From NCBI GenBank assembly GCA_017460915.1, contig JAFUAA010000022.1, positions 1-36,288 on the forward strand: a DNA stretch of 36,288 nt, given 5' to 3'. The DNA comes from Bacteroidales bacterium. Lineage in GTDB: Bacteria; Bacteroidota; Bacteroidia; Bacteroidales; F082. Positions within the stretch are counted from its first letter, which is position 1, and the number at the start of each line of letters is the position of its first letter. A program made the position numbers and the translations under genes. Below are positions 1-36,288 of this stretch, in pieces. A model generated the notes under the pieces. That model was not told the origin of the DNA, did no database searches, and saw only the letters and a program-made list of their open reading frames with translations.

Positions 1-162
1 CAGCGGATTACATCAGGCATGTGCAGTTTAAACTCAACAGAAGGCCTAGAGAAAAACTCGGCTTCGACTCCCCTAAAAACAGCTTCTTTGCTCTCTGCTC
101 ATGACTTTTGCCTATTTTTGCACTTGCTATTTGAACCTGCGCTCTATAAAGCAACTTATAGT

Positions 163-788
163 CTATTGCTTGATTGGTGCCATGCCAATCTCTTCCGTAA
201 TCTCTTTTCCTTTTTCAAGCGACCAACATCTGAACATAGGTTCGTTCCCCTTCGTTTTTCCGCGAAGGTTCATTAATGTTTCATTATCAAACGACTTGAT
301 AATCTCAATGAAATATCTAAGAACACTGTTATCGCCTTCCTTGACATTGTTCAATTTCACAAAGTCTTTCAAATGGTCGTTTTCCGAAGCATTGTTGGCC
401 TTGAACTCAATGAGGGCAATCCTTTGCAGGTGGTTGTCGAAGATGACAAGGTCAAATTCACCAGAGCGTCCTCTATAGCCCCACCATTACTGAACCCGCT
501 ATAAGCATCTTGTGTCGGTGTCTCAAAAGAATAATACACATCCCAACCTTCAGCAATTTTCTTATTCAATTGCTCTACGAAAACACAACGAAGTTCTTGC
601 TCACTGATTCTAGTTGTCTCACCTCTTCTTTTTTTGGGGAAAACTATTCTGCTTAATTTTATCCTACTCGGGTTGTCAAGCTTTGGTGCTTTTTCTTGCT
701 GATAATTGTAGGCGTCTTGAATTGCTTCAAAAGTTTTGCAAACTACATCTTCAATGTAATCCTTTGTAGTTCGAGTTGTTTTATCCAT
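163..788 (-). pseudogene. PD-(D/E)XK nuclease-like gene, frameshifted
   Basis: The gene reads from the ATG at 788 towards 163 in two frames. The first frame gives about 100 sensible residues (start MDKTTRTTKDYIEDVVCKTF). It then loses sense near 480-487, where the minus strand has a run of four G. Adding one G restores a frame reading GYRGRSGEFDLVIFD, then IALIEFKANN, and running to the stop at 163. The spacing of the Asp in GEFDLV and the Glu-x-Lys in IEFKA matches a PD-(D/E)XK nuclease core (seen in sequence; the fold assignment is inference). The span is 626 bases, one short of a multiple of three, so a single missing base explains the break. Restored length is about 208 residues. It could be a real mutation or a homopolymer sequencing error. 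Role unknown; defence or repair nucleases of this fold are common in accessory regions. Confidence 0.6.
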
Positions 789-1218
789 ACAACAAGCCCT
801 ATTTTCGTGACGGGCGCAACTTTTTCTCGCCTATAGCTTCCCCCGATTCGGCAAATTCCACACAAGAAGGCTAGGAAACTTGAATTGTACCTATTTTGGC
901 TAACAGGCTCTGGAAAAATACCTTTGGAAATAAAACAGATACGTTTACCTAGCCTATATGCATCATCAGGATAACTGATTAAATACAATTAAGGCTGGCT
1001 CACTTGTATCTTGCATCCATTTCCAAAATTTTCCAGATTTCATTAGCCGGATACAAGCACAAATTGCCTTCAACTGCTCGGATTTCTCCCCGAACAATCG
1101 GTGGCAAATATACGAAGATTTTGAAATCGCAACGTTTTTTTGAAAGATTTTTATCTGATTTTGAAAGATTTCTTTGCGAAGCAAAATGAAAAGTTGCAAT
1201 AGCATGGCTAATTATCCT
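789..1218. other. Intergenic stretch without a convincing gene
   Basis: Between the nuclease remnant and the symporter, only short overlapping reading frames with no recognisable domain are seen on either strand. The minus-strand frame 743-988 and the frames around 1000-1220 lack a convincing composition or start context. The stretch is AT-richer than the flanking genes. I see no tRNA, repeat array or clear promoter in it. Confidence 0.5.
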
Positions 1219-1305
1219 CACGCAGAATGCGCAGAACTATGGGAAACGCAAAGCGAAGAGAGCCTTGCGTCCAGTAGGTTCAGCGGATTCAGCGATTTCT
1301 GCGTG
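1219..1305. repeat. Small inverted-repeat element (CACGCAGAA type)
   Basis: CACGCAGAA at 1219-1227 is matched by its reverse complement TTCTGCGTG at 1297-1305. Further related words (GCGCAGAA, CAGCGGATTCAGCGATT) lie between them. Such 'cgcagaat/ttctgcgt' words resemble short dispersed intergenic repeats of Bacteroidales genomes, from recollection and not from a search. It lies just downstream of the symporter stop codon and may contribute to 3'-end formation. Confidence 0.45.
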
Positions 1306-1313
1306 AAAAAAAT

Positions 1314-2765
1314 TCATTCCGCGTGACGCGATTCCCAAAACTCCGCCCCTTCAATGCCAATCTCTTTCGGGTCGAAGACGGGGTCTTTGCCTTCTTTCTT
1401 TTGGCGTTCGTAGGATTTCAGCGCCTTGAACGCCTTGGGCGAGAGCAACAGAATGGCGATGACATTCACCCACGCCATGGCGCCCACGCCCGTGTCGCCG
1501 AGGTCCCAAATCGTCTTGGCCTCGTAGAGCGACCCGACGAAGACCATCGCCACCGTGCCGAGGCGCAGCACCCAAATGAGCACGTGCTCCTTGCGGCCCT
1601 TGCCAAAGAGATAGACGAGGTTGGTCTCGGCGTAGTAATAGTAGGCCATTATCGTCGTGAAGGCAAAGAAAAACAAGGCGATAGAGACAATGATGCCGCC
1701 CCAATTCACGCCCAACAGCGTACCCAAAGCGGCGGAGGTGTAACTCACATCGGGCGCACCCAACTCCACCCCTTCGGCGGCGATGAGCAGGTTGCCCGAG
1801 GCATCGAAGACATTGTAGGTCTTGCAGGCCAAGATCATCACGGCGGTGGCGGTGCATACCAACAAGGTGTCGATATACACCGAAAACGCCTGCACCAGTC
1901 CCTGCTTGACGGGGTGCGACACCTTGGCCGCGCCCGCCACGATGGCACCCGTGCCTTGTCCGGCCTCGTTGGAATAGATGCCGCGCTTCACGCCCCAAGC
2001 GATGGTGGCGCCCAAGATGCCGCCCAAAGCCTGGTTCATACCAAAGGCGCTGCGAATCATATCCATAAACACGGTAGGCACCTCGCGGATGTGGAAAGCC
2101 AAAACGACGAGCGAAAGCAAGACATAAAGAACCGCCATAAACGGCGCGACGACTTGCGCCACATTGGCGATGCGCTTCACGCCGCCCATCACCACGAGGC
2201 CAATGAGCAGGGCAACGGCTGCGCCTACGATGGCCGGATTGATATGGAAGGTGTTGGCAAACGAAATGGCGATGCCGTTGCTTTGCACGGGCGGCAGGAA
2301 CCATCCGCAAACCAACACCGAAATGGCAGCGAAGAACACCGCCAACCATTTGCATTTCAAGCCTTTCTCGATATAATAGGCCGGTCCGCCACGGAACTGG
2401 CCCTTGTGCTCTTCCTTATAGATTTGGGCCAAGGTCGCCTCGGAGAAGGCCGAACCCGCACCGAGGAAGGCGATAATCCACATCCAGACGATGGCTCCCG
2501 GGCCGCCGTAGCCGATGGCCGTGGCCACACCTACGATGTTGCCCGTGCCCACACGCCCCGAAAGCGCCATCGAGAACGCCTGAAACGAGGTGATGCCCGT
2601 CTTTTGGGAATGGTCGGTGGAGAAAAGCAGCCACGCCATCTCGCGGAACCGCCGCACCTGCACGAAGCGTGTCCCAATGGAGAAATACAGGCCCGCCAGC
2701 AGGCAAATCGCCACCAATGCAGGGCTCCACACATAGCCGCTTATGGTCTGAATGAGTTGTTCCAT
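1314..2765 (-). CDS. AGCS-family sodium:amino-acid (alanine/glycine) symporter
   Basis: A polytopic inner-membrane protein of 483 residues. It carries the AGCS signature around GRVGTGNIVGVATAIGYGGP followed by GAIVWMW, and a second conserved block GVKRGIYSNEAGQGTGAI. Members of this family import alanine, glycine or D-alanine with Na+. I chose the ATG at 2765 rather than the GTG at 2810. A Bacteroidetes -7 element (TATCTTTG, minus strand, 2789-2796) lies inside the longer frame, so transcription should start downstream of it. The gene stands alone, facing away from the remnants at 2800-3240. It is one of two probably sodium-linked transporters near a V-ATPase with Na+-type ligands. The exact substrate cannot be told from sequence. 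Confidence 0.9.
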   Translation of the reverse strand: MEQLIQTISGYVWSPALVAICLLAGLYFSIGTRFVQVRRFREMAWLLFSTDHSQKTGITSFQAFSMALSGRVGTGNIVGVATAIGYGGPGAIVWMWIIAFLGAGSAFSEATLAQIYKEEHKGQFRGGPAYYIEKGLKCKWLAVFFAAISVLVCGWFLPPVQSNGIAISFANTFHINPAIVGAAVALLIGLVVMGGVKRIANVAQVVAPFMAVLYVLLSLVVLAFHIREVPTVFMDMIRSAFGMNQALGGILGATIAWGVKRGIYSNEAGQGTGAIVAGAAKVSHPVKQGLVQAFSVYIDTLLVCTATAVMILACKTYNVFDASGNLLIAAEGVELGAPDVSYTSAALGTLLGVNWGGIIVSIALFFFAFTTIMAYYYYAETNLVYLFGKGRKEHVLIWVLRLGTVAMVFVGSLYEAKTIWDLGDTGVGAMAWVNVIAILLLSPKAFKALKSYERQKKEGKDPVFDPKEIGIEGAEFWESRHAE

Positions 2766-2788
2766 AACAAGTTGCCGTTTTGAAGGGT

Positions 2789-2796
2789 CAAAGATA
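2789..2796 (-). promoter_or_regulatory. Bacteroidetes -7 element for the AGCS symporter
   Basis: Minus-strand TATCTTTG matches the Bacteroidetes -7 consensus TAnnTTTG, 24 bases upstream of the ATG at 2765. No well-spaced -33 TTG is obvious. It decides the start codon of the symporter. Confidence 0.55.
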
Positions 2797-3016
2797 GGGA
2801 TTTTTGACACAAAAACAGCATTATCGGCAAAACAAACCCATTTATGTGTTTTTTTGTCGCAACCTAAACAAAATCGCGACCTGTTAGGCGAAGAGACCTA
2901 CAACGCCACCAAAGACATCAATTGGTACAGGTACACCTATTTCGAGAAAGGTGCATTTGTCAAGTATTTTGAGGATCCATACGCCGAGTTCGGTAACAAA
3001 TAGGAATTAACGGGTT

Positions 3017-3236
3017 TCACACCGCCTCCGCCATCAAATCCTTCCGTCCAATCAGGCTAAAGATGGTGATTTCGTTGTCCTCGTTGAGGATGCGAAGCGT
3101 GCGAAGGATTTCGTTCAGCGTTGAGCCGCTGGTAGTTACATCGTCAATAATCAAGACTTTTTGCTGGCGGATATTCGAGCAGAGTTTTTCGTCCCTGTCT
3201 ATACACAACAAATTCTCCGCTTTGCATAACTTGGGC
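3017..3236 (-). pseudogene. Phosphoribosyltransferase (ComF-like) C-terminal remnant
   Basis: About 70 residues are readable on the minus strand and end at 3017. They contain VLIIDDVTTSGSTLNEI, the PRPP-binding motif of type I phosphoribosyltransferases, in the form typical of ComF-like proteins. An in-frame TAG at about 3234-3236 and the absence of an upstream continuation mean that the N-terminal two thirds of a normal ~220-residue protein are missing. The surviving frame has only a TTG at 3211 as a possible start. I read it as a truncated remnant. The neighbouring sequence at 2880-3003 also looks like debris of a lost gene. Confidence 0.6.
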
Positions 3237-3290
3237 TACGCAAAACGATAAACATAAGACAACATAATATTGGTTAACCTTGCTCGACGA

Positions 3291-4958
3291 CTAAGGCATC
3301 ACGACAATCTTCCCTACCAAATGCACAACAAGCCACAGCACGGCAAAACCCATCATAAACGCCAGCCATGAAGGCAATCCCAAAGCCGTCGGCAGTACAC
3401 CTAACAGCAATGCCGTAGCCCCCACGGTGAGTGCATAGGGCATTTGTGTACTGACATGTTGCAAATGATTGCAACTCGAAGCCAAGGAGCTCATAATCGT
3501 CGTGTCGGAAATCGGGGAACAATGGTCGCCCATGACTGCGCCCGCCAATACCGAGGCCACCACATTATAGAACAACGGCATCGTGGCCTCCACCGACAAG
3601 CCCTGCTCTTGGCACAACAGCCACGAAGCGGGCAGAATCAACGGATAAAGGATGGCCATCGTGCCCCAGGAAGTGCCAGTCGAAAAGCCAATCAAGGCAG
3701 CCAAGACGAAGGTCAATACAGGAACCAAGGCTGGCGACAGCGACCATTGCAGCAACAGTTGCGAGACGAACTCGGCCGTGTGCATGTCTTTGGTCACCAA
3801 AGCGATAGACCAAGCCATAGTCAAAATCAAAACGGCATTGAACATTGACTTGAAGCCCTCAACGACCTCCTCCATCACCTTGTTGAACTCTATTTGGCCG
3901 CGCAACAAAGTCATCACGATGGCCGTCAGCAGCGACAGCACCGAAGCCCACAGCAAAGCCTTGTAGGAATTGGCCGCGCCGATGGTGGCCGAAAGCTTCG
4001 AGAAGAAGCCGAGGCTGCCGTCGTTCCAAACGGCTGCATCATAACCCGTGACGAAAAGTCCGATAATCGTCCCAAAAATCAAGACCGACAAAGGAAGCAA
4101 GGCATCAATAATATGGACTTTTTTGGTCTCATTTTCAGGCATTTCAACATCTGAAGCATGCGTCGCTCTGGCTTTACGTTCCGCCTTCAGCATGGGGCCA
4201 AAGTCGCGACCGCTGAGGATAATCATCAGGACGAAACCCAAGGTCAGGAAGGGATAGAAACTATAGGCGAGCGAATGGAAAAACACCGAATAGGCCGAGG
4301 CTTCGAGGCCGATGGCGTTGATGCCGTCCTGGATGTAACTCAATTCCGCCCCAATCCAAGTGGTAACGAAAGCCACCGCCACCACAGGTGCCGAGGTGGA
4401 ATCGACGATATACGAAAGTTTCTCGCGCGACACCCGCAGTTTGTCGGTAATCGGGCGCATGGTGTTGCCCACGACGAGCGTGTTGGAATAGTCGTCGAAG
4501 AAGACGCAGAGGTCCATCAGGAAGGTCATCAGCTGTCCCGAGCGCGGCCCTCTCGCCTTGCGCGACAGCCAGTTGACCACGCCCTGCATCCCGCCGTTGG
4601 CCGTGATGACGCGCACCATGCCGCCAATAATCAAGGTGAAGACGATGATGAGCACATGGTCGGCATCGAAGAGCGAGCCCACGACATAGGTATCCACCAC
4701 ACGCAAGAGCCCTCCGCCCAAAGCCTCGAACGGGCCATGACCCGAATACAGTGCCATGATGAAAGTGCCCGTCAGGATGCCGACAAACAGCGACGAAATC
4801 ACCTCTTTTATTAATAGCGCCATCACGATGGCCACCAGCGGAGGCAAAATCGACATCCAAAGCGGCATCGGGCCCTCGACGGCCCCCGTCACCGCAAGCA
4901 GCACCAAGCCTAAAAGCAAAGCCAACACTACCACAAACGCTATCCATTTTTTCTTCAT
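3291..4958 (-). CDS. NhaC-family Na+/H+ antiporter
   Basis: A polytopic membrane protein of 555 residues with about 11-13 hydrophobic segments. It contains an acidic/Asn motif in a helix pair (MDLCVFFDDYSNTLVVGNTM) and a conserved C-terminal block (GFSTGTSWGTMAILYPL, then GDHCSPISDTTIMSS) characteristic of NhaC and related ion-transporter superfamily members. These exchange Na+ for H+ or, in some cases, carry organic acids or amino acids. I start it at the ATG at 4958 (MKKKWIAF). The frame is open for 20 more codons, but a -7 element (4976-4983) lies inside that extension. It is divergent from the lipoprotein gene at 5088, with both promoters packed into 4976-5034. Family assignment is firm; the ion or substrate is inferred. 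Confidence 0.85.
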   Translation of the reverse strand: MKKKWIAFVVVLALLLGLVLLAVTGAVEGPMPLWMSILPPLVAIVMALLIKEVISSLFVGILTGTFIMALYSGHGPFEALGGGLLRVVDTYVVGSLFDADHVLIIVFTLIIGGMVRVITANGGMQGVVNWLSRKARGPRSGQLMTFLMDLCVFFDDYSNTLVVGNTMRPITDKLRVSREKLSYIVDSTSAPVVAVAFVTTWIGAELSYIQDGINAIGLEASAYSVFFHSLAYSFYPFLTLGFVLMIILSGRDFGPMLKAERKARATHASDVEMPENETKKVHIIDALLPLSVLIFGTIIGLFVTGYDAAVWNDGSLGFFSKLSATIGAANSYKALLWASVLSLLTAIVMTLLRGQIEFNKVMEEVVEGFKSMFNAVLILTMAWSIALVTKDMHTAEFVSQLLLQWSLSPALVPVLTFVLAALIGFSTGTSWGTMAILYPLILPASWLLCQEQGLSVEATMPLFYNVVASVLAGAVMGDHCSPISDTTIMSSLASSCNHLQHVSTQMPYALTVGATALLLGVLPTALGLPSWLAFMMGFAVLWLVVHLVGKIVVMP

Positions 4959-4975
4959 GGGCACAATTTGAGGCA

Positions 4976-4983
4976 CAAAAATA
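4976..4983 (-). promoter_or_regulatory. Bacteroidetes -7 element for the NhaC-like gene
   Basis: Minus-strand TATTTTTG fits TAnnTTTG. It ends 17 bases before the ATG at 4958, giving a short leader. It rules out the longer open frame to 5018 as the translated N-terminus. Confidence 0.55.
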
Positions 4984-5026
4984 GCGTTTTTTGTAGAAAA
5001 AACTTTCATTCTATCCAATTTGGTCT

Positions 5027-5034
5027 TATTTTTG
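5027..5034 (+). promoter_or_regulatory. Bacteroidetes -7 element for the lipoprotein genes
   Basis: TATTTTTG fits TAnnTTTG and sits 53 bases upstream of the ATG at 5088. Together with the minus-strand element at 4976-4983 it makes this spacer a compact divergent promoter. Confidence 0.5.
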
Positions 5035-5087
5035 CAAGCCTAATCAGATTGTGGAAACAACAATTGCAAAATAAAAACTAACACATC

Positions 5088-5606
5088 ATGAAGAAAAAAC
5101 TCCTCATCGCATTATGCAGCCTCGCCGTCATCTTCACGGCTTGCAGGAAACCTGTCGATCCTACGCCAACGCCCGAGCCCGTTGACTACACGTCCAACTA
5201 TGTCGGTAACTACGTCGGCCAATTCACGCTTACCATCACCTCGATGAACAACCAACCCCAAAGCAACATGACCTTCCCCATTGACGGCATTGGCATGGAC
5301 ATCGCCAAAGGCACCGAAGACAACGCCATCACGGCCACGGTGACCGTCGAAAGCGAGACCCATCAGACCCAAGGCACTGCCACGGCCGACAAAGCCGACT
5401 TCGAGACCGTCCGTCTCGTCATCGACAAGCCCGACCAATTCTACAAGTTCAATCTCGACCTCAAGATGGAAGGCACCAAAGCCGAAAGCGACACGCTGAA
5501 CATCGTCGGTTCCTTCTCAGGCGACGGCGATGCGACCATCATGGGTCAAGAGCAGATTTTCAACGAAGTGTCGGGTACACTCACCGGAAAACTCGTAAAA
5601 CACTAA
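5088..5606 (+). CDS. Secreted lipoprotein, hypothetical
   Basis: A 172-residue protein with a lipoprotein signal peptide: basic start MKKKLL, hydrophobic core, lipobox FTAC with the acylated Cys near residue 19. A Pro/Thr-rich linker (PVDPTPTPEPVD) follows. The mature part is a beta-rich, calycin/lipocalin-like domain beginning YVGNYVGQFTLTIT, with alternating hydrophobic residues and repeated Gly turns. The next gene has a similar domain near its C-terminus (FLGNYEGNALF), so the two appear to be paralogues in one unit, 18 bases apart. It is expected to be anchored in the outer or inner membrane facing the periplasm or surface. I do not recognise a specific function. Confidence 0.75.
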   Translation: MKKKLLIALCSLAVIFTACRKPVDPTPTPEPVDYTSNYVGNYVGQFTLTITSMNNQPQSNMTFPIDGIGMDIAKGTEDNAITATVTVESETHQTQGTATADKADFETVRLVIDKPDQFYKFNLDLKMEGTKAESDTLNIVGSFSGDGDATIMGQEQIFNEVSGTLTGKLVKH

Positions 5607-5624
5607 CCTAAAATTCATATCATC

Positions 5625-6467
5625 ATGAGAAAATCAACATTAGCTATGGTTTGCCTCGTCGGATTGGCAATGCTGGCAAGCTGCAAGAAAGACCCTGTCG
5701 CTCCCACCATTGAAATGTATGTGGGCGACGAAGGGACAACCTGCGTCATCGAAAACGCACAAGTGTTTTCGGGTGACCAAATCTTCGTCGGTTTCAAAGG
5801 GACAGGAGAAGAGGTCACCAAAATCGATGTTACCGTTGCCCAAAACGGAACTGCTTTGGACGCCTTCCATCATCAATGGAACACCCCAGTCAACAACTTC
5901 GAAATCACGTGTGATTTCACCATTGAAGCCAGCGGCACCGTGTCCATTACCGGCACTGTGACCGATGCAGCAGGACAAACCGCCACGAAGAGTTTCAACA
6001 TCATTTACAACGAAAAACCGAGCGCCAAGTTCCTGGGCAACTATGAAGGCAATGCCCTCTTCACCGGCACCACGGAAGTCGCTGTGGCAGGCATGGAACC
6101 GATGCAACAAGAAGTCACCGACCACGAAATGCCCGTCACCCTCAGCATTACCGAAGGCGAACACTTGAATGAAGTCATCGCCGTTTGCAAGATAAACAAC
6201 CAGGAATCAACAGTCACGGGAACGGTGGAAGGCGACAAAGTCAACTTCGTGCTGACCGATGTGCCCTACACCTTCGACTATGACATGAGCGAAATCTCCT
6301 TTTCGCCCACCATCACCATGAACCTCAACCTCACCGCCACGCTGGTTGGCAGTCAGCTCAACCTTGACGGGACCTGCAACGGCGAAGGTGAAGTCCACAT
6401 TCTCTTCTACAACGGCACCATCGCCATAGACGGCACCATTGGCGGCAGCTTGGACAAAACGGAATGA
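5625..6467 (+). CDS. Secreted lipoprotein with Ig-like and calycin-like domains
   Basis: A 280-residue protein with a lipobox LASC (Cys about residue 20) after a typical signal peptide. Residues ~30-130 look like an Ig/PKD-like beta-sandwich (VSITGTVTDAAGQTATKSF). Residues ~135-280 repeat the beta-barrel-like domain of the upstream lipoprotein (FLGNYEGNALF, later LDGTCNGEGEV). The protein probably arose by adding an Ig-like module to the shared domain. It follows the first lipoprotein directly and the pair probably shares a transcript ending at the hairpin 6517-6543. A surface or periplasmic binding role is a guess; no enzymatic motif is visible. Confidence 0.75.
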   Translation: MRKSTLAMVCLVGLAMLASCKKDPVAPTIEMYVGDEGTTCVIENAQVFSGDQIFVGFKGTGEEVTKIDVTVAQNGTALDAFHHQWNTPVNNFEITCDFTIEASGTVSITGTVTDAAGQTATKSFNIIYNEKPSAKFLGNYEGNALFTGTTEVAVAGMEPMQQEVTDHEMPVTLSITEGEHLNEVIAVCKINNQESTVTGTVEGDKVNFVLTDVPYTFDYDMSEISFSPTITMNLNLTATLVGSQLNLDGTCNGEGEVHILFYNGTIAIDGTIGGSLDKTE

Positions 6468-6479
6468 ATGCGACACGCG

Positions 6480-6507
6480 GTAAAGACGTAGCGCGCTACG
6501 TCTCTAC
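6480..6507. repeat. Dispersed 28-bp palindrome, copy 1
   Basis: The core AGACGTAGCGCGCTACGTCT (6484-6503) is a perfect 20-base palindrome. With flanks it forms a 28-base hairpin with one A/C mismatch. The same palindrome recurs, perfect over 28 bases, at 14453-14480. Two copies in unrelated intergenic sites indicate a dispersed element. Confidence 0.75.
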
Positions 6508-6516
6508 AAACGAAAA

Positions 6517-6543
6517 ACGGACGACTAAAATCGTCCGTTTTTT
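6517..6543. terminator. Bidirectional intrinsic terminator
   Basis: ACGGACGA (6517-6524) pairs with TCGTCCGT (6531-6538) around a six-base loop. A T run follows on the plus strand, and an A run precedes it, giving a T run on the minus strand. It can end both the lipoprotein transcript and the oppositely oriented tRNA transcript. Confidence 0.8.
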
Positions 6544-6548
6544 CATTG

Positions 6549-6620
6549 TAGCGGGGGAAGGATTCGAACCTCCGACCTCCGGGTTATGAGCCCGACGAGC
6601 TGCCTCTGCTCTACCCCGCA
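6549..6620 (-). tRNA. Initiator tRNA-Met (anticodon CAT)
   Basis: The minus strand folds as a complete cloverleaf. The acceptor pairs GCGGGG with CCCCGC. The D stem is GAGC/GCTC. The anticodon stem-loop is TCGGG-CTCATAA-CCCGG, and the T arm is GGAGG-TTCGAAT-CCTTC. Two features mark the initiator: positions 1 and 72 do not pair (T/T), and the anticodon stem has three consecutive G-C pairs next to the loop. The 3' CCA is not encoded (A is followed by CAA). The gene stands alone between the lipoprotein terminator and era, which runs divergently. Confidence 0.93.
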
Positions 6621-6678
6621 TCGTGCAAAATTCCGGCTGAGGAAAATTTTTCGCTCCCGAAATCGGCTGCAAAGATAA

Positions 6679-6686
6679 TAATTTTG
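6679..6686 (+). promoter_or_regulatory. Bacteroidetes -7 element for era
   Basis: TAATTTTG fits TAnnTTTG, 38 bases before the ATG at 6725. It supports that ATG over the upstream in-frame TTG at 6692, which would lie at the transcription start. Confidence 0.45.
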
Positions 6687-6724
6687 TTTCTTTGCAGAGC
6701 AAAAAACCAAGAAAAAATTTCATT

Positions 6725-7606
6725 ATGGCACATAAAGCAGGCTATGTCAACATTATAGGTCGCCCCAACGTGGGCAAGTCAACCCTTATGAATCAGCTCG
6801 TTGGGGAGAAAATCTCCATCATCACCTCGAAAGCGCAGACCACGCGCCACCGCATCCTAGGCATCGTCAACGGCGACGACTTCCAAATCGTCTTCTCCGA
6901 CACGCCCGGCATCATCAAAGACCCCGCCTACAAGATGCACGAGGTAATGAACCAGTTTGTCAACGTGGCCCTCATCGATGCCGACTTGATTCTTTTTGTG
7001 GTCGACATCACCGACAAGAAAATCGAGGAAAAGACCGTGGAGCGACTGAAAAACACAGAGATACCCATCTTCGTGCTCATCAACAAAATCGACCTTTCGA
7101 CGCAAAAGCAAGTGGAGCAAGCCGTTGAATTTTGGAGACAGCAACTGCCCTCAGCCACCGTTTTCCCGCTTTCGGCGCAATATGGCGCCAATGTGGAGTT
7201 CATCTTCAAGCAGATTTTGGAGCAACTGCCCGAGTGTCCGCCTTATTTCCCCAAGGACGAGCTCACCGACCGTTCGATGCGTTTCTTCATCACCGAAATC
7301 ATCCGCGAGAAAATTCTGCTCAACTACCAGCAGGAGATCCCCTACTCCGTTCAGGTTGAGGTGGAGAGCTACGAGGAAACCGAGAAGCACATCCACATCC
7401 GCAGCGTCATCTATGTGGCCCGCGACTCGCAAAAGGGCATCATCATCGGCAAGGGCGGCAGCGCCATCAAGAAGCTCGGGATGCAGGCCCGTGCCGACAT
7501 TGAGGAGTTTACGGGAAAGAAAATCTTCCTCGAACTATTCGTGAAAGTCGACAAGGACTGGCGCGACAATGAGGCCGAGTTGAAGCGGTTTGGCTATGAA
7601 GCCTAA
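6725..7606 (+). CDS. era: GTPase Era
   Basis: A 293-residue ribosome-assembly GTPase that binds the 3' end of 16S rRNA. The N-terminal GTPase domain shows G1 GRPNVGKST (residues 12-20), G3 DTPG (59-62) and G4 NKID (120-123). The C-terminal KH domain has its GKGG loop at 242-245, within [13 protein letters not shown]. Length and domain order are normal for Era. I start at MAHKAGYV (6725); 11 further codons are open upstream to a TTG at 6692 but lie next to the promoter. der follows after 41 bases with its own -7 element, so the two may be co-regulated but need not be strictly co-transcribed. Confidence 0.97.
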
Positions 7607-7614
7607 TTTTTTCG

Positions 7615-7622
7615 TATTTTTG
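7615..7622 (+). promoter_or_regulatory. Possible -7 element for der
   Basis: TATTTTTG fits TAnnTTTG, 25 bases before the der ATG. A TTTG at 7589-7592 could be the -33 element, although the spacing (22) is slightly long. It lies in the era-der spacer. Confidence 0.45.
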
Positions 7623-7647
7623 CCGCAAATTTCAAAATCATCAGAAA

Positions 7648-8955
7648 ATGTCAAACATTGTAGCTATTGTGGGGAGACCCAATGTGGGAAAATCGACTTT
7701 GTTCAACCGTCTGTTGAAGCAGCGCATGGCCATCGTGGAAGAGACGAGCGGCGTGACGCGCGACCGGCACTACGGCAAGAGCGATTGGAATGGAAAGGAA
7801 TTCACCGTCATCGACACCGGCGGCTATGTGGTGGGGTCGGACGACATTTTTGAAGAAGAAATCCGCAAGCAGGTGGACCTGGCCATCGATGAGGCCGATG
7901 TTATCGTCTTTTTGGTCGACGGTCGCGATGGGCTTCACGTCCTCGACGAGGATGTGGCCGTCATCCTGCGCCAGCAGAAAAAGCATGTCCTCTTGGCTGT
8001 CAACAAGATAGACGAGCCTAACAAAGAAGCATTGGCGGGCGAGTTCTACGCCTTGGGACTGGGCGAACCCTTCCCTATGTCGGCCATGACGGGCACAGGC
8101 ACGGGTGAGTTGTTGGACAAAGTATGCGAGCTTTTGCCTTCCGACACCACCGACTTCGACACCGACCTGCCGCGTTTCACCGTGGTGGGCCGTCCGAATG
8201 TGGGCAAATCGTCCTTAATCAACGCTTTCCTTGGCACCGACCGTCACATCGTGACCGACATCGCCGGCACCACCCGCGATGCCAACTACACGCGCTACAA
8301 GGCCTTCGGCATGGAGTTCATGCTCGTCGACACCGCCGGATTGCGCAAGAAGAGCAAGGTGGAGGAAGACATCGAGTTCTACTCGGTGTTGCGGTCCATC
8401 CGCGCCATCGAGGACTGCGACGTGGCCATCCTCATGCTCGACGCCACGCAAGGCTTCGAAGCCCAGGATATGAACATTCTGCGCCTCATCGAGAAGAACA
8501 AAAAAGGCCTGGTGATGGTCGTCAACAAGTGGGACTTGGTCGAAAAAGACTCCAACACGCACAAGGCCTACGAAGAGCTGATTCGCTCCAGAACGGCACC
8601 TTTCACCGACTATCCCATCATCTTCACCTCGGCCATCAACAAGCAACGTATATATAAGGTGCTGGAAACGGCGCACAAGGTCTACGAAAACCGCGAGCGC
8701 CGCGTCCCCGTGCGCGAACTGAACGACAAGATGCTGGAAATCATAAACTCCGTGCCGCTGCCGACGGCATCACGCGGCCGTTTCCTGAAGATCAAGTACA
8801 TCACCCAACTGAAGAGCATCGCGCCGCAGTTCATCTTCTTCTGCAACCTGCCGAAGGACGTGAAGGAGAACTACAAGCGCTTCTTGGAAAACAAGATTCG
8901 CGAGACCTGGGACTTCAACGGCGTGCCGATTCAGTTGATTTTCAAGGAGAAATAG
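7648..8955 (+). CDS. der: GTPase Der (EngA)
   Basis: A 435-residue double GTPase required for 50S ribosome maturation. Domain 1 has GRPNVGKST (residues 9-17), DTGG (56-59) and NKID (119-122). Domain 2 has GRPNVGKSS (181-189), DTAG (228-231) and NKWD. The remaining ~90 residues form the KH-like C-terminal domain ([20 protein letters not shown]). The length is standard and all motifs are intact. It lies directly behind era, a pairing of ribosome-assembly GTPases common in Bacteroidetes. A palindromic repeat element follows its stop codon. Confidence 0.97.
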
Positions 8956-8963
8956 TTTGACAC

Positions 8964-9062
8964 GCTTTGCGTCTTTGCGAGGAGGTACGATGAAGCAATC
9001 CAGACAACAATTCAAAAACTGGATTTCTGGATTGCTTCGCTCCGCTCGCAATGACGCAAAGC
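8964..9062. repeat. REP-like inverted-repeat element (GCAATCCAG family)
   Basis: The left arm (8964-9003) begins GCTTTGCGTCTTTGCGAG and ends GAAGCAATCCAG. The right arm (9027-9062) is its imperfect reverse complement, from CTGGATTGCTTCG to GACGCAAAGC. The ~100-base element fills the spacer between der and the S4-domain gene. It resembles the widely dispersed 'CGTCATTGCGAG..GCAATCCAG' intergenic repeats known from many bacterial genomes (recollection). A related half occurs at 30542. Confidence 0.7.
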
Positions 9063-9080
9063 GGCAGAAAACAGAATGCA

Positions 9081-9470
9081 ATGGAAGACAATGAAAACAT
9101 CGTTCGGATGGACAAATGGCTGTGGGCTGCGCGCCTCTTCAAGACGCGCAGCTTGGCCGTCGACGCCATCAAAGGCGGCAAGGTGAAGATGGACGACAAC
9201 CCCATCAAGCCCTCGCGCGAGGTAAAGGTGGGCGACATCATCCAAGTGCAGATTGAACAGTTGCACAAGGTGGTGGAAGTGAAGACCGTCATCAAGAACC
9301 GCATCTCGGCCAAGCAGGTGCCCGAAATCTATAACGACCTCACTCCCAAGGAGGAATACGAGCGCATCGAGTTCATGAACGCTTACAAAGCCGAGTGGCG
9401 CGACCGCGGCGCCGGTCGCCCGACCAAGAAGGAACGCCGAATGATTGAACGGCTGAAGGACGAAATGTAA
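9081..9470 (+). CDS. hslR: S4-domain RNA-binding protein, Hsp15-like
   Basis: A 129-residue basic protein. The first ~55 residues are an S4 RNA-binding domain (MDKWLWAARLFKTRSLAVDA, then GDIIQVQI). A basic tail (RPTKKERRMIERLKDE) follows, as in Hsp15/RqcH-associated S4 proteins. Hsp15 homologues bind stalled 50S subunits carrying peptidyl-tRNA. I start at the ATG at 9081 (MEDNENIV); the ten extra codons upstream lie inside the repeat element. It follows era and der, so the three form a translation-related cluster. The gene symbol is by homology of architecture. Confidence 0.85.
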   Translation: MEDNENIVRMDKWLWAARLFKTRSLAVDAIKGGKVKMDDNPIKPSREVKVGDIIQVQIEQLHKVVEVKTVIKNRISAKQVPEIYNDLTPKEEYERIEFMNAYKAEWRDRGAGRPTKKERRMIERLKDEM

Positions 9471-9490
9471 AGGCTTTTCCGAATTCTTCC

Positions 9491-9498
9491 TATCTTTG
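9491..9498 (+). promoter_or_regulatory. -7 element upstream of the DUF4249/receptor pseudogene
   Basis: TATCTTTG fits TAnnTTTG exactly, 22 bases before the ATG at 9520. It indicates the locus retains a transcription signal although the coding sequence is broken. Confidence 0.45.
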
Positions 9499-9519
9499 CT
9501 GCCTCAAAACCACTGACAA

Positions 9520-11631
9520 ATGAACACCAAAATTTCAATCTGGAAAAGGGTGGCGTATGCCGTCCTGCTCATCCTGGTGTTTGCCTCGTGCAGCAGGATT
9601 GACGAAATCGACATCAATGACTTTGGTGGAATGGGCAGTGAAGCCCTGCAAGGTCGCGTCGCCGTCTTCGGCAACGTGACCACCGAGATGCGCCAACACA
9701 GCGTGACGTTCACCCCCGTCAAGCAATGGAACGAGAACCTATCGCCACTGCCCGACATCAACCGCGTTTTCGTGGTTTGCGGAAACGACACGATACCTTA
9801 TAGGGAGCAACAAGTCGGCGAATTTGCCCCAAACGCCCATGGTAAGACCTTTGTTTCAGAGCAACCTTTCAAGGGCGAGGTGGGCAAGACCTACCAACTC
9901 GTCGTCGAGACCCCTGCGGGCGACACCAACGACCAGAACCTCATCCTCATCGATGAAGCCCCGATTTACAACCCCTCGCACCTCTTCGGCATGATTTCCA
10001 TCTTCAACCCCGAGGCGGTGAACCAAGTGACGCTCTATAAGAGCAACATGCCCGCGCAATACGGTGGCCGCGTCTCGGCCGTCCTCGATTGTAAGATGAA
10101 GGAAGGCAACATGAACTCACGGTTTTTCGGTCGCGCTGAGTCCCTTCGCCGCCACTTTGACCGCCAACGGTCCAATCGCCAAGGAGCAGGTTTCCTACCT
10201 GATTTCGGCGCGTCGGAGTTTCTTCGACTTGTTCGTGGAACCCAACAAAGGCATGCCTCTGGTCCCGACTTTTTATGACCTGAATGCCAAAATCAATACC
10301 AAAATCGGGCAAAACGACCGTCTCTATCTCTCGTTTTACAGAGGTCACGACGTCATTGATTCGAACGAAGGCCTGCACAACAACTGGGGCAACACCTCGG
10401 GCACCTTGCGCTGGACGCACAACTTCGGCAGCCGCTGGTTCCTCAACACGGCCTTCATCGTCAGCGATTACCGCAACGACTTGAACTTCATCTACAAGAA
10501 ACACGAATTCAACTGGCACACAGGCCTTTCCGACCTCAACCTGAAAGCCGCCTTGAGCTATTACATCGCCCCCGATTGCGAGTTGCGCATTGGTGCAGGT
10601 GCCATCCGACACGCTTTCGTGCCCAACGAATCGGACAGTTTGCAGACCAGTCTGCCCCATCTCCAAGCCATGGAATACTCGGCCTTCGTGCTCAACGATT
10701 GGAAGCTGCTGCGTTGGTTGGGCTTCAACTACGGCCTTCACCTTTCGGCTTTCCAGCCTTTGGACAGCGATGAGAAAGTTATGGTTTATCCCGAGCCTCG
10801 TGTGAGCATAAACGTGATGCTGAACGACGATGCCTCCATCAAGGCCGCCTATTCGCGCAATGTGCAGTATATCCAAGTGCTGCAAAACAACTCCTTGAAC
10901 TACACCTCATTAGAGACGTGGTTTCCCGCCGTCAATGGCTTGAAGCCTGGCATTGCCGATGTGGTTTCGGCGGGCTTTTTCCTCGATTTTGCCGAACAGT
11001 TCTCCACTTCGGTCGAGCTGTATTACAAGAAAGGCCAGGACCAAATCGACTTCATTGACCATGCGCAACTCATCAGCAACCCGAATGTGCTGAGCCAGGT
11101 GAGAAGGGGAAACGCAACGGCTTACGGTGTGGAGTTCAACCTCTCGAAAAATGTCGGAAGATTCGCTGGAGCAATAAGTTACACCTATTCGCGAGTGACC
11201 TACGCCATCCTCGACATCAACGACGACAATCCACCATGTCAGATATTCCACACGACTTCCGCATCAACGGCAGTTACCAGTTCACGCCACGTTGGAGCGC
11301 AAGTGCCGCGTGGCAGTATTCGAGCGGTCATCCCGTCACTTTGCCTGTGGGCTTCTATGAATACATGGGCCAGACCGTCCCGATTTACACCGAGCGCAAC
11401 GCGAGCCGCACGCCCGCCTACCATCGCCTCGACCTTTCGTGCGCCTACCCGTCGCCGAAATACAAGAACGGCTTCAACTGGAGCGCGAGTTTCGGCCTGT
11501 TCAACGCCTACAACCGCCTGAACCCATTGGGCTATCAATTTGAAACCAACCCTGAAACGGGCGAGATGCGTGCCTTCGCATACTCGATGTTTGGCATTCT
11601 GCCTAATGTCTCGGTTCGGGCTGGGTGGTGA
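9520..11631 (+). pseudogene. Chimeric DUF4249 lipoprotein / TonB-dependent receptor pseudogene
   Basis: The first ~137 codons encode a DUF4249-like lipoprotein start (lipobox FASC; later GEVGKTYQLVVETPAG). At about 9930 the frame passes into the interior of a TonB-dependent receptor plug: DQNLILIDEAPIYNPSHLFG, then QYGGRVSAVLDCKMKEGNM. The barrel continues in another frame after a shift near 10125-10140 (TLTANGPIAKEQVSYLISAR). It returns to the first frame near 11230 (MSDIPHDFRINGSYQF), ending NVSVRAGW with the aromatic C-terminus typical of outer-membrane barrels. The start of the receptor and the rest of DUF4249 are missing. DUF4249 proteins and such receptors are usual neighbours, so a deletion joining the two genes is the simplest history. 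Two frameshifts and lost domains make a functional product unlikely. Confidence 0.8.
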
Positions 11632-11652
11632 TGTTTTTATGGTGTGATAACG

Positions 11653-11684
11653 ACAAAGGCGGCCCCGATTGGAGTCGCCTTTGT
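11653..11684. terminator. Hairpin between convergent genes
   Basis: ACAAAGGCG (11653-11661) pairs with CGCCTTTGT (11676-11684) around a 14-base loop. It lies between the receptor pseudogene and the convergent gene ending at 11697. There is no long T run, so it is a weaker terminator candidate. Confidence 0.5.
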
Positions 11685-11696
11685 ATGGGGAATACA

Positions 11697-12272
11697 CTAC
11701 TCATTTTTATGTGGTCTTTTCGAAATACGATTCAATGAATTCGAAATATCTTTCAAATAATAAGCAATTCTACCCATATTTGTATCTGGAGGGGTGACAT
11801 AACTCTGTCCAATCTGCTGAAATAAAAGTTTATAGCATTCGCCCTTGTATTTATTGCCCTTCATATCATCATAACTCACGAGAAGTTCTATGTAATAATC
11901 AGTATTTGCAGCCAAACAACTATCTCGATTCCCCAAAATAAATACCATTTCATATTGAGATGGGAAAACCGAAACACCATCCTGAAAAATACGGTACTGA
12001 GATAATGGAATATTCTGATTATCAAAACAAAAATAGTCATTACATAGTTCGATATGGACATTTCTTGCAATTCCTTCTCCAACATTTTTCACATAAAGCA
12101 GTATTAATTGTTGATCGTCTGATATTTTTAAGTATGGAACAACATAAGGACTGATTTTTAGTTTTCGCACTTTAATACTTTCTATCAACATCAATACAGT
12201 TGCAATGGTATAAGCCACCGTAGCAAATGCCAATACAGCACTAAAGATTATTTGAATTACAGCTTCATCCAT
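11697..12272 (-). CDS. Small single-pass membrane protein, hypothetical
   Basis: A 191-residue protein. Residues ~5-32 form one strongly hydrophobic helix (IIFSAVLAFATVAYTIATVL), followed by a basic stretch (ESIKVRKLKISPYVVPY). The rest is a soluble domain of about 150 residues rich in beta-strand patterning, with Tyr and Asp-rich turns. No catalytic motif is visible. It begins 21 bases after the stop of the frameshifted zinc-ribbon/CFI-box gene and is probably co-transcribed with it. Base composition is AT-rich compared with the ATPase genes, in keeping with an accessory origin. Function unknown. Confidence 0.6.
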   Translation of the reverse strand: MDEAVIQIIFSAVLAFATVAYTIATVLMLIESIKVRKLKISPYVVPYLKISDDQQLILLYVKNVGEGIARNVHIELCNDYFCFDNQNIPLSQYRIFQDGVSVFPSQYEMVFILGNRDSCLAANTDYYIELLVSYDDMKGNKYKGECYKLLFQQIGQSYVTPPDTNMGRIAYYLKDISNSLNRISKRPHKNE

Positions 12273-12293
12273 ACCAAATTATGTATTACTTTA

Positions 12294-13411
12294 TTAGTAT
12301 TTATCTTGATAAGGCGTGGATTCCACACCATTCTCTTGTAATGCATTCACCATTCTATCCAAAAGGATCCGCCACATTTTTTTGAACCATTCCGTATCTC
12401 CAAACCATTTCACAAGTGTTGGGCCGATGGCATAATATGTCTTGATGAAAGCTCTGCCATACCATGTTTCGTCCAAAGTGTTGTCGCGGAAACGGCGAAG
12501 TGTCCATACTTCGGGGCAATTGTAAGAACCGTAAACAGCTGTGGCAACATAGCAACCAGAACCCTTCATTTCATACTTCTCAGGATGGAGTTTTATATCT
12601 TCCTCAATTTCCAGTCGACGCTTTTCCAAAGCAGGGAAATCTTTGGTTATTGATAATTCTATTGCATCACATTTACTTCGAATAGCCTCTTCATTGGGTG
12701 ACCAATACTTGCCCACATGAAAAAGCAAACAATATTTATAATCAAAATAAGCGTCGCGCAATTCTTTCCCTTTGTTTTGTATCTGGCAACTATCTAAAAA
12801 ATCGGCAATTCTTTTGTGGCTTGTTCCAAACTATAAGCCAAATTCCCCATGTTTAAAAACATTTCAACTTGCGGATTATCCGCCTCTGTACAAGCCTCAA
12901 TAGCATATTGTTTACCATAAGCCTGAAAATATGAGTGATAAAGTTCGCGTATGGAATCCGATGCCTCCTTTGCAATCTTTGATGCTGCTTTTAACAGATT
13001 TATTCCCGTTTCCATGAAAAATAGACCTACTTCTTCTTGTTTCGTCGGTTCAAACAAAACAACATTCTTTCCAGAAGAAATAACTTCCGCTGTTCTTGGG
13101 TTCCCATTTGTTGATAATCCTGCTGTGGTTTTCATTTTTATCATCCAGGCTTGCGCATTCTCTGGATCTTGCTCAAGAATCTTATTTGCATAATCATAGG
13201 CTTCTTGATAATTTCCCGCATAGAGAGCTTTTTTTGCAAGATTCATCCAGGTTCCTATTTTTGAGCTATAATCAATTGACACCGTCCCTTCTATCATCAT
13301 CTTCCTTGCTTCTTCAACTGTGTATTTTGTCCCACAGTTTTGACAGACATATAGTCCGTCTTGTTTCACAACATCGTTGCTTCCGCACATTTCACATTTC
13401 AATGCTTTCAT
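12294..13411 (-). pseudogene. Zinc-ribbon/TPR-like protein with CFI-box C-terminus, frameshifted
   Basis: The N-terminal half (13411 to 12794) starts with a four-cysteine zinc ribbon: C6xxC9 and C23xxC26 in MKALKCEMCGSND and YVCQNCGTKY. A helical, TPR-like region follows (KALYAGNYQEAYDYANKILE). The C-terminal half (to 12294) holds the CFI-box-like motif CYVATAVYGSYNCPE with RRFRDNTL and WYGRAFIKTYY. The frame breaks near 12805-12812; reading one base over gives ADFLDSCQIQNKGKELRDAYF and joins the halves. The span (1118 bases) is one base short of a whole number of codons, so a single deletion explains it. The intact protein would have about 372 residues. It follows a structured RNA. A sequencing error is a live alternative to true decay. 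Confidence 0.7.
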
Positions 13412-13451
13412 ATTTCTTATTCTTTTGAGGATTATTTATTTCTCACACAAC

Positions 13452-13611
13452 AAAAAAAGCGTGGAATCAATTCCTTGCTTAAACACCAGGGTTTCCACGC
13501 CCATACCTCATAACAAGTATTCCACGCCGTAACGAGTACGGCATTTGTTTACTTGCCCTTGAGGTATTGCCCCGCCAATACGGGGACGAGTGGAAAATTT
13601 GGTGTTCAAGG
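13452..13611 (-). ncRNA. Candidate structured RNA with switchable terminator
   Basis: On the minus strand (5' at 13611) seven helices nest without conflict. H1 is 13607-13611 with 13473-13477. H2 is 13600-13606 with 13482-13488. H3 is 13590-13596 with 13492-13498. H4 is the hairpin 13570-13574/13581-13585. H5 is 13560-13567 with 13503-13510. H6 is 13550-13555 with 13514-13519. H7 is the hairpin 13526-13531/13537-13542. This gives a closing rod, a three-way junction and a long terminal rod, 44 base pairs in all. A second fold pairs GCGTGGAA (13493-13500) with TTCCACGC (13459-13466), followed by seven U (13458-13452). It competes with H3, as in riboswitch or attenuator antitermination. The element lies after the HEPN gene and 40 bases before the zinc-ribbon gene. 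It could instead be a free-standing RNA, possibly 6S-like. I do not recognise the family. Confidence 0.7.
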
Positions 13612-13680
13612 ACAGCAACAAGTGCTATCTGCTAATATGTAAGTTATTGTTTATCTTGTTGTTTTCTTTTGTTTAATTAT

Positions 13681-14070
13681 TCAATATATCAGTTTCTCTA
13701 TCTTATCTATAAACACGTGTGTCGGCTCTTTGAGCGACATGGCTTCTTCCTTCGTAATATCGTATGCGCAATTGTAATCGGCCTTCTGGCGAAGTTGGAA
13801 TAAACGGGCCAGGAAACTGCCATCCTCCAATGATACCATTTCAGTTTTCACAAAATGCAAACTAAACTGTGTCAACATCCCCGAATGGGTATGCGCAACG
13901 ATTTCTCTCTGTATGAAAAGGGCCTGAACAATATGGAAACAAGCATAGTAAAAGCGGTTGACGGCCATATCGGAATAGTCCATGTCCATCATCTCATCTG
14001 CCTGTTTCACAAACCGATGTGCCCTTTCGACCTGCATGTCGACAAATATCTTTCTCTCTTCTGGTGTCAT
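13681..14070 (-). CDS. HEPN-domain protein (toxin of HEPN/MNT pair)
   Basis: A 129-residue all-helical protein with the HEPN RNase motif Rx6H: R39 and H46 in NRFYYACFH. A second conserved block LRQKADYNCAYDITKEEA is typical of the PF05168-type HEPN family. In HEPN/MNT systems the HEPN protein cleaves RNA and the partner nucleotidyltransferase neutralises it, in characterised cases by adenylylating a tyrosine. Its start overlaps the 3' end of the MNT gene by 4 bases (ATGA), which indicates translational coupling. The length is normal and the catalytic pair is intact, so it is probably active. The structured RNA lies immediately downstream. Confidence 0.87.
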   Translation of the reverse strand: MTPEERKIFVDMQVERAHRFVKQADEMMDMDYSDMAVNRFYYACFHIVQALFIQREIVAHTHSGMLTQFSLHFVKTEMVSLEDGSFLARLFQLRQKADYNCAYDITKEEAMSLKEPTHVFIDKIEKLIY

Positions 14071-14393
14071 TGCAACAGATTTACTGCATCATGATGAACA
14101 TTTTCATAGAAAGGCGTAGCATGATAGGATTGCCATTCCTTTTCGGTGTACATTATCGGATTGATTTCCTCTCCCAACTCACAACCTAACAAAACAAAAG
14201 GATAACTCACCGTATCGTAATCCGACTGGGTGAGTTTCTCCTTATTAAGTATAAGGATGATATCCCAATCCGAGTATGCATGTGCCGTCCCTCGCGCTCG
14301 TGATCCGTAAAGCCAAGCCTCGCTTCCAGGCGGGAGGACCTCCAATGCCAACTGTTTAATGTCCGACAAAACGTTTTCCATGATTGATTTCAT
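14067..14393 (-). CDS. MNT-domain nucleotidyltransferase (antitoxin of HEPN/MNT pair)
   Basis: A minimal nucleotidyltransferase of about 108 residues. It carries the pol-beta-fold signature GSRARGTAHAYSDWDIILIL, where GS and the SDxD acidic pair bind metal and ATP. It precedes and overlaps the HEPN gene. I place the start at the ATG at 14393 (MKSIMENVL). The frame is open further upstream, but a -7 element (TAGTTTTG, minus strand, 14403-14410) lies there. The ATG at 14381 is an alternative and would leave a normal short leader. A third conserved acidic residue (EINPIMYTEKEW region) is also present, so catalysis looks intact. Confidence 0.85.
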   Translation of the reverse strand: MKSIMENVLSDIKQLALEVLPPGSEAWLYGSRARGTAHAYSDWDIILILNKEKLTQSDYDTVSYPFVLLGCELGEEINPIMYTEKEWQSYHATPFYENVHHDAVNLLQ

Positions 14394-14402
14394 TTTACTC
14401 GG

Positions 14403-14410
14403 CAAAACTA
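14403..14410 (-). promoter_or_regulatory. -7 element for the MNT/HEPN genes
   Basis: Minus-strand TAGTTTTG fits TAnnTTTG. It places the transcription start close to 14396, so the message is almost leaderless if the ATG at 14393 is used. Confidence 0.45.
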
Positions 14411-14445
14411 CACAAATATTTTCAAACAAACAAAGGTGTTCCATA

Positions 14446-14480
14446 AAAACACGTAGAGACGTAGCGCGCTACGTCTCTAC
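14446..14480 (-). terminator. Perfect 28-bp palindrome (copy 2) acting as V-ATPase terminator
   Basis: GTAGAGAC-GTAGCGCGCTAC-GTCTCTAC (14453-14480) is a perfect palindrome. On the minus strand it is followed by GTGTTTTT, so it has the form of an intrinsic terminator 25 bases after the ntpK stop. It is the second copy of the dispersed palindrome at 6480-6507. Confidence 0.7.
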
Positions 14481-14505
14481 AATCGTTTCTAGATGTTTCC
14501 GAAAA

Positions 14506-14946
<441 letters not shown>

Positions 14947-14985
14947 TTATTTGTTGATTTGTTTAATTGTTTGATTTCTATTTTT

Positions 14986-15121
14986 AACTACGAATTACAC
15001 GAATGTAGCGAATTTTTCTCGAATTGAATTTTGCAACTGCGTTGCTAATGTTTACGAATTCGTACAAATTCGCAGCCTTGACTGCAAAATTCATATGCAG
15101 ACATTCGTTCAATTCGTAGTT
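14986..15121. repeat. MITE-like inverted-repeat element inside the V-ATPase operon
   Basis: Terminal arms of 21 bases (14986-15006 and 15101-15121, both of form AACTACGAATT..ACGAATGT) match at 19 of 21 positions. Inside, TGAATTTTGCA is repeated as TGCAAAATTCA, so the whole 136-base piece can fold into one long hairpin. It contains no reading frame and fills the ntpI-ntpK spacer. Confidence 0.75.
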
Positions 15122-15134
15122 TCTTTTCATTGCC

Positions 15135-16907
15135 TTATGATTGTAAGGGTTTGTATTTGCGGCCCGTGCCTTCGTAACCGGAGTTCTTGAAGAACTCGAG
15201 GAAGTTGAGTCGCAGCGGATGCACGAAAGCACCCAAGACGCACATCGCGACATTGAGCGTATGCCCGATGACGACAATGAGAACGAACCAAATCCAGCCT
15301 ACGCCGCCGTCGCCCAAGGCCTGCACGCCAATGGCGTTGAAGGCCTCACCGAGTTTGGCACCAGCCAAGCCCAAGGCGTAGAGACGCAGGTAACTCAGCA
15401 CATCGCCGAGCAAGCCCGTGGCCGTGTTGTAGGTCTCCCACAAGCCCGAGCCGAAGTTGAGCAAAGGATTGCGGTGCAAGTCGTTAAGGAAGAAGATGCC
15501 CAAAGCGGAGAGACCGCCGAGAATGATAATCACCCACTTGGTCACCGCCTTGTCCATCACGCCCATGAGGGCGAGACCGCCCACGATGACACCACCGACG
15601 ATGAGCAAGGTCCAGCCCCAAGTGCCCAAGGAATTGGCGAAGCCTTTCACCTTGGTGCTTTGGTAGGTCTTGACAATCATGGCAAGGCAGATGTGGACGA
15701 TACCGACGAGCAACGCCAGCACCATCGTGCCGTCGTAGCCCGCAATCGTCGAGGGCAGCATGCACTTCTTCACGCCTTCCGGAAGCCAGCTCCATTGCAG
15801 CATATCCATCGAGAAGAAGGTGTGGAACAGCAGTCCGATAATCGTCGTGGCGATGCCCAAGGTCACACCAAGAGGCGCAATCTTGCCCAGCATCTTCTTC
15901 AGGCCGAGGCTGCCCAAGATGAGCACGAGACCATAGCCCGCATCGCCCATGCAGAAGGCGAAGAAGAGCATGAAGAAGATGGAGATGAACACCGTCGGGT
16001 CAAACTCGTCGTATTTCGGGCGACCGTACATGTCGGTCAGCAGTTCGAACATCGAGACGAACTTGTTGTTCTTCAGTTTGATAGGCGGATTATCATCGGC
16101 TTTGGCCTTGTCCGTCAGATAAAGCACATTTTCCTTTTCCAGCATATCGTGCAGAGCGAGTTCGGTCTCAGCAGGCGCAAAGCCTTCGAAGACCGTGATA
16201 TAGTCCTCGGCGGCCTTCTCGCCCGAAACGCGTGCCAGATGCAGGTCGAGTTTCGAAACCGCCTTGTCGAGCTCCGCTTGCAGCACGGGTTCGTGCCATT
16301 TCAGTTGGGCCAGACGCTGGTCTTTCTGCTTGACGGCGGCCTCCACCTCGGCAATCTTGTTCTCCAAAGCGGCATAGTCGCCATCCGGGGCGGGCAACTC
16401 CTTGAGCGGGAAGTCGTAGTCGTCGCCTTCGCTGACCACCACGAAATAGGTGTAGCCGCCTTCCGTGGCAATCTCGCTCAGCGCGTACTGTTCCTTCCAC
16501 GCGGGGTCGACCGTCTTGTTCTTGTAGAAATGCAGTTTCAACCCGTTTTCCTTGAGTCGTTCGAAGCTCTTCGCATCGAACTTGCCCCAAGGTCGGCGGT
16601 CTTCCACATCCCTGTAGAGCTGAGGCAGTTGCGCCAGCAAGTCCTCCTTCTCTTTCACCGTTTCGAGGACCTCGACGGCGAAATCGGTAGGTTTCTGGCC
16701 AGGGTCGTCGGCTTTCTCGACCTCTTTGAGCTGCGACAGCGACTTCCGATAAACCTCCGCACGGGCGGAAAGCTTCTCCGACTTCTCGTCGACAGGCTTC
16801 AGCGAGCGGGTGATGTCCATCACGCCCACCGTTTGCAGCTTCTCCAAGAAAGCGTCGGCGTCGCCACTCATGAGGATGAAATCATATTTCGTCATTTCAG
16901 TTACCAT
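15135..16907 (-). CDS. ntpI: V-type ATPase subunit I (a-subunit homologue)
   Basis: A 590-residue stator and ion-channel subunit. The first ~290 residues are soluble and coiled-coil rich (EKLSARAEVYRKSLSQLKEV; AEVEAAVKQKDQRLAQLK). The C-terminal half has about seven or eight membrane helices, beginning near FISIFFMLFFAFCMGDAGYG, and includes the conserved block SYLRLYALGLAGAKLGEAFN, whose Arg faces the rotor ring. I choose the ATG at 16907 because a strong AGGAGG lies six bases upstream; the frame also reads back to a TTG at 16928. The start overlaps the ntpD stop by 11 bases, so translation is probably coupled. All expected parts are intact. Confidence 0.93.
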   Translation of the reverse strand: MVTEMTKYDFILMSGDADAFLEKLQTVGVMDITRSLKPVDEKSEKLSARAEVYRKSLSQLKEVEKADDPGQKPTDFAVEVLETVKEKEDLLAQLPQLYRDVEDRRPWGKFDAKSFERLKENGLKLHFYKNKTVDPAWKEQYALSEIATEGGYTYFVVVSEGDDYDFPLKELPAPDGDYAALENKIAEVEAAVKQKDQRLAQLKWHEPVLQAELDKAVSKLDLHLARVSGEKAAEDYITVFEGFAPAETELALHDMLEKENVLYLTDKAKADDNPPIKLKNNKFVSMFELLTDMYGRPKYDEFDPTVFISIFFMLFFAFCMGDAGYGLVLILGSLGLKKMLGKIAPLGVTLGIATTIIGLLFHTFFSMDMLQWSWLPEGVKKCMLPSTIAGYDGTMVLALLVGIVHICLAMIVKTYQSTKVKGFANSLGTWGWTLLIVGGVIVGGLALMGVMDKAVTKWVIIILGGLSALGIFFLNDLHRNPLLNFGSGLWETYNTATGLLGDVLSYLRLYALGLAGAKLGEAFNAIGVQALGDGGVGWIWFVLIVVIGHTLNVAMCVLGAFVHPLRLNFLEFFKNSGYEGTGRKYKPLQS

Positions 16908-17511
16908 GGTCAGCCTCCTCTTCTTCAACTATGTGTTTGTTTTTCACGATTTTCTGAGAAGCCTTGGAGAGGTTCTCCTCGTCTTCCATATATCGCTTGA
17001 TCTTGCGTATGGCTTCGTTGTAGCCAGGGATTTGCACCTTCTCGTAAAGGTTGACTTTCTGTGTGGTCTTCTTCCGTTGGTAGTCGAGAATACGGCTCAC
17101 CTCGGTATAGACCTCCGACTCGATGCCCAACTGGGCGAGGTTCTTCAAGATCTGGACGCCGTCGGCATACCACATCGGCTTGGTGAAGAGGTTGATGTCT
17201 TTCACCTCATACAGCACTTCCTCCAAGGCCAGAACTGGCACACCCGCAATCTTGACGGTCTTCAGCTTGACATCGGTCACCGAAATCAGTCCTGGCTCAA
17301 ATTCATTCCAAAGCCGGGCCATGTACTCATACGACTTGAGTTCGGCCTCTAACTGTGCGACAAGTCCCTCCGAACGCTGCTTGGCTTTCTTCACCTCAAG
17401 GCGCAGCGCGCTCTCCTTGCTCTTCAACGTAGGCAAGGCGCGGGTTCGCGTCTTGAGCTGCTTATTCAGCTCGTTCAGCGAGGTCTTGTTATATTGGAAC
17501 TTAATGGCCAT
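16897..17511 (-). CDS. ntpD: V-type ATPase subunit D (central shaft)
   Basis: A 204-residue protein forming the rotor shaft in the A3B3 head. Both ends are long antiparallel coiled-coil helices (FQYNKTSLNELNKQLKTRTR; later YNEAIRKIKRYMEDEENLSK). The middle has a small globular region, as in the D/gamma-like family. The N-terminal KFQYNKTSL motif is typical of the bacterial subtype. It starts 3 bases after ntpB and its end overlaps ntpI. No separate subunit F gene is seen next to it, in keeping with the Chlamydia-like operon type. Confidence 0.93.
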   Translation of the reverse strand: MAIKFQYNKTSLNELNKQLKTRTRALPTLKSKESALRLEVKKAKQRSEGLVAQLEAELKSYEYMARLWNEFEPGLISVTDVKLKTVKIAGVPVLALEEVLYEVKDINLFTKPMWYADGVQILKNLAQLGIESEVYTEVSRILDYQRKKTTQKVNLYEKVQIPGYNEAIRKIKRYMEDEENLSKASQKIVKNKHIVEEEEADHGN

Positions 17512-17514
17512 ATT

Positions 17515-18840
17515 TTATGCTTTTTCTTTCCAGTATTTCTGAATCAACGATTCCTTCAAGCCCGTCTCCGCCTTGGTGAAATATTTGGCGAACAACTCCC
17601 AGCCCGTGTTCAGCATCTCCTCAATAGAAATGTTGACGTCGATGGCAAGGAGGCGTGTGGCGTATTCCTTGGCGTAGTCGAGGCAGCGCAGGTCGTAGTC
17701 GCTCAAGTCGAAGCCGTTCTCCAACTTGGTCTTGGCATTGGCGGCATCGGCATAGAGGCGCACCGAGGTGTTCATCACCGCGCTGTGGTCCTCACGGGTC
17801 TTCTTGTTCTGCACCAACTGTTTCAGACGCGACAGCGAGCGGAACGGGTCCACGATGACCTTACCCGAGTCGGGGTCGGCACGGAGGAACAATTGTCCCT
17901 CGGTGATGTAACCCGTATTGTCGGGGATAGCGTGCGTGATGTCGCCGTCGTTCAAGGTCGTCACGGCGATGATGGTGATGGAACCGCCATCGGGCAACTG
18001 CACGGCCTTTTCGTAAATCTTTGCGAGGTCGGAATAGAGCGAGCCGGGCATGGAGTCCTTGGAAGGAATCTGGTCCATACGGTTCGAGACGATACTCAAA
18101 GCGTCGGCGTAAAGCGTCATGTCGGTGAGCAGCACCAGCACTTTCTCGTTCTTGTCCACGGCGAAATACTCAGCCGCAGTCAGGGCCATGTCGGGAATCA
18201 GCAGACGCTCGACAGGCGGCTGGTCGGTGGTATTCACAAAGCTGATGATTTTGTGCAAGGCACCGGCACTCTCGAATTGGTTCTTGAAGAACAGGTAGTC
18301 GTCGTTGGTCAAACCCATGCCGCCGAGGATGATTTTGTCCACATCGGCGCGGAGGGCCACCATGCTCATCACTTGGTTATAGGGTTGGTCGGGGTCGGCG
18401 AAGAAAGGAATTTTCTGACCGGAGACCAAAGTGTTGTTCAAGTCGATGCCAGCGATACCCGTGGGAATCAACTGCGAAGGCTGTCGGCGCTTGAACGGGT
18501 TGACCGACGGGCCGCCGATTTGGCGTTTCTCGCCCTCCACAGCTGGACCGCCGTCGATGGGTTCACCGTAGGCGTTGAAGAAACGACCGGCTAGGTCTTC
18601 GCTCACATTCAAGGTGGGCGGCTCACCGAAGAAGGTGACTTCGGCATTGGTCGGGATGTCTTCCGTGCCGCCAAACACCTGCAAGGTGACGTTCTTGTCC
18701 TTGATTTTCACCACCTGTGCCAGACGGCCTGCCACAAGTGCCAGTTCATCGTTGGCCACGCCTTGCGCCTCAAGGGTCACGGTGGCCTTGGTGATGGCGG
18801 TCAGCTTCGTGTAAATGCGTTGAAAGGCTTTCTCACTCAT
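17515..18840 (-). CDS. ntpB: V-type ATPase subunit B (non-catalytic)
   Basis: A 441-residue nucleotide-binding-fold subunit. It has a degenerate P-loop region (LVSGQKIPFFADPDQPYNQ) in place of Walker A, the hallmark of the non-catalytic B subunit. The N-terminal beta-barrel (about residues 1-75) and the C-terminal helical domain are present (YDLRCLDYAKEYATRLLAID). Conserved elements LLTDMTLYADALSIVSN and GSITIIAVTTLNDGDITHAI sit where the head interface is formed. It overlaps the 3' end of ntpA by 8 bases. Length and features are normal for the bacterial V/A type. Confidence 0.95.
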   Translation of the reverse strand: MSEKAFQRIYTKLTAITKATVTLEAQGVANDELALVAGRLAQVVKIKDKNVTLQVFGGTEDIPTNAEVTFFGEPPTLNVSEDLAGRFFNAYGEPIDGGPAVEGEKRQIGGPSVNPFKRRQPSQLIPTGIAGIDLNNTLVSGQKIPFFADPDQPYNQVMSMVALRADVDKIILGGMGLTNDDYLFFKNQFESAGALHKIISFVNTTDQPPVERLLIPDMALTAAEYFAVDKNEKVLVLLTDMTLYADALSIVSNRMDQIPSKDSMPGSLYSDLAKIYEKAVQLPDGGSITIIAVTTLNDGDITHAIPDNTGYITEGQLFLRADPDSGKVIVDPFRSLSRLKQLVQNKKTREDHSAVMNTSVRLYADAANAKTKLENGFDLSDYDLRCLDYAKEYATRLLAIDVNISIEEMLNTGWELFAKYFTKAETGLKESLIQKYWKEKA

Positions 18841-20581
18841 GTTTCAGTTCCTCCTTTAACTGTCCGAGATATTTTTCAAATTGTTCCGACTTGAATTCCG
18901 AGTAGTTCATCTGACGGCAGATGTTGATCAAGCCCTTGAAGTAGGTCGTGCACTCCTCAAAGTTATCGAACTTGAACGAGCGGTCGCAGATTTCGAGCAC
19001 AAGGTCGAGCATGAACTTCTGGCGTTCGAGCGGCGTGGAGCCGTCGATGTCGTCGAAAGCGTCTTGCTGAAGAATCACGAAATCAACAAGTTCCGACTTC
19101 CAATATTGCTCGTGGTACGACATCGGCACGCCATCGTCGCCCAAGATGTTGATTTGCTCGTAAGCATCCTTGCCCTTGCGGATGATGTATTTCGTCTTGG
19201 TGACCTTATCAACCCAACCTTTTTCAATCTTCTCGTCGAGATATTCAATGATTTCGGGGTATTCCAAATATTTGGAATAGGAATCGACGGGATCAACGGC
19301 GGGATAACGCTTCTTGTCGGCGCGGTTTTGCGAGAGGCCGTAGAAGCAACGCGCAGCTTTTTTGGTGGATTCCGTAACGGGCTCCTTCAGGTTACCGCCA
19401 GCGGGTGACACCGTTCCAATGAAGGTGATGGAACCCGTGGCGCCGTTGTTGAGTTTCACGAAACCAGCACGAGCGTAGAAGTTGGAGATGATGGCCGAAA
19501 GGTCGACGGGGAAGCCGTCCTGACCGGGCAGTTCCTCCAGACGGTTACTCATCTCACGCAAGGCCTGCGCCCAACGCGAGGTGGAGTCGGCGAGCAGCAG
19601 CACCTTCATGCCCATGGCACGGTAGTATTCACCGAGGGTCATGGCCGTATAGACCGAAGCCTCACGCGCCGCGACCGGCATGTTGGAGGTGTTGCAGATG
19701 ATGATGGTACGCTCCATCAGCGAGCGACCTGTGTGCTTGTCCTTCAGTTCGGGGAACTCGGTGAAGATTTCCACGACCTCGTTGGCACGCTCGCCGCAGG
19801 CTGCCATGATGATGACGTCAGCGTCGGCTTGCTCGGCGAGGGCATGTTGTAGCACCGTCTTGCCGCAGCCGAAAGGTCCGGGAATGAAGCCCGTGCCGCC
19901 CTCGGCAATGGGGTTCAGCGTGTCGATGCAACGCACACCCGTCTCCATCACCTTGAAGGGACGCGGTTTCTCCACATAGCCGCCCACGGCCACCTTGACG
20001 GGCCATTTCTGCATCATCGTCACCTTCACCTCCTCGCCTTCCGCGTTGGTCAGCGTGGCGATGGCGTCGGTGATTTTGTACTGTCCGGCTTGGGCCACCT
20101 GTTTCACGGTGTAAGTGCCTTGGAAATTGAACGGCACCATGATTTTGTGGGGCAGCCAGCCTTCCATGACTTCGCCCAGCCAGTCGGCGGCAACCACCTG
20201 TTGCCCGACTTTGGCGATGGGTGTGAAGTCCCATAACTTATTCTCATCGAGGGCCTTGGTGTATTCACCGCGTTTCAGGAACACGCCTTCCATCGTGGCA
20301 AGGTTGTTCTGAAGGCCGTCGAAGTTGCTCGAAAGCAGACCAGGTCCCAAGGTCACCTCAAGCATGTAGCCTTGGAATTCCACTGGGTCGCCGATTTGGA
20401 GGCCGCGGGTGCTTTCATAGACCTGCACCGAGGCTTTGTTCCCGTTCACCTTGATGACCTCCGCCATCAACTTGACGCCGTCAAGGTCGATGAAGCAGAT
20501 TTCATTCTGTGCCACAGGGCCGTCCACCTCCACGGTAACCAGATTGGAAATGATTCCTGTAACTTTACCTGTTGTTTTCAT
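18833..20581 (-). CDS. ntpA: V-type ATPase catalytic subunit A
   Basis: A 582-residue catalytic subunit. It has an N-terminal barrel (residues 1-70), then the bulge domain typical of A subunits (~115-190). Walker A is GPFGCGKT (235-242), and the GERANE motif (263-268) carries the catalytic Glu. A Walker B region (MKVLLLADSTSRWAQALREM) and a helical C-terminal domain follow. All catalytic residues that I can place are intact. It hydrolyses or makes ATP at the A/B interfaces. The gene starts 29 bases after the DUF3307 gene and runs into ntpB. DUF3307 and SatD separate it from ntpE and DUF2764, so a SatD-proximal promoter may drive it. Confidence 0.96.
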   Translation of the reverse strand: MKTTGKVTGIISNLVTVEVDGPVAQNEICFIDLDGVKLMAEVIKVNGNKASVQVYESTRGLQIGDPVEFQGYMLEVTLGPGLLSSNFDGLQNNLATMEGVFLKRGEYTKALDENKLWDFTPIAKVGQQVVAADWLGEVMEGWLPHKIMVPFNFQGTYTVKQVAQAGQYKITDAIATLTNAEGEEVKVTMMQKWPVKVAVGGYVEKPRPFKVMETGVRCIDTLNPIAEGGTGFIPGPFGCGKTVLQHALAEQADADVIIMAACGERANEVVEIFTEFPELKDKHTGRSLMERTIIICNTSNMPVAAREASVYTAMTLGEYYRAMGMKVLLLADSTSRWAQALREMSNRLEELPGQDGFPVDLSAIISNFYARAGFVKLNNGATGSITFIGTVSPAGGNLKEPVTESTKKAARCFYGLSQNRADKKRYPAVDPVDSYSKYLEYPEIIEYLDEKIEKGWVDKVTKTKYIIRKGKDAYEQINILGDDGVPMSYHEQYWKSELVDFVILQQDAFDDIDGSTPLERQKFMLDLVLEICDRSFKFDNFEECTTYFKGLINICRQMNYSEFKSEQFEKYLGQLKEELKHE

Positions 20582-20610
20582 ATATTATGCATTACTTATT
20601 TTATTTGTTT

Positions 20611-21330
20611 TCAAACAATTACATTCGATTCGATTAACAATTTCACGGCAACGCCCACCAAAATCGCAAAGCCAAAACTCAACAAAGTTCCGACCAAAAC
20701 ATATTCCGACTTCACCGTATCGGTCTCCCTGAAACGCAGCAACAACTTGGCCGCCAGCAGGAAACCGATGGCTTCATATTGTCCCAACATCACGAAAACC
20801 AAGGTCAGCATCCTTTCAACATTGCCGATGACGTGGCCTGCATTGGGCAGACTTGGGTTCTCCTCGCCGTTGTTCGGGAAGGAGATTTGGGCATCCTTGA
20901 AAATGGCTTGGATGAAGAAATTGGCGGGACGCAGGCAAAACACGAAAGCCCAAACCCACAACAACACCTTCGTTTCGGGCAACCAAGTTGGCAACGCAAT
21001 CATACCTACCTTATTATATAACATCACAGCCGCAACAATGACGAGCAAATGAAGCAATTGGTCATAGAAAAACACGCCTTTCAAGTCCTTAAACTTCGAC
21101 TTCAAGCCATCAATCACGAAATGGAGCACAGCAATCGTCAACGCCACCCACCAATAACCCAAACTCATCGAAAGCAACCAAGCGCAGGCAAATGTAATCA
21201 ACGAATGGATGTACAAATGCCTCGACTTGAACGCATTGTCGGCTTTGTGCTTGCAAGACTTCTCTGTCTGTAAGTAGAAGTCGCTGACCAAGTGCGCCAA
21301 GAGTTGCAATATGACGAATTTGACTATCAT
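20611..21330 (-). CDS. DUF3307 polytopic membrane protein
   Basis: A 239-residue membrane protein with about six hydrophobic segments. The N-terminal 100 residues carry His/Asp pairs four residues apart: H13/D17 (AHLVSDFYLQT), H38/H42, H70/D74 (LHFVIDGLK) and D90/H94 (YDQLLHLL). On helices these would face one side. The H..D and QT pattern matches the family DUF3307, usually found beside SatD regulators. Its start overlaps the satD stop by 4 bases (ATGA). No function is established to my knowledge; the clustered His/Asp would suit a membrane metal site (inference). It lies inside the V-ATPase operon, upstream of ntpA. Confidence 0.85.
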   Translation of the reverse strand: MIVKFVILQLLAHLVSDFYLQTEKSCKHKADNAFKSRHLYIHSLITFACAWLLSMSLGYWWVALTIAVLHFVIDGLKSKFKDLKGVFFYDQLLHLLVIVAAVMLYNKVGMIALPTWLPETKVLLWVWAFVFCLRPANFFIQAIFKDAQISFPNNGEENPSLPNAGHVIGNVERMLTLVFVMLGQYEAIGFLLAAKLLLRFRETDTVKSEYVLVGTLLSFGFAILVGVAVKLLIESNVIV

Positions 21331-22004
21331 TGTTCGAAATTGAGTTTTTCAAAGTAAGTGACCGCCGATTCTATGGCGTTCCAACCGATGGAACTACTAT
21401 GTTGATTTACAACAGATTGCCTTATTTTTAGTTCTTTTGCTATTTCCTCTTCATTATGCCCCAACAACTTATGATAAAGAATTTCATTTTGTCTTGAAGT
21501 AGCATTTCTCAACATCACATCCAGCATACCTAACATCATGTTTATTTCTTCAGTAAGCAATGGGTTCGAACTGCCAAATAACATGCTCCGCTTGAGCGTT
21601 GCTTTTTCTTTTGTAGCCTTTTCCAACAAACGACCAGAAAAGTAAATAGCTTCCCCATCCATGATGTCTTGTTGCCTGTCAGCAGTACGCATTTCACCAA
21701 TACCGATGGCCAATCTAACACCATATTTCTTGAACAACTCACGCCTAGCATTCGTTTCTTTCCCCCACGAAAAGGTCTTCTTTACCAAAGTCTTCAATAG
21801 CAAGGCGACACGAAGTGCCTCATGCGGGTCGAACAAGAAAATCTCAACAGAGTCTCCCTTGAACAACCGCCCCCAATTCTTCCCTTGCGACTTTTCCGAT
21901 AATCCTTCAAGGAACCAGCGAATCTTCGACTGCAATAGTGACAATTCCTCCACACTAAGTGATGTGGAAGAAACAATGTCCGCTGAAATCGTAGCCTTTA
22001 CCAT
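21327..22004 (-). CDS. SatD-family regulator (cyclase-like domain plus HTH)
   Basis: A 225-residue protein. Residues 1-130 show landmarks of a class III nucleotidyl-cyclase fold: ADIVSST with D9, KGDSVE with D51, RLAIGIGE (98-104) and DGEAIYFSGRL (116-126). The two Asp are where that fold binds metal. Residues ~184-205 (NEEEIAKELKIRQSVVNQHS) form a helix-turn-helix. The family is SatD (name from a Streptococcus acid-tolerance locus). It is translationally coupled to DUF3307, and both sit between DUF2764 and ntpA. Three 29-bp-spaced palindromes lie directly upstream, so autoregulation and control of the downstream ATPase genes are plausible. Whether it is a catalytic cyclase or a nucleotide sensor is unknown. 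Confidence 0.85.
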   Translation of the reverse strand: MVKATISADIVSSTSLSVEELSLLQSKIRWFLEGLSEKSQGKNWGRLFKGDSVEIFLFDPHEALRVALLLKTLVKKTFSWGKETNARRELFKKYGVRLAIGIGEMRTADRQQDIMDGEAIYFSGRLLEKATKEKATLKRSMLFGSSNPLLTEEINMMLGMLDVMLRNATSRQNEILYHKLLGHNEEEIAKELKIRQSVVNQHSSSIGWNAIESAVTYFEKLNFEQ

Positions 22005-22019
22005 TTTATCCCTTTTTTT

Positions 22020-22146
22020 GGTTATATCCGCTGTTTATAACCTTTTTTGGTTGCTTTTATTGTTTATTTATCGGCTTTAAAACCGATATTTGTTATTTAT
22101 CGGCTACAGAACCGATATTCGCCAATCATCGGCTTTTTTACCTATA
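22020..22146 (-). promoter_or_regulatory. Operator-like array of palindromes upstream of satD
   Basis: TATCGGCTTTAAAACCGATA (22069-22088), TATCGGCTACAGAACCGATA (22098-22117) and CATCGGCTTTTTTACCTATA (22127-22146) are three near-palindromes starting exactly 29 bases apart with 9-base spacers. Their arms are conserved, the mark of a dimeric-regulator operator. A further inverted repeat, GGTTATA-N9-TATAACC (22020-22042), lies between them and the satD start. The array fills the 137-base gap between DUF2764 and satD. Confidence 0.75.
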
Positions 22147-22747
22147 TTTTCCCTCCTCCGCTCAAATCCAAATCCGCGTTCGTCCCGCGAATCTCCTTGA
22201 CGAGCTTGCGGAACATATCCTCCCCTTTCTCCTTGTCGAGCTCGGCCCAGCGTTGCACCGTCTTGGCCTTGACGAGGAAAGCGAGGATGGCGTTCATGTT
22301 GAAGTAGTCCATGCGGGCGATGTCGGAGGCTTTCTCCCATTTCAGCTCGTCCATCTTCTGCTCGCGCTGCACGAAGTCTGCGTTTTCGAAAATGTCGGCA
22401 ATTTGCCTTTCCTCCTCGAAGTCGGCTTCCTCGAAACTGATCAGATAAGGGTCGCTCTCTTTGCCGAGACGCTTGGCTAAGTAGTTCACCTTCATATTGC
22501 GCAGGCGACCGTCGAAATCGAAGTATTCGCGGATGAAGCGGTTCTTCGAAGCGGCGGCCTTGGCGTAGAAATCGGCGCCGAGCGTTGTTTCGTCGAAGCC
22601 TTCCTCCATCAGTTCGACCAGTTTTTGGTCGCTTTCGGAGAGCAGTTCCACGATGCTTTCCTTGACGGCCTGATAGTCGAAGCCCGTGTTCTCGAAGCCC
22701 GAGGTCAGCTCAGGCAAGCCGGCCACGATATAGACATAGTTATCCAT
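22142..22747 (-). CDS. DUF2764 V-ATPase-associated protein (C-like subunit)
   Basis: A 201-residue soluble, mostly helical protein starting MDNYVYIVAGLPELTSGFEN. Proteins of this family (DUF2764) occupy the second position of Chlamydia- and Bacteroidetes-type V-ATPase operons, where other organisms have subunit C. It probably joins the central stalk to the proteolipid ring (inference from position). Its start overlaps the ntpE stop in ATGA. Its C-terminal end (DLSGGGKI) lies over the third operator-like palindrome, so part of the satD control region overlaps this coding sequence. Confidence 0.85.
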   Translation of the reverse strand: MDNYVYIVAGLPELTSGFENTGFDYQAVKESIVELLSESDQKLVELMEEGFDETTLGADFYAKAAASKNRFIREYFDFDGRLRNMKVNYLAKRLGKESDPYLISFEEADFEEERQIADIFENADFVQREQKMDELKWEKASDIARMDYFNMNAILAFLVKAKTVQRWAELDKEKGEDMFRKLVKEIRGTNADLDLSGGGKI

Positions 22748-23358
22748 CAGCCGAACAGGATTTTCTTGGTGGCGGGACGCAGATAGTTGGCGATGAGTTG
22801 CGTGAACTCGTCGTCGGTAAAGTTGAGCACATAGCCGCCGTCCTTGGGCGCGACCTTGAAACCGCCGTTCACTTTCTTGGAGTAATCGACTTTCACCTCG
22901 CCCTTGAACAGGTTGGCGATTTCGTTCTTCACGAATTGCTCCATCTCGGCCTTCAATGCTTCGGGCAGGATGAGGCTCAAGTCAACGGGCGATGCGTTTT
23001 GAGGGTTGAAAGCCTTCACCACGCTGGAAACCAACTCCTTGACAAAGGCGGCGTTACCCATATTGGCTTTCACGCCTTCTTGGGCGGCCTTCGTCACCAC
23101 CATCTTCTCGATTTCCTGTTTCGTCACGGCGATGCTTTGCGTGGCGGCCATCTTCACGTCGGCGGCCACCTTGGTCTTCAGCTCGTCAGCTTCCTTGTTG
23201 GCTTGGGCGATGATGCGGTCGGCCTCGGCCTTGGCGTAGGCGACAATGCGGTCGGCCTCGGCTTGTGCCTTTTGCACCAGCTCTTCGCCGTCATGTTTTC
23301 CTTTCGAGAGGCCCTCGTTGTAGAGCCTGTCGGTCAATTCTTGCAGTTTATCTTGCAT
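22747..23358 (-). CDS. ntpE: V-type ATPase subunit E (peripheral stalk)
   Basis: A 203-residue peripheral-stalk subunit and first gene of the operon. Residues ~1-95 are one long Ala/Lys/Glu-rich helix (VQKAQAEADRIVAYAKAEAD; then IIAQANKEADELKTK). The C-terminal ~100 residues form the mixed alpha/beta domain that binds subunit B, containing GGFKVAPKDGGYVLNFTDDE. It lies 202 bases from the lipid operon and has its own -7 element upstream. No separate H/G stalk gene is seen beside it, as in the Chlamydia-like arrangement. Confidence 0.92.
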   Translation of the reverse strand: MQDKLQELTDRLYNEGLSKGKHDGEELVQKAQAEADRIVAYAKAEADRIIAQANKEADELKTKVAADVKMAATQSIAVTKQEIEKMVVTKAAQEGVKANMGNAAFVKELVSSVVKAFNPQNASPVDLSLILPEALKAEMEQFVKNEIANLFKGEVKVDYSKKVNGGFKVAPKDGGYVLNFTDDEFTQLIANYLRPATKKILFG

Positions 23359-23395
23359 ATATTTTCGTTTTGTTTGTTGCTAAAATAATTGGGTG

Positions 23396-23403
23396 CAAAG
23401 ATA
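23396..23403 (-). promoter_or_regulatory. -7 element of the V-ATPase operon
   Basis: Minus-strand TATCTTTG matches TAnnTTTG exactly, 37 bases upstream of the ntpE ATG. The surrounding 23404-23560 is AT-rich, contains no gene and separates this operon from the lipid operon. It holds short repeats of ATTTGC. Confidence 0.6.
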
Positions 23404-23560
23404 GCAATTTCAAATGCAAAACGAAAAGAATTGCGGAAAATTTCGTGAGGCTCACCGAAAGTTGGAGAAAAATCAATGAAATGCTGTTATTTTTTGGAAA
23501 CAAATCGCCCGCAAATCTTTCATAAATATTTGCTTTCGATTTGCGTTAGATTTGCTTCCA

Positions 23561-24355
23561 TTAGACGCTATAATACGCCCCCAAAATCCGCGCAAACCAC
23601 TTCGCCGGCAAAATCCGCTTCAACAACACCGAAAGCTTTTGCTCCAGCGAAGCCACCACATAGCCGTGGCACGGGTTCTTTTTCTTGATGATTTTTGAGA
23701 TTTTTCGGGCCAAGACGACGGGCTTCAGACCACCGTTTTCGTCGTGTTCCACCTTGGCGATGGCGGCTTTGTAGATGGGATAGGCTTGCAGCGCGGCCTC
23801 ATCTGTCACTTTCTTGCGGCTGCCCGTGAAGCCTGTGGCAAAGTCGCCAGGACGCAACACAACCACTTGTATGCCAAAGGATTTCGTCTCCAAGCACAAG
23901 GCCTCGCAATAGCCCTCGATGGCAAATTTGCTGGCGGAATAAAAACCTTGGAACGGCAGCCCCATCAAGCCGCCGATGCTGCTCAACGCGATGATCTTGC
24001 CGCTTTTCTGCTGGCGCATGTAAGGCAACACGGCGTCCACGCAATGCACCAAACCCATAAAGTTGGTGTCCATCTGCAAACGGATTTCCTCTTCGGTGGC
24101 AAACTCCAGCGGACCGCCAATGCCCATGCCGGCATTGCTAATCAGGACATCGATACGGCCTTCTTTCTCAACGATTTGCCGAATGGCATCGTTCACCGCT
24201 TGTTGGTCGCGCACATCGACTTGAAGGTAATGCACCTTGGGCAACGGCTCCACCTCTCGGCGCACCGTGCCGTAAACGGCGTGACCTTCCTGCGCGAGGA
24301 GCCGTGCCGTCTCCAGACCGAAGCCTGAGGATATGCCTGTGATGAAAATAACCAT
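23561..24355 (-). CDS. Short-chain dehydrogenase, probable 3-ketosphinganine or ceramide reductase
   Basis: A 264-residue classical SDR. The nucleotide loop TGISSGFG lies at residues 6-13, and NAGMGIGG follows at the fourth strand. The catalytic Ser lies in ALSSIGG, and Tyr/Lys in FYSASKF. A hydrophobic C-terminal extension (LSVLLKRILPAKWFARILGA) may touch the membrane. I start at the ATG at 24355, two bases after the serine palmitoyltransferase stop; a TTG at 24361 would overlap it. Directly following a sphingoid-base-forming enzyme and a GNAT acyltransferase, it most likely reduces the 3-keto group of ketosphinganine or ketoceramide (inference). The general SDR assignment is firm; the substrate is not proven. 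Confidence 0.8.
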   Translation of the reverse strand: MVIFITGISSGFGLETARLLAQEGHAVYGTVRREVEPLPKVHYLQVDVRDQQAVNDAIRQIVEKEGRIDVLISNAGMGIGGPLEFATEEEIRLQMDTNFMGLVHCVDAVLPYMRQQKSGKIIALSSIGGLMGLPFQGFYSASKFAIEGYCEALCLETKSFGIQVVVLRPGDFATGFTGSRKKVTDEAALQAYPIYKAAIAKVEHDENGGLKPVVLARKISKIIKKKNPCHGYVVASLEQKLSVLLKRILPAKWFARILGAYYSV

Positions 24356-24357
24356 CG

Positions 24358-26684
<2,327 letters not shown>

Positions 26685-26688
26685 TTTG

Positions 26689-26696
26689 CAAAAATA
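26689..26696 (-). promoter_or_regulatory. Possible internal -7 element in the lipid operon
   Basis: Minus-strand TATTTTTG fits TAnnTTTG but ends only four bases before the ATG at 26684, so it would give a leaderless message. It may be chance. Confidence 0.25.
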
Positions 26697-26710
26697 GGTT
26701 TTTATGAAAT

Positions 26711-27580
26711 TCAACGACTCAAATTGTCAAAATTCAACAAGTCTCGCGGATAGAGTTTTTCAGGTAACACCATGTCATACACCGAGTTACGCAACATCTC
26801 GCCAAAGTCTTCTTTCCGCGAGAACCGTTGCTGCTCCTCCACCGAAATTACGGGGCCAATGCCCAAACGGACTTTCTTCCCAGTCTTGTTGAGCACTTCG
26901 TGCGGCAAGCGTATCGTCCTGATTTTCCAACCGACAAGCCCAAGAAAATAGTAAAAGTTGGAGTTGCGGTCGAAGAAACGGATGGGCACAACGGGGACTT
27001 TCATCTTCTGTATCAAACGGATAGCCGACTCTTGCCACTCGCGGTCGTAGATGTCGAAGTCCTTGAAGTGGAAGTCGGAAACCGCGCCAGCCGGGAAAAT
27101 GCCCAAAGGATGGCCGTCCAACAAATGCTGTATTGCCTTGCGCACGCCCGCAATGCTCTCTTTGGCTACCTGAACGGCTTTCTCAGTGCGGGGCACCACG
27201 CTGATGAAGTTGTCCTTGATGGTCTTCACGAGTGCAAGGATTTGGTTGGCCATCACCTTGAAATCCCCTCGAAAACGCCCAATGAGGTCGATGAGGATGA
27301 GGCCGTCCAAGCCACCATACGGATGGTTGCTAATGGTGATGAATGGACCTTCCGTCAATGCGACCAGATGCTCCAGACCGCCCACTTCGTAGTTCACGTT
27401 GAGGTCGGTCAAAAACGCCTCCACGAACTCGGGACCCGACAGGTCTTCATGCCTCGCGTAACGCTCGGCCAGTTGGTCAACGCCCGTCAGGCGCATCAGG
27501 CGACAGGCCAAGGCGTGGCCTTTTTCGCCCTTGAACATCGGCGACATCTGCTCCAATTCTTCCATCGTAATCAAAGCCAT
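26711..27580 (-). CDS. PlsC-like lysophospholipid or O-acyltransferase
   Basis: A 289-residue acyltransferase of the glycerophosphate-acyltransferase fold. Motif I is SNHPYGGLDG, in which His and Asp are separated by five residues rather than the classic four. Motif III is FPAGAVSDF and motif IV VPIRF. The HPxGGxDG variant is seen in hemolysin-like/ornithine-lipid-type acyltransferases. It could acylate a lysophospholipid or an aminolipid. Within this operon it may modify a ceramide-type lipid or supply phospholipid (inference). It starts one base before the GtrA stop region and ends 26 bases before the GNAT start. No transmembrane anchor is evident, so it is probably peripheral. Confidence 0.8.
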   Translation of the reverse strand: MALITMEELEQMSPMFKGEKGHALACRLMRLTGVDQLAERYARHEDLSGPEFVEAFLTDLNVNYEVGGLEHLVALTEGPFITISNHPYGGLDGLILIDLIGRFRGDFKVMANQILALVKTIKDNFISVVPRTEKAVQVAKESIAGVRKAIQHLLDGHPLGIFPAGAVSDFHFKDFDIYDREWQESAIRLIQKMKVPVVPIRFFDRNSNFYYFLGLVGWKIRTIRLPHEVLNKTGKKVRLGIGPVISVEEQQRFSRKEDFGEMLRNSVYDMVLPEKLYPRDLLNFDNLSR

Positions 27581-27581
27581 C

Positions 27582-28016
27582 TCATTGCCCTTTCTTTTTC
27601 TTGAAAATCACGAACTCGTCCATCAGGAAGTTGAACGTCCCGGAGATGCAGAGTGCCAGCAAGTTGCATATCACCACGTCCCATTTCGTCAGGTATTGTA
27701 TCAACAGCAGCATCCCCATCTTGATGAGGAAGCCGCCCGTACACGAGGCATTGTAAGCCAAATAACGTCGGAAGAACGCCTTGACCGTCTTGTGGTCGAC
27801 GCGATCCTTCCATGTAAAATTGCAGCACACCAAGAAATTGACGAACGCCGCGCATTCGAAGGAGATGATGGGCGAAATGATGCACTGCCCCACATAGTTG
27901 TGGAACACGAGATGCGAAAATGCCCAAAGCACCAAGGTGTCGACCAAGGTGCCCATGAGGCTGCCAAAAAAATACTTCGGCAAACGCTTTACTATCAATT
28001 CCTTGACATTAGCCAT
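27582..28016 (-). CDS. GtrA-family membrane protein
   Basis: A 144-residue protein with four predicted membrane helices and the GtrA-type pattern: FGSLMGTLVDTLVLW near the start, CAAFVNFLVCCNFTWKDR in the middle and SGTFNFLMDEFVIFKKK at the end. GtrA proteins are thought to flip polyprenyl-linked sugars or help glycosylate membrane lipids and polymers. Its start overlaps the upstream CDP-alcohol phosphatidyltransferase by 8 bases. It may help move or decorate a lipid made by the operon (inference). Confidence 0.85.
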   Translation of the reverse strand: MANVKELIVKRLPKYFFGSLMGTLVDTLVLWAFSHLVFHNYVGQCIISPIISFECAAFVNFLVCCNFTWKDRVDHKTVKAFFRRYLAYNASCTGGFLIKMGMLLLIQYLTKWDVVICNLLALCISGTFNFLMDEFVIFKKKKGQ

Positions 28017-28722
28017 TCTTGTGTTTCGGGTCGATTCGGTTGTAATAGCGTGCGTCCTGAGCGATAGTCACGAAATAAATGACCACCAAAGCCAGCAGGA
28101 TCACGCCACCGATAATGTCGAGGATGCCGATTTGCGGCGTCCCAACCATCCAAGACAGCTCCAACGAGAAAGTGCGCAACGGCTTCACACCTATTAATAT
28201 AAGGCAAGCCAAGATGCAGATGAGGCGGAACTCCGTGGGGCCCAGTTTGGCGTAGGTCAGGCGGAACTCGCCCTTCAGGTGGGCGTTCATCGACACGTTG
28301 AGCGTCAGCATGAGGTAGACGACGAGGATGACGCAGGCCAAGTCGAAGCGCATGAAGGGCGACAGCCCCGCGCCCATGAACATGAGCGACTCGTTGATGG
28401 CATCCATCGTGTGGTCGATGTAGAAGCCATAAACGGGGCGTTGCTGTTTGCGCACACGAGCCAAGGTGCCATCCAAGGAGTCGCCGTACCAGTTGACGAC
28501 GAAGCCCAGAATGCTGAGCCACAGGAAGTGCACACTGTAGTTGGCCAAGATGAAGCCCAAAGCGATGATGACAGCCCCGACGAAACCGATGAAAGTCAGC
28601 ATGTCGGAGTCGGTCCATTTGGGCAGGCGCTCGGCCAGCCAAGTCAAAGCCTTTTTTTCCGCCGCATTGAGGAAGGAAGTCTGGATGCGGACCGAATTCT
28701 CTTTTTTTGATTCGTTTTCCAT
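28009..28722 (-). CDS. CDP-alcohol phosphatidyltransferase
   Basis: A 237-residue integral membrane enzyme and first gene of the lipid operon. It carries the complete family motif: D81 and D84 in DSLDGTLARV, G99, D103 and D107 in YGFYIDHTMD. This is the DxxDGxxAR..GxxxDxxxD metal and CDP site. About six membrane helices are visible. Such enzymes transfer a phospho-alcohol from a CDP-linked donor to a second alcohol. With SPT, GNAT and SDR genes in the same transcript, a phospho-headgroup transfer onto ceramide or diacylglycerol is plausible (inference). The exact donor and acceptor cannot be told. Confidence 0.87.
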   Translation of the reverse strand: MENESKKENSVRIQTSFLNAAEKKALTWLAERLPKWTDSDMLTFIGFVGAVIIALGFILANYSVHFLWLSILGFVVNWYGDSLDGTLARVRKQQRPVYGFYIDHTMDAINESLMFMGAGLSPFMRFDLACVILVVYLMLTLNVSMNAHLKGEFRLTYAKLGPTEFRLICILACLILIGVKPLRTFSLELSWMVGTPQIGILDIIGGVILLALVVIYFVTIAQDARYYNRIDPKHKNG

Positions 28723-28740
28723 TTTCCATTGATTTGAGGC

Positions 28741-28748
28741 AAAAATAA
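28741..28748 (-). promoter_or_regulatory. -7 element of the lipid operon
   Basis: Minus-strand TATTTTTG fits TAnnTTTG, 18 bases upstream of the ATG at 28722. The operon therefore has a divergent promoter facing that of the F-ATPase operon. Confidence 0.55.
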
Positions 28749-28895
28749 CTTATTTTGCCAAAAAGATTTCAATTTTTCATTCTATGGGGTTTATTTTTCA
28801 CTCAACGGAATCATAATGGGACTTTTTGCCCAAACTTCCTTTATTCTTGTTTTATACCCATTGGAAGACTTTTTTTTCTTTTTTGTCGAAAAATG

Positions 28896-28925
28896 TTGAA
28901 GGGAAAACATTATTTGATAAATTTG
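28896..28925 (+). promoter_or_regulatory. -33/-7 promoter of the F-ATPase operon
   Basis: TTG at 28896-28898 and TAAATTTG at 28918-28925 are separated by 19 bases, the ideal spacing of the Bacteroidetes housekeeping promoter. Transcription should begin near 28932, giving a ~56-base leader to the ATG at 28988. Confidence 0.7.
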
Positions 28926-28960
28926 CGGCTTGTTTTTCGTTTTGCAGTCCGCTGCAATGA

Positions 28961-30496
<1,536 letters not shown>

Positions 30497-30541
30497 TGAG
30501 ATGAAACAGAACCTGACAATCGGAAAACTCCAACCCCTTAA

Positions 30542-30629
30542 TGTCATTGCGGGCTTGACTTGCAATCTCCCAAGCGAAAAGGGATCTTCTTCGCGCATGG
30601 GAGATGGCGGATCGCTGTCCGCCATGACG
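30542..30629. repeat. REP-like hairpin element in the atpD-atpC spacer
   Basis: The left arm (30542-30572, TGTCATTGCGGGC to CAATCTCCCA) is an imperfect reverse complement of the right arm (30598-30629, TGGGAGATGGCGGA to CCGCCATGACG). It occupies half of the 177-base spacer. It shares the GTCATTGCG(G/A)G word with the element at 8964-9062, so the two may be relatives. Confidence 0.65.
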
Positions 30630-30673
30630 GCAAAGAGTATTGTTTCCCATCCCATGTCAAAAAGGTCATTAGC

Positions 30674-30913
30674 ATGAAAGTCGAAATCATATCACCGAGC
30701 GAAACCTTGTATTCCGGCGAAGCCACGGCGGTCACCGTGCCGAGCCAGATGGGGCCTTTCACTCTGCTGGAGCACCACGCCGCCATCGTGGCCATCCTTG
30801 AGGCCGGCAAAGTCAGCCTCACCGAGGCCAACGACGAACAAAAGGAGTTTGCCATCAAGGGCGGCTTCGTCGAAAACCACAACAACCTGCTGACCATTTG
30901 CGTAGAGCTATGA
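30674..30913 (+). CDS. atpC: F-type ATPase subunit epsilon (short form)
   Basis: A 79-residue protein comprising only the N-terminal beta-sandwich of epsilon: MKVEIISPSETLYSGEATAV, the PSQMGPFTLLEHHA loop, and the strand FAIKGGFVENHNN. The C-terminal helical hairpin that regulates many bacterial enzymes is absent, as is usual for Bacteroidetes epsilon. I start at the ATG at 30674; upstream codons come from the repeat element. It overlaps the next gene by 4 bases. Confidence 0.9.
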   Translation: MKVEIISPSETLYSGEATAVTVPSQMGPFTLLEHHAAIVAILEAGKVSLTEANDEQKEFAIKGGFVENHNNLLTICVEL

Positions 30914-31305
30914 AAAACAATGTGCTGACAAAATATCTGGCGGTCTTCCTGCTGATTTGCCTCGTCTTCGACGGCGTGCTGCTCTGCTTCTTCGCCGACA
31001 AGCCGTGGTGGAACAACTGGATGATCATGGGTCCCAACCTCTACATGGTGTTGGACGCCTTCTATTGCCAGCTGATGAAGAAGAACTTGGACACCCATCC
31101 CAACAAACTCACTTGGCTGATGGTCTACAAAGGCATCAAAATTGCGCTCACCGTGGCCGCAATGGTGCTTTACATCCTCTTCGTCAAGCAGAGCGCCAGG
31201 GCTTTTGTCATCATCACGGCGTTGGCCTACCTCATCGCGCTGGTCGCGGAGACTTGCGTTTACAACCACTATATCAAGAACTTGAACAAAGAAAACAAAG
31301 CATGA
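30910..31305 (+). CDS. Small F-ATPase-operon membrane protein (AtpI-like position)
   Basis: A 131-residue protein with four hydrophobic helices (YLAVFLLICLVFDGVLLCFF; then MVLDAFYCQLM; IALTVAAMVLYILFV; ALAYLIALVAETCV). It sits between atpC and atpB, a position held in Bacteroidetes F-ATPase operons by an uncharacterised AtpI-like protein, which may help assemble the c ring. Both ends overlap their neighbours in ATGA, so expression is tightly coupled. I start at MKNNVLT (30910). Sequence alone does not prove an AtpI relationship. Confidence 0.75.
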   Translation: MKNNVLTKYLAVFLLICLVFDGVLLCFFADKPWWNNWMIMGPNLYMVLDAFYCQLMKKNLDTHPNKLTWLMVYKGIKIALTVAAMVLYILFVKQSARAFVIITALAYLIALVAETCVYNHYIKNLNKENKA

Positions 31306-32408
31306 AAAATGTTTTGAAGCATAGTATCCTATTCCTTTTCCTCGCATTGCTGACGTTGGCGCCGAGCCGAGGCTTCGCGCAAGACGAGGAGCAGCCCAAG
31401 AAGGAGAAATTCGACGCCAAGTCGTTCATCTTCGGGCACACGGGCGACTCGTATTGTTTCCACATCACGGAAATCCACGAGCACCCCGTTTGCGTGTGGC
31501 TGCCCGTCATCGTCAAATGCAAGGACGGCAGCGGCTGGCACTGCTTCTCGTCGAAGCACGTCTGCGAGCTGAAGGAGGGCGAGACCTTCAACCACAAGGG
31601 CGCCAACTTCTTCATCGAGCCCATCAACGCCGACAAATACCCAGGCAAACTGGTGGAAGTGAAAACCGACAGCGGCATTTCGCGCCCGTTCGACATCTCG
31701 TTCACCAAGAACGCCTTCGGCATCTTCTTGGTGTGCGCCTTCCTCTTGGCCTTCTTCCTGCCCGCAGCGAAAAAGTACAAGAAAGACCCGATGGCCAAGC
31801 CCACCAAATACCAAGGCTTGGTGGAATGGCTCACCTACACCGTGCTCGACGGCATCATCCGGCCCAACATCCCCGAAAAGAAAGTGAAGAAATTCGCGCC
31901 TTACCTGCTGACGGTGTTCTTCTTCATCTTCTTCTCCAACCTATTCGGCCTGATTCCGTTCTTCCCGTTCAGCGCCAACGTGACGGGCAACCTCAGCATC
32001 ACCGTCGTCTTGGCCCTGCTGACCTACTTCTTCGTCAACGTGTTTGGCAACAAGCACTACTGGAAGGACATCCTCTGGCCCGATGTGCCCATCTTCTTGA
32101 AGGCCTTCCCGCTGATGCCCATCATCGAGCTGATTTCGACCATCACCAAGCCCTTCGCCCTGATGGTCCGTCTGTTCGCCAACATCCTGGCCGGCCACAT
32201 CGTCATCATGGTGCTCATGGCCCTGATCTTCATCATCGGCGGCATGTATGGCGCCGGCATGGGCAGCGTGATGAGCATCGTCTCCATCTTCATGACCATC
32301 TTCATGATGGTCTTGGAATTGCTGGTGGCCTACATCCAGGCATATGTTTTCACGATTTTGTCATCCCTGTTCATTGGGATGGCACAACACGAACCTGAAC
32401 ACGAGTAA
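31302..32408 (+). CDS. atpB: F-type ATPase subunit a
   Basis: A 368-residue subunit with an N-terminal signal-peptide-like segment (ending near GFAQDEEQ) and a periplasmic domain of ~90 residues containing His and Cys (CVWLPVIVKCKDGSGWHCFS). The membrane channel domain follows. The essential Arg lies in FALMVRLFANILAGHIV, and the last helices carry ELLVAYIQAYVFTILSSLF. The extra periplasmic domain is typical of Bacteroidetes subunit a. It forms the ion half-channels against the c ring. Its ATG overlaps the stop of the preceding gene. A 95-base spacer with short CAGTTATCAGTT repeats separates it from atpE. Confidence 0.93.
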   Translation: MKNVLKHSILFLFLALLTLAPSRGFAQDEEQPKKEKFDAKSFIFGHTGDSYCFHITEIHEHPVCVWLPVIVKCKDGSGWHCFSSKHVCELKEGETFNHKGANFFIEPINADKYPGKLVEVKTDSGISRPFDISFTKNAFGIFLVCAFLLAFFLPAAKKYKKDPMAKPTKYQGLVEWLTYTVLDGIIRPNIPEKKVKKFAPYLLTVFFFIFFSNLFGLIPFFPFSANVTGNLSITVVLALLTYFFVNVFGNKHYWKDILWPDVPIFLKAFPLMPIIELISTITKPFALMVRLFANILAGHIVIMVLMALIFIIGGMYGAGMGSVMSIVSIFMTIFMMVLELLVAYIQAYVFTILSSLFIGMAQHEPEHE

Positions 32409-32503
32409 TCAGTTGACAGTTATCAGTTGTTCAGTTATCAGTTATGAATTGAGAATTAAATAGTTAAACAAATAATCATCCTAACAATCTAAATTTAATC
32501 ATC

Positions 32504-32749
32504 ATGTTATTATCAACCATCCTTGAAGCAGTATCGTATGTGCCGGGTTTGGCTGCCATCGCAGCCGCCATCGCAGTCATCGGAGCCGGTATGGGTATCG
32601 GCAGAATCGGTCAATCCGCCATGGAAGCCATGGCCCGTCAGCCTGAAGCCGCTGGTAAAATCCAGTCAGGCATGATCATCGCCGGTGCTCTCGTCGAAGG
32701 TGCAACGCTGTTCGCCATCGTCGTCTGCGTGTTGGCCGTCCTCGGCTAA
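32504..32749 (+). CDS. atpE: F-type ATPase subunit c
   Basis: An 81-residue hairpin proteolipid. The polar loop ARQPEAAGKI lies between the two helices. The ion-binding Glu is in GALVEGATLFAIVV. Compared with the Na+-type c subunit of Ilyobacter, the first-helix Gln aligns with Ile and the residue after the carboxylate is Gly instead of Ser. The classic Na+ ligand set is therefore missing and H+ coupling is predicted (inference). The helix-1 glycine motif GAGMGIGRIG is intact. Confidence 0.93.
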   Translation: MLLSTILEAVSYVPGLAAIAAAIAVIGAGMGIGRIGQSAMEAMARQPEAAGKIQSGMIIAGALVEGATLFAIVVCVLAVLG

Positions 32750-32756
32750 ACTATGA

Positions 32757-32846
32757 CGCGAGACTTAGAGACGCGAGACACGAGACTAAAGGTCCCTGAG
32801 CCTGTCGAAGGGCCGTCCCGTGTCCCGCAGTCCCGAGTCGCGTGTC
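32757..32846. repeat. Imperfect palindrome with CCTGAGCCTGTCGAAGGG core
   Basis: Repeats of GACGCGAGAC and GACACGAGAC on the left (to ~32786) face GTCCCGTGTC and GAGTCGCGTGTC on the right. In the middle is GTCCCTGAGCCTGTCGAAGG, a sequence type found dispersed in many bacterial genomes (recollection). It occupies most of the 139-base atpE-atpF spacer. Confidence 0.6.
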
Positions 32847-32848
32847 AA

Positions 32849-32878
32849 CAATCAACGATTAAACAATCAACGATTAAA
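32849..32878 (+). repeat. Tandem 15-bp direct repeat
   Basis: CAATCAACGATTAAA occurs twice head to tail, immediately before atpF. A third partial copy (CAACGAC) follows. It may be slippage-prone. Confidence 0.7.
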
Positions 32879-32888
32879 CAACGACAAT

Positions 32889-33392
32889 ATGGATTTATTT
32901 CTTCCCGAAAGTGGATTAGTGATATGGATGCTCATCGCCTTCCTCATCGTCTTCGTCATCTTGGCGAAAGCCGGTTGGCCGATGATTATGGGTGCCGTCG
33001 AGAAACGCAACGCCCACATCTCCGAGTCGCTCTTAGCCGCCGATGAGGCCAACAAAGCCCTGGCCGGCATCGAGCAGAAAAAACAAGAAACCATGGCCGC
33101 AGCACAAGCCGAGCAGATTCGCATCATGAAGGAGAGCCAGGAACTGAAGGCCCAAGTGGTGGAGGAAGCGAAACAGGAAGCCCGCAAGGAAGCCGAAAAA
33201 ATCGTGGCCGACGCCCGCCTGAAGATCGAAAAGGAGCAGGCCGAAGCCATGGCCCAAATCAAGAACGAGGTCATCGCACTCAGCGTCGACATCGCCGAGA
33301 AGCTGCTGCAACGCGAGCTGAGCGACAAGCCGTCGCAGAGCACCTACATCGAGCAACTGCTGAAGAACAACCACCCTCAGATTCAAGCCTAA
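32889..33392 (+). CDS. atpF: F-type ATPase subunit b
   Basis: A 167-residue stator subunit. One N-terminal membrane helix (LVIWMLIAFLIVFVILAKAG) is followed by a long Glu/Lys/Ala-rich coiled coil (EQIRIMKESQELKAQVVEEA; KQEARKEAEKIVADARLK) and the C-terminal delta-binding part. I start at MDLFLPESG (32889); earlier in-frame codons lie in the repeat region. It is followed by atpH after 3 bases, as usual. Confidence 0.93.
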   Translation: MDLFLPESGLVIWMLIAFLIVFVILAKAGWPMIMGAVEKRNAHISESLLAADEANKALAGIEQKKQETMAAAQAEQIRIMKESQELKAQVVEEAKQEARKEAEKIVADARLKIEKEQAEAMAQIKNEVIALSVDIAEKLLQRELSDKPSQSTYIEQLLKNNHPQIQA

Positions 33393-33395
33393 GTT

Positions 33396-33932
33396 ATGGA
33401 CAACGGAAAAATATCGGTCAGATACGCAAGGGCGCTGTTCCAAGTGGCCCAACAACAGGGCTGCGAGGACGCCGTTTATGAAGGCTTCACGCGCTTCAGC
33501 CACAACTACCTCCTGGCCATCGCCCAGTTCAACGAGGTGCTGGCCGACCCCATCGTGGCCCGCGAGGAAAAGGTGAAGCTGCTGGAGATGGCCGTCGGCG
33601 AGCCCATGCACGACTGCCTGAAGCAGTTCATCGCCTTCGTGGCCGACCAAAAGCGCGAGGGCAAGATGTTCCTCATCGCCATGAAATTCATGGAGATGTA
33701 TCGCGCCAAGCACAACATCTTGAGCACGCAGGCGACCACGGCCACACAGCTGCCCGAGGAGACCTACGACAAAATCAAGGCCTTCGTGAAGCAGACCTTC
33801 GACGCCAACGCTGAGCTGGACGTCCACATCGACCCAAGCCTCATCGGCGGCTTCATCCTCGACATCGAGAACTCGCGCATGGATGCCAGCGTAGCGGGAC
33901 AACTGAACGCGCTGAAAAACAAGTTGAAATGA
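33396..33932 (+). CDS. atpH: F-type ATPase subunit delta
   Basis: A 178-residue stator subunit (OSCP family). The N-terminal helical bundle begins ISVRYARALFQVAQQQGCED. The C-terminal beta region has DPSLIGGFILDIENSRMDAS, the conserved family motif. The length is normal. In most Bacteroidetes operons atpA and atpG follow directly, with delta tying the stator to alpha. Here the operon ends, and three palindromes begin 12 bases after the stop codon. Confidence 0.93.
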   Translation: MDNGKISVRYARALFQVAQQQGCEDAVYEGFTRFSHNYLLAIAQFNEVLADPIVAREEKVKLLEMAVGEPMHDCLKQFIAFVADQKREGKMFLIAMKFMEMYRAKHNILSTQATTATQLPEETYDKIKAFVKQTFDANAELDVHIDPSLIGGFILDIENSRMDASVAGQLNALKNKLK

Positions 33933-33943
33933 CCGTAGAAGTT

Positions 33944-34024
33944 CTGGCGGATTTGCAATCCGCCAGTATGGAAAAGGGGATTTGAAATCCCCTCCTCGAC
34001 TCCGCCGAATTACAAATTCGTCGG
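33944..34024. repeat. Array of three palindromes after atpH
   Basis: Palindromes at 33944-33966 (CTGGCGGATT-TGC-AATCCGCCAG), 33975-33993 (AGGGGATTT-G-AAATCCCCT) and 34002-34024 (CCGCCGAATT-ACA-AATTCGTCGG, one mismatch) have centres exactly 29 bases apart. The ATT..AAT core is constant, while the outer arms differ and keep complementarity. That pattern suits RNA hairpins. They may stabilise or end the F-ATPase message. Confidence 0.8.
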
Positions 34025-34071
34025 AACCAAACAACGACCGACGATTAAAAGATAAAAAGAACAAGATAAAA

Positions 34072-35128
34072 ATGAACAGTTCAAGACATACCAAAAGAGT
34101 AATTTTCATCCTCCTGTTGCTGGCTGTGGCAGGCAGGGCGGGTGCGCAAACCAAGACTTGACCCATGCCGGGTGCAGAATGGACTTATTGCCTTTATGCC
34201 GACGGGATTACTCTTCACGAACTTCTTTGCTACCATGAAAACGGGGATTTAATGTATATGAATTCGGACTACGACACTTGTTTTGTAGACACCAACAATA
34301 CACCAGTGGAATTCGCTCCTGTTGGATCAGAGTGGTATTATGAACGCTATTACAGGGAAGGATTTGATTTAACGGGCATTACCTATGACAGGTTCCAGTC
34401 GTTAAGAACTGTTGTGATAAATGGGTGGGAGCGCAAGGAAATCGAGTTGTTCCAAAATTTGGATTGTAAAGGTGAAGTTAATCCTTACACCGAAATCCGT
34501 TACATTACCCAAGAGGATGACCGGGCCTACGAAGTGGAAAACGGGGAACGTTATCTGATGTATGACTTTGGCAAAGAGGCTGGGGAATGGTGGTATGCCC
34601 CTAAGTATGAAGATACAATCACGGTTCTAAGTGTAAGTTACATTACGTTGAATGATGGTTCAAATAGAAAAATCATGGAAACACAACCCTCTAATTGGGA
34701 TTGGTATTTTTACAATATCATCGAAGGTGTTGGAATGGATTATTCCTTGTTCCCGTTTGACCATACAATAATTGGCACCCCTTGTGTTGAGGGGCCCATT
34801 CGCTGTTATTCCGAAAATGGTTTTCTATTAATATCATGGGGGTGATACAGAATGTGATTATGAGATATTGGATGTAAATGATGAAAAAGAAGAGACGTCA
34901 GTGCAAATGAACACCTTGGTTGAGGCAGTGCTTCACATTGATTTTACGGAAACAGCAAACCTTCCGAAACAAATCAGGATTACAGATGTTTCTGGAATAA
35001 CCATACACGCACAAGAAACCATGGACAAGTCATTGGACATCAGTTTTGCTGACCAACTGGCTGGCGTGTATGTGGCTCAGATAGTAATGGATTCGAAGGT
35101 GTTTAACAATAAAATCGTGAAAAGATGA
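34072..35128 (+). pseudogene. Secreted T9SS-type protein, broken by stop and frameshift
   Basis: The reading frame begins with a signal peptide (HTKRVIFILLLLAVAGRAGA, cleavage near AQT). An in-frame TGA stands at 34158-34160. It then continues from PMPGAEWTYC through EFAPVGSEWYY to 34845. A run of five G near 34838-34842 shifts the frame; with four G the text reads SWGDTECDYEILDV and runs on to a C-terminal sorting-like domain ending VFNNKIVKR. The span is 1057 bases, one too many for whole codons. The following gene is a paralogue (EFAPVGAEWYY shared) that overlaps the end by 4 bases. I read this as a decayed tandem duplicate; base-calling error remains possible for the G run but not for the TGA. 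Confidence 0.75.
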
Positions 35129-36087
35129 GAAAACGTTACACATTAATAAGCAAAGTCATCCTCCTTCTACTGCTGGCTGTGGAGGGCGTGACGATGGCAC
35201 AGACACATGAATTTGCTCCCGTCGGGGCGGAGTGGTATTATAGTTATGCCAATATTTTTACCATAGGATACATTCATATCGAAGCTGTAAAAGACACTGT
35301 TATTGACGGAATGGAATGTGTCAAACTCGAAAAACGGGAATATGGATATTCCATGGATCCATGGGGAATTGGCCCTGGACTATATGAAGGCAGAATAATA
35401 AATGAATATGTGGCAAGCTCCGAGAACAAGGTTTATCTTTATCGGGATCAGACATTTAATCTGTGGTTCAATTTCGATGCCGAGGTTGGGGATTCTTGGC
35501 CCGTTCCTCCGCCATATAATGTGGGTGACATGATAAGCGATACAGCGGGCTTTCTTATCGTCCAAGCAAAAGGAACCAAGGTGATTAATGGCAAAGAACT
35601 AAAATACATTGATGTCATCGATCGGGAAGGTTCCGAATGGGGATATGGCAATTATCTTTATGGTCAAAGCCCTTATACGGTGAGAATATATGAGCGCATA
35701 GGCCCTGTTGGGTGCTATATGTTTCCCGAAACGCATTGGTGGGCTGATGCCAACGAAGGAGGTCCTTTTCGCTGCTATGAAGACGAAGAATTTGGCCATG
35801 TAAGCGATTTCCCATACAATTGCGACTACATCAATCCTGAATATCAAGCTATTCTTGAACGAGAAAAAGACTCTATGGAAGTATTTCCTAACCCCGCAAC
35901 GGGCAGGGTGAAAATTGAAAACAAAGAAATTGCCGAAATACAAGTGTACAATAGTTTTGGATTGTTGGTGAAGACCTTCCAAGACACCGATGAAATCCAT
36001 TTGGAAACCTTGCCGAAAGGCATCTATATGCTACTAATAACCGACACGAAGAATGCCAAATATGAAACTAAAGTGATACTGAAATAA
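35125..36087 (+). CDS. Secreted protein with type IX sorting domain
   Basis: A 320-residue protein. The signal peptide is MRKRYTLISKVILLLLLAVE with cleavage near MAQTH. A central region of ~200 residues, rich in Tyr, Trp and Gly, follows (EFAPVGAEWYYSYANIF; GMECVKLEKREYGYS). The C-terminal ~75 residues are a Por/T9SS type A sorting domain: VFPNPATGRVKIENKEIAEI, then VYNSFGLLVKTF, ending KYETKVILK. It should be exported and anchored or released at the cell surface. Its ATG overlaps the end of the broken paralogue. The ligand or enzyme activity is unknown. Confidence 0.85.
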   Translation: MRKRYTLISKVILLLLLAVEGVTMAQTHEFAPVGAEWYYSYANIFTIGYIHIEAVKDTVIDGMECVKLEKREYGYSMDPWGIGPGLYEGRIINEYVASSENKVYLYRDQTFNLWFNFDAEVGDSWPVPPPYNVGDMISDTAGFLIVQAKGTKVINGKELKYIDVIDREGSEWGYGNYLYGQSPYTVRIYERIGPVGCYMFPETHWWADANEGGPFRCYEDEEFGHVSDFPYNCDYINPEYQAILEREKDSMEVFPNPATGRVKIENKEIAEIQVYNSFGLLVKTFQDTDEIHLETLPKGIYMLLITDTKNAKYETKVILK

Positions 36088-36125
36088 AAAGCTGTTGGAG
36101 CCAATTCAAAAACAAACAATCAATT

Positions 36126-36217
36126 CAGGGGACTTCTAAAAATAGACAAGATATTGTGTATCAAACAATAAAGTGTAAAGAATGCCGTTGTTAAGTAAAC
36201 CTACAAAAGAGACAGTC
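36126..36217 (+). mobile_element. Left end of an IS5-like element (candidate)
   Basis: The sequence from about 36126 (CAGGGGACTTCTAAAAATAG) to the transposase start contains no other gene. The GGGGACTTCTAAAAAT word looks like the terminal inverted repeat of Bacteroidetes IS5-group elements. The right end lies outside the window, so the boundary cannot be confirmed. Confidence 0.4.
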
Positions 36218-36288
36218 ATGAGAAAGTACAAGACGACAGGCAACACGACATTGTTTGACCAAGAGGACAAGGAACGCAAGCTATCAGA
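36218..36288 (+). CDS. IS5-family-like transposase, N-terminal fragment cut by the window edge
   Basis: The last 71 bases encode MRKYKTTGNTTLFDQEDKER followed by KLS. The TLFDQE..KLS start resembles the N-termini of IS5-group transposases common in Bacteroidetes. Only 23 residues are visible, so the DDE catalytic residues cannot be checked. The element lies just beyond the secreted-protein pair where the F-ATPase operon has lost its usual continuation. Confidence 0.55.
   Translation, partial: MRKYKTTGNTTLFDQEDKERKLS

Follow-up and report, generated by a model that had tools for sequence, protein, structure and literature searches.

A conserved two-state leader RNA of Bacteroidia as a candidate transcription attenuator

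What is the structured stretch that separates a HEPN/MNT gene pair from a zinc-ribbon gene in a Bacteroidales genome, and what might it do there? The window analysed here is a whole stretch of 36,288 nucleotides (assembly GCA_017460915.1, contig JAFUAA010000022.1; lineage F082). A sequence-only reading of it had described an unrecognised RNA of about 160 nt at this position, with a junction that would hide one arm of a terminator. Domain matches confirm the location. Upstream, in the same orientation, lie a HEPN-domain gene (13681..14070, minus strand; PF05168, 6e-14) and, overlapping it, a gene for an MNT-type nucleotidyltransferase (14067..14390, minus strand; PF01909, 4e-7). Downstream lies the putative controlled gene, which encodes a zinc ribbon and TPR protein (12794..13411, minus strand; PF11781, 3e-7) and has its start codon 40 nt after the U-run of the element. 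The folds, homologues and gene contexts presented here suggest that the element is probably a cis-acting transcription attenuator belonging to a new RNA family.

RNA folding of the minus strand from 13629 to 13452 gives a long nested structure with seven helices, P0 to P6. The structure reported earlier is present, with a 5′ hairpin (P0, 13629-13611) that had been missed, so that the whole leader element, from this hairpin to the end of the U-run, occupies 13452..13629; the covariance model R1 matches the window copy over 13447-13630 with 156.6 bits. On the minus strand, 13445-13620 has a folding energy of −68.1 kcal/mol, compared with −47.6 ± 4.5 for 200 dinucleotide shuffles, none of which was as low (z −4.5), and the full element (13630-13453) reaches −74.2 kcal/mol (z −7.0, 0 of 300 shuffles as low). 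A structured RNA is thereby borne out. The opposite, plus strand also folds stably (z −5.6, 0 of 200 shuffles), as expected of a long inverted repeat, and the strand assignment is accordingly based on tests other than folding of the window, namely a comparison of G-U pairs and strand energies, and gene orientation. R1 also has a weak plus-strand match at 13459-13641 (15.3 bits), likewise expected for a long inverted repeat. As had been reported, the minus strand carries the eight-letter 3′ arm UUCCACGC and, directly behind it, seven U (13452..13458). At least five U occur among the seven nucleotides 3′ of the terminator stem in 94 of 96 copies, this set being the 100 rows of alignment A3 less four that lack a recognisable 3′ arm. 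A3 is itself a model-fitted alignment, from which L080 (truncated) and five rows that were antisense or weak had been removed. One chance pattern match (L201), two partial copies (L039, L053) and two doubles (L044, L075) were left out before counting.

The element can adopt two complete folds. In the first, state A, the 5′ and 3′ halves of the RNA pair with each other, all on the minus strand, through P1 (13478..13610; 13610-13600 with 13488-13478), P2 (13492..13596; 13596-13590 with 13498-13492), P4 (13503..13567; 13567-13560 with 13510-13503), P5 (13512..13557; 13557-13550 with 13519-13512) and P6 (13524..13544; 13544-13537 with 13531-13524). The local hairpins P0 (13611..13629; 13629-13623 with 13617-13611) and P3 (13570..13585; 13585-13580 with 13575-13570) are compatible with both states and were counted with state A in scoring. 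All seven helices were drawn from the fold, all except P2 also from A2, a structure-blind alignment of 20 sequences that is the basis of R1, and P1, P2, P4 and P6 from partner swaps as well. Across A2, 98.6% of the cells of state A with P0 and P3 are paired (99.2% for P0), and 18 of 52 pairs have changed on both sides, including six of ten in P1, while P2 is invariant. The compensatory changes whose absence from homologues was to have counted against the earlier fold are thus present. The same set of helices scores 0.284 for covariation; shuffled alignments give 0.129, and sliding the partners gives no more than 0.048. P3 was not seen by eye in A4, the distant alignment.

The second set of pairings, state B, was recognised from conserved complementarities listed in A4, and in it each half is folded alone. 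The 5′ hairpin (13541..13625, minus strand; 19 pairs in the window) consists of PY, in which the P0 loop pairs with the strand preceding P6 (13625-13623 and 13621-13617 with 13549-13541), and PX, in which the strand 3′ of P0, UCCUUGA in the window, pairs with the strand 3′ of P4 (13616-13606 with 13562-13551). The 3′ hairpin (13458..13528, minus strand) stacks P8, formed in the window by GGCGUGGAAU with AUUCCACGC plus one more U (13528-13519 with 13467-13458), PZ, formed by CUUGUU with AGCAAG (13517-13512 with 13479-13474), and a GGG..CCC tip, P7 (13503-13500 with 13490-13487). The U-run comes next, and hairpin and U-run together look like an intrinsic terminator. P8 formed in 84 of 97 folds of the 3′ half alone. 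Since both states are built from the same strands, they are mutually exclusive.

In A2, 97.7% of the state B cells are paired, 6 of the 48 pairs have changed on both sides, and the score is 0.121; shuffled alignments give 0.104 (1 of 500 as high). The terminator helices contribute no such change, their arms hardly varying, and in the window the terminator half folds only slightly better than its composition would predict (z −1.6; 22 of 300 shuffles were as low); both observations count against an attenuator. As the covariation of state B on A2 is slight and its terminator nearly invariant there, both states were examined by comparing the duplex energy of each copy with its own partner segment and with partners taken from other copies. 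In 100 copies (75 near and 25 distant), P1, P2, P4, P6 and PX favoured their own partners (p 0.001), and four control pairings showed no such preference; the near-clade z for P4 was spoiled in this test by unpaired defaults, which were capped when swaps were made among similar sequences. In those stricter swaps the own partner was better for P1 in 86, P4 in 87, P6 in 73, P2 in 75 and PX in 68 of 87 copies.

Whole arms of the two state B hairpins were compared in the same way. Own partners were better for the 5′ hairpin in 67 of 85 similar swaps (p 6e-9) and 88 of 96 copies in all swaps. The terminator arms did better with their own partner in 44 of 85 similar swaps (p 0.042) and in 82 of 96 copies when all swaps were allowed (p 6e-13); both control pairings were null. 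Among 20 loci found with the second model, R2 (14 from other orders and six from the window's genome), the corresponding counts were 17 for the 5′ hairpin (p 4e-5) and 19 for the terminator (p 2e-6), with controls at only 7 and 10 of 20; the pairs of R2 include no state B helix. Some effect of shared ancestry is left by shuffles and swaps in all these covariation statistics. On sequence comparison, mutually exclusive folds of terminator and antiterminator type are conserved by covariation, with a weak terminator signal within the near clade. A4 also conspicuously suggests a helix that would close the element by joining its 5′ end to the U-run. This helix is not claimed: similar sequences pair no better with their own partners than with swapped ones (43 of 85, p 0.62), and the preference over all copies is small (51 of 96, p 0.027).

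The swap tests support the earlier claim of a terminator-like hairpin competing with the long-range fold and also bear on its arm. The complement of the 3′ arm, GCGUGGAA, is present twice, beside P6 and within P2, so the arm first assigned, the P2 copy, was one of two options, and it was probably the wrong one. Pairing of the P6-side copy with the 3′ arm shows an own-partner preference (p 0.002 near, 0.001 distant), and the P2-side copy shows none (p 0.09 near, 0.21 distant). The uninterrupted pairing of the P6-side copy is longer in 80 of 96 copies, equal in seven and shorter in nine, and in the window it gives a terminator hairpin of −23.7 kcal/mol, compared with −16.4 for the P2 copy. Weighing against this choice, among similar sequences the P6-side arm was better with its own partner in 57 of 87 copies (p 0.088, with a mean energy slightly worse than swapped), a lack of significance attributable to an arm nearly invariant in the near clade; the P2-side arm was better in 28 of 87. 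Also against the P6-side choice, RNAalifold joined the P2 copy to the 3′ arm by nine pairs in alignment A1. The 68 sequences of A1 were picked almost wholly by an exact pattern that fixes the P2 copy and the 3′ arm, so that this pairing and the invariance of the core arise there largely by construction. MAFFT misaligned the variable stems of A1, for which RNAalifold gave 18 pairs only, and on the halves of A4 it gave almost nothing (−2.8 and −7.1 kcal/mol), the stems being out of register.

Computed energies favour state A. The mean over 96 copies is −67.0 kcal/mol for the full-length fold and −51.8 for the summed halves, a difference of 15.3 ± 5.2 kcal/mol. State B is the minimum-energy fold in none of the 96, which counts against an attenuator, and in the 20 R2 loci the minimum-energy fold has at least 29 cross-half pairs in 17 and fewer than 15 in three. 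With state A the stabler and state B able to form first, the outcome would be governed by kinetics and by whether the 5′ hairpin holds or opens, and a default OFF state rests on folding order.

We infer the following course of termination and state switching, and with it which state would be the default. The nascent 5′ half would fold first into its own PY-PX hairpin. If that hairpin persists, the 3′ half would form the P8-PZ-P7 terminator with its U-run, and transcription would halt ahead of the following gene. Timely opening of the 5′ half would instead let it pair with the 3′ half through P1, P2, P4, P5 and P6, dismantling the terminator and allowing readthrough. In the window, the switch would set the share of the MNT-HEPN transcript that reaches the zinc-ribbon gene. 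Possible triggers acting on the 5′ hairpin are a ligand, a protein and the transcription rate itself. The outline of the antiterminator logic proposed earlier holds, with a two-state switch in place of a junction that hides one arm, since the 5′ half has a competing hairpin of its own.

The genes that follow the RNA are diverse. In a set of 198 distinct copies, which may include a few loci fetched twice by different routes, 81 precede a short protein with a HIG motif, 109 another same-strand ORF and four no ORF, and four run off the contig. The HIG proteins are of the Cro/C1-type HTH class, with PF13443 matched in 17 of 26 scanned (alignment A5, drawn from 64 HTH proteins). Among 64 of the 87 non-HTH downstream proteins (A6), eight carry a type IX secretion tail and six a zinc ribbon, as in the window, and the remainder are diverse. 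For the R2 loci, ten of 20 downstream genes, from other orders, were scanned, and seven of these ten encode TonB-dependent receptors; six of the seven have a CarboxypepD-reg match, one below the cut-off, as expected of SusC-like proteins. At some of these seven loci an HTH-like ORF can be seen by eye upstream on the opposite strand.

Orientation was assessed with a longest-ORF test, a simpler bare-ORF test having proved uninformative (ORFs of at least 60 aa in 138 of 150 downstream regions, 107 of 150 divergent upstream regions and 370 of 450 random places, with similar results at 100 and 150 aa). At 100 non-HTH loci the adjacent downstream gene lies on the same strand in 88, on the opposite strand in three, is ambiguous in three and absent in six, and at the 20 R2 loci the counts are 16, one, one and two. 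The result for 79 HTH loci is mixed (42 same, seven opposite, five ambiguous, 25 none) because HTH genes mostly fall below the length cut-off of the test. A U-run behind the stem and a same-strand gene downstream together form the arrangement of an attenuator.

Upstream, TAnnTTTG, the consensus promoter motif of Bacteroidetes, occurs within 120 nt in 105 of 196 copies. Shuffled sequence gives 8.9, the adjoining 120 nt give 7 of 193 and the reverse strand 35 of 196; 17 of the 20 R2 loci have the motif as well. A leader-peptide, ribosome-mediated attenuator is unlikely, as ATG ORFs of at least eight codons are rarer than expected over the 5′ region (65 of 196 upstream regions, 116.7 expected from shuffles, GTG and TTG starts lying outside this count). 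The start-stop AUGUAA or AUGUAG was seen in 55 of 196 upstream regions and in 27 shuffled ones, mostly 21-31 nt after the promoter motif, and in a subset of copies (e.g. L086, L091 and L097) it sits 20-40 nt before the 5′ hairpin.

The window copy lacks its own promoter motif, which counts against an attenuator. The sole minus-strand TAnnTTTG between 14470 and 13631 is a promoter-like site at 14403..14410, just before the MNT gene, and this suggests that the RNA sits mid-operon, within an MNT-HEPN/zinc-ribbon transcription unit. Copies directly behind a HEPN gene have the motif in one of 15 cases, compared with 27 of 49 others. Near 16 of 65 copies a HEPN/MNT cluster was noticed upstream, with varying genes downstream, as if such copies were an internal joint of reshuffled operons.

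The same features might instead describe a family of free-standing small RNAs with their own promoter and terminator, acting in trans, with readthrough incidental; we regard this as unlikely, though it is the best of the alternatives. The frequent promoter motif, the U-run in 94 of 96 copies and the several paralogues per genome would fit it. So would the seven other-order loci (L283, L284, L286, L287, L288, L290 and L291) at which the TonB receptor gene starts 221-574 nt after the RNA, a spacing that suits a separate small RNA equally and so counts against an attenuator. A precedent exists in FopS, a set of paralogous Bacteroides sRNAs described as acting in trans with a single-stranded 5′ stretch and one terminator hairpin (PMC11697453). 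FopS resembles the present family in being a multicopy Bacteroidales RNA with a promoter, a terminator and a link to SusC-type genes (PMC11697453); the element differs in that it is paired throughout in both predicted states, its 5′ half included, and that it sits before genes in cis. Further against trans action are the shared strand of RNA and next gene at 88 of the 91 clear non-HTH loci, the start codon 6-44 nt from the stem in 61 of 64 HTH loci, and the apparently mid-operon window copy. A trans RNA, moreover, has no need of state A, which undoes its own terminator.

Typically, 6S RNA is present in one or two copies per genome. As the main alternative of the sequence-only reading, a 6S-like free-standing RNA fails: no Rfam 6S match was obtained at the gathering threshold in the window or 20 R2 loci, nor at E up to 10 in 13380-13700, and the element occupies 9 + 8 places in this genome at a fixed position before genes.

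The switch might also be real and act on translation, with the 3′ arm and U-run set against the start codon, so that one state frees the start and the other hides it. At HTH loci, where the start was taken as the nearest ATG before the HIG motif, it lies 6-8 nt after the terminator stem in 24 of 64, as this reading would have it, but 23-44 nt away in 37 and further in three; the start is further off in 40 of the 64, and likewise in most other loci listed. A U-run kept in 94 of 96 copies would also be unneeded for translation control, and we give this reading a poorer chance than a trans-acting RNA.

How widely the element occurs bears on the last alternative. A DNA search matched nine places in the window's genome, one over 57 bases only, and was positive for 27 of the 60 genomes, that genome counted among them. 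An exact-core scan of named genome contigs found at least 115 stretches; among the matches listed, the 80 with titles come from Bacteroidetes, Bacteroidales, Bacteroidia or Lentimicrobiaceae assemblies, and many of these 80 bear herbivore-gut isolate names. R1 finds nine places in the window's genome, the copies on C34 and C48 sharing the same gene layout. Of 295 Bacteroidales genomes, covering 183 genera, 38 (28 genera) are positive with R1, as are two of 395 genomes of a phylum sample. With R2, built from A4, the separate alignment of 24 distant matches, the number of positive Bacteroidales genomes rises to 114 of the 295 and that of genera to 80 of the 183. In a phylum sample R2 is positive in 31 of 296 genomes (15 of 140 genera), mostly from other orders of class Bacteroidia; some of the latter are single-contig genomes, and two weak matches fall outside the class. 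R2 adds eight places in the window's genome to the nine of R1, and its copy numbers are lower bounds, at most nine candidates having been scored per genome. All tallies with both models include the window's own genome, and their E-values are rough.

Such dispersal with varying neighbours, together with folding on both strands and the position of some copies near contig ends in fragmented assemblies, could point to an inverted repeat acting as DNA (a cruciform, a recombination site or a mobile-element remnant) whose RNA fold is incidental, but this is very improbable given 255 G-U to 43 A-C paired cells in the model-fitted alignment A3, better folding of the RNA strand than of its complement in 90 of 96 copies, the U-run at one end in 94 of 96, the promoter motif on the RNA strand in 105 of 196 copies compared with 35 on the other, and the bias in gene orientation. 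A phage or plasmid origin is likewise not indicated: blastn at E 1e-3 matched the window copy to none of 50,697 phage and 72,556 plasmid records, and the exact core had no match in viral contigs.

Comparison with known families supports the earlier statement that the RNA matches none. At gathering thresholds, Rfam 15 yields only a tRNA (6549-6620) in the window and nothing at the 20 loci found with R2. With E relaxed to 10, the window and two distant copies, L246 and L238, gave only sub-threshold matches, the best for L238 being a miRNA model at 33 bits against a threshold of 120. In the open-licence PubMed Central literature we found no description of the family, which is thus apparently undescribed, although a transcription attenuator is a known kind of device. 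Attenuators and riboswitches are 5′ leaders that choose between antiterminator and terminator folds. The element shares with them its leader position, two exclusive folds and a terminator-like hairpin with a U-run shortly before a gene. In contrast to known examples, it has no Rfam match, pairs nearly its whole 5′ half with nearly its whole 3′ half, and occurs in several copies per genome before diverse genes.

Comparative genomics of the phylum has yielded RNA motifs including Flavo-1 (RF01705) and Bacteroidales-1 (RF01693) (PMC2864571); these share the Bacteroidetes origin, but none reached its Rfam threshold in the window or 20 R2 loci. The accessible portion of the B. thetaiotaomicron transcript map (PMC7366714) deals with content other than this RNA family, and that of a Flavobacterium transcriptome lists 64 structured 5′ regions, some without Rfam matches (PMC9723704). 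Two palindromic Bacteroidetes candidates with predicted terminators have also been described, HMP2_4205 near TPR genes and HMP2_1032 near TonB (PMC8040213). Palindromic form, predicted terminator and TPR or TonB neighbours are all shared with the present element, and on this comparison of descriptions the two could be fragments of the family (PMC8040213).

A broader reading is that the family forms a Bacteroidia-wide, multi-copy, riboswitch-like device, with the 5′ hairpin as sensor of a single common signal (a metabolite, second messenger or protein) and strand exchange between covarying folds setting the expression of regulators, secreted proteins and SusC-type nutrient receptors. We offer this tentatively, as an extension rather more likely to fail than to hold. 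A conserved leader in dozens of Bacteroidia genera, placed before surface receptors and regulators, would amount to a layer of global control missed by annotation. As both folds covary, the element may also serve as a naturally occurring model for studying which of two complete structures an RNA adopts as it is being transcribed. Its trigger may reveal what Bacteroidia sense when setting nutrient-uptake and surface genes.

Two further arrangements were observed among the copies. At L067, L072 and L076, two or three copies lie about 1-3 kb apart, each followed by an HTH gene as judged by motif. In the f80 family (L241, L246, L247 and L252), a conserved stretch just 3′ of the U-run reads TTGAAGTC ... 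GGGACTTGGGCA or close variants, and can pair with itself and with the terminator arm.
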